Below, one piece after another: positions 1 through 44,529 of a DNA stretch of 44,529 nucleotides. The stretch is from contig CALVXM010000009.1 in the NCBI GenBank assembly GCA_944371305.1, forward strand, positions 1 to 44,529. Reading direction: 5' to 3'. Source of the DNA: an uncultured Bacilli bacterium (GTDB taxonomy: Bacteria > Bacillota_I > Bacilli_A > RF39 > UBA660). A program made the position numbers and the translations under genes. A model generated the notes under the pieces. The model made no database searches, was not told the origin of the DNA, and saw only the letters and a program-made list of their open reading frames with translations. Each line of letters begins with the position of its first letter. Within the stretch, counting starts at the first letter, position 1.

Positions 1-340
1 AATTTATAACAAACTATTAAAATTTATAAAATTACTATTGACTTTTAATAGTTAGTCTCCTCACTTCTATTATGTCTTATATTTATATCGTTTATTCTAT
101 AAAGCAATTTTAACTTATATTAGATTATAAGTCAATTATCCTTTTTAATAATATGCGATGATTTTAATATGAAGTGGTTTATTTCTTTTTGAATTAAACA
201 AATAACAATTTACTCTATAAAGGTTTTTGCCCCCCATGTGTGCTATTTGCTAATGCGGGTGTTACCTTATTTTCTATCATCTTACTGCACCTACTTTCTA
301 TATTTAATTATATATTATTTTTTATTTAAAAATAAGATTT
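1..340. other. AT-rich intergenic edge, no convincing gene
   Basis: The stretch before the first clear gene is extremely AT-rich and holds no long reading frame on either strand. The rest of a B. subtilis-type spoIIIA operon (AA to AG) is not here, although SpoIIIAH follows. The only notable part is a locally GC-richer block at about 228-262, which lies inside a 21-codon reading frame on the minus strand (listed separately). Confidence 0.6.
215..280 (-). CDS. possible 21-residue peptide
   Basis: Reading frame of 21 codons, MIENKVTPALANSTHGGQKPL, ending in TAG. An AGGTG ribosome binding site (bases 288-292 on the plus strand) lies 7 bases before the ATG. Base composition is richer in G+C than its surroundings. 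I do not recognise the peptide. Against it: it is very short, has no recognisable domain, and I see no clear -35 box or terminator around it. It could be chance or a gene remnant. Confidence 0.2.
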   Translation of the reverse strand: MIENKVTPALANSTHGGQKPL

Positions 341-356
341 AGTTTAACAAAAAAAT

Positions 357-385
357 TCATAATTGTTTAAAAACTTTAATATACT
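357..385 (+). promoter_or_regulatory. sigma-E-like promoter of spoIIIAH
   Basis: TCATAAT (357-363), 14 bases, AATATACT (378-385). Against the known sigma-E consensus (KMATATT, N14, CATACAHT) this matches 6 of 7 and 6 of 8 positions. The predicted transcript start near 392 leaves a short leader with a GGAGGA ribosome binding site. In B. subtilis spoIIIAH is transcribed in the mother cell by sigma-E. In such AT-rich DNA some matches are expected by chance. Confidence 0.45.
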
Positions 386-409
386 TAACTAGATTATGGA
401 GGAATAATT

Positions 410-919
410 ATGATTAATAAAAAAAGTATCTGGTTTTTAACTTTATTTAGTCTTATTCTAGTTTTAAGCGTTTATTATATAACTATGCCTAGTGAATTAT
501 TATTAAATACAAATGCAGATTACGAGAAAGATAATAAAACTCAAGAGGAAACACCAACTACCACTATTGAGGAAAGTACAGTTTTAGTGGCATTAAGAGT
601 TGAAGCTGAAGAAGAATTATTAAAAGAAATGGAAAATTTACAATCAATTCTAAATAATAGCGAAGCTAGCGTTGAAGAAAAAAATGAAGCTTTTGAAAAA
701 ATGAAAGAATTAAATACTAACAAAGGTGAAGAAGAAAAATTGCAAAATAAAATAAAAGAAGTCTATAAACTAGAATCATTTGTCAAAATTAAAAAAGATC
801 AAATTGAAATCGTTGTAAAAAAAGAAGAAAATGATAGTACACTAGCTAATCAAATTATGAGAACTATTCAAGAATTATATCAAGAACAAAAATATATAAC
901 TGTTAAATTCACTAAATAA
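410..919 (+). CDS. spoIIIAH: SpoIIIAH-like stage III sporulation protein
   Basis: A mother-cell membrane protein of the engulfment channel (SpoIIIA-SpoIIQ feeding tube) that links the mother cell and forespore. The 169 residues start with a short basic tail and one membrane segment (about 7-26; [16 protein letters not shown] closely resembles the B. subtilis start). A Glu/Lys-rich coiled region (about 45-115) follows, then a small mixed alpha/beta C-terminus that would be the ring-building YscJ/FliF-like domain. B. subtilis SpoIIIAH is 218 residues, so this copy is short, mainly in the linker. The start is supported by GGAGGA seven bases upstream. No spoIIIAA-AG genes lie within the 409 bases upstream. 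No terminator follows, so transcripts may run on into gerE. Confidence 0.85.
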   Translation: MINKKSIWFLTLFSLILVLSVYYITMPSELLLNTNADYEKDNKTQEETPTTTIEESTVLVALRVEAEEELLKEMENLQSILNNSEASVEEKNEAFEKMKELNTNKGEEEKLQNKIKEVYKLESFVKIKKDQIEIVVKKEENDSTLANQIMRTIQELYQEQKYITVKFTK

Positions 920-929
920 TTATTGTTTT

Positions 930-1001
930 TTCCCTCACTTATTTATAATTGGTACATAGAATAATATGAAGAAATATAAACCACCCAAGGAAGTGAGGGA
1001 A
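930..1001 (+). repeat. 11-bp inverted repeat spanning the gerE promoter and ribosome binding site
   Basis: TTCCCTCACTT at 930-940 is exactly complementary to AAGTGAGGGAA at 991-1001, with 50 bases between. The right arm covers the GAGGG ribosome binding site of gerE (ATG at 1004). The left arm overlaps the -35 part of the sigma-K-like promoter. In a transcript running in from spoIIIAH the arms could pair and hide the ribosome binding site. A transcript started at the sigma-K-like promoter (about 970) would lack the left arm. Confidence 0.6.
936..963 (+). promoter_or_regulatory. sigma-K-like promoter of gerE
   Basis: CAC at 936-938 and CATAGAATA at 955-963, i.e. AC-N16-CATAnnnTA, a full match to the -10 consensus of the late mother-cell factor sigma-K with the two-base AC -35 element at about the right distance. 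gerE is a sigma-K gene in B. subtilis. The same layout occurs before spoVIF and before the small gene at 15194. Confidence 0.6.
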
Positions 1002-1003
1002 TT

Positions 1004-1210
1004 ATGTCTAAAAGTGTTTTGACCAAAAGAGAAAAAGAAGTATTTGATTTGTTAGTATTAAATCGTTCGACTGATCAAATTGCTAACAAATTAGGAATAA
1101 GTGAAAAGACCGTAAGAAATCATATTTCAAATGTAATGCAGAAATTAGGTGTTAAAGGTCGTGCTGGGGCTGTCATAGAACTTTTAAAATTAAAGGAAAT
1201 TTCATTATAA
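1004..1210 (+). CDS. gerE: GerE, late mother-cell transcription regulator
   Basis: A small LuxR/FixJ-type helix-turn-helix regulator that adjusts sigma-K-dependent coat gene expression. The 68 residues are essentially the DNA-binding domain alone, as in B. subtilis GerE (74). LTKREKEVFDLLV and GISEKTVRNHISNVMQKLGV, which holds the recognition helix, match that protein almost position for position. It lies between spoIIIAH and gerM; the gerE-gerM neighbourhood is also found in B. subtilis. It has its own sigma-K-like promoter, and a terminator follows directly. The ribosome binding site GAGGG lies in the arm of an inverted repeat, so translation may be controlled. Confidence 0.92.
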   Translation: MSKSVLTKREKEVFDLLVLNRSTDQIANKLGISEKTVRNHISNVMQKLGVKGRAGAVIELLKLKEISL

Positions 1211-1234
1211 AAAGGTATAAACAACCTTTTTTTT
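1210..1234 (+). terminator. terminator after gerE
   Basis: AAAAGGT, 7-base loop, ACCTTTT, then a run of T. It starts on the last base of the gerE stop codon. A GTATAAA-N13-CATAAAAT pair (1215-1242) overlaps it and could be a weak sigma-E promoter for gerM, but it would leave almost no leader before the gerM ribosome binding site. Confidence 0.75.
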
Positions 1235-1259
1235 CATAAAATTAATTAGGTGATTTAAT

Positions 1260-2222
1260 ATGCTTAAAAGAAAAATGATAAGGAAAATCATTATATCTAC
1301 TTCAGCCCTATTTGCTTTATTTTTACTTTATTTAATTCCTACTTCAGATAAAAACGATGAATTGGATGTTTCTCAAAATTTAGAATACGTCAATTTAGAA
1401 GTAGAAACCAATAGTATATATCTATTAGATAATTTTAATTATTTAGGAAAAACTGAAGTCGTTGTAAATAGTGAAACAACAGAAGAAAAAATAAAAGAAT
1501 TGGTAGAGGTATTAATAAATGGCGGGAATGGTGAAAATAAAATACCTAACGGGTTTAGATCTATTCTCCCTAGTGAAACTAAAATACTAAGTATTAAAGT
1601 TGAAGAAAATTTGGTTAAAATCGATTTTTCAAAAGACATTTTAAATATCAATAAAGATTTAGAAGAAAAGATGATTGAAGCTTTAGTATATACTATTACA
1701 TCAATTGACGGTATAGATAAAGTTGTTATTTATGTTGAAGGTGATATCCTAACTAAATTACCGCAAACAAACACTAATTTACCTAGTACATTAGATCGCA
1801 ATTTCGGAATCAATAAAACTTATGAATTTACTAAAACGGATGATATCAATCAGGTAACAATTTATTATTTAAACAAACACAATGATAACTATTACTATGT
1901 TCCAGTAACTAAATATCTAAACGATAACCGAGATAAAATAAAAATAATTATCGATGAATTAACCAGCACCAATACTTATAACACTAATTTGTTGAGCTAT
2001 TTAAGCAGTAACACTGAACTGTTAGCTATTGAAGAACAACCAGACATTTTAGAACTAACTTTTAATTCATATATTTTCTCTGATGTTGATAATAAAGATA
2101 TATTAGAAGAAGTTGTCTATACCATTTGTCTTTCTGTTAAAGATAATTATGACGTTAAAGAAGTTGTTATAAAAAATGAAGACGAGGAAGTTTTAAAAAC
2201 AGTTTTAAATACAATTGAATGA
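1260..2222 (+). CDS. gerM: GerM-like sporulation and germination protein
   Basis: A 320-residue envelope protein with an N-terminal membrane segment (about 10-27) and two GerMN (sporulation and spore germination) domains at roughly 75-160 and 225-315. Each holds the repeated pattern of a short LPS/LSS turn, a 'KI..I' strand and a 'I.FS' or 'LTFNS' strand. In B. subtilis GerM is a sigma-E protein needed to hold SpoIIQ and SpoIIIAH in place during engulfment, which fits the nearby spoIIIAH. Unlike the B. subtilis lipoprotein, no lipobox cysteine is visible, so it is probably anchored by its membrane helix. AGGTGA before the ATG supports the start. TGA is the stop. Confidence 0.85.
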   Translation: MLKRKMIRKIIISTSALFALFLLYLIPTSDKNDELDVSQNLEYVNLEVETNSIYLLDNFNYLGKTEVVVNSETTEEKIKELVEVLINGGNGENKIPNGFRSILPSETKILSIKVEENLVKIDFSKDILNINKDLEEKMIEALVYTITSIDGIDKVVIYVEGDILTKLPQTNTNLPSTLDRNFGINKTYEFTKTDDINQVTIYYLNKHNDNYYYVPVTKYLNDNRDKIKIIIDELTSTNTYNTNLLSYLSSNTELLAIEEQPDILELTFNSYIFSDVDNKDILEEVVYTICLSVKDNYDVKEVVIKNEDEEVLKTVLNTIE

Positions 2223-2224
2223 AC

Positions 2225-2252
2225 TTGACTTTTATAAAAAAACATTTATAAT
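2225..2252 (+). promoter_or_regulatory. sigma-A promoter of the 64-residue gene
   Basis: TTGACT (2225-2230), 16 bases, TATAAT (2247-2252). This is close to the vegetative consensus and sits directly after the gerM stop. Confidence 0.65.
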
Positions 2253-2276
2253 ATTCCTTACTAAAAGGAGGAAATT

Positions 2277-2471
2277 ATGAGCCATACTGATGATTTGTTA
2301 ATTGCTTTAAATTGTAAAATTGAAAGATTAATTGGATTGATGTCCACTAAAGAAAATAGTCAAGTTTTAAAAGAAATTAAACTTTTATTAAAAGAAGCCA
2401 ATGATTTAAAAAGATTCGAATTAGAAACAAAATATCCTGAACAATTTAGAAATTTTAAATTAAAAAAATAG
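2277..2471 (+). CDS. small charged protein of unknown function
   Basis: 64 residues, strongly alpha-helical and charged, with no signal peptide or membrane segment, so probably cytoplasmic. I do not recognise a family. It has a near-consensus vegetative promoter, an almost perfect ribosome binding site (AAAGGAGG) and its own terminator, so it looks like a real gene with substantial vegetative expression. It is expressed separately from the sporulation genes before it. The pattern 'LNCKIERLIGLM' followed by Lys/Glu/Leu heptad-like spacing suggests a helical bundle or coiled coil. Confidence 0.7.
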   Translation: MSHTDDLLIALNCKIERLIGLMSTKENSQVLKEIKLLLKEANDLKRFELETKYPEQFRNFKLKK

Positions 2472-2495
2472 TTATCAATTGATAACTTTTTTTTT
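2470..2495. terminator. bidirectional terminator between convergent genes
   Basis: GTTATCAATTGATAAC palindrome with T runs on the plus strand to the right and, because of the A run to the left, on the minus strand as well. It serves the small gene at 2277 and the glycosyltransferase ending at 2498. Confidence 0.8.
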
Positions 2496-2497
2496 GC

Positions 2498-3715
2498 TTA
2501 TTTTATACTAACTTTATGTTCAATTGGCACCCATTTAACATCTTTAATGAATAATGCTTTTAAAGCGCATATTACATATGTACTTAGATAAATTGGATTA
2601 TAGAAAATTGTCTTAATTTTAGTTTTTCTATTTAAAGCTAGTTTATCTTTTTTTATCATTTTATAAGTTATAATCATCATTATTATATAAGATAACAAAA
2701 GAACAATAAGAATAAATGTTAGAGTCTTAGTTATCGAAATATTTTGATTAAAATTACCAATAAATAAGTATAATATGTTTTTAAATACATATAAAATAAT
2801 TCCAATTGCAATATAAATAAAAGCTCTTACTCCTAAACAAACACTATACTTAGAACCATAATTATCTTTTTTAGAATCCATATCTTTAACAATTAGAGGA
2901 ATGTATTTCTTTCTCGCTTCAAAATAACCTTTAATCCATCTAATTCTTTGGCTAACAGTTTGCTTATATTTAGTTGGTTGTTCATCATAAAAAATAGCTT
3001 TATCATTATAATAAGTAGTTAAATTATTTAATATTGCGTAAAGGCTAAGTTCATAATCTTCCGTCAGTCCATAAAAAGGATAACCTTGCCATTTTTTTAT
3101 CCATGTTCCTTTAATATAAAAACCTGTCCCTGATATTATTGAATTAGCATTATGTTTATTTCTAAAATCATTACCTAAAGTATTTACCATAGAAAAAGTA
3201 AGACTTGAACAAGCTGCTATAACATTATCATTACCATTCTTACAGTTACGATAACCAATTCCGATATCATAACCTTGTTCATAAGTTTTTAACATCTCTT
3301 TAAAATAATTTTTATCTAATATGTTATCAGCATCAAAAATAAAATACAAATCATATTTTTTACTAATTTGTTTTAAAGCTTCATCTAAAGCATAACCTTT
3401 TCTTTGCCTAGTGGTCGTTCTTACAATTACAGTGGCATCATATTTTTTGCAAATATCTACTGTTTTATCTTTTTCTGATTCTACGATAACATAAGCATCT
3501 TCCATATTAAACTTAATTGATTGTTCCTTTAAACTTTTTAATAGACCTTCTATTACTTTACTTTCATTACGAGCTGGTATTAGAACACAAATTTTTTTAC
3601 CATATTGTTTGGATAAACTAATCTTATTTTTATTTTTTCTAATATTAATATTACCCATAATTAGTAGTAAAACACCTATTACAACAAAACACAAACAAAT
3701 TAAATCAAACATCAT
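2498..3715 (-). CDS. membrane family 2 glycosyltransferase
   Basis: A processive-type GT2 enzyme (hyaluronan/chitin/poly-GlcNAc synthase-like) expected to transfer sugars from UDP- or similar donors at the cytoplasmic face. One membrane segment (about 4-22) is followed by a GT-A domain: VLIPARNES near 44-52, the metal-binding DAD at 128-130, the probable catalytic ED at 219-220 in GLTEDYELS, and QRIRW at 256-260. Two or more further membrane segments follow (about 290-360). The Q..RW motif is typical of processive enzymes. The start overlaps the preceding CmpB-like gene by 4 bases (ATGA), so the two are translationally coupled. The polymer made cannot be told from sequence. Confidence 0.8.
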   Translation of the reverse strand: MMFDLICLCFVVIGVLLLIMGNINIRKNKNKISLSKQYGKKICVLIPARNESKVIEGLLKSLKEQSIKFNMEDAYVIVESEKDKTVDICKKYDATVIVRTTTRQRKGYALDEALKQISKKYDLYFIFDADNILDKNYFKEMLKTYEQGYDIGIGYRNCKNGNDNVIAACSSLTFSMVNTLGNDFRNKHNANSIISGTGFYIKGTWIKKWQGYPFYGLTEDYELSLYAILNNLTTYYNDKAIFYDEQPTKYKQTVSQRIRWIKGYFEARKKYIPLIVKDMDSKKDNYGSKYSVCLGVRAFIYIAIGIILYVFKNILYLFIGNFNQNISITKTLTFILIVLLLSYIIMMIITYKMIKKDKLALNRKTKIKTIFYNPIYLSTYVICALKALFIKDVKWVPIEHKVSIK

Positions 3716-4434
3716 TCAATCTCCTTATAAACCATATTAGGAAAGTATTTGGATAAAAAGTCATCATCATAGTATTTATCCAAAAAATGACCGACTGGCG
3801 TTAGTGGTGGAATATTATTTTTTCTTAAAGTCTGTCTTATGATTGCAGACCAAGAAATAGCCATATTAATTGCCATAAAAACTACTAAAATTTTAGTTAA
3901 CAACTTTCCTAGGTTGTATGGTATTTTTTCAATCAATTTAGATATAAATGGATAAATGTACTTGATAAATAATAATGAAAAAAATCCCCATAACAACATA
4001 TATGATAAAGTAACTCGACCATTTATATTTAAAAGTTTATGTGAATAATCCCAAGAAGTAGTATGAGTAAAAGTTTCTTGTAGAAAACCGATTAAATACT
4101 CAATACCACCACCTAATAATGCTCCATATATGACAGTTTCATACCACTTATGTTTTTTTTCGGCAAGTAAAGCTATTATAATAACAGCACCTACTCCATA
4201 AATGATATTAAATGGTCCATATATAACTCCTCTACGATATTCCCAAACTAAAGCACCTGTTCTTGAATAGACCAAAACACAGTTTAGAATTTCTTCATAA
4301 AATGAACCAATAACTGATCCAATTAAAAAAATAGCAAATAATTTATCAAAACAAATTCCTTTAGCAAAAGTTCTTTTATCTTTTTTAAAATATTCTAATA
4401 TCTTTTGTAATTTTTTCTTCATACTACCAACCAC
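3712..4434 (-). CDS. CmpB-like multi-pass membrane protein (PF06541 type)
   Basis: 240 residues with about five membrane segments. The pattern FYEE......R.G.....RGVIYGPFNIIYGVGA, with W-x-Y further on (SWDYS), is that of the 'putative ABC transporter CmpB' family. The function is unproven, and no ATPase partner lies nearby. Here it forms a two-gene operon with a glycosyltransferase, which suggests a role in export or modification of that enzyme's product rather than generic transport. The start is a GTG at 4434 or the ATG at 4422; neither has a strong ribosome binding site. Confidence 0.7.
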   Translation of the reverse strand: MVGSMKKKLQKILEYFKKDKRTFAKGICFDKLFAIFLIGSVIGSFYEEILNCVLVYSRTGALVWEYRRGVIYGPFNIIYGVGAVIIIALLAEKKHKWYETVIYGALLGGGIEYLIGFLQETFTHTTSWDYSHKLLNINGRVTLSYMLLWGFFSLLFIKYIYPFISKLIEKIPYNLGKLLTKILVVFMAINMAISWSAIIRQTLRKNNIPPLTPVGHFLDKYYDDDFLSKYFPNMVYKEIE

Positions 4435-4455
4435 TTCTTCAAAAGCACTAAGAAC

Positions 4456-4484
4456 ATTATACTATATATTTTTTTAAATAACAA
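4456..4484 (-). promoter_or_regulatory. sigma-A promoter of the cmpB-like/glycosyltransferase operon
   Basis: On the minus strand TTGTTA (4484-4479), 17 bases, TATAAT (4461-4456). It lies downstream of the galU terminator, so this pair is expressed independently of galU. Confidence 0.55.
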
Positions 4485-4505
4485 ATAATTACAAAAATGT
4501 AATAA

Positions 4506-4534
4506 ATCAAAAAATAGATTGTGAAATCTATTTT
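4506..4534 (-). terminator. galU terminator
   Basis: On the minus strand AAAATAGATT, loop TCAC, AATCTATTTT, then T residues. The 10-bp stem includes the galU stop codon. Confidence 0.75.
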
Positions 4535-5388
4535 ATTAAATTATTTATGTAAGATTTTAAATCATCTTTTAAATCATCTCTTTCCAAAGCAAAGGCGATA
4601 TTAGCTTTTATATAACCTAATTGATTACCAATATCATAATATGTGCCTTTAAATTTACAAGCATAAAAATCTTGTTTTTGCATTAAATTTAACATACCAT
4701 CAGTAAATTGATATTCATTACCTTTACCTTGTGATAGATTATCCAACTCCAAAAATATTTCGGGTTTCACAATATATCTTCCTAATCCAGCAAAATTGCT
4801 TGGTGCTGCTTCAACATTTGGTTTTTCGACGATTGACTTTATTTTGTCATCTTTTTCAAATTCAATAATGCCATATTTATAAACTAAACTAGGATCAACT
4901 TCTTGAACTCCAATAACATTACAATCGTATTTTTCATAAACGTCTATTAATTGTTTTAAAACAGGCTTATTAGTACTAGATTTCATTAAATCATCGCCAT
5001 ATAAAACAGCAAATGGTTCATCCCCAATAAACGATTTAGCTAGTTTAATAGCATGACCACTACCTAATGGCTCACCTTGTCTAATATAATATATCTTACA
5101 CATTTTAGAAATATTCTGAACCATCTCTAACTCTTTTAATTTATTATTTTTTGCTAATCTTGATTCTAGTTCAAAACTTTGATCAAAATGATCTTCAATA
5201 TTTCTTTTATAAGGACTGGTGATAAATAATATTTCTTCAATTCCACTTTCCACACATTCTTCTACAATATATTGCAAAGTTGGTTTATCGATAATTGGTA
5301 GTATCTCTTTTGGAACAGATTTAGTTACAGGTAAAAATCTAGTTCCCATTCCCGCTACTGGAATAACTGCTTTTCTAACTTTTTTCAA
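4528..5388 (-). CDS. galU: UTP-glucose-1-phosphate uridylyltransferase
   Basis: Makes UDP-glucose from UTP and glucose-1-phosphate, the donor for cell-envelope glycans and glycolipids. The nucleotide-binding start (VIPVAGMGTRFLPVTKS...PKEILPI) and the LYGDDL and EKP motifs are those of GalU/GtaB. Frames open further upstream (ATG at 5403 and 5397). The better start is the TTG at 5388, because GGAG lies 9 bases before it and the protein then begins L/M-KKVRKAVIPVAG, aligning exactly with B. subtilis GtaB (MKKVRKAIIPAAG). Length is about 286 residues, normal for the family. It probably feeds the glycosyltransferase encoded next door, but it has its own terminator. Confidence 0.93.
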   Translation of the reverse strand: MKKVRKAVIPVAGMGTRFLPVTKSVPKEILPIIDKPTLQYIVEECVESGIEEILFITSPYKRNIEDHFDQSFELESRLAKNNKLKELEMVQNISKMCKIYYIRQGEPLGSGHAIKLAKSFIGDEPFAVLYGDDLMKSSTNKPVLKQLIDVYEKYDCNVIGVQEVDPSLVYKYGIIEFEKDDKIKSIVEKPNVEAAPSNFAGLGRYIVKPEIFLELDNLSQGKGNEYQFTDGMLNLMQKQDFYACKFKGTYYDIGNQLGYIKANIAFALERDDLKDDLKSYINNLIK

Positions 5389-5446
5389 AATAATCATCTC
5401 CATTATAGATTATATCAATAATTTTAAAAAAAATAAATAAAAAGGC

Positions 5447-5475
5447 TTGAACATTTAAATTTTATGTAGTATAAT
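5447..5475 (+). promoter_or_regulatory. sigma-A promoter of tRNA-Arg(UCU)
   Basis: TTGAAC (5447-5452), 17 bases, TATAAT (5470-5475), about 20 bases before the mature tRNA. Confidence 0.7.
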
Positions 5476-5494
5476 TACTTTGTTCATTTGATGC

Positions 5495-5571
5495 GTCTCA
5501 GTAGCTCAGTTGGATAGAGCAATGCCCTTCTAAGGCAGCGGTCAGGGGTTCGAATCCCTTCTGGGACACCA
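5495..5571 (+). tRNA. tRNA-Arg (anticodon UCU)
   Basis: 77-base cloverleaf. Acceptor GTCTCAG pairs with CTGGGAC, the anticodon loop is CTTCTAA (TCT anticodon, reads AGA), and the T arm is GGTTCGAAT. CCA is encoded in the gene. A single-gene transcription unit with promoter and terminator. Confidence 0.95.
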
Positions 5572-5583
5572 TTTATAACATTT

Positions 5584-5610
5584 AAATCCTTTAATAATAA
5601 GGATTTTTTT
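5584..5610 (+). terminator. terminator of tRNA-Arg
   Basis: AAATCCTT, loop TAATAAT, AAGGATTT, then T run. Confidence 0.85.
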
Positions 5611-5628
5611 AATACTATAATTTTAAAT

Positions 5629-5667
5629 GATATAACCTCGATTTATTTAATAAGTCGAGGTTATATC
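5629..5667 (-). terminator. hairpin downstream of thrS
   Basis: A perfect 13-bp inverted repeat GATATAACCTCGA / TCGAGGTTATATC with a 13-base loop, seven bases past the thrS stop. The T run expected after an intrinsic terminator is poor in the minus direction, so it may serve as a 3' stabilising or processing hairpin as well as, or instead of, a terminator. Confidence 0.55.
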
Positions 5668-5673
5668 ACATTT

Positions 5674-7434
5674 TTAATTAACAGTTTTATTTTTAATTTG
5701 TTCAGTTAATAACTTAATAAACTCATCTTGACTAACAGTAATAGTTTTATCACTACCATATTTACGATAGCTGATTAAATTATCAGTTACTTCTTTTTGA
5801 CCTAAAATCAAAGTAAATGGATATTTATTAATTACACTTTCACGCATTCTATATCCTACTTTTTCTTCGCGTTCATCTAATTGAACTCTAATTTCATTAT
5901 TTAATAATTTATTGTAAATATCTTTAGCATACTCTAAATGGTGTTCATTATTAACAGGAATAATATTGACTTGAACAGGCGATAACCAAGTTGGTAATAC
6001 TCCTTTGGTTTCTTCTAGTATAAAAGCTGTAAAACGATCAAATGTTCCAAAAATTGCTCGATGAATAACAACTGGTGTTTGTTTTTCTCCTTTATTATCA
6101 ACATAAGTTAGTTCAAATCTTCTAGGTAATAGAAAATCTAGTTGACAAGTTGATAATGTTACCTCTGGTCCGACAGCTGGTTTTACTTCAACATCTAATT
6201 TAGGTCCATAGAAAGCTGCTTCGCCAATTGCTTCAAAATAAGGTATTTCTAATTCATTTAATACTTCTCTTAATTTATTTTCGGCATTATCCCACATTTG
6301 ATCATCATCAAAATATTTTTCTTTATCATTTTTATCTCTTAATGATAATCTAAATTTATAATTTTTAATTCCAAAATCTTTATAAACAGCTAAAATTAGA
6401 TTTACAACTTGTTTAAACTCATCTTTAATTTGTTCTGGTGTTACAAATAGATGAGCATCGTTTTGACACATACATCTTACTCGTTCTAGCCCTTTTACTG
6501 CTCCTGATGCTTCATATCTAAAATCAGTTGCAAATTCACCTATTCTAATCGGTAAATCACGATAAGAATGTAATTTATTTTTATATATCAACATATGATG
6601 CGGACAATTCATTGGACGTAAAACAAATTCTTCTTCATCAACTTTCATCATTGGAAACATATTTTCTTTATAATGATCCCAATGACCACTAGTCTTATAT
6701 AAATTAACTGTTCCAACACAAGGTGTATAAACATGGTTATAACCTAACTTTCTTTCTTTATCATAAATATAATTTTCTAACTGTTTTCTAATAATTGCTC
6801 CATTAGGTAACCATAAAGGCATACCAGCACCAACCAATTCATGATTCATATATATTTCTTGTTCTTTTCCTATTTTACGATGATCTCTTAATTTAGCTTC
6901 TTCTAAATAAGCTAAATGTTCTTTTAATTCTTCTTCGGTTTCATAGCAAACACCATAAACTCTTTGTAAAGCTTTATTTTTAGAATCACCTTTAAAATAA
7001 GCTCCACTTACTTTAAGTAATTTAAAATGTTTTAATACTTTAACACTTTCAACATGTGGTCCTCGGCAAAGGTCTGTAAAATCACCTTGGGTATAACAAG
7101 AAATAACAGTATCATCACTCATATTATTAATTAAATCGATTTTGTATGGATCATTTTTAAATTTTTCTAAAGCCTGTTCTCTTGTTAACTCTTCACGGTA
7201 AATTCTTTTACCATCTTTAGAAATTTTTTTCATTTCTTTTTCAATTTTTTCTAAATCTTCCTCTTTTATTACTTCATCACCCAAATCGATGTCATAATAA
7301 AATCCATCTTCAATAACTGGTCCTACCCAAAATAAAGCTTTTGGATATAAATGTTTAACTGCTTGCGCTAAAAGATGAGCACAAGAATGATTTAATATAT
7401 TTAATTTTTCATCTGCTTTGATATTTTTTAACAT
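5674..7434 (-). CDS. thrS: threonyl-tRNA synthetase lacking the N-terminal TGS domain
   Basis: Charges tRNA-Thr. The 586 residues begin almost at once with the editing domain (HSCAH at 16-20, later CRGPH), then the class II catalytic core with zinc ligands in RPMNCPHH, NDAH and VIHRAIFG, and the anticodon-binding domain from about 480. The usual first domain (N1/TGS, about 60 residues) is missing. A normal-length enzyme is near 640. An ATG preceded by GGAGG at the right distance confirms that the short start is real. Motif 2 reads VRCMCQNDAH instead of the common VRGFTQDDAH. The gene overlaps the unknown upstream gene by 26 bases and is controlled by the Thr T-box. Confidence 0.95.
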   Translation of the reverse strand: MLKNIKADEKLNILNHSCAHLLAQAVKHLYPKALFWVGPVIEDGFYYDIDLGDEVIKEEDLEKIEKEMKKISKDGKRIYREELTREQALEKFKNDPYKIDLINNMSDDTVISCYTQGDFTDLCRGPHVESVKVLKHFKLLKVSGAYFKGDSKNKALQRVYGVCYETEEELKEHLAYLEEAKLRDHRKIGKEQEIYMNHELVGAGMPLWLPNGAIIRKQLENYIYDKERKLGYNHVYTPCVGTVNLYKTSGHWDHYKENMFPMMKVDEEEFVLRPMNCPHHMLIYKNKLHSYRDLPIRIGEFATDFRYEASGAVKGLERVRCMCQNDAHLFVTPEQIKDEFKQVVNLILAVYKDFGIKNYKFRLSLRDKNDKEKYFDDDQMWDNAENKLREVLNELEIPYFEAIGEAAFYGPKLDVEVKPAVGPEVTLSTCQLDFLLPRRFELTYVDNKGEKQTPVVIHRAIFGTFDRFTAFILEETKGVLPTWLSPVQVNIIPVNNEHHLEYAKDIYNKLLNNEIRVQLDEREEKVGYRMRESVINKYPFTLILGQKEVTDNLISYRKYGSDKTITVSQDEFIKLLTEQIKNKTVN

Positions 7435-7903
7435 AATTATTTCCTCCTAATTCACTAAGTTTTGAACTATTAACATCCCTTAATATTTGCATTGTTAGTT
7501 CAATTTGTTCTTTATCATAATTAAGTAATTGAATTTTACTCCAAATCTTAACTAACTGTGATAGTTCATTTATTCTAGTTTTTCTTAAAATATCTAATTG
7601 TTCCTCAATAGTTTCCAATTTCCCCATTTTTTTTAAATCAATTGGATTAATATAAGGTGCGATATTACCATATCTATCTACAACCAACAGTATCTTATTA
7701 GTCAAAATAAGTTCTATATTAGCTGATGCAAACTCGTAAGAAACCGTTACTACAAAAGGATTATTAAAACCTTTTAAATCACGATGAGTCAATTTTTTAC
7801 AATCAACAGGAACACCATCATTTAAGTAATGAATTACAAATTGATCCATTCTAATTGTATCTTTTTTCTTATCAAATTTTTCTAAATTTTTTTTACTTTT
7901 CAT
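7409..7903 (-). CDS. unknown protein co-transcribed with thrS
   Basis: 164 residues, probably soluble, with no signal peptide or membrane segment. It has a lysine-rich start, a beta-rich middle (VVTVSYEF...IELILTNKILLVVDRYGNIAPYINP) and an amphipathic helical tail of about 60 residues. I recognise no family. It lies between the T-box terminator and thrS, has its own AGGGGGAT ribosome binding site, and overlaps thrS by 26 bases, so it is made only when threonyl-tRNA is short. This placement suggests a role tied to threonine or tRNA-Thr supply, but that is inference from position only. Confidence 0.75.
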   Translation of the reverse strand: MKSKKNLEKFDKKKDTIRMDQFVIHYLNDGVPVDCKKLTHRDLKGFNNPFVVTVSYEFASANIELILTNKILLVVDRYGNIAPYINPIDLKKMGKLETIEEQLDILRKTRINELSQLVKIWSKIQLLNYDKEQIELTMQILRDVNSSKLSELGGNNYVKKYQSR

Positions 7904-7920
7904 TTAAATCCCCCTAAAAA

Positions 7921-8125
7921 ATACAAAAACACTCCTTTACAAGGAGTGTTTAAAACACGGTACCATCCTAATTTGGTTCTTAATTAATATAACGGCTTTG
8001 ACCGGAAATCTCTTTCGAGTTCAACTCATAGGTAGTAACTTTATAATAATTAATGCTGAAACCTTACACCAACCGTCAGCTCGCTTAAAAAATCTATTAA
8101 AAGTCGTGTCCTAATCAATGTATTT
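7921..8125 (-). ncRNA. T-box leader (threonine) with terminator
   Basis: Minus-strand leader with the conserved T-box AGGATGGTACCGTG (7956-7969), whose UGGU bulge pairs with the ACCA end of uncharged tRNA. The terminator is AACACTCCTT, loop, AAGGAGTGTT, T run (about 7924-7952). A stem I apical region AGCGAGC...GGTTGGTGTAAGG is also present. Folding by eye puts ACU, with ACC beginning three bases later, in the specifier loop (ACU at 8034-8036); both are Thr codons. Uncharged tRNA-Thr would allow read-through into the unknown gene and thrS. Confidence 0.93.
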
Positions 8126-8131
8126 AACTAT

Positions 8132-8159
8132 ATTTTAACATAAACAACCATTTTGTCAA
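8132..8159 (-). promoter_or_regulatory. sigma-A promoter of the T-box operon
   Basis: On the minus strand TTGACA (8159-8154), 16 bases, TAAAAT (8137-8132). The -35 box overlaps the TGA stop of the upstream deacetylase gene. Confidence 0.8.
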
Positions 8160-9379
8160 TAAGTTTTAATTGGTAATTTATAACTATTACTAATTTCATT
8201 TTCTTTATCTTTAGGAACCGTTATCGTATTTTTATCACCATCTGAAATATAACGATTATTCTCTAAAATTTTAAAATTCATTTCAATATCAAATTCTACA
8301 CCATTATTATCATAAGCACGAATTCTTTTTAAAAATGTTTTATCAAAATCATTAGAAAATGGTGAACTTTCAGCTTCCCATCCAACTCTTAAAGTAGCTA
8401 TGGTTTGATACTCTTTACCATTGTAACTTCCTTTTAAAATAGAATTAAAATTATCATGATCTTTATCATATGGCGAACCAAAAGGTAAAGCTACAATATT
8501 AACGTATTTAGAAGGAATATACTTGTCTAACAAATTGTAAACACTACCAATTTCTTGGACAGCTTGTTCTTTTGATATGGAAGTAAAATCTGCATGTGAA
8601 TAACTATGATTACCAATATCATAACCATTATCAACTAACCAATTTAATATTTTTTCATTATACTCACTTTGTTGGAATAGACCACCATTAACAAAGAATG
8701 TAGCTGTAACATTAAAATCAGGATATTTTTTCTTAAATGATTCTAACACTCCTATCGCACAATTAGGATCGATAATAATATTACCATCTTCATCTAAACC
8801 TGTAACTTTTATATTATTCTCTAAACCATCATCAAAAGTAATAATAATAGGGCTTAATCCAGCTTCAACATCAATAATGCCATTAACATAATCTTCTAAT
8901 CTAATCATACGATAACCACTTTTATAGTAAAATTCTAAATCCTTTTCAAAAGCTTCTTTAGTTCTTTGATAACCATCTACATCCACATTACCACCAGTAT
9001 ATTTATTATCAGTTATGTTATGAATTCCGTGATACATCATAATTGGAACATCACCACTTTCATCAACTTTCAACTCTTCGTAATTAATACCAAGTGAAAC
9101 ATAGATAACTAGATTATCACCTTCATTTATTTCCTTATCAACTTCAATATTTTGTTCAATAATTGTATCTTTTAAAGCAGGACTATATTTTTCTTTAATC
9201 TCTAAATTCAAATTATGCGAAGAGGCAAATTCTTTAGCTTCATCGACAGTTTTATTGGTTAAATCGATCATTAAATTATCTTTTTTATTTGGCGTTAGTA
9301 AATAAACAATTAAAACAATTAAAACAACTAATATTATCAGAGCTATTAAAACTCTATTTACATTTAATTTTCTTTTCAT
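8156..9379 (-). CDS. membrane-anchored PASTA-NodB polysaccharide deacetylase
   Basis: About 407 residues. An N-terminal membrane anchor (about 10-30) is followed by one PASTA-like domain (about 35-100; DLTNKTVDEAKEFA...INEGDNLVIYVSLG) and a complete NodB domain. The catalytic motifs are present: ITFDDG (catalytic Asp and metal Asp), NHSYSH (metal His pair) and ALPFGSPY. It should remove acetyl groups from peptidoglycan or another N-acetylated glycan outside the cell. PASTA domains usually bind peptidoglycan, so the fusion would bring the enzyme to the wall. The frame opens at a TTG (9391), but GGGTGAG just before the double ATG favours the ATG at 9379. Confidence 0.85.
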   Translation of the reverse strand: MKRKLNVNRVLIALIILVVLIVLIVYLLTPNKKDNLMIDLTNKTVDEAKEFASSHNLNLEIKEKYSPALKDTIIEQNIEVDKEINEGDNLVIYVSLGINYEELKVDESGDVPIMMYHGIHNITDNKYTGGNVDVDGYQRTKEAFEKDLEFYYKSGYRMIRLEDYVNGIIDVEAGLSPIIITFDDGLENNIKVTGLDEDGNIIIDPNCAIGVLESFKKKYPDFNVTATFFVNGGLFQQSEYNEKILNWLVDNGYDIGNHSYSHADFTSISKEQAVQEIGSVYNLLDKYIPSKYVNIVALPFGSPYDKDHDNFNSILKGSYNGKEYQTIATLRVGWEAESSPFSNDFDKTFLKRIRAYDNNGVEFDIEMNFKILENNRYISDGDKNTITVPKDKENEISNSYKLPIKTY

Positions 9380-9450
9380 CATCTCACCCAATTACTATTA
9401 TACACCCAATCAATTTTTTTATAAAGACATAAAATAAATTAGGTGAGATT

Positions 9451-9621
9451 ATGTTTAGAAAATGGAATCATGGAACATGGTGTCTATGTTTATTAACTCT
9501 TATTATAATATTTTGTTGGCAAGTATTTATTACTTTTTTTATCATCTCAAGATTTAATCTTTTATTGTTGTTTTTATTATGGCTATTAATTTTATATGTT
9601 TTGTTCCGCATAATATGGTGA
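9451..9621 (+). CDS. small two-helix membrane protein, 56 residues
   Basis: Reading frame MFRKWNHGTWCLCLL... to ...FRIIW, ending in TGA. AGGTGAG lies three bases before the ATG, the same spacing seen at other starts here. After a basic, tryptophan-containing start it is almost wholly hydrophobic: two membrane helices (about 11-32 and 36-53) with SRFN between them. No family recognised. It is divergent from the deacetylase and its last 30 bases overlap the 3' end of ysxE on the other strand. The neighbouring spore genes hint at a sporulation role, but that is only context. Confidence 0.6.
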   Translation: MFRKWNHGTWCLCLLTLIIIFCWQVFITFFIISRFNLLLLFLLWLLILYVLFRIIW

Positions 9622-10482
9622 AATTAAGTTTTCCGTCTTAAATAAAACATCCATTTCCCTACTAATATCTTTAGTGATTTCATAAATACTTTTATTAAAA
9701 TCTAATCTCTCCGGTAAGGTTATTAAAATAAATAATAATTTTCGCTCATCTTTTTGCAACGGATAACTTTGCTCATACTTTTTTAGAATTTCTGTAAAAT
9801 CATAATCTAACGCGTGTCTTTTATATAATACATATAAATCAAAGATAGGAATTCCTATTTTTGACTTATCCCAACTAATTAAATAATTATTCTCATCTTT
9901 AAAAAAATGAGTTAAATCTAAATTGTTATGTAAAACTACAACACGTTGTTTCGTTTTTTCTTTAACTAATTCATACCACTTCTCAACCTCATAAGAGCAA
10001 AAGTTTAAAGCATTAAAAATACGCGATATATTTCTTGCCAACAAATATTCCCAAGGACTCATATAAACGTGAGTTTCAATTTGAGTTATAATGTCATTAT
10101 AATAGCTATTTAAATATTCGATGTTATTTTTGATATCTTCGTAAATTTGTTTATAGTCATCAAAATCAACTTCCTTATAATGTGTTGTTTTGTTATGAAG
10201 CAAGCTTACTAATGATATTAAATCTAACATTTTTTGTTCGTTTGGATAATCAATATTATTTATAAATTCGATAATTTCATAATCGTCATTTTCATCATTA
10301 ATTGTTTTGGGATAATAATTAAAATTTCGTGATTTTAAATAGTCGAAAATTTTTTTACTTTTAAGATTTTGCTTAATTACAAAACGCCCCATCTCACTAT
10401 CAACGATGGTTGCTTTACCATTTTTAGTGTAACGATGGGGTTTTATATTATATTTTTTTAATATATCATTAATTTGTTTCAT
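9592..10482 (-). CDS. ysxE: YsxE/CotS-type spore coat protein with kinase-like fold
   Basis: 296 residues with the aminoglycoside-phosphotransferase/CotS fold. ATGRFVIKQ-like strands stand at about 30-40 (GRFVIKQNL, the nucleotide-site Lys). A degenerate catalytic loop LHNNLDLTHF (about 184-193) replaces the HGDLxxxN of active kinases, and a SWDKSKIGIPIFDL segment is in the metal-binding position. In B. subtilis YsxE works with SpoVID in coat encasement and is encoded right after it; the same order and a 14-base overlap are seen here. Whether it has kinase activity is doubtful. The family assignment rests on fold, motifs and gene order together. Confidence 0.82.
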   Translation of the reverse strand: MKQINDILKKYNIKPHRYTKNGKATIVDSEMGRFVIKQNLKSKKIFDYLKSRNFNYYPKTINDENDDYEIIEFINNIDYPNEQKMLDLISLVSLLHNKTTHYKEVDFDDYKQIYEDIKNNIEYLNSYYNDIITQIETHVYMSPWEYLLARNISRIFNALNFCSYEVEKWYELVKEKTKQRVVVLHNNLDLTHFFKDENNYLISWDKSKIGIPIFDLYVLYKRHALDYDFTEILKKYEQSYPLQKDERKLLFILITLPERLDFNKSIYEITKDISREMDVLFKTENLISPYYAEQNI

Positions 10483-11122
10483 AAATGGCTGGAATTATCA
10501 ATTTATCGCCTATTTTAATATCACTAACATCATTATATTGTTCCAAAACTTCTCTAGTTATATTATACTTTAAAAGTATACTTTCTATTGTGTCATTTTC
10601 TTTAATAATACATACTTTGTAAGTTGAATAAGTTTCTGTTGATTCATCAAAACTAGTAAACAACGATTTGACATCTTCTGTATCTAATCTTGACATTTCA
10701 TCTTCTTTGGCAGTATTTTTTGGTTCAGTGTTATCTTCGATTGGGACGATTAATTTTTGAGGTTCTTCTTCCTGATATTTGAATGGTGGGAGAATATCTT
10801 CTTCCTCTAAATTATCAAGTCCAATTTCAATGTTGACACTAAGTAAGTTATTATTAACTATTTCATAGTAAAAATCATTAATATCTATTGTCATGTTATC
10901 TAATATATAACGTTCGCTCATTTCAATATTAACAGGAATATTATATTTAAACTCTTCCGTATTAACACTAGTGTCATTAATTTTATAACTACCACTAATT
11001 ATTAAATTACCTTTAATAGTTCGATCTGACAAATTTAATTCGTGATCTAAAGCTATGCTTATAATTTCTGATATATTAGTTTTAAAAGCCAAATCCTTTT
11101 TTAATGGAACTGTTTTTTTCAT
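10469..11122 (-). CDS. spoVID: SpoVID-like spore coat encasement protein
   Basis: 217 residues. An N-terminal beta-rich domain (about 1-105) resembles the SpoVID start (basic residue, then ISEIISIALDHEL, 'GNLIISGSYK'). An acidic linker and a C-terminal LysM domain (about 168-214; KENDTIESILLKYNI...IKIGDKLIIPAI) follow. In B. subtilis SpoVID (575 residues) links SpoIVA to the outer coat and its LysM end binds lipid II or peptidoglycan. This is a much shortened version with the long acidic middle removed. It is followed by ysxE as in B. subtilis. A CATATAAT sigma-E-like -10 (11138-11145) lies just upstream. The ribosome binding site is GGAGGAG. Confidence 0.8.
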   Translation of the reverse strand: MKKTVPLKKDLAFKTNISEIISIALDHELNLSDRTIKGNLIISGSYKINDTSVNTEEFKYNIPVNIEMSERYILDNMTIDINDFYYEIVNNNLLSVNIEIGLDNLEEEDILPPFKYQEEEPQKLIVPIEDNTEPKNTAKEDEMSRLDTEDVKSLFTSFDESTETYSTYKVCIIKENDTIESILLKYNITREVLEQYNDVSDIKIGDKLIIPAIYETN

Positions 11123-11147
11123 ATTATCTCCTCCATTAAATTATATG

Positions 11148-11174
11148 AAAAAAAGGAATTTTTATTCTTCCTTT
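11148..11174 (-). terminator. terminator before spoVID
   Basis: On the minus strand AAAGGAA, 9-base loop, TTCCTTT followed by T residues, overlapping the stop codon of the unknown gene at 11162. It separates the lon unit from spoVID-ysxE. Confidence 0.7.
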
Positions 11175-11878
11175 AATTGCTTCCTAAATTTACTGTTTTG
11201 ACTTAAAACAAACCTTTTATCATCGATATTAGAAACCAAAATTCTAAATCTATTATGGCGATTAGAATCGATAACTTGTTTTAATCTTTTTTTAAATGTT
11301 TGATCTTTTAAAAGTTCTGGTTTTTCTTGTAAAATCCCATTTAGACTATAAAAATAATAATTATCGCCGACAAAACTATCTAATTGTATTTCAAAATCTT
11401 TTGAAGATATTAAATCAGTATGATTAATTAGAAAAATAAAATCATAACCTAACGAATCTTGAACAATTTCTTTATATTTTTCATATTCCTCATAAGTTAT
11501 TTCTTTGCCAGACAGATTTAACCTTACACCGATTTGTTGTTCATAAAAATTTTGAGCATTACGATCTTCTAAAGTATTTAATTTGCGAATCAATTCGTTT
11601 AGTTTTTCAACATAGTATTTCCTAGATTCAAAATCAGCAAAATTAGCTTTTTGAGCAACATGAATAATTAGATCATATATTTCATTCCTTTTAGATAATT
11701 CTAACATTTCGTGCTCGCAAAAATCATTAACAAACTCAATAAAAATATCAACAAAATCACTATTTAAAATATAATCGTCGAACTCGCCTTTTCTCACCTT
11801 ACTATGAAATTCTTCGTTATACATATATGATTCGATAAATTTCACACATAAATAACCATTTAATTCTTCTTTATCCAT
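11162..11878 (-). CDS. unknown 238-residue protein downstream of lon
   Basis: A soluble, charged, mostly helical protein with no signal or membrane segment. I recognise no family. The likely start is the ATG at 11878: it overlaps the last 8 bases of lon and is preceded by GAGGTGG, so it is translationally coupled to lon. The N-terminal 120 residues are helical (YNEEFHSKVRKGEFDDYI...). The rest looks alpha/beta (YDFIFLINHTDLIS, FRILVSNIDDKRFVL). It lies where B. subtilis has ysxC and the hem genes, between lonA and spoVID. Function could relate to Lon substrates or stress, but only by position. Confidence 0.75.
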   Translation of the reverse strand: MDKEELNGYLCVKFIESYMYNEEFHSKVRKGEFDDYILNSDFVDIFIEFVNDFCEHEMLELSKRNEIYDLIIHVAQKANFADFESRKYYVEKLNELIRKLNTLEDRNAQNFYEQQIGVRLNLSGKEITYEEYEKYKEIVQDSLGYDFIFLINHTDLISSKDFEIQLDSFVGDNYYFYSLNGILQEKPELLKDQTFKKRLKQVIDSNRHNRFRILVSNIDDKRFVLSQNSKFRKQLKEE

Positions 11879-14168
11879 TATAAACCACCTCATAAATTTC
11901 TTTAAAATCTTTTACTTTGATAAACTCAATATTGTCTTTTACCTCTTTAGGTAATTCAATTAAATCTTTTTCATTTTCTTTAGGAATGATTATCTTCTTT
12001 ATACCACTTCTTAAAGCGCCTAACGATTTTTCTTTTAGACCACCAATCGCTAAAACATGGCCTCTTAAAGTAATTTCGCCAGTCAAAGCAATATCACTAT
12101 TTATCTTTTTATCACTTAAAGCACTTAATATAGCTAATGTTAAAGCGATTCCAGCACTCGGCCCATCTTTTTTTATTGCTCCTTCTGGGACATGAATATG
12201 AATATCATTATTAGTTATCTTATCATAATCGAGTTTATATAATTTGTAATTTGATTTTAAATAACTAAGAGCTATCGATGCACTTTCTTTCATCACTTCA
12301 CCCAAACTACCAGTTAAAATTAAGTTGCCTTGTCCTTTATAATAATTTACCTCGATTGGTAATGTATCTCCTCCATAAACTGTATAAGCTAGTCCATTAA
12401 CAACTCCAACTTGTGATTTTGTTTTAGTATTATATCTATATTTTTCGAATCCTAAGTATTTTTCTAAAACCTTTTCATCAATATTAATTTTATTTATTTT
12501 AATATTATTCATGACAATTTGGGTCACAACTTTTCTAACAATTTTATCAAGTTGTCGTTCTAATTCACGAACACCGGCTTCTTTAGTGTAATTTCTAATT
12601 ATTTTTAAAATTACATTATCTGAAATATTGATAAAATCTTTATTTAAACCATTATTTTTTACCACTTTAGGAAATAGGTGTTTTTTGACAATATCTAATT
12701 TTTCAAATTCAGTATAACCAGATATTTCAATTATTTCTAATCGATCTTTTAAAGCTTCAGGAATATTTTCAATATAATTAGCCGTCAAAACAAATAAAAC
12801 CTGAGATAAGTCGTAATCTTCTTCGATATAGTTATCACTAAAATATTTATTTTGTTCACGATCTAAAACACTTAATAAACTACTGGTAGGATCACCTTTA
12901 TAATCACTACTCATTTTATCAATTTCATCGATTAAAAATAAAGGATTATTACTTTTAGCTTTTTTCATCGAACTAATGATTCTTCCTGGATTAGCACCAA
13001 TGTAAGTTCTACGATGACCAATTATTTCTGATTCATCTCTTATTCCTCCAACCGACATTTTAACAAAATTTTTACCAATTGCTTTAGCAATACTAAACGC
13101 TAAACTGGTTTTCCCAACACCGGGAGGACCAACAAGACAAATGATAGGACTATTAACTTCCTTGCTCATTTGTCTAACAGCCAAATATTCTATTATTCTT
13201 TGTTTCACATCTTCTAAACCAAAATGAGAATTATCAAGTTCTTTTTTTACAGCTTTCAAATCAATGTTATCATCAGTATAAATGTTCCAAGGTAAATTTA
13301 ATAACCAATCAATATAATCTCTTATAATGCTAGTCTCTGGTGAGGAACTAATGGAATTTTCATAACGATTTAATTCAAAATTTAGTCGTTCTTTTATTTT
13401 AAGTGGACAAGATAATTTTCTAATTTTTTTACGTAATTTATCAACTTCCGTATCTTTAAGAGAGGCCTCTCCTAATTCTTCTTTCATTAATTGAATTTTT
13501 TCTTTTAAAAAGTATTCTTTTTGCGTATCATCAAGCTTTTTTTTAATCTTCATATCAATATTTCGTTCAATTTGAAATAATTCTTTTTCTTGATAAATAT
13601 CTTTTAATAACATTTCACTTCTAATAGATGGATCTATTTCTTTTAAATATTCTAACAATCTAGAATGAGAACTAATCAAAGTTGGAACAACTATATCCGT
13701 AAATTTATTCAAATCTTTCTCATTTTCAATTAAAGAAATCATACTGTTACTAATATAAGGAATATTTCTGATATACGCTTTTATTTCTTTAACTAATTTA
13801 TTAATTATTATATCTTCTTTATCGACTTTGGGAATAGATATATCACTAACAATTGATTCAAGAGGTTCTAACGATTTATTTAAATTTAAGAATTCTAAAG
13901 TTTTTACTCTTCTTAATCCTTGAATATCTACTCTTGTGTTACCATTTGGTAATTCAATACTATTTTTTATTTTTGATAAAACACCAATTTTAGGTGTATT
14001 ATCCTTACTATACTCACTAATTACCAAAATGTAATTATCATGAAATAATAATGACATATCAATAACATTATTATCGATATTTTTTGAATCAAACTCTAAT
14101 TTTAAAGTGTTTTGTGGCAATAAGACAATACCTCTTAAAAGAATAACAGGTAAGTTATATTTTTTCAT
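11871..14168 (-). CDS. lon: ATP-dependent protease Lon
   Basis: About 765 residues with the three Lon parts in order: an N-terminal substrate domain (1 to about 200, starting PVILLRGIVLLPQNT), AAA+ ATPase (GPPGVGKTS Walker A, FLIDEID Walker B) and the S16 protease domain with catalytic Ser in KDGPSAG and Lys in GLKEKSLGA. It degrades misfolded and regulatory proteins in the cytoplasm. The frame opens at GTG 14177, but AAGGAAGTGA spacing fits the ATG at 14168 better. It has its own sigma-A promoter. In B. subtilis the lon region lies just upstream of spoVID-ysxE, and the same direction and order are kept here. Confidence 0.96.
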   Translation of the reverse strand: MKKYNLPVILLRGIVLLPQNTLKLEFDSKNIDNNVIDMSLLFHDNYILVISEYSKDNTPKIGVLSKIKNSIELPNGNTRVDIQGLRRVKTLEFLNLNKSLEPLESIVSDISIPKVDKEDIIINKLVKEIKAYIRNIPYISNSMISLIENEKDLNKFTDIVVPTLISSHSRLLEYLKEIDPSIRSEMLLKDIYQEKELFQIERNIDMKIKKKLDDTQKEYFLKEKIQLMKEELGEASLKDTEVDKLRKKIRKLSCPLKIKERLNFELNRYENSISSSPETSIIRDYIDWLLNLPWNIYTDDNIDLKAVKKELDNSHFGLEDVKQRIIEYLAVRQMSKEVNSPIICLVGPPGVGKTSLAFSIAKAIGKNFVKMSVGGIRDESEIIGHRRTYIGANPGRIISSMKKAKSNNPLFLIDEIDKMSSDYKGDPTSSLLSVLDREQNKYFSDNYIEEDYDLSQVLFVLTANYIENIPEALKDRLEIIEISGYTEFEKLDIVKKHLFPKVVKNNGLNKDFINISDNVILKIIRNYTKEAGVRELERQLDKIVRKVVTQIVMNNIKINKINIDEKVLEKYLGFEKYRYNTKTKSQVGVVNGLAYTVYGGDTLPIEVNYYKGQGNLILTGSLGEVMKESASIALSYLKSNYKLYKLDYDKITNNDIHIHVPEGAIKKDGPSAGIALTLAILSALSDKKINSDIALTGEITLRGHVLAIGGLKEKSLGALRSGIKKIIIPKENEKDLIELPKEVKDNIEFIKVKDFKEIYEVVYNG

Positions 14169-14198
14169 ACGGCTCACTTCCTTTAAAACTTGCTACTT

Positions 14199-14226
14199 AT
14201 TATAACATATTTTCAAATTTTGTCTA
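14199..14226 (-). promoter_or_regulatory. sigma-A promoter of lon
   Basis: On the minus strand TAGACA (14226-14221), 16 bases, TATAAT (14204-14199). I see no heat-shock operator (CIRCE or CtsR type) next to it. Confidence 0.7.
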
Positions 14227-14227
14227 G

Positions 14228-14259
14228 AAAAAAAATGAAAATTAAAATTTTTTCATTTT
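14228..14259 (-). terminator. terminator of the degenerate deacetylase gene
   Basis: On the minus strand AAAATGAAAA, 8-base loop, TTTTCATTTT, then eight T residues. The stop codon of the gene lies immediately before it. Confidence 0.8.
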
Positions 14260-15105
14260 TTACTCATCTAGCATTTTTTCAATCGTCACAATCTCTAAGT
14301 CTTTAGAATTAATATAATTAATAATGAGAGGTAATTCAGATTGCAAACCATCATTTATTTTTAAAGAAATAATACTACCATTACTTAGATTTTTTTTAAT
14401 CGTTATCAATGGATTTTGTTTAACTACAATATTAGGAATAATGGTATAACTCTTATTATTTTTACAAATATTTAAAATATCTTGATTTTTGTTTTCAGTA
14501 TAGCAGTAAGTTGATTTTTGGTTACCTATTTTAGTAACAATAGTATTCATCCAACTGATGCCACTAACATCATATCTATAGTTATAACCTAAGTTCCCAA
14601 CAATATGACCATCTTTTATCAATTCTAACGATTTTTCATTATTATTTTCAAACCAATTGCCATCTATATAAAATGTAGCTTTAATATTATTTTTTTTTAG
14701 AATATCGATAACTTTATCGATATTATCATTTTCTTCAACTAAAAATAACAAGCTAATTTCTTTCTTTGTTTTATTACCACTAATTATATATTTATCATAA
14801 ATATTCTCAACACTAATTTTTGGTTTTGTATTTTTATAAACTAATAAATTATCATTAAAACTGTTAATTTTTTTCATTTTTTTATAACTAGCTTTGACAT
14901 CGATTGTTTTTCCAGAAACACCCGGAATTATAGTATCATTATTAATGATAGCATCGATAGCAACGGTTTTATATTGATCTTTAACCTGTTCAATTTCTTT
15001 TTGAATATCATCATTTTCTTTTATGACTGTACTGATTTTTTCTGTATAAAAGAAGCTAAAACAAATCAAGCATAACAACCCTATTGTTTCAAATATTTTT
15101 TTCAA
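14260..15105 (-). CDS. NodB-family protein with lost catalytic residues
   Basis: About 281 residues: an N-terminal membrane anchor (about 6-22), a linker with the IIPGVSGKTIDVKASYKKM block that precedes the deacetylase domain in relatives, then a NodB fold. ATFYIDGNWFENN is well kept, but the TFDDG position reads LLFLVEEND, and the His-x3-His motif is replaced by GNLGYNYRYD. Both metal-binding motifs are gone, so it should not deacetylate; it may bind glycan or act as a scaffold. The frame opens at TTG 15117, but GGTGAT spacing fits the TTG at 15105. It stands back to back with the coat-like gene at 15194, and its upstream CATATAAT could be read by sigma-E or sigma-A. Confidence 0.75.
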   Translation of the reverse strand: MKKIFETIGLLCLICFSFFYTEKISTVIKENDDIQKEIEQVKDQYKTVAIDAIINNDTIIPGVSGKTIDVKASYKKMKKINSFNDNLLVYKNTKPKISVENIYDKYIISGNKTKKEISLLFLVEENDNIDKVIDILKKNNIKATFYIDGNWFENNNEKSLELIKDGHIVGNLGYNYRYDVSGISWMNTIVTKIGNQKSTYCYTENKNQDILNICKNNKSYTIIPNIVVKQNPLITIKKNLSNGSIISLKINDGLQSELPLIINYINSKDLEIVTIEKMLDE

Positions 15106-15146
15106 AATATCACCCAATAAATTATATGTTTTTTACTCTATATTTT

Positions 15147-15174
15147 CACATTTTTAGTTTTATTTCATACTATA
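15147..15174 (+). promoter_or_regulatory. sigma-K-like promoter of the Pro/Tyr-rich gene
   Basis: CACA (15147-15150), 15 bases, CATACTATA (15166-15174). It is the same AC-N16-CATAnnnTA layout as at gerE and spoVIF. The mature start would be near 15180, next to the AAAGGAG ribosome binding site. Confidence 0.6.
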
Positions 15175-15193
15175 AATTGAAAGGAGTAATACT

Positions 15194-15418
15194 ATGTATC
15201 CAAATTATCAAAATATGCCTATGGATTACAAACATGCCCAAAATGGAAACTATCCAAATGATGAAAGATTTATTGGTGGCTTTGCTTTTCCTTTTTTATT
15301 AGGAGGAGTTACAGGAGCTGCTTTAGCACCTAATTTCTGGCGTCCTCCATACAATCGACCAATTTATCCATATCCACCTTATCCTTACTACCCACCTTAC
15401 GGCCCATATTATCGATAA
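15194..15418 (+). CDS. Pro/Tyr-rich small protein, probable spore coat component
   Basis: 74 residues. A polar Asn/Tyr/Met start is followed by a hydrophobic Gly/Phe/Ala segment (FIGGFAFPFLLGGVTGAALA, about 27-46), then a tail made almost only of Pro and Tyr with a few Arg/Asn (PYNRPIYPYPPYPYYPP...). Tyrosine-rich small proteins of this build are common in spore coats, where tyrosines can be cross-linked. The sigma-K-like promoter, the strong ribosome binding site AAAGGAG and the setting between spore genes support this. I know no named B. subtilis homologue, so the role is inferred from composition and promoter. Confidence 0.7.
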   Translation: MYPNYQNMPMDYKHAQNGNYPNDERFIGGFAFPFLLGGVTGAALAPNFWRPPYNRPIYPYPPYPYYPPYGPYYR

Positions 15419-15419
15419 G

Positions 15420-15441
15420 ACTAGAGAAATCTAGTTTTTTT
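15420..15441 (+). terminator. terminator of the Pro/Tyr-rich gene
   Basis: ACTAGA, loop GAAA, TCTAGT, then T run; starts two bases after the stop codon. Confidence 0.8.
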
Positions 15442-15443
15442 AT

Positions 15444-15467
15444 CAAAAAAAGTGAGATAACCTCACT
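15444..15467 (-). terminator. rny terminator
   Basis: On the minus strand AGTGAG, loop GTTAT, CTCACT, then seven T residues; the first base pairs overlap the rny stop codon. Confidence 0.8.
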
Positions 15468-17019
15468 ATTTTGCCTCTTCTTGAGCTCTTGTTTCTCTTA
15501 TTACAATAACCTTAATTGTTCCTGGATATTGAAGAGTTTCTTCAATTTTATTTTTAATATCCCTAGCTACTTTATAACTAGTAGCATCGTCGATTTTATC
15601 TGGTTTTACAATAACTCTAAGTTCACGTCCTGCTTGCATTGCGTAAGATTTTTCTACACCTGGAATTTCATTACCAATTTTTTCTAATTCTTGTAATCTT
15701 TGAACATAATTTTCTAAAGAATCATTTCTAGCTCCAGGACGCGATGCGGATAAAGCATCTGCTATAGCTACTAAAACTGAAATTACATTATTAGCCTCTT
15801 TATCACCGTGATGAGATTCGATAGCATTGATAACGACATCGTTTTCTTTATATTTTTTAGCTAATGAAGCACCCAAATCAACGTGTGAACCCTCAACTTC
15901 GTGATCAATAGCTTTTCCAATATCGTGAAATAATCCAGCTCTTTTAGCAAGTCCTACATTCTCACCAATTTCACCTGCCATAATACCAGCTAAATGAGCA
16001 ACCTCAATCGAATGTCTTAAAGCATTTTGACCAAAACTAGTACGGAAATACAGTTTTCCTAACAATTCTTGCAATTCAGGATCTACTTTAGTAATACCTA
16101 ATTCAAATAAAGCTTCCTCACCATATTCTAATAATTTAGCTTTCATTTCTTTAACAGTTTTATCGTAAATTTCTTCAATTCTTCCTGGGTGAATTCTACC
16201 ATCTTTAATTAATGCTTCTATAGTTACTCTTGCAATTTCTCTTCTAAATGGATCAAAACTTGATAAAACTATAGCTTCTGGTGTATCATCGATAATTAAA
16301 TCAACACCAGTAACCGCCTCTATTGAGCGAATATTTCTCCCCTCACGACCAATTAAACGACCTTTCATATCATCACTAGGCAAATTTACGACTGTTACGG
16401 TTTGATCACCAGCAACATCGCCAGCGTATTTCTGCATTGATGCGACAAGCAAACTTTTAGCTTTCTTATCAACTTCTAGTTTAGCCTCTACTTCCCTATC
16501 TTTGATATATGCAGCTATTTCTAAATCCATCATTTCTTCAACTTTTTTTAAAACTAATTCTCTTGCTTCATTTTTAGAATAACCTGCTATTTTTTCTAGT
16601 AATTCAACTTGCTGTTTTTTTATTTCCTCCACTTTATCTTGTTCTTTTTGAATTTCCTTTTGCTTATTTACTAAATTATTTTCTTTTTCTTCTAATAATT
16701 GCTCACGATTTTGTAAAGTTTGATCTCTTTTATCGATATTACTTTCTCTTAAAAGTAACCTATCTTCTGATTCTTTCATTTCAGCCTTTTTATCTTTTAT
16801 CTCTTTTTCTACTTCTATTTTTAATTTGTGAGCTTCTTCTTTAGCATCCAATAAATAATTTCTTTTTATTTTATCTGCTTCTTTATTAGCCTTATCAATA
16901 ATTGACTCAGCTTTCTTACTAGACATATTAGTCTTGATATAATTTAGTATAATCATAATAATGATTCCGACAAAAAGTCCCAATACTAGGAACAAAATGG
17001 AGAACATAATATTATTCAT
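15466..17019 (-). CDS. rny: ribonuclease Y
   Basis: The membrane-bound endoribonuclease that starts bulk mRNA decay in Bacillota. 517 residues, the usual length: an N-terminal membrane anchor (about 5-27), a long coiled coil (about 35-160), a KH RNA-binding domain ([15 protein letters not shown] near 220) and an HD domain with LFHDIGKA (about 365). It lies in the rodZ-pgsA-recA-rny neighbourhood known from B. subtilis. It has its own sigma-A promoter and a GGAGGT ribosome binding site. A short TAGAGTT/AACTCTA hairpin lies in the leader (17043-17059). Confidence 0.97.
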
Positions 17020-17065
17020 ATATTACCTCCACTTTCTATATTATAGAGTTTATAACTCTATTATT

Positions 17066-17094
17066 ATTTTAATATTTATACTATGATAAGTCAA
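17066..17094 (-). promoter_or_regulatory. sigma-A promoter of rny
   Basis: On the minus strand TTGACT (17094-17089), 17 bases, TAAAAT (17071-17066). A 7-bp hairpin follows in the leader before the ribosome binding site. Confidence 0.7.
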
Positions 17095-17188
17095 GGATAA
17101 AGTTTAGATTTAACAAAACTAAATTTTACTGTAGATTTTTTTTTTATTATATTATATAATATTTATAGAATAAGTAAGGGTGATAAAA

Positions 17189-18934
17189 GTGTTAGGAAAA
17201 ATCGTTTATATAAGCAATAACATAGCTCATGTTCAAATTCCACCAAATACTAAAGTATCAACTAATTTAATGAACATGCATGTTATTTTTGAAGATGAGA
17301 AAAAAAAAGTTTTGGGAGAAATTGATGATATAAATAGAGATTTAATTAAAATTAGATTTTTAGGAGAAATTGTCGATAATCAATTTATAGGAGGAGTAAT
17401 TAGAAAACCTACTATTGAAGCAAATGTGCGTATGATTAATGCTGAAGAATTGAAAATAATTGTCGGTAGTAATGAAAAAGGCAGTTTTATGTTAGGAACT
17501 AGTGCCTTGTATGATAATTACCCGATTATGGTTAATATCAATGATTTATTTTCTAATCATATGGCAATATTTGGCAATTCTGGTTCCGGTAAATCTTGTG
17601 GCGTAGCACGATTATTACAAAATATATTTACCAATCCTAATTTTAAACCTTATAAGGCTAATATTTTTATATTTGATGCTTATGGTGAATATCACAATGC
17701 CTTTACCAATTTTAGCGAAATAAATCCCAATTATCAATTTAAATATTATACAACTAATAAACAAGATAAAAATGGACAACCTTTACAAATTCCTCTTTGG
17801 TTACTTGATAATGATGATTTTGCTATTTTACTTAGTGCGAGTGACCACGCACAATTACCAATTATCGAAAGAATGCTTAAAATGGTTAGAATTTTTGCTT
17901 CGGATGGTGAAATGGCTTTAAGGTATAAAAATCATTTGATTGCTAAAGCAATAATGACAATTTTATACACCAACCAAAGCGCTAGTAGTAAAAGAAATGA
18001 TGTTTTTGCGATATTTAATTCTTGTTCTACCCCTCAATTTAATCCGGAAGCCGTCGTTCAAGGTGTAGGATATAAAAGAAAATTTCGAGAATGTTTTTTA
18101 ATTAACGATCAAGATAATTTTTCTGAAAGTGTATTGTTATCTGATTATGTATCTAGTTTTATCGACGAAAGTTTAGATCAATACGAAGAAACTGAAATTA
18201 ATTACTTTACATTAGAAGATTTAGAAAAAGCTTTAAATTTCACATTAATTTCTGAAGGATTATTAAGAAACGAAAAAGCTTATAGTGGTGCGATTGCCTT
18301 AAAAGTTAGATTACATTCCATTCTTATCAGCGAATATTCCCAATATTTCAAAGTCCCATCTTTTTTAACCAAAGATCAATACATAGCTACTTTAATCAGT
18401 CAAAACAACCGTAAAGCACAAATAATTAACTTTAATCTAGAAGATGTCGAAGATTGGTTTGCTAAATTTGTTACTAAAGCTTATGTGAAATTGTTATTTA
18501 ATTATGTCAAAAATATGGCCAACAGAGCTACTATTCCTTTTCATATTTTTTTAGAAGAAGCTCATAGATACGTTCAAAATGATAGTGATTCATATTTAAT
18601 TGGTTACAACATATTCGATCGCGTTGCTAAAGAGGGACGTAAATACGGATTAATATTAGATTTAATTTCACAACGTCCAGTTGAATTATCGGACACTGTT
18701 ATATCACAGATGGCTAATTTTTTGATATTTAAAATTACCCATCCTTTGGATGTCGAATATATACAAAAAATGTTACCTAATATCAGCATTGATGTCATTG
18801 AAAAGCAAAAGAGTTTACAACCTGGTACATGCATGGCATTCGGAAGAGCCTTTAAAATACCGATGATTGTTAAAATGCAAATTCCTGATCCAATGCCAGA
18901 AAGCAGTAACTGTAATATTTTAGGAACTTGGTAA
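17189..18934 (+). CDS. HerA-like (FtsK/HerA superfamily, DUF87) ATPase
   Basis: 581 residues. A short N-terminal beta-barrel (HAS-type, 1 to about 90) precedes a RecA-like ATPase with Walker A GNSGSGKS (about 129-136), IFDAYGEYH, Walker B HIFLEEAHRY and a SQRP sensor. HerA-family motors pump DNA and usually pair with a nuclease (NurA) or with Sir2/DUF4297 effectors in defence systems. No such partner is adjacent, so this is a lone HerA, perhaps for DNA end processing; recA lies next to it on the opposite strand. The frame opens at GTG 17180, but AAGGGTGAT lies just before the GTG at 17189, which I take as the start. It stands where B. subtilis has pbpX. Confidence 0.82.
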   Translation: MLGKIVYISNNIAHVQIPPNTKVSTNLMNMHVIFEDEKKKVLGEIDDINRDLIKIRFLGEIVDNQFIGGVIRKPTIEANVRMINAEELKIIVGSNEKGSFMLGTSALYDNYPIMVNINDLFSNHMAIFGNSGSGKSCGVARLLQNIFTNPNFKPYKANIFIFDAYGEYHNAFTNFSEINPNYQFKYYTTNKQDKNGQPLQIPLWLLDNDDFAILLSASDHAQLPIIERMLKMVRIFASDGEMALRYKNHLIAKAIMTILYTNQSASSKRNDVFAIFNSCSTPQFNPEAVVQGVGYKRKFRECFLINDQDNFSESVLLSDYVSSFIDESLDQYEETEINYFTLEDLEKALNFTLISEGLLRNEKAYSGAIALKVRLHSILISEYSQYFKVPSFLTKDQYIATLISQNNRKAQIINFNLEDVEDWFAKFVTKAYVKLLFNYVKNMANRATIPFHIFLEEAHRYVQNDSDSYLIGYNIFDRVAKEGRKYGLILDLISQRPVELSDTVISQMANFLIFKITHPLDVEYIQKMLPNISIDVIEKQKSLQPGTCMAFGRAFKIPMIVKMQIPDPMPESSNCNILGTW

Positions 18935-18959
18935 AAATGCGAAAATGTCGCATTTTTTT
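18935..18959 (+). terminator. terminator of the HerA-like gene
   Basis: AAATGCG, 7-base loop, CGCATTT, then T run. Confidence 0.85.
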
Positions 18960-18966
18960 ATTAATA

Positions 18967-18994
18967 TAAAAAGATCAAACTAATGAGTTTGATC
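18967..18994 (-). terminator. recA terminator
   Basis: On the minus strand GATCAAACT, 4-base loop, AGTTTGATC, then T run. Confidence 0.85.
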
Positions 18995-18997
18995 AAA

Positions 18998-20014
18998 TTA
19001 TTTTTCTTCTTTTTTCACTTCTTTTTGTTTTAATCCATAATGAGCTCTTATTTTATTTTCAATTTCATCAGCTAATTTAGGATTCTTCTTTAACATTTCT
19101 TTAACAGTTTCTTTACCTTGCCCAAGTTTCTCACCATTATATGAATACCAAGCACCACTTTTTTCAATAATATTAGCTTCACTAGCCAAATCGACTAACT
19201 CGCCCTCATGTGACACCCCTTCACCATACATAATATCGACTGTACAAGATTTAAATGGTGGCGCCATTTTATTTTTAACAACCTTAATTGTTGTTTTATT
19301 ACCGACAATATCAGTACCTAATTTTAATTGCTCTGCTCTTCTAATCTCTAATCTAATAGATGAATAAAATTTTAAAGCGCGACCTCCTGGTGTAACTTCA
19401 GGGTTACCGAACATAACCCCAACTTTTTCTCTTAATTGATTTATAAAAATAGCTATTGTATTTGTTTTATTAATAACACCAGCTAATTTTCTTAGAGCTT
19501 GACTCATAAGTCTTGCTTGTAAACCAACATGAGAATCACCCATTTCACCCTCTATTTCAGCTTGTGGAACTAAAGCAGCAACTGAATCTATTACAATCAC
19601 ACTGATTGCACCACTTCTCACTAAGGCCTCGCAAATTTCTAAAGCTTGTTCGCCATTATCAGGTTGTGATAATAATAACTCATCAATGTTAACACCTAAT
19701 TTTTTAGCATACTGTGGATCTAAAGAATTTTCAGCATCGATAAAAGCTACTCTTCCTCCCAATTTTTGAGCTTCAGCTATCGCATGTAAAGCAAAAGTAG
19801 TTTTACCACTTGATTCAGGACCATAAATTTCAATTATTCTACCCTTAGGATACCCACCGATTCCTAGTATCATATCCAAAGCAATTGAACCACTAGGAAT
19901 TACATCTATTTGTCTTACTTCGTTAGAACCTAATTTCATAACTGATCCTTTTCCAAATTGTTTTTCAATATCTTGTAAAACTTGATCTAAAGTTTTATCA
20001 TTACTTTTTGTCAT
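18998..20014 (-). CDS. recA: recombinase RecA
   Basis: Strand-exchange ATPase of homologous recombination and the SOS co-protease. 338 residues, typical length: Walker [10 protein letters not shown] near 65-73, the L1/L2 loop regions ([41 protein letters not shown]), and a Lys/Glu-rich tail. A GGAGG ribosome binding site and a strong sigma-A promoter lie upstream with an SOS-like box. Gene order rodZ-pgsA-recA-rny agrees with B. subtilis except that cinA is missing between pgsA and recA. Confidence 0.98.
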
Positions 20015-20045
20015 AATTCCTCCTATATTTAACTCCTACAATCTA

Positions 20046-20074
20046 ATTATAAAACAAATAAATAATAAAGTCAA
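20046..20074 (-). promoter_or_regulatory. sigma-A promoter of recA
   Basis: On the minus strand TTGACT (20074-20069), 17 bases, TATAAT (20051-20046). Confidence 0.85.
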
Positions 20075-20082
20075 TAGAAAAA

Positions 20083-20096
20083 CGAACTAAAGTTTG
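20083..20096. promoter_or_regulatory. LexA (SOS) box upstream of recA
   Basis: CGAACTAAAGTTTG on the plus strand differs from the Bacillus SOS consensus (CGAACN4GTTCG) at one core position. It sits 8 bases before the recA -35 box, a normal operator position. No lexA gene is in the window. Confidence 0.65.
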
Positions 20097-20107
20097 TGTT
20101 TCTTAAT

Positions 20108-20139
20108 AAATAAAAAAATCAACTTAAAATGATTTTTTT
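20108..20139 (-). terminator. pgsA terminator
   Basis: On the minus strand AAAAAAATCA, 8-base loop, TGATTTTTTT. It covers the end of pgsA including its TGA stop. Confidence 0.7.
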
Positions 20140-20709
20140 ATTTATTTGATAATATTGAATTGCTGAATAAACTGCTAAAACTGTAGCAATAATAAGTAAC
20201 ACATCTGAAACTTTAATATTTATTAATTCAAATGGCAAATTATTAAACAATGTTAATGTGATACCAATCATTAGAAATGCTGTTTTAAATTTTCCTGATT
20301 TAATAGCAGCAACTACTTCTTTTTTACTTCCAACTATCATTTTGATAATATCGACAACCGTATCACGAGTGACTATTATTACAGGAATAATCGGATGAAT
20401 TAATCCCTGACTCGCTAAAATAATAAGAACTGAATTAACTAAAAATTTATCAGCTATTGCATCTAACATTTTCCCCAAATCAGTTATTAAATTGTATTTT
20501 CTGGCAATATAGCCATCTAGAAAATCCGTCAATGATGCAATTATAAATAAAGCTCCAGCAATAAAATACTTAATGTCGACAACGATAGCTTCATTTATAA
20601 ACAGTTTCGTAGATGTTAAACCAACAGCATCAAATGGAAAAATTAAAATAACAACTATCAAAATTGTTAAAACAATCCTTATTAATGTTATTTTATTTGG
20701 TAAGTTCAT
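20119..20709 (-). CDS. pgsA: CDP-diacylglycerol-glycerol-3-phosphate 3-phosphatidyltransferase
   Basis: Makes phosphatidylglycerol phosphate in the membrane. 196 residues with several membrane helices and the CDP-alcohol phosphotransferase signature D-x2-DG-x2-AR-x8-G-x3-D-x3-D (DFLDGYIARKYNLITD, then GKMLDAIAD). The start is the ATG at 20709, because GGAGG lies at normal distance; the upstream ATG at 20721 has none. It overlaps the end of rodZ by 17 bases, so the two form an operon, as in B. subtilis (ymfM-pgsA). Confidence 0.95.
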   Translation of the reverse strand: MNLPNKITLIRIVLTILIVVILIFPFDAVGLTSTKLFINEAIVVDIKYFIAGALFIIASLTDFLDGYIARKYNLITDLGKMLDAIADKFLVNSVLIILASQGLIHPIIPVIIVTRDTVVDIIKMIVGSKKEVVAAIKSGKFKTAFLMIGITLTLFNNLPFELINIKVSDVLLIIATVLAVYSAIQYYQINKKIILS

Positions 20710-21169
20710 AAGTACCTCCATATACTAAATTTTCTTCACTTTCATTACTATCAGTTACAATTGTATAAATTAATAATCCAATTGTAATTAACAAAACAAC
20801 AATAGCTATATATATAATATTTTGGTATAACTTTTCACTTTTTCTCTCAATAGTATATGGCGATCTAATTTTATTATCTTCTTTTTTGTTTTTAACCTCA
20901 TTTTTAATATCATCTAGTGACAATTTAGAAGTATAATCAAATAAATATTCATTAAAATCATCGACTATTTCTTCTTTATCAAGACCTAAATATTTAGCGT
21001 AATCTCTTATAAAAAATTTTAAACTAAAAACGTCTTGAAAAGACTCAATATTACCTTGTTCGATTGCTTCAATCTGTGAAGGATCAATTTTCAAATCCTC
21101 AGCAGCCTCTTCAATCGATATACCAATACTATCTCTAGCCGATTTTAACTTTTCACCAATCTCTTTCAT
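20693..21169 (-). CDS. rodZ: RodZ-like helix-turn-helix membrane protein
   Basis: About 158 residues. An N-terminal HTH_25-type domain (4 to about 70; GEKLKSARDSIGISIEEAAEDLKI) is followed by a charged juxtamembrane stretch with SPYTIERKS, one membrane helix (about 118-138), and only about 20 outside residues. RodZ links the MreB cytoskeleton to the elongation machinery. B. subtilis RodZ has a larger outer domain, missing here. AGGTGA precedes a double ATG; the second (21169) has the better spacing. Confidence 0.85.
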   Translation of the reverse strand: MKEIGEKLKSARDSIGISIEEAAEDLKIDPSQIEAIEQGNIESFQDVFSLKFFIRDYAKYLGLDKEEIVDDFNEYLFDYTSKLSLDDIKNEVKNKKEDNKIRSPYTIERKSEKLYQNIIYIAIVVLLITIGLLIYTIVTDSNESEENLVYGGTYELTK

Positions 21170-21189
21170 CATTCACCTCTAAAATTAAA

Positions 21190-21535
21190 AAAAATAATAC
21201 TTATAAGCCATGTTCTGTCCTCAATTAAGAGTGGCAAACATCTATCTACCATTACTGGTTCCAAAATAAGTTACTAATTCCCTATTTTGAACTCCCCTAC
21301 CATAATTTGGGTTTCTTGCTTGTGGGGTTTACCGCGTTTCACTTTTCTATTACTAGAAAATTCGTCTCTGTGGCACTTTATATCTAATTTAATCCTTATA
21401 GGATTATTTCGATGCCGTTAAGTTTGAAACTTACCATAGGTTATTTTTTTCCTATGCACAATCACTACTACCATTTCAGGATAGTGCAAGCATGGACTTT
21501 CCTCTACATAAATGCAGCGTTTGCCAAGTATTATT
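21190..21535 (-). ncRNA. rnpB: RNase P RNA, Bacillus type
   Basis: Minus strand. Contains GAGGAAAGTCCATGC near the 5' end, CACAGAGACGA and GTGAAACGCGGTAAACCCC in the core, AGATAGATG and GAGGACAGAACATGGCTTA near the 3' end, all hallmarks of bacterial RNase P RNA. Helix P1 is a 10-bp pairing of AATAATACTT (21535-21526) with AAGTATTATT (21202-21193), followed by a T run that may end transcription. The 5' end overlaps the stop codon of gpsB. The gpsB-rnpB neighbourhood is the same in B. subtilis. Confidence 0.95.
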
Positions 21536-21860
21536 CTTTACCATATATAATTTTTTCTAAATTTGATAGTCTTTTTAAAACATCGACACTATTAGTACCT
21601 GTTTCGTTATCAGCACTCTCTTTTAGTATATCTAGTTTAGTTTTTAAATTTCTAATTTCTTGTTTTAACTTAATATTATCGTTAGTTAATTCTCTTATTT
21701 CGTTAGTTAGTTCTTTATTAATAGCGATAAATTCTTCATAATCACGCATGATGACATCTAAAAATTTATCAACTTCCTGAGGACGATAACCTCTTGTATC
21801 TAGTTTAAACTCTTTGTCAAAAATATCTTTTACTGTAAGCATTATTCTATCTTGATACAT
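21531..21860 (-). CDS. gpsB: cell-division protein GpsB
   Basis: A DivIVA-family protein that shuttles penicillin-binding proteins between sidewall and septum. 109 residues: an N-terminal membrane-binding/coiled-coil domain (LTVKDIFDKEFK...GYRPQEVDKFLDVIMRDYE), a long coiled coil to about 80, and a short C-terminal helical segment. GGTGATATAG before ATG gives the start. The TAA stop lies inside the first helix of rnpB. A large class A penicillin-binding protein, a possible partner, is encoded close by on the other strand. Confidence 0.93.
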   Translation of the reverse strand: MYQDRIMLTVKDIFDKEFKLDTRGYRPQEVDKFLDVIMRDYEEFIAINKELTNEIRELTNDNIKLKQEIRNLKTKLDILKESADNETGTNSVDVLKRLSNLEKIIYGKE

Positions 21861-21913
21861 CTATATCACCCAAATAAATTATATAACAAAAAAGGATAAC
21901 TTGTCAATAAAAA

Positions 21914-22006
21914 TTACTTTCTTAAATTTTTAAAATAAGTAGATAATTTAATGAACTTTATGTCCTCTAACATTGTACTAAAAACTTGTTCAATATGATC
22001 ATTCAT
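21914..22006 (-). CDS. possible 30-residue peptide upstream of gpsB
   Basis: MNDHIEQVFSTML...YFKNLRK, 30 codons ending in TAA, with GGTGATAAC directly before the ATG, as strong as the site of gpsB itself. It is an amphipathic helix with a basic end. It lies 53 bases before gpsB in the same direction and probably on the same transcript. It could be a leader peptide or a small membrane-surface protein. No family recognised. Confidence 0.4.
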   Translation of the reverse strand: MNDHIEQVFSTMLEDIKFIKLSTYFKNLRK

Positions 22007-22044
22007 GTTATCACCCACTAGTATTAAAACACATTAAAAACATT

Positions 22045-22073
22045 ATTTCAGCAAGTTCGACAAAACTTGTCAA
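22045..22073 (-). promoter_or_regulatory. promoter of the gpsB unit with operator-like palindrome
   Basis: On the minus strand a perfect -35 TTGACA (22073-22068), 17 bases, TGAAAT (22050-22045; 4 of 6). The spacer holds CAAGTT-N6-AACTTG (22052-22069), a perfect inverted repeat, as expected for a repressor site. Confidence 0.45.
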
Positions 22074-22135
22074 AATTAGTTTTTATCATCTTCAAAAAAA
22101 CAGAAATATATAGTATAATAATAATGGTGAAGAAA

Positions 22136-22699
22136 GTGAATTATCCAAATGGTATTAAAAAAACATTTAAAATAAATACAGCTAATCGTGGTATGTCGCT
22201 AGAAAATGATTTAAATGATACTAATAATTATTATCGTAATCATGATATTGCTATCATCTATAAAAAACCAACACCGATTACGATTAATAAAGTTGACTAT
22301 AAAGCACGTAATGATGCTGTAATTAAGGAAGCACATTTTATAGTTCCTTCCACTACTGATTACAACGGCGTTTATAATGGAAAATATATTGATTTTGAGG
22401 CCAAAGAAACACGAAAAAATTACTTTCCTTTATCAAATATTCATAACCATCAAATCGAGCATTTAAGAAAAATAAAAAAATGTGGAGGCATTGGTTTTAT
22501 TATCGTTAAATTTTCCTTAAGCAATGAAGTATACCTACTTGAAATTGACAAATTGGATAAATTTTTAGATAATAGTAAGAGGAAATCCATTCCTAAAGAA
22601 TATTTTGTTAATGAAGGATATTTAATTAAACAAGGGTATAACCCATATTTAGATTATTTAAAAATAATTGATATTATAAGGAGCGATGAAAATGAGTAA
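22136..22699 (+). CDS. recU: Holliday-junction resolvase RecU
   Basis: Cuts Holliday junctions in recombination and chromosome segregation. About 187 residues. NRGMSLENDLNDTN, VIKEAHF, SSTTDYNG-type (PSTTDYNGVYNGKYIDFEAKE, the nuclease Asp/Glu/Lys core) and LGY/QGYNPYLDYL match B. subtilis RecU. The frame opens at 22067, but a likely -10 TATAAT at 22114-22119 and GGTGA at 22126-22130 favour GTG 22136. The protein then starts VNYPNG, aligning with the B. subtilis MIRYPNG. It overlaps pbp1A by 8 bases, the usual recU-ponA operon. Confidence 0.93.
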   Translation: MNYPNGIKKTFKINTANRGMSLENDLNDTNNYYRNHDIAIIYKKPTPITINKVDYKARNDAVIKEAHFIVPSTTDYNGVYNGKYIDFEAKETRKNYFPLSNIHNHQIEHLRKIKKCGGIGFIIVKFSLSNEVYLLEIDKLDKFLDNSKRKSIPKEYFVNEGYLIKQGYNPYLDYLKIIDIIRSDENE

Positions 22700-25526
22700 A
22701 TTTATCAAAAAAAATAAAAAAATAATGCTATTAGCTTTGATTAGCTTCATTATTTTAATTGTTGGAAGTTTGACAATTAGTTTTATTCCAACTTTATTGA
22801 TTTTAATTTTTGCAGGATTAATTTATTATTTTGTAACTAAACCTAAGGGTAAGAAAAAAAAGAAAAATCCACAAGAGACTTTAAAAACCGTCTTAATATT
22901 TGGTTTTTGCTTTGTTATATTTTCTTTAGTCTTAGTTGGTGCATTTGGTATCTACATAATAACTACGGCGCCAAAATTTTCAGAAGAAAAGTTATACAAC
23001 AAAGATGCTTCAATATTATATTTAGCTAATGGTGAAGAATTTGCCAAAGTTGGAGATGAGATGCGACAAAAAATTAGTTATGATGAATTATCTCAATCAT
23101 TAATTGACGCTATTATTGCTACTGAAGATTCAAGATTTTTCCAACATAGTGGTGTGGATCTACCAAGATTTTTAAAGGCTTCAGTTAGTCAACTTTTAGG
23201 TAAAGGCGGAGGTGGGGCTTCTACTTTAACAATGCAAGTTTCTAAAAATGCTTTTACATCCACTGAAGACGAAGGTCTAGCTGGTATCATTAGAAAATTT
23301 ACTGATATTTACGTTTCAGTTTTTGAAATTGAAACTCATTATACTAAAGAACAAATTTTAGAATTTTACGTCAATTCAAACAACTTAGGAGGATCTAATC
23401 GTGGTGTTGAACAAGCAAGCCAATCATATTTTGGCAAAAGTGCTAGTGAATTAAACGTTGCCGAAGCAGCAATGATAGCTGGAATGTTCCAGGCACCTAA
23501 TAGTTATAATCCTTATCTTCATCCTGAAGCATGTGAAGAAAGACGACAAACAGTTTTAAGTTTAATGTTAAGACATGGATATATTAATGAAGAAGAATAT
23601 GAAATAGCTAAAAGTTTAACTGTTGAAAAATTACTTCATAAAGATGAAGAACAAGTTTCTACTGATGCTTATCAAGATTTTATTGATACTGTAGTAGAAG
23701 AAGTAATTGATCGTACCGGTCAAGATCCTTATGTAGTACCAATGAAAATATACACAACCATGGATAAAGAGATGCAAGAGACAATGGCAGGAGTTATGGA
23801 TGGAACATTATACGAATGGAAAAATGATGTTGTTCAAGGTGCTTCAATCGTTTTAGATGTTAAAAATGGTGAAATTAAAGCTGTTGGCGGTGGAAGAAAC
23901 CGGGTTGTCAGAGGTGAAAATTTTGCTACCGATCTTAAACGTCATATCGGTTCTAGTGCTAAGCCACTTTATGATTACGGACCTGGTATCGAATATAATA
24001 ATTGGTCAACATATACACCATTCACTGATGAACCTTACAGTTATTCTGATGGTGTAACGATTAAAAACTGGGATAGTAGTTATTATAACTTTCAAACCTT
24101 GCATGATGCTTTAAAACACTCTCGTAATATTCCGGCAGTTAAAGCTTTTCAACAAGTCAAAAATGCTAATATCAAAGAATTCGTTACAAAATTAGGATTA
24201 TCACCAGAAATTGATCCAAATAGTGGTTTATTACATGAATCACATGCTTTAGGTGGTTATACTGGTGAATCCCCACTTACTGTAGCTGCTGCTTATGCAG
24301 CATTCTCAAATGGTGGATATTATATTGAACCACATAGTTTTACTAAAATTGAATATACTGAAAGTGGTACTGAATACGTAGTTAAACCAGAAACAAGACG
24401 CGCCATGAGTGAAGCCACAGCCTATATGATGACAAAAGTATTAGAAGATACATCAGGATATGCAGTTGGATTAAGTGTTAATGGGGTTAACTATGCTGCT
24501 AAAACTGGTACTACTAATTTAGATTATGATACTATTAGAGATTTTGGATTACCAAGTAACGCTATTCGTGATAAATGGTTAGCTAGTTTTAACGATTCAT
24601 ACGCTATAGCTGTTTGGTATGGATATGAATATTTAGATAAAGAGAATTGTTTGACGACTTCTGATTATTCAATTAAACGAGTTTTCCAAGCTATAGCTAA
24701 ATCAGTCTATACAAAAAGATCTACTTGGGAACAACCTGATAGTGTTGTTAAAGTAGAAGTTGAAGATGAGTTACCTAATGCTATGTTAGCTAGCGAATTC
24801 ACTCCTGAAGATCAAAGAGTAACTGCTTATTTTAAAAAAGGGTTTGAACCTACTGAAACATCTACTAGATATAGCCAGTTAAATAATGTTACTAATCTAA
24901 ATTACGAAAATAATACTTTATCTTGGTCACCAATTGAAACTCCTGATTTTATTAATAAAGATTACCTAAGTGATATGTTTACTAAGTTATATACCAACTC
25001 TAAAACTAGACAAAGCGAGTTAAATAAAAGAATTAAATATAATAATAGTAAAATTGGGACTGTCGTTTACGATGTTTATAAAAAAGATAGTTCAGGGAAA
25101 CTTACTTTACTTACTACTACTAGTAATACAAGTTTTAGTTATCCTGTAACCGAATCAACAACTTTTGTTGTTAAAACATCATATAGCATATTTAAAGACA
25201 ATGCTAGTAGCGGAGCTGAGTTTACTGTGGAAAAAAGCAGTTCTTCTATTATTAGTTCGGAAATAAATGGTGATTATACAGTCAATTTATCTGTTGGTGA
25301 CGATTATATTGAACCTGAAAAACCAGTAATTGTTTTGGAAAATGGGATTAATGATGTTACTAGTTTAGCTACTATAACTTATACAGTTACTAAAAATTCT
25401 AATAACCAAGTGTATGATAATGTTTCATATATTAATACTAATGTTCCTGAAACATATACAATAACTTACTATATTACCTATGGTAGTTATCAAAATACTT
25501 TAACAAAAATAGTTCAAATACAATAA
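22692..25526 (+). CDS. ponA: class A penicillin-binding protein 1A
   Basis: A bifunctional peptidoglycan polymerase and cross-linker. 944 residues: hydrophobic segments at about 10-45 and, after a Lys-rich stretch, at 66-92; then the GT51 glycosyltransferase (ATEDSRFFQHSGVD) and the transpeptidase with the SxxK (SSAK), SRN and KTGTT motifs. A C-terminal part of about 250 residues rich in Ser/Thr/Asn with fibronectin-like strands follows. Class A enzymes normally have a single N-terminal helix, so the extra hydrophobic pair is unusual. The ATG at 22692 is chosen over 22686 because AAGGAG is then 8 bases away. Operon with recU. Confidence 0.95.
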   Translation: MSKFIKKNKKIMLLALISFIILIVGSLTISFIPTLLILIFAGLIYYFVTKPKGKKKKKNPQETLKTVLIFGFCFVIFSLVLVGAFGIYIITTAPKFSEEKLYNKDASILYLANGEEFAKVGDEMRQKISYDELSQSLIDAIIATEDSRFFQHSGVDLPRFLKASVSQLLGKGGGGASTLTMQVSKNAFTSTEDEGLAGIIRKFTDIYVSVFEIETHYTKEQILEFYVNSNNLGGSNRGVEQASQSYFGKSASELNVAEAAMIAGMFQAPNSYNPYLHPEACEERRQTVLSLMLRHGYINEEEYEIAKSLTVEKLLHKDEEQVSTDAYQDFIDTVVEEVIDRTGQDPYVVPMKIYTTMDKEMQETMAGVMDGTLYEWKNDVVQGASIVLDVKNGEIKAVGGGRNRVVRGENFATDLKRHIGSSAKPLYDYGPGIEYNNWSTYTPFTDEPYSYSDGVTIKNWDSSYYNFQTLHDALKHSRNIPAVKAFQQVKNANIKEFVTKLGLSPEIDPNSGLLHESHALGGYTGESPLTVAAAYAAFSNGGYYIEPHSFTKIEYTESGTEYVVKPETRRAMSEATAYMMTKVLEDTSGYAVGLSVNGVNYAAKTGTTNLDYDTIRDFGLPSNAIRDKWLASFNDSYAIAVWYGYEYLDKENCLTTSDYSIKRVFQAIAKSVYTKRSTWEQPDSVVKVEVEDELPNAMLASEFTPEDQRVTAYFKKGFEPTETSTRYSQLNNVTNLNYENNTLSWSPIETPDFINKDYLSDMFTKLYTNSKTRQSELNKRIKYNNSKIGTVVYDVYKKDSSGKLTLLTTTSNTSFSYPVTESTTFVVKTSYSIFKDNASSGAEFTVEKSSSSIISSEINGDYTVNLSVGDDYIEPEKPVIVLENGINDVTSLATITYTVTKNSNNQVYDNVSYINTNVPETYTITYYITYGSYQNTLTKIVQIQ

Positions 25527-25552
25527 AAGAGAAAAATCACTTTTCTCTTTTT
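25527..25552. terminator. bidirectional terminator between pbp1A and nth
   Basis: AAGAGAAAA, loop ATCAC, TTTTCTCTT, then T run on the plus strand; the minus strand can also form it, and it covers the nth stop. Confidence 0.8.
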
Positions 25553-26154
25553 TCATATTTACACATACTTTTTAATTTACATTCACCACAATTAGGATTA
25601 TTAGCTTTACAATAATATCTGCCAAATAAAACTAATTGATGATGAAGACGACACAAATCGTATTTTTTAAATTTTCTAGTTAATTTTATTTCAGTTTGAT
25701 AAACATCATCACTAGGCTTAGCAATTCCCAATCTAATGCTTACTCGATGAACGTGAGTATCAACTGCAATACACTGCAAATTATAAATATTACTTAAAAC
25801 AACATTAGCAGTTTTTCTCCCTACTCCCGGTAAACTTTCTAAAAATTCTCGATTATTAGGGACTTGATCGTTAACTTCTTTTAATCTTTTGGCAATTTCG
25901 ATAATATTAATAGCCTTCTTATTAAAAGTCCCGATTGGTTTAATAATTTCAATGATATCGTTAACATTGGCATTTCTAAATTTTTCTAGTGAATCATATT
26001 TTTTAAATAGTATATTAGTTACCATATTAACACGTTTATCAGTCGTTTGAGCACTTAACATCGTAGCTAGTAATAATTCATAGGGCTTACTATAATTTAA
26101 TTCACATTTAGGATTTGGTATTAATTCATCTAAATATTTAACTATCTCGTTCAT
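25537..26154 (-). CDS. nth: endonuclease III
   Basis: A DNA glycosylase/AP lyase for oxidised pyrimidines. 205 residues, typical. The helix-hairpin-helix LPGVGRKTA holds the catalytic Lys, VDTHVHR holds the catalytic Asp, and the C-terminal iron-sulphur cluster motif C-x6-7-C-x2-C-x5-C is complete (C.....NCGECKLKSMC). It overlaps dnaD by 17 bases, matching the dnaD-nth operon of B. subtilis. Confidence 0.96.
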   Translation of the reverse strand: MNEIVKYLDELIPNPKCELNYSKPYELLLATMLSAQTTDKRVNMVTNILFKKYDSLEKFRNANVNDIIEIIKPIGTFNKKAINIIEIAKRLKEVNDQVPNNREFLESLPGVGRKTANVVLSNIYNLQCIAVDTHVHRVSIRLGIAKPSDDVYQTEIKLTRKFKKYDLCRLHHQLVLFGRYYCKANNPNCGECKLKSMCKYEKREK

Positions 26155-26770
26155 TTAACCAATCATAATCAAATAGTTTTTTATTTGATTTTTTATTTTT
26201 ATAATTTTTTTTCTCATTAATTACATCTTGCTCATTTTTAATACCTTTTTTATACCAATCATGAATTATTTTATCAATATACCTTAAATTATTAACGCCA
26301 TTAAATACAGCTTCTTTTAAAGCCAAAATGATTAATTCATCAGAATATTGATCTTGCCAATTTTTAATAGTTTCATATTCCATTGGTGATAACGTTCTAC
26401 CAAACTCTTTTTCAAATTTATCATAAATATTGTTTTTTACTTCTTGATCTTCACCATTGACGATTAAAAAAGACAATTTTTTATATAATTCATCTAGATT
26501 AATTATTTCTTCCCTTACTTTTTTATTAACAATATCGATTTTTAATAATCCTTTTTCAACTAATGAATTAATTAATTCCATAGTCTCATTTAATTGAAAA
26601 CCCAAATCTTTTGAAATTTGCTTAGGATTAAAACTAATATCAGAATTTAATAAATAAATCAAAATTATAATTTCTGAATCAGATATGTTCAATTTACGAT
26701 AATTTTTAAAAAGAACATTAGGAATATAAAAAGGTTCACTTTTAATTAATTCAACGATTTTTCCTAACAT
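26138..26770 (-). CDS. dnaD: DNA replication initiation protein DnaD
   Basis: A primosome component helping to load the replicative helicase. 210 residues: an N-terminal winged-helix domain (1 to about 90), a C-terminal DnaD domain (about 115-175) with the W-x-x-x-G-I type end (DWYKKGIKNEQD), and a Lys-rich tail. AGGTGG precedes the ATG and TATAAT lies in the leader region upstream (near 26800). First gene of the dnaD-nth operon. Confidence 0.92.
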   Translation of the reverse strand: MLGKIVELIKSEPFYIPNVLFKNYRKLNISDSEIIILIYLLNSDISFNPKQISKDLGFQLNETMELINSLVEKGLLKIDIVNKKVREEIINLDELYKKLSFLIVNGEDQEVKNNIYDKFEKEFGRTLSPMEYETIKNWQDQYSDELIILALKEAVFNGVNNLRYIDKIIHDWYKKGIKNEQDVINEKKNYKNKKSNKKLFDYDWLNERDS

Positions 26771-26814
26771 AAAACCACCTAATCATTTATTATACTTTAA
26801 AAACTTTAAAAATG

Positions 26815-27765
26815 CTAGTTTATTTCAAAATTAGCACATATTTCATCTAATTCTTGGAGCATCTTATCAACTTGTTCAAAATTACTAGGTCGAGCACCAC
26901 TTGCATAAATATGGCCACCACCGTTGAAATGTGAAGCTATATCATTGATGATAGGCCCCCTTGATCTAATAGAACATTTGATATATCCATTACCTTTATC
27001 TTCACTACAAAAAGCAACCACTTTAATTTTATCGATATTATTAAAATTTTCTATAAGATTGCCAGCTGTCGAAGAATCAACATCATATTCTTTTAATATT
27101 TCATCAGTAATCTTTATATAGGCTAGACCGTTATTTGTAATTTTCATATTTAAAGATATATAACCAGAAAAGATAATCTCTTTTAAAGGTCTAACATATA
27201 AATTACTATAAAGAGTTGTAAAATTAAGATTAGTTTGTTTAATCAACCAAGAGACTAAATCAAAAGTTTTAGTAGTAGTATAATCATACAAAAAACGGTT
27301 GGTATCAGATACTAAACCCAAATATAATTTACTAGCACATTCTTTGTTTAATTTTAATTTAGTATTCTTAGCAAGTTCGATAATTAATTGACTAGCACTA
27401 CTTGCTTTATCATCAACTAATTCTATATCAGCAAATTTTTCGATAAAAGGATGATGATCAATTTTAATTACATAACCAAAATCATTAGGATTAGCACCAT
27501 CGATTCTCTTAATATCTGGTGTATCTGTAACGATTAATAAAGCCTTCTTTAAATCAGTATCAGGTATTTTATCGACTAAACCTAAATATCTAAAGCGTGC
27601 TGCTGGAGCACCAATAGCATAAACTTTTTTATCAGGAAATGTGTTTAAAATTAATTCTTTTAAACCAATAGAGCTTCCTAAGGCATCGGGATCAGCACCA
27701 ATATGTCTAGTTATTATAATTGTATCGTATTTTTTTATTTGTTTATAAATTTTTTTAAAAACCAT
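26815..27765 (-). CDS. nrnA: DHH-family oligoribonuclease/pAp phosphatase
   Basis: Degrades very short RNA (nanoRNA) and 3'-phosphoadenosine 5'-phosphate. 316 residues. The DHH phosphoesterase motifs are present: GADPDALGSSIGL, VTDTPD, the DHH itself in IKIDHHP, and the DHHA1 domain with the end motif FNGGGHIYASGA. Length and domain order match NrnA. The ribosome binding site is weak (GAAAGTGTG). It has its own sigma-A promoter and lies alone between dnaD and ackA. Confidence 0.93.
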   Translation of the reverse strand: MVFKKIYKQIKKYDTIIITRHIGADPDALGSSIGLKELILNTFPDKKVYAIGAPAARFRYLGLVDKIPDTDLKKALLIVTDTPDIKRIDGANPNDFGYVIKIDHHPFIEKFADIELVDDKASSASQLIIELAKNTKLKLNKECASKLYLGLVSDTNRFLYDYTTTKTFDLVSWLIKQTNLNFTTLYSNLYVRPLKEIIFSGYISLNMKITNNGLAYIKITDEILKEYDVDSSTAGNLIENFNNIDKIKVVAFCSEDKGNGYIKCSIRSRGPIINDIASHFNGGGHIYASGARPSNFEQVDKMLQELDEICANFEIN

Positions 27766-27789
27766 AAATTCACACTTTCTATACTTTTA

Positions 27790-27818
27790 AGTATACTATA
27801 ATTATTTTTTTTAGTCTA
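27790..27818 (-). promoter_or_regulatory. sigma-A promoter of nrnA
   Basis: On the minus strand TAGACT (27818-27813), 17 bases, TATACT (27795-27790). Confidence 0.7.
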
Positions 27819-27841
27819 GGTTTTATGTACTTTTTTCCAAA

Positions 27842-27862
27842 GAAAAAAAGGATTTTATCCTT
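27842..27862 (-). terminator. ackA terminator
   Basis: On the minus strand AAGGAT, 3-base loop, ATCCTT, then seven T residues, overlapping the ackA stop codon. It ends the lysS-to-ackA operon. Confidence 0.8.
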
Positions 27863-29036
27863 CAATTAACTTATAAGTATCTCTTGCAATCATTACTTCT
27901 TCATCAGTAGGAATAATGTAACAAGGTACTTTAGATGTTTCTTTAGTAATCAAACGCTCTACTCCTCTAACATCATTCTTTTCTTCGTCGATTTCAATTC
28001 CTAAAACACCTAATCTATCTAAAATTTCCTTACGAACATTGATACCATTTTCACCAATGCCAGCTGTAAAACAAATAGCATCAACACCATTTAACAAAAC
28101 ATAATATTTAGCAATATATTCAACAATCCTTCTTACAAACATATTTTGCGCTAAAATACATCTTTCATTTCCTTCTTTAATTCCTGCTTCGATATCTCTA
28201 GAATCACTACTAACTCCACTTATCCCTAATAAACCACTTTGTTTATTAATAACATCATCAATTTGCTGATAAGTTAGTCCAGCTTGTTTCATCATATAAG
28301 GAATAATACTAACATCAGTATCACCACATCTCGTTCCCATAACAAGTCCAGCATTAGGAGTAAATCCCATAGAAGTATCGATGCATTTACCATCTTTAAC
28401 AGCGGTTATACTAGCTCCGTTACCAATATGACATACAATCAATTTACAATTTTCTTTTCCTAATATTTCTTGTGCTCGATTAGCTACATATTTATGGCTA
28501 GTTCCATGAGCACCATATTTACGTACTTTATAATCTTCATACCACTCATATGGTAAAGCATACATATATGCTTCTTTTTCCATCGTTTGGTGAAAAGAAG
28601 TATCAAATACAGCAACCGCAATCGCATTTGGAATTAACTCTTTAAAGGCATTTATTCCAACTACTGCAGCTGGATTATGAAGGGGTGCTAAAGGGTTTAA
28701 TTCTGTTATTATTTCTATAACTTCATCATCAATTATAACTGATTTGTCAAATTTATCAGCCCCTTGAACAACACGATGACCTATCCCTTTAATCTCATCT
28801 AATGACTCGATGATTTTGTTTTCTAATAATTCTTGAACTAAATATTCAACTGCTTCTTTGTGATTATTCAAGTCCTTTTCTTTTCTTATTTTTTCGCCAT
28901 TTATTTTAATAGTATAAAAACTATTACCTATTCCAATTCTTTCAAAAACTCCAGAAATTAAAACTTTTTCTTCGGGCATTTCATACATTTGAAATTTTAA
29001 TGATGAACTTCCTGCATTAACTGATAATATTTTCAT
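27855..29036 (-). CDS. ackA: acetate kinase
   Basis: Interconverts acetyl phosphate + ADP and acetate + ATP, the ATP-yielding step of acetate fermentation. About 393 residues: NAGSSSLKFQ at the start, HNPA, HIGNGAS, GTRCGDTD and the C-terminal FTAGIGEN phosphate-binding loop are all intact. The frame opens upstream at 29072, but AAGGAGG before the ATG at 29036 and the family start MKILSVNAGSSS fix the true start. It follows the phosphatase gene, whose TAA stop forms the first bases of this ribosome binding site. No pta is in the window. Confidence 0.97.
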   Translation of the reverse strand: MKILSVNAGSSSLKFQMYEMPEEKVLISGVFERIGIGNSFYTIKINGEKIRKEKDLNNHKEAVEYLVQELLENKIIESLDEIKGIGHRVVQGADKFDKSVIIDDEVIEIITELNPLAPLHNPAAVVGINAFKELIPNAIAVAVFDTSFHQTMEKEAYMYALPYEWYEDYKVRKYGAHGTSHKYVANRAQEILGKENCKLIVCHIGNGASITAVKDGKCIDTSMGFTPNAGLVMGTRCGDTDVSIIPYMMKQAGLTYQQIDDVINKQSGLLGISGVSSDSRDIEAGIKEGNERCILAQNMFVRRIVEYIAKYYVLLNGVDAICFTAGIGENGINVRKEILDRLGVLGIEIDEEKNDVRGVERLITKETSKVPCYIIPTDEEVMIARDTYKLIEG

Positions 29037-29046
29037 TTTTTCCTCC

Positions 29047-29580
29047 TTATATTTCGTATTCAAAAATTTCACAGTTTTTAATTGTTATTTCACCAAATAT
29101 ACCATCTTCAGGTATACCATTAAAATAATAATACAAAACTCGCATAATACCACTATGGGTTACTATTATTATATTCTTGTCATAATATTGTTGTTTCAAA
29201 TCTTCAATTAATTTAGCAACTCTATTATATAAATCTCTTACACTTTCAGCTTTTTCATATTGAATATTTTTATTATAATTCCAATAGTCATTAAAATTGA
29301 TTGAATCACGATGTTTACCTGTAAACTCACCATGATCACGTCCTAAAAGGCTATCAGAATAAATAATTGGTATACGGTTATTGCTAATAGCTAAAGCTGT
29401 TTGTCTACATCGATCTAAAGGTGAACTAACAATTAAGTCAATATTTTTATCTTTAAAATATTCACCAACTTTTTTAGCTTGATCAATTCCTGCTTTAGTT
29501 AAAGGACTATTAATCCTCCCAACTAAGCAATTATTGGCATTTTCTAAAGTTTCACCATGTCTAACTACATATAATTTCAT
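29047..29580 (-). CDS. histidine phosphatase family protein
   Basis: 177 residues with the phosphoglycerate-mutase-like fold: the catalytic VVRHGET at the start, SPLDRCRQTA, a GEFTGK segment and VTHSG near the end. It is of the small, cofactor-dependent PhoE/GpmB/CobC class, and the substrate cannot be told from sequence. The ATG at 29580 shares one base with the stop of the pilin-like gene upstream, so it is translationally coupled to it. It is unlikely to be the main glycolytic mutase, since gpmI is present. Confidence 0.88.
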   Translation of the reverse strand: MKLYVVRHGETLENANNCLVGRINSPLTKAGIDQAKKVGEYFKDKNIDLIVSSPLDRCRQTALAISNNRIPIIYSDSLLGRDHGEFTGKHRDSINFNDYWNYNKNIQYEKAESVRDLYNRVAKLIEDLKQQYYDKNIIIVTHSGIMRVLYYYFNGIPEDGIFGEITIKNCEIFEYEI

Positions 29581-31139
29581 TATTCGCCCCAATCTACAAT
29601 ATTGCAAAATGGGTTATCTGTATCATAACCATCTTGATTACCTATAAAAATATCCATCAAGAAAGCTAATATAAATGGTATTACAAACAATAATACTGCT
29701 GCTATTAACCTTGTTGCGAAACGTTTAAAAGCATTTTTCATCTCTTTATCAGCATCGCCACTTGCAACTGTTTTTATAAAATCTAATGTTCCTAATCCTA
29801 AAGCTAACAAAGGACCAGCTATTTTAATAATATCTAAAAACCAAACTAACTTATCTTTTAACTGGATTGAAAATATTTTACAATCCTGACTAAGATCTTG
29901 TATAATTCCCTTACTAACCAAATTGCCATAAAATTGATGAAAATCAATACACTCATCCATTCTTTTTTTTATATTTTGATCATTTTTATGTAATGGATAT
30001 TTTTCATATAAACTATTACAATATCCTACTATATCTTTTAATCCTTGTGTAGTTAAATATAAAGAATTATCACTACAACCACTACCACTACATAATTTAT
30101 CATTAGCTGGAACATTTTTTAAAGTTACTGAATTACCATCGATAGTTAAAGTTAAATCTAATACATTAAAAGAATCACCCAATACTTCTTTTGATAAAGT
30201 TTCTAAAGGAGGTCTTAATGAACCTAATAAATTTTTAAATTGGGTTCCATCTAAAATTTGTTGAAATTCAACAATTTCTTCATATCCACCAGTTGTCATT
30301 TCACTATCAAGTCCATTATTTGATTTTTCTGTTGAAATTCTGAAAACTCCTTCAGTAACATTATTACTATCTACCCAAAGATTAATACATTCTGCCGAAT
30401 TTGCTGTTATGTTATTAAATATTTTTTTTAAATCTTTATCTTCAAAAATAAATGATTTAGTTGTTAAAGCTATTTCAGTTGATATAATTAATTCAGTTCC
30501 TTGTATATAATTTCTACAAAATGAAGCACCTTCAAAATAATTTATACAAACTTCATTTCTACTTGTATATTTTTTAAACATTATTGACATGTTTTCTGGT
30601 AATCCATATTTTTCATCAGAAATTCCCACACCACATTGATTAATTAATTTTTCTTGTTCCAAATTTGAAGGCTTTTGCTCTTTTAATAAATTCAATTGAA
30701 CAAATGATGTCCCCATAACTCCTACTCTATCATTTTGATAGATAGTTAAAGAAAAGTTATTAGCATCATAAATACCATATAAATTAGGACATGAAAATTC
30801 ATTACCTTTTATTATTTTATTATAAAGTTCATCAACTGAAAAATCAATTTTATAATTAACAAGGTTCCCATAAGGACCAAAAATCTGATACATTTTATCA
30901 GTTTTCTTAATGGCATCTTTATCATAATTACTGTCCCATTCAACAGTTACTTTATTTTTTTTAGAACTATCAACCTTAAATTTTACTGATGCTATATCGT
31001 CATCTTCAAATATAAACATGCCATTCCCTTCTGAATATCTTGTTAAAGAATATTGACAATATCCTTCTTCTGCTTTTATTTCAATATTAAATAAAAAATA
31101 TAAAGTTATAAAGAATACTAAATAAAATATTTTTTTCAT
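29580..31139 (-). CDS. exported Cys-rich protein with C-terminal pilin-like hairpin (paralog 1)
   Basis: 519 residues: a signal peptide (1 to about 22, IKA/EE), a large Cys-rich outer domain (more than ten Cys, e.g. CINYFEGASFC, CSGSGC), then two C-terminal membrane helices (about 436-457 and 475-497) joined by a charged loop SGDADKEMKNAFKRF, and a tail ending GYDTDNPFC. The helix-loop-helix resembles the VirB2/T4SS_pilin (Mbov_0395-like) family. About 140 C-terminal residues are closely shared with the protein at 32735-34693; the N-terminal parts differ. It lies in one operon with lysS (10-base gap), a phosphatase and ackA. Function unknown. Confidence 0.75.
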   Translation of the reverse strand: MKKIFYLVFFITLYFLFNIEIKAEEGYCQYSLTRYSEGNGMFIFEDDDIASVKFKVDSSKKNKVTVEWDSNYDKDAIKKTDKMYQIFGPYGNLVNYKIDFSVDELYNKIIKGNEFSCPNLYGIYDANNFSLTIYQNDRVGVMGTSFVQLNLLKEQKPSNLEQEKLINQCGVGISDEKYGLPENMSIMFKKYTSRNEVCINYFEGASFCRNYIQGTELIISTEIALTTKSFIFEDKDLKKIFNNITANSAECINLWVDSNNVTEGVFRISTEKSNNGLDSEMTTGGYEEIVEFQQILDGTQFKNLLGSLRPPLETLSKEVLGDSFNVLDLTLTIDGNSVTLKNVPANDKLCSGSGCSDNSLYLTTQGLKDIVGYCNSLYEKYPLHKNDQNIKKRMDECIDFHQFYGNLVSKGIIQDLSQDCKIFSIQLKDKLVWFLDIIKIAGPLLALGLGTLDFIKTVASGDADKEMKNAFKRFATRLIAAVLLFVIPFILAFLMDIFIGNQDGYDTDNPFCNIVDWGE

Positions 31140-31148
31140 ATAAACCGC

Positions 31149-32663
<1,515 letters not shown>

Positions 32664-32674
32664 TTACCAATTTA

Positions 32675-32706
32675 AGTAAAAAAACTAGTTTGTTATCCAC
32701 CAGTTC
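32675..32706 (-). terminator. terminator after pilin-like paralog 2
   Basis: On the minus strand AACTGGT pairs with ACTAGTT (one G-U pair) across a 9-base loop, then T run. A weak TTTACT-N16-AATAAT promoter for lysS (32680-32653) begins in its T tail. Confidence 0.6.
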
Positions 32707-32734
32707 TTTTATTTTATAACTAACTGATATATAA

Positions 32735-34693
32735 TCAACTTTCATCTTTAAACGCCAAATCACAAAATGGATTATCAGCGTCATAACCATTCTGATTTCC
32801 TATAAATGTATCCATTAGAAAAGCTAATATAAACGGTATTATGAACAATAATATAGCTGCTGTTATTCTTGTTGAAAAACGCTTAAATGCATTTTTCATT
32901 TCTTTATCAGCGTCTCCACTAGCTATTGCCTTAATAAAATCTAATGTACCTAATCCTAAAGCAAGAATAGGTCCTGCTATTTTCATTATATCTAATATAT
33001 CCGTTAAAATACCAACAAAATCATCTGAAAATATGTTACAACCATTAGACAAATCTCTAACTATTCCGTTATTTACCAAACTACCGTAAAACTCCTCAAA
33101 TTTAATACATTCTTCCATTCTTCCTCTATAAGGACCATCACTTAAATCACTAACACTAAAATTACTATATTTATTCTTACAATATGAAGTTATTTCTCTT
33201 ATTTTTTTCTCAGTTAAATATTCGATCTGACTTTTACATTCTTCATCATCACAACTAAAAGAAGTAGTAACTTCCCAATCTTTACATGCTAAGTTAGTTA
33301 TTGAACGACTATCAGGTCCCTTTCCCTCATAATCATAAAAGTCTAACTTACTAGTTTTATTAAGCAAACTTGCATTAGGTAAATATTTTAAATGATCATA
33401 AAGTTCACAAACCATCTGCTTATATTTGTAACCTGTAAATTCACCCATTCCAATCATAGCATCTTTAATATCTTGAGCATTCCGCCACTCTTCTTCTTCT
33501 AACTTTTCAACTAATTCTTTACCTTGGCTATCTTTTCTAGAGAAAAATTTTTCAGAAACACTACATGATTGTCCAGGTTCAACATTTAAACAATCAGTAT
33601 ATATGAATGGCAAATTTTCACAAGATTTATCCAATATTCCTGATGTTACGGAATAAGAAGTAACATTTCTTTGTTTTCCTGTTACAGGTTCATTAAAATA
33701 AGTTGCAAAATACTTTGGTTTATTATTCGGTTTATATTCGGTTAAAGCCATATGCCAAACTCCGTCCACGCCACCTTCACCTTCTCTAGAATAATTACAT
33801 ATCTGGCTTTGAGGTATAGGTGCAACATCATATTTAATATAACTAGCTTGGTTATCACGATAAAATTGATATAAATAACTATGATGAGAAACACTCCATA
33901 AAAAACCATCAGCTTTAACCGAATCACTATAACTATCCATATGGGATGTATCGTATCCTAATTCTAACTTTGTATCAATAATACTAGCAATAGCATTTAT
34001 ATCAGTATCAACTCCAACATGAATAGCTTCAGGACACACATACTTTCCAGTATCTTCATTCCAAAATATTCTAATACTAAAGTGATCCTCTACATCTACG
34101 GTTGTTAAAGTCCCAGCTGTGTAATTTGAAAAAGAATTAGAATACAATTTTTCATTATTATCCCATAATTCATAAGTCCCATTTCCTTCACCATCATGAG
34201 CTATTTTAAATGTTATATAATCATTAGAAGTTCCTTGTTTTGAATTAGTATAATTGCATACCATTTCTTTTAAAATCGCGTTTTCTTCTGAATCTTTATA
34301 AGGTCCTAACAATTCCAATTTAATATCGTAATCTTCTGGAATAGTATCGTCATCACTAAAATAAATTTTGTTTGTGCCCCACACAGCATCATAATACATA
34401 AAATTATAACATTTATCATCTTTAGAAATCTGTTCATAATCTTTATCTACTACTTTCAAGTTTTTTTCCCAAGGCATAGTTCCTGTCATCCAATAATCAC
34501 TTTCGCCTTTTTTTTCACCTTCTATCTCAAAACTATTTAAAGGTGAAGCAAACACACTATTACCGTTGGAATAACTATGAACTGAAAAATCAACACCATG
34601 CGCCTCACTTCGATATAAGCAATGAATAGCTTCGACTTTATCGACAATGCAAAAACTTAAAAACAATAATATAATTCCAAATATTTTTTTCAT
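32735..34693 (-). CDS. exported Cys-rich protein with C-terminal pilin-like hairpin (paralog 2)
   Basis: 652 residues: a signal peptide (1 to about 22, VEA/IH), an outer domain of about 520 residues with some 20 Cys (e.g. CSFSCDDEEC-like pairs) and many Asn/Ser/Tyr, then the same C-terminal module as the protein at 29580. This comprises EECIKFEEFYGSLV...IVRDLSNGC, helix LALGLGTLDFIK, loop SGDADKEMKNAFKRF, helix FIIPFILAFLMD and the tail GYDADNPFC. The outer domains of the two proteins have little in common. The start overlaps the RDD gene by 4 bases (ATGA). No secretion ATPase is encoded nearby. Function unknown; surface display or a membrane-pore role is possible. Confidence 0.75.
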   Translation of the reverse strand: MKKIFGIILLFLSFCIVDKVEAIHCLYRSEAHGVDFSVHSYSNGNSVFASPLNSFEIEGEKKGESDYWMTGTMPWEKNLKVVDKDYEQISKDDKCYNFMYYDAVWGTNKIYFSDDDTIPEDYDIKLELLGPYKDSEENAILKEMVCNYTNSKQGTSNDYITFKIAHDGEGNGTYELWDNNEKLYSNSFSNYTAGTLTTVDVEDHFSIRIFWNEDTGKYVCPEAIHVGVDTDINAIASIIDTKLELGYDTSHMDSYSDSVKADGFLWSVSHHSYLYQFYRDNQASYIKYDVAPIPQSQICNYSREGEGGVDGVWHMALTEYKPNNKPKYFATYFNEPVTGKQRNVTSYSVTSGILDKSCENLPFIYTDCLNVEPGQSCSVSEKFFSRKDSQGKELVEKLEEEEWRNAQDIKDAMIGMGEFTGYKYKQMVCELYDHLKYLPNASLLNKTSKLDFYDYEGKGPDSRSITNLACKDWEVTTSFSCDDEECKSQIEYLTEKKIREITSYCKNKYSNFSVSDLSDGPYRGRMEECIKFEEFYGSLVNNGIVRDLSNGCNIFSDDFVGILTDILDIMKIAGPILALGLGTLDFIKAIASGDADKEMKNAFKRFSTRITAAILLFIIPFILAFLMDTFIGNQNGYDADNPFCDLAFKDES

Positions 34694-35259
34694 TTTAATA
34701 CCTCAGTTCTCGTATTTGTAAATTTATCAGCAATTCCTTGTTTGTCATTTCTATATAATACCATAAAACCATTAATAATAACCATTATTATTTGAAAAAA
34801 TCCTAATAAAGTTATAGCAATAAAATAGAAATTACTTGGTAATAAGTACAAAATTATAAACATAAAAAACATATAGCCTAACCCATTAATGATAACAGCT
34901 CTTCCAACTAAATCTTCCAATTGCAATCCACTATCTTTGACAATTTTAATTTTTAATAGTTTCTGACCAATAGTTTGTCCATTATTCACAAATGGAACTA
35001 CTATAAAGATAACTATTAATAAAATTGTATTTACAACATTAATACCAATATTAGTCTTATCAATATTATGAGTTAGCACCTTAAACTGATTAAAATAATC
35101 TTCATAACTAATTTTTTCTTCTAAAAGATCCTCATTTAGATTATTTAGTTCTATTTCATATTTATTTGTTGGTATTACTTGTTTCAATAAAAATAAAGCT
35201 AATGCTATAATAAACATATCTATTAAATAAGCAAAAAATCTTCTACCTGCAATATTCAT
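34690..35259 (-). CDS. RDD-family membrane protein
   Basis: 189 residues with about four membrane helices and the RDD signature: GRRFFAYLIDMFII at the start and GQTIGQKLLKIKIV in the middle. The family's roles are poorly known (some members act in ion transport). It is coupled at both ends, overlapping dusB by 17 bases upstream and the pilin-like gene by 4 bases downstream, so it may help assemble or support that membrane protein. Confidence 0.85.
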   Translation of the reverse strand: MNIAGRRFFAYLIDMFIIALALFLLKQVIPTNKYEIELNNLNEDLLEEKISYEDYFNQFKVLTHNIDKTNIGINVVNTILLIVIFIVVPFVNNGQTIGQKLLKIKIVKDSGLQLEDLVGRAVIINGLGYMFFMFIILYLLPSNFYFIAITLLGFFQIIMVIINGFMVLYRNDKQGIADKFTNTRTEVLK

Positions 35260-36211
35260 TTTCTACCTCACTAACCAATTTAATAAAATCTTCTTTAGTT
35301 GTTACTTTCATAAATTGTTGTTTATATTCTTTTGAAATCCCTTTAAGGTAATAACTAATATGGGTTCGCATTTCTAAAATGGCGATTTTTTCGGATTTAA
35401 ATTCTAATAGATAATTTAAGTGTTTTAATATCATATCAAGTTTTTGTTTAATAGTTACTTCTTTTAGTGGCTTGCCGTTTAAATAATTAAGACAATCCGC
35501 AATAAGCCAGGGATTTCCCAATAACCCTCTTCCTATCATAACAGCATCGCATCCAGTTTCGTCAAGCATTCTTTTAGCGTCATAACATGTTTTAATATCG
35601 CCGTTACCAATAACTGGTATTTTAACATTCTCTTTGACTTGTTTAATAATATTCCAATCAGCTTTGCCAGAATATCCTTGAGATCTTGTTCTTGGATGAA
35701 CAGTTATGGCACTAGCTCCAGCTTTTTCAATTACTTTAGCAATCTCTACAGCATTAATGCTACTTTCATCCCAACCACTTCTTATTTTAACAGTGACCGG
35801 AATATCAACACTTGTAACTATAGCTTTAACTATTTCATAAACTTTTGAAGGATTTTTAAGTAGCGCGCTACCAGCTTGAGCTCTTGTCGCCACTTTAGGA
35901 ACTGGGCACCCCATATTAATATCGATAATGTCAGGATGCATATTATCAACTATAAACTTGGCTGCATACATAAATGATTCTTTATCACTACCAAATATTT
36001 GCTGACTAATCGGCCTTTCTTCTTCTTTCATATAAAGCATATCGATAGTTTTTTTACTGCCATACAATATGGCTTTATCGCTTACCATTTCGGCCACTAC
36101 TAATCCACAGCCTTGTTCTTTAGCAATTCTTCTAAAAGCACTATCCGAAATGCCAGCCATCGGCGCTAAAACAATTTGGTTAGGTATTATAACATTACCT
36201 ATCTTCCACAT
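35243..36211 (-). CDS. dusB: tRNA-dihydrouridine synthase B
   Basis: A flavoenzyme that reduces uridines in tRNA. About 322 residues: LAPMAGISDSAFR, the catalytic Cys in NMGCPVPKV, VTVKIRSGWD, ITVHPRTR and GNGDI/IGRGLLGNPW, all typical. The ATG at 36211 gives MWKIGNV, aligning with B. subtilis DusB (MFKIGDI); a TTG lies one codon earlier. It overlaps gpmI by 17 bases. Dus genes often lie next to lysS in Bacillota, which fits here. Confidence 0.95.
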   Translation of the reverse strand: MWKIGNVIIPNQIVLAPMAGISDSAFRRIAKEQGCGLVVAEMVSDKAILYGSKKTIDMLYMKEEERPISQQIFGSDKESFMYAAKFIVDNMHPDIIDINMGCPVPKVATRAQAGSALLKNPSKVYEIVKAIVTSVDIPVTVKIRSGWDESSINAVEIAKVIEKAGASAITVHPRTRSQGYSGKADWNIIKQVKENVKIPVIGNGDIKTCYDAKRMLDETGCDAVMIGRGLLGNPWLIADCLNYLNGKPLKEVTIKQKLDMILKHLNYLLEFKSEKIAILEMRTHISYYLKGISKEYKQQFMKVTTKEDFIKLVSEVENEYCR

Positions 36212-37682
36212 CAATTAATACTTCTCCTGTCATTTCTTTAGGTTTGTTTTCGTTTAATAAATAAATTAAAGTTGGGGCGATATCACCTAATTTTCCATTT
36301 TTTAATTTACAATTCTTAGTTACCAAAAATGGAACTTTATTAGTCGTATGACTAGTTAAAATATTGTTATTGGAATCAATCATTTCTTCACAGTTGCCAT
36401 GATCAGCAGTAATAATCATCGCTCCATTTAACTCCATTATTCTGTCATATATCTTTTTAACACATTCATCTAAAGTTTCCACAGCTTTAATAGCAGCATC
36501 TAAATTACCAGTATGCCCCACCATATCACCATTGGCAAAGTTTAAAATTATAACATCATAATTAGCTATTTTTTGAAGGAGTGTATCTGTTATTTCATAA
36601 GCACTCATTTCTGGTTTTAAATCATAAGTAGCAACTTTAGGTGATGGAATTAAAATACGATCACAATTAGGTAAATCTAATTCCTTACCTCCATCAAAAA
36701 AATAAGTAACATGAGCATATTTTTCAGTTTCGGCAATTCTTAATTGTTTATAACCTAATTTAGAAATATATTCGCCGAAGGTATTATCTAAGTTAGTTAA
36801 ATTATAAGCTGTTTTATTAACTACTTCATCGCTTACCGGCATCATTGTTAATAGTTTAATATTAACTTGTTTTTTTCTTTTAAATCCTTTAAATTCTGGA
36901 TTAGAAAAAGCACTCCCTAACTCCCTTAAACGATCAGGTCTAAAATTAAAGAAAATAATGCCATCATTATCATTAACAATTCCATCCTCATCAATCAAAC
37001 CTGGTAAAATAAATTCATCAGTTATATTATTTTCATAATTAGATTTAATTGCTTCTTTAACATTTGAATATTTGCTATCAGATGTACCAGTTATTACATC
37101 ATAAGCTTTTTCAATTCGGTCATATCGATTATCCCTATCCATTGCATAATACCTACCACTAATACTAGCTATAACACCATTTTTTAAATCTAATGATTCA
37201 ATATAACTTAAACTACTATTAGGTAAAGTATCTCTGCCATCAGTAAAAATATGAAGATAAAAATCAATTTTGTTTTTGTAACATAAATTAATTAAAGCTT
37301 GGATATGATTCATTGCAGAATGAACACCACCATCACTAACTAATCCCATCAAATGTAATTTAGAGTTATTACTTTTGACATAATCAAACATCTCTAAAAT
37401 ATTTTTGTTTTGATTAAAATTTTTGTTTTTTATTTCTTCATTAATAAGTTGAATAGATTGATAAACGATTCGACCAGCTCCGATATTAGAATGTCCTACT
37501 TCGCTATTCCCCATTTGTCCTTTCGGTAGACCAACTTTCTCTCCACTAGCTTCCAATTTAGAACTAGGATACTTTTTAAACAAACTATCTAAATTAGGTG
37601 TATTAGCTAATTTATATGCATTACCTTTAATACTATTATTAATTCCTACCCCATCCAAAATACATAACAATAAAGGTTTCAT
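36195..37682 (-). CDS. gpmI: 2,3-bisphosphoglycerate-independent phosphoglycerate mutase
   Basis: Converts 3- to 2-phosphoglycerate in glycolysis with two Mn ions; also important in sporulating bacteria, because its pH sensitivity helps store 3-phosphoglycerate in spores. 495 residues: ILDGVG, the catalytic Ser in GQMGNSEVGH, FTDGRDT, GRYYAMDRDNR, NFANGDMVGHTG and TADHGNCE. First gene of the gpmI-dusB-RDD-pilin-like operon, with a sigma-A promoter. In B. subtilis gpmI lies in the pgk-tpi-gpmI-eno operon; here it is apart. Confidence 0.97.
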   Translation of the reverse strand: MKPLLLCILDGVGINNSIKGNAYKLANTPNLDSLFKKYPSSKLEASGEKVGLPKGQMGNSEVGHSNIGAGRIVYQSIQLINEEIKNKNFNQNKNILEMFDYVKSNNSKLHLMGLVSDGGVHSAMNHIQALINLCYKNKIDFYLHIFTDGRDTLPNSSLSYIESLDLKNGVIASISGRYYAMDRDNRYDRIEKAYDVITGTSDSKYSNVKEAIKSNYENNITDEFILPGLIDEDGIVNDNDGIIFFNFRPDRLRELGSAFSNPEFKGFKRKKQVNIKLLTMMPVSDEVVNKTAYNLTNLDNTFGEYISKLGYKQLRIAETEKYAHVTYFFDGGKELDLPNCDRILIPSPKVATYDLKPEMSAYEITDTLLQKIANYDVIILNFANGDMVGHTGNLDAAIKAVETLDECVKKIYDRIMELNGAMIITADHGNCEEMIDSNNNILTSHTTNKVPFLVTKNCKLKNGKLGDIAPTLIYLLNENKPKEMTGEVLIDVEDR

Positions 37683-37701
37683 TTAAATCATCTCCATATC
37701 C

Positions 37702-37730
37702 ATTATACAATAATTAACTAAATTTTCCAA
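37702..37730 (-). promoter_or_regulatory. sigma-A promoter of gpmI
   Basis: On the minus strand TTGGAA (37730-37725), 17 bases, TATAAT (37707-37702). Confidence 0.65.
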
Positions 37731-37739
37731 ATAAGAATT

Positions 37740-37764
37740 CAAAAAAAGAACAATAAATTGTTCT
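37740..37764 (-). terminator. cca terminator
   Basis: On the minus strand AGAACAA, loop TTTA, TTGTTCT, then seven T residues, overlapping the cca stop. Confidence 0.8.
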
Positions 37765-38851
37765 AATATTTTTGCTTTAAATAATTACATATCGTTGTAT
37801 ATTCATTATAAAGATCATTATTCAAAATTCTTGTTTCTAAATCCTTATATATTATTTTCAAAAATGGGCCACTTTTTTTATTCAAAAGATTACAAATTTG
37901 GTCTGCTTTAATATCGATATCTTTTATACTGTGGATAGGTAGGTTGTTATATTTACAAACAATTATTGTTCTATCTATTTTCTTAATTTCTCCTACCAAT
38001 GTACATATATACAAACCATATTGATATAAAACTTTATTATCTAAAATATCTTTAGGTAATGCTTCTTTTATTTTATTAATTATTTCTTTTTCATTATTAG
38101 AAAAACTATATAAATTCATAACATCTAATTGAGCCCAAATACCAAGTGAAGAAGTTGTAATAACAAGATTATCAAAATTATTTAGTTCTAATTTAGTATC
38201 TAAATCTAATTCTTTAATTAAATTTAATCCATATTGACAATTAGGCGATGAAAATATTTTTTCCAGTTCTTCTTTTTTACGATAATATGATAATTTTTTT
38301 AAAAGATAACCGTATTTCTTTATTGCTTTTTTTAATTCATCATCTAACTTAAAATTTAAAATGGTAGCAAAGCGGATTGCTCTTAGACTTCTTAAAATAT
38401 CCTCTTTTATTTTTTTCTTTGTATTACCTACACACTTAATAATTCTATTGTCAAGATCATTTTTAGCATTTAATAAATCAATAACATTACCACTACTATC
38501 TATACATAAGGTATTAATAGTAAAATCTCTTCTTTCTAAATCATCAATTAAAGTATTAATATATTTTATTTTAACAGGAAAACGGTTATTCTCATATTTT
38601 ATTTCTTTTCTAAATGTTGTTATTTCAAATCTAATTTTTTTATAAATTAAAGTTACACTACCATATTCTTGCTTATTTAAAACACTTTCTTTAAATATTT
38701 CTTTTAGTTGTTTGGGAGTGGCGTTAGTACAGATATCAATATCTAAACTAGTCCTTTTAAGATAAATATCTCTAGGATAACCACCAACAATATAGGCTTT
38801 ATATCCATATTCATTTATTTTATTTAATATTTCAAGAGCTGTTTCATACAT
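37763..38851 (-). CDS. cca: CCA-adding enzyme/poly(A) polymerase family nucleotidyltransferase
   Basis: A class II tRNA nucleotidyltransferase that builds or repairs the CCA end. 362 residues, somewhat shorter than B. subtilis Cca (397). VGGYPRD and the metal-binding DIDICT lie in the head domain, ERRDFTINTLC and the RAIRF RNA-binding neck follow, and the body is helical. All complete tRNA genes here encode CCA, so its main task would be repair. AGGTGAG precedes the ATG. Sequence alone does not separate CCA-adding from poly(A)-adding activity. Confidence 0.9.
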   Translation of the reverse strand: MYETALEILNKINEYGYKAYIVGGYPRDIYLKRTSLDIDICTNATPKQLKEIFKESVLNKQEYGSVTLIYKKIRFEITTFRKEIKYENNRFPVKIKYINTLIDDLERRDFTINTLCIDSSGNVIDLLNAKNDLDNRIIKCVGNTKKKIKEDILRSLRAIRFATILNFKLDDELKKAIKKYGYLLKKLSYYRKKEELEKIFSSPNCQYGLNLIKELDLDTKLELNNFDNLVITTSSLGIWAQLDVMNLYSFSNNEKEIINKIKEALPKDILDNKVLYQYGLYICTLVGEIKKIDRTIIVCKYNNLPIHSIKDIDIKADQICNLLNKKSGPFLKIIYKDLETRILNNDLYNEYTTICNYLKQKY

Positions 38852-38868
38852 AATCTCACCTCTACATG

Positions 38869-38892
38869 AAAAAAAGGTTAAAATAACCTTTT
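38869..38892 (-). terminator. hup terminator
   Basis: On the minus strand AAAAGGTTA, loop TTT, TAACCTTTT, then T residues. It starts at the hup stop. Confidence 0.85.
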
Positions 38893-39164
38893 TAGTTTAA
38901 AGCGTCTTTTAATTTAGAACCTGCCTTAACTGTAACAGCAGTTCTTGCAGGAATTTTAACAGCTTCACCAGTTTTTGGGTTTCTACCAGTTTTAGCTTCT
39001 TTGTGTTTTGCAGCAAACGTAGCGAAACCTGTTAAAGTTACTTTACCTTCTTTTTTTAATCCCTCAGTAATTCCTTTCATCATTGAGTCTAATGCACGAG
39101 TAGCATCAGCTTTTGTTAATCCTGTTTCTTCTGCTATGTAATTAACTAAATCTTGTTTTGACAT
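38892..39164 (-). CDS. hup: DNA-binding protein HU
   Basis: A histone-like nucleoid protein that bends DNA as a dimer. 90 residues, exactly the family length: helical N-terminus (MSKQDLVNYIAEETGLTKAD), LTGFATF, and the beta-arm signature with GRNPKTGEAVKIPA. A strong AGGAGGT ribosome binding site, its own promoter and terminator make it a single-gene unit. A TAAGC-N7-GCTTA hairpin lies in the leader. Confidence 0.98.
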   Translation of the reverse strand: MSKQDLVNYIAEETGLTKADATRALDSMMKGITEGLKKEGKVTLTGFATFAAKHKEAKTGRNPKTGEAVKIPARTAVTVKAGSKLKDALN

Positions 39165-39212
39165 TGTATACCTCCTATTGTTTTTACATAAGCTAATCTT
39201 GCTTACAATTAA

Positions 39213-39241
39213 AGGATACCATTTTTTTTATATAAATGCAA
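39213..39241 (-). promoter_or_regulatory. promoter of hup
   Basis: On the minus strand TTGCAT (39241-39236), 17 bases, TATCCT (39218-39213). Confidence 0.5.
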
Positions 39242-39261
39242 TATTTTTTAATTACTTTTTC

Positions 39262-39285
39262 AAAAAAAACAGTATAAACTGTTTT
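39262..39285 (-). terminator. spoIVA terminator
   Basis: On the minus strand AAAACAGT, 4-base loop, ACTGTTTT, then T run, beginning inside the spoIVA stop codon. Confidence 0.8.
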
Positions 39286-40759
39286 ATAATACAATAGTAA
39301 ATAAATTACCGGAACCTTTATTAACCAATTTAGTTAAAGTTTGTTGTAATTTATAACGAGCATTTTCCGGTGTAAGTGATAATTTAGCTTGGATTCCTTC
39401 TTTGACAATAACATCTAAGCTTCTACCAAAAATTTCGCTTTTCCAAATATTTGATGGATTAACATCATAATCCTTCATTAAATAATTAATTAATTCCTTC
39501 GATTGTAATTCGCTACCAATAATTGGTTCAAATGTCGATTCAACGTCAACTCTAATCATGTGAATTGATGGCGCTACTGCTTTTAATTTTATACCGTAAC
39601 GACTACCTTGTTTAATAATCTCTGGCGTTTCTAATTTCATATCTTCTAAAGTTGGACTTGCTACACCATAACCGGTAGTTTTAACCATTTTTAAGGCATT
39701 TTTAATCTGATCATACTCTACTTTAGCTTCATTATAACTTTGAAATAACATCAATAAATCAGCTCGATTAGTCACATCAACACCGATAATATCTTTTAAA
39801 ATTTGATTATATAAAGTGTTAGGAGATTGTAAAGTAACCGTAATTTCACCAGTAGAAGTATCGACATTAGATAAATATGCTTTGCTAATATATTCACAAT
39901 CATTAAAATGGGTTGTTATATGTTCAATATCTCTAATTTTTTCAACTTCAATAACACTTTCTTTAATTTTATTCATATAAATTTGTTTTAACCAATGGTC
40001 ATGATTTAAACAAGCAATCCATTCAGGCATTTCAACTTTTACTTCAACAACCGGAAATTCATATAATGCTTCTTTTAAAATATTATAAATATCCCTTTCT
40101 CCCATATTTTCTACACTAATTGGTAAAACTGGTACACCATAACTTTCTCTTAAATTATCAGCTAAATTTTCTGTCTCTGGTAGCATCGGATGAACTGAAT
40201 TTAAAATAACAATGAAAGGTTTGCCTATTTCTTTTAACTCTCCAACTACTCTTTCTTCAGCCTCAACATAACTATTTCTACTAATTTCACCAATCGAACC
40301 ATCAGTAGTTACGACAATACCAATACTTGAATGGTCTTTAATTACTTTTTCCGTTCCAATTTCAGCCGCCTCGATAAATGGTATTTCTTCATCATACCAG
40401 GGAGTTCTAACTTTTCTAGGTCCGTTTTCGTCTTCATAACCTTTAGCTTCTGGAATAACATATCCAACGCAATCTATTAATTTGACACTAGCCGTAAAAT
40501 CTTCAATTTTAATTTTAGCAGCATTACTAGGAACAAATTTAGGCTCTGTTGTCATAATAGTTTTACCTTGAGCTGATTGTGGAATTTCGTCTAAACATCT
40601 TTTTCGTTCATACTCGTCCTCAATGTTTGGAACTACCAAATTCTCAATTACTTTTTTTATAAATGTTGATTTACCAGTTCTAACAGCCCCTACAACTCCT
40701 AAATATATTTCTCCTCCAGTTCTATTGGTAATACTTTTTATAATATCTATTTTTTCCAT
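39284..40759 (-). CDS. spoIVA: SpoIVA, spore coat basement ATPase
   Basis: Polymerises on the forespore surface with ATP hydrolysis to form the base on which the coat is built. 491 residues (492 in B. subtilis) and nearly collinear: Walker A GAVRTGKS, DCVGY (Walker B region), GYEDENGPR, a middle domain, and the membrane-binding C-terminus (REGIQAKLSLTPENARYKL ... GNLFTIVL). The frame extends 28 codons upstream, but the start MEKIDIIKSITNRTGG matches B. subtilis MEKVDIFKDIAERTGG, with AGGG upstream. SpoVID, its partner in encasement, is encoded at 10469. A sigma-E-like promoter precedes it. Confidence 0.98.
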   Translation of the reverse strand: MEKIDIIKSITNRTGGEIYLGVVGAVRTGKSTFIKKVIENLVVPNIEDEYERKRCLDEIPQSAQGKTIMTTEPKFVPSNAAKIKIEDFTASVKLIDCVGYVIPEAKGYEDENGPRKVRTPWYDEEIPFIEAAEIGTEKVIKDHSSIGIVVTTDGSIGEISRNSYVEAEERVVGELKEIGKPFIVILNSVHPMLPETENLADNLRESYGVPVLPISVENMGERDIYNILKEALYEFPVVEVKVEMPEWIACLNHDHWLKQIYMNKIKESVIEVEKIRDIEHITTHFNDCEYISKAYLSNVDTSTGEITVTLQSPNTLYNQILKDIIGVDVTNRADLLMLFQSYNEAKVEYDQIKNALKMVKTTGYGVASPTLEDMKLETPEIIKQGSRYGIKLKAVAPSIHMIRVDVESTFEPIIGSELQSKELINYLMKDYDVNPSNIWKSEIFGRSLDVIVKEGIQAKLSLTPENARYKLQQTLTKLVNKGSGNLFTIVL

Positions 40760-40788
40760 ATATTCCCTACTTTCCATAAGTTTAGTAA

Positions 40789-40817
40789 AATATATGTGAT
40801 TATCTTTTGGTTTATAC
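40789..40817 (-). promoter_or_regulatory. sigma-E-like promoter of spoIVA
   Basis: On the minus strand GTATAAA (40817-40811), 14 bases, CATATATT (40796-40789; 7 of 8 to CATACAHT). The transcript start near 40782 is 23 bases before the ATG. It supports the shorter start chosen for spoIVA, because the longer frame begins upstream of it. Confidence 0.5.
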
Positions 40818-40845
40818 CATATAAAAACTTGTTTTTTGAACAAGT

Positions 40846-41091
40846 TTAAAACATTTTATCAATATCTTTAGGAACATTGTCATTTTTAACTACATTTATT
40901 ATTTTTTCTTCTTTTTCTTTAGAAATATCTTTCCCCGTCATTTTCCCAAGTTCCCTAATTACTTCTCTTAATGTGTTTTCATCTTTTAAATTACCTTCTT
41001 GAAGTTTCTTAGCTAATCCTAAAATTGTTTCCTTACCAACATTAGTTTTTTTTTCAATTTTTTTGAAAAAGTTATCTGAAAAATTTAACAT
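40846..41091 (-). CDS. spoVIF: SpoVIF-like stage VI sporulation protein
   Basis: 81 residues, the length and pattern of SpoVIF (YjcC): FFKKIEKKTNVGKETILGLAKKLQ, then LKDENTLREVIRELGKMTGKDISKEKEEKI, then a short variable end. In B. subtilis SpoVIF is a late mother-cell protein, made under sigma-K and GerE, that helps GerE act and is needed for full coat assembly and heat resistance. It lies just upstream of spoIVA on the same strand but has its own sigma-K-like promoter. The ribosome binding site is GAGGTTGAT. Confidence 0.85.
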   Translation of the reverse strand: MLNFSDNFFKKIEKKTNVGKETILGLAKKLQEGNLKDENTLREVIRELGKMTGKDISKEKEEKIINVVKNDNVPKDIDKMF

Positions 41092-41107
41092 ATTATCAAC
41101 CTCAAAA

Positions 41108-41135
41108 TATTATATGAATATTTATTAAATAGGTT
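41108..41135 (-). promoter_or_regulatory. sigma-K-like promoter of spoVIF
   Basis: On the minus strand AACC (41135-41132), 15 bases, CATATAATA (41116-41108). The -10 is a full match to CATAnnnTA, with the AC element 16 bases away, identical in layout to the gerE and 15194 promoters. Confidence 0.6.
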
Positions 41136-41136
41136 A

Positions 41137-41165
41137 TTGTATATTATTAAAAATCGTGTTAAAAT
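41137..41165 (+). promoter_or_regulatory. sigma-A promoter of the 99-residue gene
   Basis: TTGTAT (41137-41142), 17 bases, TAAAAT (41160-41165). Its -35 box abuts the -35 element of the divergent spoVIF promoter. Confidence 0.6.
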
Positions 41166-41191
41166 ATAGGAAATGTGGGGGAAGTTTGAAA

Positions 41192-41491
41192 ATGGATAAA
41201 ATTATTTGTTTAGAAATGTTAAAATCCGATTTAAAAACATATCAACAATTAAGCAACAATCCTGATTACATCATAGAATTAAAAAGAATTAATGATATTG
41301 TTAAATGGTTAGAAATTAAAGATAAAATTACTTTCTATAAATACCAAATTGTTTTAAATCAATTAGGTAATTATAGTTATTTTGAAGCGACTTTTTTAGA
41401 TAGAATAAATGATAATGAATATATGACTAAAATAATGTCTTTATGTAGAAATTATGATCCTGACAAAGATCGTGGAAGAAAGATATTTTAA
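41192..41491 (+). CDS. unknown 99-residue protein
   Basis: A soluble, helical, charged protein (MDKIICLEMLKSDLKTYQQL ... DPDKDRGRKIF) with no signal peptide or membrane segment. No family recognised. The frame opens at 41156, but a likely promoter at 41137-41165 rules out that start; GGGGGAAG precedes the ATG at 41192 (a TTG two codons earlier is the alternative). It is transcribed away from spoVIF and ends in a strong terminator shared with hisS. Confidence 0.65.
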   Translation: MDKIICLEMLKSDLKTYQQLSNNPDYIIELKRINDIVKWLEIKDKITFYKYQIVLNQLGNYSYFEATFLDRINDNEYMTKIMSLCRNYDPDKDRGRKIF

Positions 41492-41493
41492 AA

Positions 41494-41521
41494 AAAATTA
41501 TAGAACTTAATCTATAATTTT
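41494..41521. terminator. bidirectional terminator between the 99-residue gene and hisS
   Basis: AAAATTATAGA, loop ACTTAA, TCTATAATTTT, then T run; symmetrical, so it works on both strands. The hisS stop lies in the loop. Confidence 0.85.
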
Positions 41522-42808
41522 TTTAATTTCATCTAAATTATCTAAACTTATTTGTATCTCTTCCCCAGTTTTCATGTTTTTTAAATTAAAACAATTACTA
41601 CTTATTTCATTTTCACCTAAAACAATAACATAAGGAATATTTTCACGGTTAGCAAATTCAAAACTTTTTTTGATTTTTTTATCGTTCATAGCAATGTCTA
41701 TCTTGTATCCTAAGGCCCTTAAATTATTAGCTAAAATTAAACTTTGTTTTTTAGTGTTCATCGGTATGATATAAATATCAATTAAAGATCTATTTTTAAA
41801 TTCTTCTCTTTTCCTTAGTATTTCATAAATAGTCGATAAGCCAAAACTTACGCCAACGGCTGGGTATGAATTACCATCGTTGATAAAATCAGTTATCATG
41901 TTATCATATCTACCACCGCCACCCAAGCTACAAGTTAATTCACCATTTTTATCATACACTTCAAAAACATTACCAGTATAATAGTCTTGTCCTCTAGCTA
42001 AAGTTGGCGAAAACTTAACTTTATCTAACAAATTCATTTCTTTAAGGTATGATTCTAATTCATTAAGTTCATTAAGTCCTTTTATAATTGATTCATTAGT
42101 CGTATTTTTATATTTTTTATTTATTTCTTCTAAAGATAAATTGAAAGTATTCAACAAATTAATTGCTATTTCTTCTTTAATATCTATTTTTTTAAATTCC
42201 TCAATTATCGCTTGTTTTGTTAATTTTTCTAACTTATCAATAATAGTTATCACTTTTGAAATTAAATCAGGAGAAATATTTTGTTCTAAAATAAAACCAG
42301 TCATTAAATTTCTACTATTATATTTGATGATGACATCAATGTTTAATTTTGTATATCCCTCGATAAATAAAGAAATTAATTCAGCTTCAATCATTTGACC
42401 ATTTAATCCAACAACATCGACATCACACTGAATAAATTCACGATCTCTTCCTGTTTTAACCGGTCCATCTCTGAATACTTTGCCTATTTCATATCTTTTA
42501 AAAGGAAATTGTAAATCTTTAGTAATAGCAATACATTTAGCAAAAGGTACAGTCAAATCATATCTTAATCCTAGATTTCTTTTCCCCTGATCATTTAATT
42601 TATAAATTTCATTTAACAAATCATTACTTTCATCGTATTTTCCAGCCAACAAGTCATAATAGCACAATATTGGTGTTTCTAATGGCTGATAACCATATTT
42701 TTCAAATATGGTTTTTAAAGTATCATTTATATAATTTCTAATTTTCTGTTCATTAGGCAAAAAGTCATAAGTACCTTTTACGTTTTGTAAATCAATTTTT
42801 CTTTTCAT
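41507..42808 (-). CDS. hisS: histidyl-tRNA synthetase, eukaryote/archaea-like type
   Basis: Charges tRNA-His. 433 residues with the class II fold. KGTYDFLP stands at the start and motif 2 is RYEIGKVFRDG. The signature where common bacterial enzymes read LRPEGT is GLRYDLTVPFAKCIA, and the histidine site reads LARGQDYYTGNVFE with GGGGRYD. These are features of the second HisRS lineage, best known in eukaryotes and archaea and found in scattered bacteria. The C-terminal anticodon domain (about 335-433) is present. It has a perfect-consensus promoter and no T-box. aspS, the usual Bacillota neighbour, is absent. Confidence 0.95.
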   Translation of the reverse strand: MKRKIDLQNVKGTYDFLPNEQKIRNYINDTLKTIFEKYGYQPLETPILCYYDLLAGKYDESNDLLNEIYKLNDQGKRNLGLRYDLTVPFAKCIAITKDLQFPFKRYEIGKVFRDGPVKTGRDREFIQCDVDVVGLNGQMIEAELISLFIEGYTKLNIDVIIKYNSRNLMTGFILEQNISPDLISKVITIIDKLEKLTKQAIIEEFKKIDIKEEIAINLLNTFNLSLEEINKKYKNTTNESIIKGLNELNELESYLKEMNLLDKVKFSPTLARGQDYYTGNVFEVYDKNGELTCSLGGGGRYDNMITDFINDGNSYPAVGVSFGLSTIYEILRKREEFKNRSLIDIYIIPMNTKKQSLILANNLRALGYKIDIAMNDKKIKKSFEFANRENIPYVIVLGENEISSNCFNLKNMKTGEEIQISLDNLDEIKKIID

Positions 42809-42865
42809 AAAATTCCCTCTTTCTAAAGATTATATAGGCATAATTATAAGATTTTTGACGAATAG

Positions 42866-42894
42866 ATTATAGCAAATATTAATATATCTGTCAA
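42866..42894 (-). promoter_or_regulatory. consensus sigma-A promoter of hisS
   Basis: On the minus strand TTGACA (42894-42889), 17 bases, TATAAT (42871-42866), a perfect match. The -35 box overlaps the alr stop codon. The leader of about 50 bases is too short for a T-box. Confidence 0.85.
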
Positions 42895-43955
42895 ATATAT
42901 TCCTTATATATTCTAGGTACTCTTTTACCAACATTGCATAAAACTTCATATTCAATAGTATTTAAGTGTTCAGCTATTTTTTTGATATGATTTATATCTT
43001 TTATCACTTCAACTTGATCATTTATCTTAACATCTTTATCAATTTTTACAAAAAGCATATCCATACAAATATTACCGACAATTTCATATTCTTTATTATT
43101 TATGTAAACGTATCTACCTTTATTAGCTCTTATAATACCATCGCCATAACCAATTGGTACTATAGCAATAAATTCATTTTTAGAAGCTTTATATGAACCT
43201 TCATAACCTAAAGTTTCTCCTTTTTTTAAATGTTTAATTGCAATTACTTTACTAATAAGTTTAAATGTTGATTTAAGTGTTATTAAATCTTTATCAAAAC
43301 CATACATGATTATTCCTAAACGACAACCGTTAACAAAATCTAATTTTGGATATAAAATAGTAGACCTACTAGCAGTTATATGAATTATAGGAATTTCTTT
43401 TAAATTTATATTTTTAGTGATCTTTTTAAATATTTCAAATTGTTTATATGTAGTTTCTTGATCATCTGCTTTATAGATGTGTGTATATATTCCTTCTAAA
43501 ATTAAATTTGATTTTTTTATTTTATTATAAGTTTTTTCAAATTCTTTTTGATTATCAATTCCTAATCTTTTCATTCCAGTATCTAATTTAATATGAACTT
43601 TAAGATATTTTAAATTTATTCCTTCTAATGATTTTAAATAATCATAATTAGGAACTGTTACCGTAATATTATTTTCTTCACAATCATGTAGATAATTGAT
43701 ATCTATAATTCCTAGACATAAAATAGGAATATCCTTTATATCTTTTCTAATTTCTAAAGCTTCTTCTAAACTAGATACAGCTAAATAATTACAACCACCA
43801 GCAATAATCGCTTTTACAACTTTATTACTATAATGACCATAACAATCGGCTTTAACCACACCAAAATAATAACGATAATTAGGGAATTTTTTTATTATCG
43901 TTTCGACATTTTCTTTAATATTATTTAAATATATTTCAACATATGTATTTCTCAT
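42891..43955 (-). CDS. alr: alanine racemase
   Basis: A PLP enzyme making D-alanine for peptidoglycan; in spores such enzymes also hold back alanine-triggered germination. 354 residues, on the short side. PLP-binding Lys in VKADCYGH, KLDTGMKRLGI, CRLGIIMYGFD, the second catalytic Tyr in GYEGSYKA, and NICMDM are present. The usual H-x-A-N-S region reads HITASRST, a variation. A good -10 (TATAAT near 43974-43979) and GGTGAG precede the start. Confidence 0.92.
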   Translation of the reverse strand: MRNTYVEIYLNNIKENVETIIKKFPNYRYYFGVVKADCYGHYSNKVVKAIIAGGCNYLAVSSLEEALEIRKDIKDIPILCLGIIDINYLHDCEENNITVTVPNYDYLKSLEGINLKYLKVHIKLDTGMKRLGIDNQKEFEKTYNKIKKSNLILEGIYTHIYKADDQETTYKQFEIFKKITKNINLKEIPIIHITASRSTILYPKLDFVNGCRLGIIMYGFDKDLITLKSTFKLISKVIAIKHLKKGETLGYEGSYKASKNEFIAIVPIGYGDGIIRANKGRYVYINNKEYEIVGNICMDMLFVKIDKDVKINDQVEVIKDINHIKKIAEHLNTIEYEVLCNVGKRVPRIYKEYI

Positions 43956-44016
43956 TTTTATCTCACCACTTTATTATATTTGATTAATAAATACAATTAT
44001 AACTTTTCCTAATAAA

Positions 44017-44043
44017 TTAAAAAACTCTTATAAAATAAGAGTT
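44017..44043 (-). terminator. terminator of the tRNA array
   Basis: On the minus strand AACTCTTAT, loop TTT, ATAAGAGTT, then T run, 12 bases past the last tRNA. Confidence 0.85.
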
Positions 44044-44054
44044 CATTAATAAAA

Positions 44055-44131
44055 TGGTCGGGAAAACAGGATTTGAACCTGCAACCCCCTGGTCCCAAAC
44101 CAGGTGCTCTACCAAGTTGAGCCATTTCCCG
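44055..44131 (-). tRNA. tRNA-Pro (anticodon UGG)
   Basis: 77 bases. Acceptor CGGGAAA pairs with TTTCCCG, anticodon loop TTTGGGA, encoded CCA. Last gene of the minus-strand array. Confidence 0.95.
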
Positions 44132-44136
44132 ATAAA

Positions 44137-44213
44137 TGGTGCACTCGAAGGGATTCGAACCCCTGACCTTTTGGTTCGTAGCCAAACACTCTATCCAACT
44201 GAGCTACGAGTGC
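44137..44213 (-). tRNA. tRNA-Arg (anticodon ACG)
   Basis: 77 bases. Acceptor GCACTCG pairs with CGAGTGC, anticodon loop CTACGAA (A34 expected to be made inosine by TadA, reading CGU/CGC/CGA), encoded CCA. Confidence 0.95.
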
Positions 44214-44242
44214 AGAATCATTCGGAGTTCAAATTAAATAAA

Positions 44243-44318
44243 TGGTGGCTTCAGGTGGAATCGAACCACCGACACAAGGATTTTCAGTCCTTTGCTCTAC
44301 CGACTGAGCTATGAAGCC
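44243..44318 (-). tRNA. tRNA-Phe (anticodon GAA)
   Basis: 76 bases. Acceptor GGCTTCA pairs with TGAAGCC, anticodon loop CTGAAAA, encoded CCA. Confidence 0.95.
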
Positions 44319-44327
44319 AAATTTAAA

Positions 44328-44403
44328 TGGCGGTTCCGACGGGACTTGAACCCGCGATCTTCTGCGTGACAGGCAGACGTGATAACCACTACACCACGGA
44401 ACC
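44328..44403 (-). tRNA. tRNA-Asp (anticodon GUC)
   Basis: 76 bases. Acceptor GGTTCCG pairs with CGGAACC, anticodon loop CTGTCAC, discriminator G as expected for Asp, encoded CCA. Confidence 0.95.
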
Positions 44404-44404
44404 A

Positions 44405-44481
<77 letters not shown>

Positions 44482-44493
44482 ATATAAACAAAA

Positions 44494-44529
44494 TGGCGGA
44501 GAAAGAGGGATTCGAACCCCCGCGCCGTT
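44494..44529 (-). tRNA. tRNA-Ser, 3' part only (cut by window edge)
   Basis: The 3' end of a tRNA on the minus strand: T arm GGGGGTTCGAATCCCTC, acceptor end TTTCTCCG followed by encoded CCA with discriminator G. The sequence is typical of tRNA-Ser, but the anticodon lies outside the window. Confidence 0.75.

Follow-up and report, generated by a model that had tools for sequence, protein, structure and literature searches.

The gerE leader of this uncultured RF39 bacterium probably encodes an RNA mask that depends on the origin of the transcript: judged from the sequence, early RNA reading through from spoIIIAH would hide the gerE Shine-Dalgarno sequence (SD), and RNA from the late gerE promoter would leave it free. 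We regard this as the best explanation for the features described below. According to the proposed mechanism, RNA made by sigma-E polymerase from spoIIIAH would extend across the gerE promoter and carry its -35/spacer strand, which would pair with the gerE SD and hide it, so that little or no GerE would be produced from early RNA. RNA made after the switch to sigma-K would begin at about position 970, past the mask strand, and could be translated. Translation of gerE would then be set by which promoter made its message. The two arms, the promoter-like motif, the covariation and the missing terminator are read from the DNA; the read-through RNA, the late start site, the translational effect and the use as a timer are what we infer.

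The spoIIIAH-gerE locus

The analyzed stretch of 44,529 nt (the window) is the start of a contig from a genome of 1.14 Mb; sporulation has been predicted for the order RF39 (PMC10868615). About 400 bases at the contig start (1-409) are without a gene. They are followed on the plus strand by spoIIIAH (410-919; PF12685, E = 7.8e-13), the upstream neighbour of gerE (1004-1210, plus strand, ATG at 1004). The gerE product is a short stand-alone LuxR-type DNA-binding regulator of 68 aa, as GerE should be, with a PF00196 domain (E = 7.4e-20) and GerE itself (1FSE, E = 8.7e-24) as its top PDB match. By analogy with B. subtilis, spoIIIAH would be an early gene of the sigma-E class. Comparison of spoIIIAH upstream regions across genus and family revealed, by eye, a putative sigma-E-type promoter (358-385, plus strand; CATA at 358-361, N15, TAATATACT at 377-385). 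In the relative G001 the genes upstream of spoIIIAH lie on the opposite strand, so that spoIIIAH heads its own unit there. Elsewhere in the genome we found a sigma-E-like gene behind a probable spoIIGA, the latter judged by position and size, and a sigma-K-like gene scoring 295.2 bits, slightly below the TIGR02846 cut-off of 298.65.

Downstream of gerE lies gerM (1260-2222; GerM, PF10646). A terminator-like hairpin (AAAGGT...ACCTTT and a T run; 1211-1234, plus strand) was read by eye at the 3' end of gerE in the window and in relatives, its G+C content being too low for our stricter terminator scan. An operon continuing into gerM was set aside because most genera have a terminator-like hairpin after gerE (by eye). 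Inspection of the same region (window 1211-1260 and relatives) showed a CATAT after the T run in many genera and, in many, a G[CT]AT about 16 nt upstream of it, inside the hairpin; together these could be a sigma-E-type promoter of gerM that overlaps the terminator.

The original prediction held that spoIIIAH has no terminator. This stands for the present genome and its genus: a scan of window positions 1-3000 that required at least three G-C pairs found no terminator-like site, and a looser scan before gerE found none in this genome and none recognizable in the genus. It does not extend to the whole family: of the 84 genera sorted by terminator, 26 have at least one genome with a terminator-like site upstream of the mask and 58 have at least one without, a sorting that was counted over 78 long-leader genera and places some genera in both groups. 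Genera with and without such a site alike show covariation. Where gerE was not found beside spoIIIAH, g88 and g40 pair at close to chance level and g60 and g104 weakly, and g134 retains the pairing; the comparison of adjacent with non-adjacent arrangements reaches only p = 0.075 by genus.

The gerE promoter and ribosome-binding site share an inverted repeat

The left arm of the repeat, TTCCCTCACTT (930-940, plus strand), is the proposed mask strand and starts 11 nt past the spoIIIAH stop codon. Its exact complement, the right arm AAGTGAGGGAA (991-1001, plus strand), lies 50 nt away and overlaps the SD AAGGAAGTGAGGG (987-999, plus strand), which was read from the sequence and is conserved in the genus. 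The match of 11/11 confirms the inverted repeat, and the arms are conserved across most of the genus. Compared with a first-order Markov sequence of the same composition, one perfect 11-nt repeat with a gap of 3-60 nt and at least five G/C was observed against 0.07 expected; counting all such 11-nt repeats gave 23 against 6.3 expected, indicating that a repeat by itself is not rare here. No other of the 39 gene starts compared in the window is as complementary upstream to its SD region as gerE, whose leader reaches 11 nt and -20.1 kcal/mol; the runner-up has -13.3 kcal/mol, and the next longest match is 8 nt. The fold of the whole leader is unexceptional in the window relative to dinucleotide shuffles (z = -1.12) and reaches z = -3.85 relative to shuffles in one relative carrying the other sequence type of the genus. 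A search of window positions 800-1300 with Rfam covariance models, at a threshold of E = 1, gave no hits.

A sigma-K-like promoter had been proposed at 955-963, and both its form and its conservation across genera bear this out. CATAGAATA at 955-963 is preceded by CAC (936-938, within the left arm) exactly 16 nt upstream, giving a sigma-K-type promoter CAC-N16-CATAGAATA (936-963, plus strand) with conserved motif and spacing. With one leader taken per genus, 64/107 genera have a CAC that ends 16 nt ahead of CATA, and 73/107 have AC at this position. The SigK-dependent bclA promoter of B. thuringiensis has the form CAC-N16-CATATGTTA (PMC4750369). Judged by its AC in the -35, a spacer of about 16 nt and a CATANNNTA -10, the gerE promoter is thus of the sigma-K type and putatively sigma-K dependent, with an RNA start expected near 970. 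Because the left arm overlaps the -35, RNA from this promoter would be without the left arm, and the same left-arm bases appear to serve both as -35 and as pairing strand.

Several further features were observed around these promoters. In 57/107 genera (e.g., L003) a TRGGY, which we take to be the GerE-box core, lies about 33-35 nt ahead of CATA, compared to 0 to 1 occurrences in control windows. Leaders of the window type do not have it; autoregulation by GerE through this motif is possible. A second site of the form CAC-N16-CATACAATA (L071; G000:C4:21831-21858, minus strand), found in most genomes of the genus, precedes by eye the gene of a small hydrophobic protein that resembles YjcZ-type sporulation proteins. 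The -10 in genus g46 (L308, L312) is flanked by an inverted repeat, AATACTTCATA...TATGAAGTATT, of which related copies are less exact. Some gerE leaders are very short (L164, L170, L178, L194, L197), their start codon following about 15-20 nt after the -10 motif with scant room for an SD.

Folding with and without the left arm gave the result anticipated by the original prediction: in the window, the predicted unpaired probability of the SD is 0.07 in the read-through RNA, where it would be hidden, and 0.60 in the sigma-K RNA. With a foreign left region the predicted exposure is 0.43, and with a shuffled one 0.45. Across 78 genera, mean predicted SD exposure is 0.25 for the long RNA, 0.52 for the sigma-K RNA, 0.33 with foreign and 0.40 with shuffled left regions.

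Promoter and SD regions covary across the family

Relatives were collected by protein search, yielding 147 leaders from 84 genera, of which 140 leaders from 78 genera were of sufficient length for the main tests; L129, L161 and L189 were excluded as their start could not be placed at ATG, GTG or TTG. In these three and in L185 and L231, gerE apparently starts with ATA, ATT or ATC (frame read by eye). Five genomes outside the family were searched by tblastn for gerE loci, and no spoIIIAH was found upstream within the fetched stretch of up to ~1.5 kb; since these leaders also look different, the comparison was kept within the family. The tests paired a promoter-near window in silico with the 24 nt preceding the start codon, using duplex energies rather than full folds on metagenome-derived genomes, and relatedness was judged from gerE itself.

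With one genome per genus (78 genera), pairing of a promoter region is stronger with the SD region of the same genome than with permuted partners. The signal is limited to windows overlapping the -35/spacer and peaks at -26 to -2 from CATA (z = -8.35), and no pairing signal was seen for left windows from -110 to -44. As relatedness may mimic an advantage of own pairs, partners were also swapped between nearest relatives. Over 61 such pairs the mean gain was -0.89 kcal/mol, with 36 pairs for and 13 against (p = 8e-5), and the swaps were null both for right windows that began at the gerE start codon or within the gene and for left windows further upstream. Shuffling the left windows abolished the effect (+0.008 vs -0.87 for real ones), indicating that base composition is not the explanation. 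Several overlapping windows had been tried, and the -26 window was then fixed before new genera were added; in 20 previously unused genera it again favoured own pairs (-9.72 vs -7.37, z = -4.7).

Taken individually against shuffled left windows, 41/84 genera are significant, compared to 4/84 for a control window. A sizeable minority of genera show weak pairing or none, among them g4, g3, g36, g149 and several with very short leaders. The asymmetry between strands is mild and prefers the plus strand, i.e., RNA over DNA (z 8.0-8.6 vs 6.2-6.9). In the commonest (canonical) register no single column pair clearly covaries, so that our claim rests on the helix-level tests. Within the genus, the consensus fold contains only one pair with a double change, and C-to-U changes in the left arm preserve pairing as U-G. 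The original prediction would have been refuted by a lack of both conservation and compensatory change in relatives; instead, the arms are conserved in most of the genus, and helix-level covariation was seen family-wide and repeated in unused genera.

The pairing strands themselves differ between lineages. Two main leader types exist in the genus, the window type TTCCCTCACTT/AAGTGAGGGAA and another in which CTTATTTTCTTAAGG is paired with CCTTAAGGAAGTGAG. Long helices without TCAC/GTGAG cores occur in some other genera (L151, L204, L131); in L151 and L204 (genus g15) the helix reads CCTTTATTTT/AAAATAAAGG, with neither a TCAC nor a GTGAG core.

Alternative explanations for the complementarity

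The two arms could simply be two fixed motifs that happen to match, with nothing but a sigma-K -35 (TCAC) on the left and an extended SD (GTGA) on the right. Both cores are indeed constrained separately, canonical column pairs are without clear covariation, and some genera have GCAC or ACAC as -35 with an unchanged SD. However, the permutations and nearest-relative swaps retain both motifs and own pairs are still better, as they are in the unused genera, and the long alternative helices of L151, L204 and L131 lack these cores. We had initially expected such a coincidence; the permutation, swap, composition and new-genera tests disfavour it, and we now consider it unlikely.

Even less probable is an action of the helix on RNA fate, by shielding the 3' end of spoIIIAH or by serving as a processing site for read-through RNA. 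A helix located, in the window, 11 nt past the stop codon of spoIIIAH, where many genera also miss a terminator, would suit this role, but the right-hand signal is found only over the SD region, with none from the start codon on or inside gerE, and the helix is kept in genera that possess a terminator. A DNA operator overlapping the -35, which the original prediction had offered as the other reading, would make the two arms half-sites bound by GerE, SpoIIID or another regulator, acting via looping or promoter occlusion. This reading is half right in that the left arm does overlap the -35, and a GerE-box-like TRGGY lies slightly upstream in 57/107 genera; this motif, however, is distinct from the arms and missing in leaders of the window type. 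Moreover, the arms are wholly different in sequence between lineages (e.g., L204) with complementarity kept, unlike the half-sites of one protein. Variation of this extent fits pairing rather than a DNA-binding protein of one specificity, and we judge an operator to be highly improbable.

Compared with these alternatives we favour the origin-dependent mask, and we are inclined, though less firmly, to extend it to this uncultured family of gut spore-formers: gerE would be read only from sigma-K RNA, the mask would be encoded by the -35/spacer DNA of the promoter, and the unusual SD GTGAGG would owe its sequence to a requirement for pairing with the promoter strand.

Comparison with known systems

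In B. subtilis, sigma-K polymerase transcribes gerE, whose product in turn represses sigK (PMC4750369), so that early GerE would plausibly disturb the cascade. Sporulation timing is commonly attributed to the order in which sigma factors and DNA-binding regulators act, and in the literature consulted the known control of gerE in the B. subtilis cascade of sigma-E, SpoIIID, sigma-K and GerE is transcriptional. If the mask model is true, it adds a translational checkpoint that senses which promoter made the message, and it provides a clear case of promoter DNA that is constrained as RNA structure. Neither a gerE RNA mask nor the spoIIIAH-gerE arrangement turned up in a literature search that covered few subscription journals.

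The mechanism proposed here is similar in kind, with no suggestion of common descent, to that of gene e (lysozyme) of phage T4, and also of soc, 49 and I-TevI, where a long early transcript folds and hides the ribosome-binding site (PMC3014915). In these phage genes the late promoter covers the DNA of the 5' strand, so that late RNA lacks this strand and is translated, and a 100-fold repression has been reported for gene e (PMC3014915). In gerE, likewise, the ribosome-binding site is predicted to lie in a helix of the long RNA (predicted exposure 0.07 vs 0.60, and covariation), and the late promoter, with its -35 in the left arm, its -10 at 955-963 and a presumed start, overlaps the DNA of the 5' strand. 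As with the T4 lysis gene, a late gene could, if the model holds, sit behind an early gene without early use. In contrast to the phage genes, which serve lysis or homing and use a T4 late promoter, gerE is a chromosomal sporulation regulator whose proposed mask strand contains a sigma-K-type -35. Its helix-level covariation has been tested in about 98 genera.

A second parallel is the fold-back protection of IS10 from read-through transcription, in which RNA entering from outside hides the gene start and thereby guards the mobile element against any outside promoter. The gerE start would be hidden in incoming RNA in the same way. In contrast to IS10, however, the gerE mask would act as a developmental switch between two sigma factors.

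Follow-up and report, generated by a model that had tools for sequence, protein, structure and literature searches.

Three genes in a 44,529-nucleotide stretch of DNA from an uncultured Bacilli bacterium (the whole of which is referred to here as the window) are each preceded by an AC element and a CATA-type -10 element at one fixed spacing. This arrangement raises the question of whether the sites are promoters for σK, the late mother-cell sigma factor, and whether they define a motif particular to this lineage, as an earlier sequence-only reading had proposed. All three sites were found, with the layout AC-N16-CATANNNTA; the ACc-N15-CATA of the sequence-only reading is the same spacing, with the count begun one base later. 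Upstream of spoVIF, the site occupies 41108..41134 on the minus strand (AC -35 at 41133-41134, N16, -10 CATATAATA at 41108-41116), and upstream of gerE it occupies 937..963 on the plus strand (AC at 937-938, N16, CATAGAATA at 955-963). An exact match lies at 15148..15174 on the plus strand, before a gene encoding a Pro/Tyr-rich protein. A fourth exact match, absent from the earlier list, is present at 17077..17103 on the minus strand, upstream of rny (RNase Y), whose start codon follows 57 nt past it. Judged from sequence comparison, the first three are, with a probability of roughly 0.93, ordinary σK promoters; the fourth is a chance match.

Genes behind the sites and the sigma-factor genes

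The spoVIF gene (40846..41091, minus strand), reportedly the subject of a 2003 paper by Kuwana, encodes an 81-residue protein that scores 77 bits against PF14069 (cut-off 27) and 70 bits against NF052662, below the NCBIfam equivalog cut-off of 130. Its -10 lies 16 nt from the start codon, with a Shine-Dalgarno GAGG at 41100-41103. The gerE gene (1004..1210, plus strand) encodes a 68-residue LuxR-type DNA-binding protein (PF00196 (GerE), 70.8 bits) that is matched in 41 of the 59 genomes searched besides its own (62-96% identity, E at most 4.2e-20). Because PF00196 spans the LuxR class at large, we infer, rather than read directly from that score, that this protein is orthologous to B. subtilis GerE. 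The earlier reading counted known B. subtilis σK targets among the three genes, and for gerE this is stated in a passage of PMC3789822. Directly 5' of gerE, and separated from it by 84 nt, is a spoIIIAH-like gene (410..919, plus strand; PF12685, 49 bits, cut-off 30.6). The Pro/Tyr-rich gene (15194..15418, plus strand) encodes 74 residues, has homologues in 28 of the 60 genomes searched, its own included, and is probably a coat protein gene. At the far end of the window, an ORF at 44054-44314, with a translation starting MVGKTGFEPATPWSQTRCSTKLSHFPINGALEGIRTPDLLVRSQTLYPTELR and no NCBIfam match, looks spurious and possibly lies over RNA genes, a common annotation artefact.

A sigK gene was found as a single uninterrupted ORF on contig 25. 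Its 233-residue product scores 307 bits against the SigK subfamily model NF004471 (cut-off 252), 296 bits against TIGR02846, just below the cut-off of 298.65, and 206-220 bits against SigE models. A separate sigE gene adjoins spoIIGA and scores 321 bits as SigE and 262 bits as SigK; since it thereby also passes NF004471, it is the ranking of scores, not the cut-off, that separates sigK from sigE.

Counts, positions and conservation

The simplest alternative is that these are chance matches in AT-rich intergenic DNA from which three suitable ones were picked, and the raw counts favour it. The window holds four AC-N16-CATANNNTA matches against 2.26 expected, at least four occur in 20 of 100 shuffles (not significant), and one of the four precedes rny; the genome holds 60 N16 matches against 48 for the reversed pattern, an unimpressive excess. 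The earlier argument that three such layouts are unlikely by chance is thus not borne out, and raw motif counts, which give no enrichment in window or genome, were rejected as evidence. With that numerical argument gone, the case must rest on the position and conservation of the sites, and it is these, not the count, that lie above chance.

Positions were assessed by scanning the genome (1.14 Mb, 47 contigs) at spacings N16, N15, N17 and, as a control, N20, with genes called by a simple codon-bias script; start codons and genes are script-assigned, and a few are probably wrong. Distinct matches by script and by search tool numbered 47 and 46 (N15), 59 and 60 (N16), 81 and 82 (N17), and 61 and 60 (N20), the one-off differences stemming from repeated flanks and locus ends. 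At N16, 9 of the 59 distinct matches are intergenic and at most 110 nt before a start, or 10 with rny, whose start the script put too far downstream. Six of these ten precede late spore genes, at 16-40 nt: spoVIF, gerE, the Pro/Tyr-rich gene, cotE (PF10628, 177 bits), a CotJA-CotJB fusion and a gene for a Cys-rich 81-residue protein. The remaining four precede rny and NifU-like, FeoA-like and HTH genes, which have no evident spore role; the names of the last three come from visual inspection of their N-termini. Positioned matches at N15 (2 of 47) belong to a yqfQ-like gene (PF14181) and a sigma-factor gene, and those at N17 (3 of 81) to ylbD followed by ylbE (PF14071, PF14003), a GPTGATG-collagen-like gene and one unknown. 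None of the five positioned matches among 61 at N20 was recognised as preceding a coat gene. Late-spore genes therefore account for 6 of 59 matches at N16 vs 0 of 61 at N20 (Fisher p = 0.012, or two-sided p = 0.027 with the search-tool totals of 60 and 60; the numbers are small), whereas all positioned matches within 60 nt of a start do not differ significantly (8/59 vs 3/61, p = 0.12). The scan thus finds the enrichment before coat and spore genes that the earlier reading had anticipated. As the usable search pattern also put forward there, the motif serves when combined with start distance and conservation; since it also precedes the rny, NifU-like, FeoA-like and HTH genes, it filters candidates and does not prove them.

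Neither the Pro/Tyr-rich nor the Cys-rich protein has a Pfam or NCBIfam match, so calling them coat proteins relies on their promoters, amino-acid composition and conservation. The Cys-rich protein may resemble CotD, a likeness judged by eye. In the fusion gene (L018:1545-1967), CotJA and CotJB are apparently joined in 140 residues, the CotJB part scoring 82 bits and the CotJA part 17.7 bits, under the cut-off of 25; a manganese-catalase gene follows, as in cotJC. The collagen-like gene (L265:241-861) encodes 206 residues with a GPTGATG stretch and is preceded, 20 nt from its start, by a σK-like site of N17 spacing; it has no Pfam match above cut-off and is a candidate exosporium-like gene.

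Among relatives, the exact AC-N16-CATANNNTA layout lies at most 110 nt from the start in 50/79 spoVIF, 34/42 gerE, 23/37 cotE, 17/25 Pro/Tyr-rich, 18/25 Cys-rich and 20/29 cotJAB upstreams; pooled, it is present in 162 of 237 and missing in 75, counts that are not independent because many of the relatives belong to one genus. N15 and N17 combined account for at most nine upstreams in any single family. In the rny control, the layout occurs in 1 of 28 upstreams, that of the window's own genome, and the rny match was rejected as a σK promoter. Chance is thus upheld for rny, and the conserved footprints, at a fixed distance, together with the N20 control devoid of coat genes, oppose it for spoVIF, gerE and the Pro/Tyr-rich gene, for which it is barely credible.

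The SpoVIF relatives are the best 80 of 89 loci, all of them MAG or uncultured records. Among these, the nearest species-named record is Candidatus Faecisoma merdavium (91%), a species that NCBI assigns to Mycoplasmatota incertae sedis and whose lineage we take to be the GTDB order RF39. RF39 is predicted to be spore-forming in a passage of a paper on related orders (PMC10868615). The other sets comprise all gerE matches at an E of 4.2e-20 or better (30 loci and 12 fetched), 30 of 42 cotE matches with 8 fetched later, 30 of 57 for rny, of 40 for the Cys-rich gene and of 42 for cotJAB, and all 28 Pro/Tyr-rich loci, each of these searches covering up to 30 loci. Rows were left out for an incomplete locus, a start that could not be found or a missing blast match (cotE L327; Pro/Tyr-rich L384, L391 and L392; rny L411 and L416; spoVIF L170; Cys-rich L460, L464, L466, L470 and L472; cotJAB L500).

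The shape of the element is equally regular. A profile of 85 promoters, thinned family by family at 70% identity and anchored on the -10 alone, has A in 67% at -18 and C in 71% at -17; among the 26 positions preceding the -10, this C is the most informative, with 1.37 bits, and none but these two exceeds 0.45 bits. A G-rich Shine-Dalgarno zone starts 13 nt past the first base of the -10. When the -10 is at most 60 nt from the start, C is found at -17 in 181 of 211 upstreams (63/74 for spoVIF) and AC in 159. Eleven spoVIF upstreams carry GC at the AC position, much like bclB of B. thuringiensis (AGC-N16) as given in a passage of PMC4750369, and some families have a second conserved AC, spaced N22 or N13 from the shared -10. 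The median distance from -10 to start codon is 16-21 nt in five of the six target families, so close that transcripts would start nearly at the Shine-Dalgarno sequence itself; gerE is the exception at 40, with 32 of its 34 exact-N16 upstreams having the -10 at most 60 nt from the start.

A different sigma factor might also read these sites. Recognition by σE, instead of or besides σK, draws on the CATA -10 that is common to both types; for C. difficile, a passage of PMC3789822 describes very similar σE and σK -10 elements with differing -35 elements. ATA is also found at N18 in 23 of 79 spoVIF upstreams. The gene adjoining spoVIF provides a contrast. This gene, spoIVA (TIGR02836, 709 bits), has a σE-type promoter, read from sequence, at 40787..40815 on the minus strand (ATA-N16-CATATATTT), with ATA at the register where spoVIF has AC. 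Among the 59 of 80 spoVIF loci with a usable spoIVA upstream, ATA precedes CATANNNT at N15 in 32 and at N16 in 11, and an AC-type site at N12-N19 occurs in none. Conversely, ATA at N15 or N16 before CATANNNT is rare in the putative σK families (spoVIF 1/79, gerE 1/42, cotE 0/37, Pro/Tyr-rich 1/25). Between the two genes, a terminator-like hairpin read by eye, AAACTTGTT...AACAAGTTTTT (40821..40847, minus strand), makes them look like separate units with σK- and σE-type promoters. The neighbouring genes thus carry σK-type and σE-type -35 elements at about the same register, and σE recognition of the three sites is very unlikely. That the sites are σK promoters, as first proposed, is supported by the footprints, the spoIVA contrast, the sigK gene and the further sites before coat genes. 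In the σK reading, σK-RNA polymerase would recognise AC-N16-CATANNNTA, as it does in Bacillus and Clostridioides, and would activate spoVIF, gerE and coat genes at a late stage of sporulation; that σK binds these sites, and that the cell sporulates, is what we infer.

An inverted repeat around the gerE promoter

Just 3' of spoIIIAH, an inverted repeat at 930-1001 encloses the entire gerE σK promoter. Its 5' arm, TTCCCTCACTT (930..940, plus strand; from an RNA fold of 912-1020 and a duplex test), overlaps the -35 of gerE, and its 3' arm, AAGTGAGGGAA (991..1001, plus strand), lies in the gerE Shine-Dalgarno region. The predicted stem is 11 bp in the window and ~21 bp in sister species, L337 for example. 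A possible RNA safety catch formed by this hairpin is the sole unexpected part of the finding.

It may be, although we would place this somewhat short of an even prospect, that the repeat acts as a translational lock: read-through mRNA from spoIIIAH would hide the Shine-Dalgarno sequence, while σK-started mRNA, lacking the 5' arm, would be translated, and early GerE synthesis would be prevented. A passage of PMC517825 gives the spoIIIA operon of B. subtilis a σE promoter; under such a promoter, read-through would make GerE too early, and a hairpin could prevent this. The gene order is suitable: of 42 gerE loci, 31 have a co-directional spoIIIAH no more than 130 nt upstream, L357 has the gene 1.2 kb upstream, and ten show no match, nine of which hold at most 230 nt of upstream DNA. 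A terminator scan of window positions 380-1300 gave no terminator-like site. The same architecture is established for gene e of phage T4, according to a passage of PMC3014915.

Statistical tests of the pairing are mixed. When upstream-arm and Shine-Dalgarno-arm pairing was scored against shuffles (p <= 0.05), it beat them in 22/40 gerE and 15/74 spoVIF upstreams, with 3/28 for rny, 1/32 for cotE and 0/21 for the Pro/Tyr-rich gene. In a swap test using one gerE per genus (24 genera), the gene's own arms outpair genus-swapped arms (p = 0.0003 by energy, 0.0001 by z). Among the thinned sets for other genes, spoVIF (33) was also positive (z p = 0.0001) and cotE (15), Pro/Tyr-rich (7) and spoIVA (30) were not; against the lock, the rny control (18) was positive as well (p = 0.0019 by energy, 0.010 by z). 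The last 80 nt fold at z < -2 in 27/42 gerE upstreams vs 8/28 for rny, with 37/79 for spoVIF, 9/36 for cotE and 2/25 for the Pro/Tyr-rich gene. However, the window's own gerE region folds at a z of only -0.98. An alignment of 26 of the 42 gerE upstreams, with 16 distant ones left out (including L351, L360, L361 and L364), gave no predicted pair in RNAalifold and no column covariation, 87.5% of cells being paired vs 86.5% in shuffles. Shine-Dalgarno accessibility in the long RNA was rejected as a discriminator, since rny (0.28 unpaired) is as low as gerE (0.32). Two class relatives (L430 and L432) hold the hairpin inside the presumed σK mRNA, and the 5' arm is additionally constrained by the -35 element.

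The repeat could instead be a DNA operator, for example for GerE itself. TRGGY, which we take to be the GerE consensus, is positioned 33-34 nt ahead of the -10 in 20 of 40 gerE upstreams, where 1.9 are expected from mononucleotide shuffles, and the gerE -10 sits within a CATA...TATG palindrome. The arms, however, are ~50 nt apart, the G-T pairing seen in part of the genus suits RNA, and the window's own gerE upstream has no TRGGY at that place; an operator is rather unlikely. RCCYA, the reverse of TRGGY, is found in 19/24 cotJAB and 15/21 Pro/Tyr-rich upstreams (at most 1.9 expected in each), the samples being drawn from L335-L364 and L423-L434 for gerE, L473-L502 for cotJAB and L365-L390 for the Pro/Tyr-rich gene. 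The placement of TRGGY and RCCYA suggests that GerE may act jointly with σK.

To return to the lock, a broader and slightly less likely version is that in this lineage a promoter-in-hairpin safety catch is present at gerE and spoVIF and absent at cotE and the Pro/Tyr-rich gene; any mRNA begun upstream would hide the ribosome site, and σK-started mRNA alone would be translated. Among spoVIF upstreams, the shuffle test is passed by 14/57 with a co-directional upstream gene vs 1/16 with a divergent one; the window's spoVIF has a divergent upstream gene and no strong stem (z -0.34). In two related spoVIF upstreams, L212 and L214, perfect inverted repeats surround the -10, and a compensating change distinguishes the repeats of one from those of the other (AAAGTCCTCC/GGAGGACTTT and AAAGCCCTCC/GGAGGGCTTT). 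If the broader version is true, the sigma factor and the RNA structure would each enforce the timing of the last sporulation step, as happens with late genes of phage T4.

Comparison with known systems

The literature searched yielded no paper that treats σK promoters, or a hairpin at gerE, for this lineage. The promoter motif itself is already known from Bacillus and Clostridioides and is not lineage-specific; the earlier suggestion that it defines the lineage gives way to its identity with the σK consensus given in passages of PMC3789822 and PMC4750369. B. subtilis σK promoters share the AC-type -35 and the CATANNNTA-type -10 with those described here, and their consensus, in a passage of PMC517825, has a gap of 14-16 between blocks of 5 and 10 nt. 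In B. thuringiensis, the corresponding elements are CAC-N16-CATATGTTA for bclA and AGC-N16-CATATAATT for bclB, and transcription of iunH starts just 10 bp before the start codon, resembling the short promoter-to-start distances of this genome (passages of PMC4750369). Coat or exosporium genes are σK targets in the Bacillus systems (PMC517825, PMC4750369) and apparently here; unlike the cited Bacillus cases, this is an uncultured genome of 1.14 Mb, and the window has 27% G+C.

In C. difficile, as in this genome, the -35 is AC for σK and ATA for σE, with a similar -10, and the σK regulon includes the cotJB2-cotD operon and bclA genes; GerE is lacking there, as stated in a passage of PMC3789822, whereas this lineage has both GerE and SpoVIF. 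An uncultured, gut-related lineage with a small genome thus appears to keep the late mother-cell step, with genes for σE, σK, GerE, SpoVIF, CotE and CotJ. Because the promoter grammar is unchanged, the known σK pattern can be used to find coat genes without recognisable domains in this lineage.

The closest parallel to the gerE hairpin is gene e of phage T4, where, according to a passage of PMC3014915, a late promoter lies within a region that folds into a hairpin; the Shine-Dalgarno sequence is concealed in long transcripts, and short transcripts lack the 5' part of the structure. The T4 case concerns a phage gene and has experimental support, whereas gerE is a cellular sporulation gene for which the lock is proposed from sequence, and the statistics are mixed. 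Should the gerE hairpin prove real, it would provide a cellular, sporulation-related example of a form of control known from phage T4.
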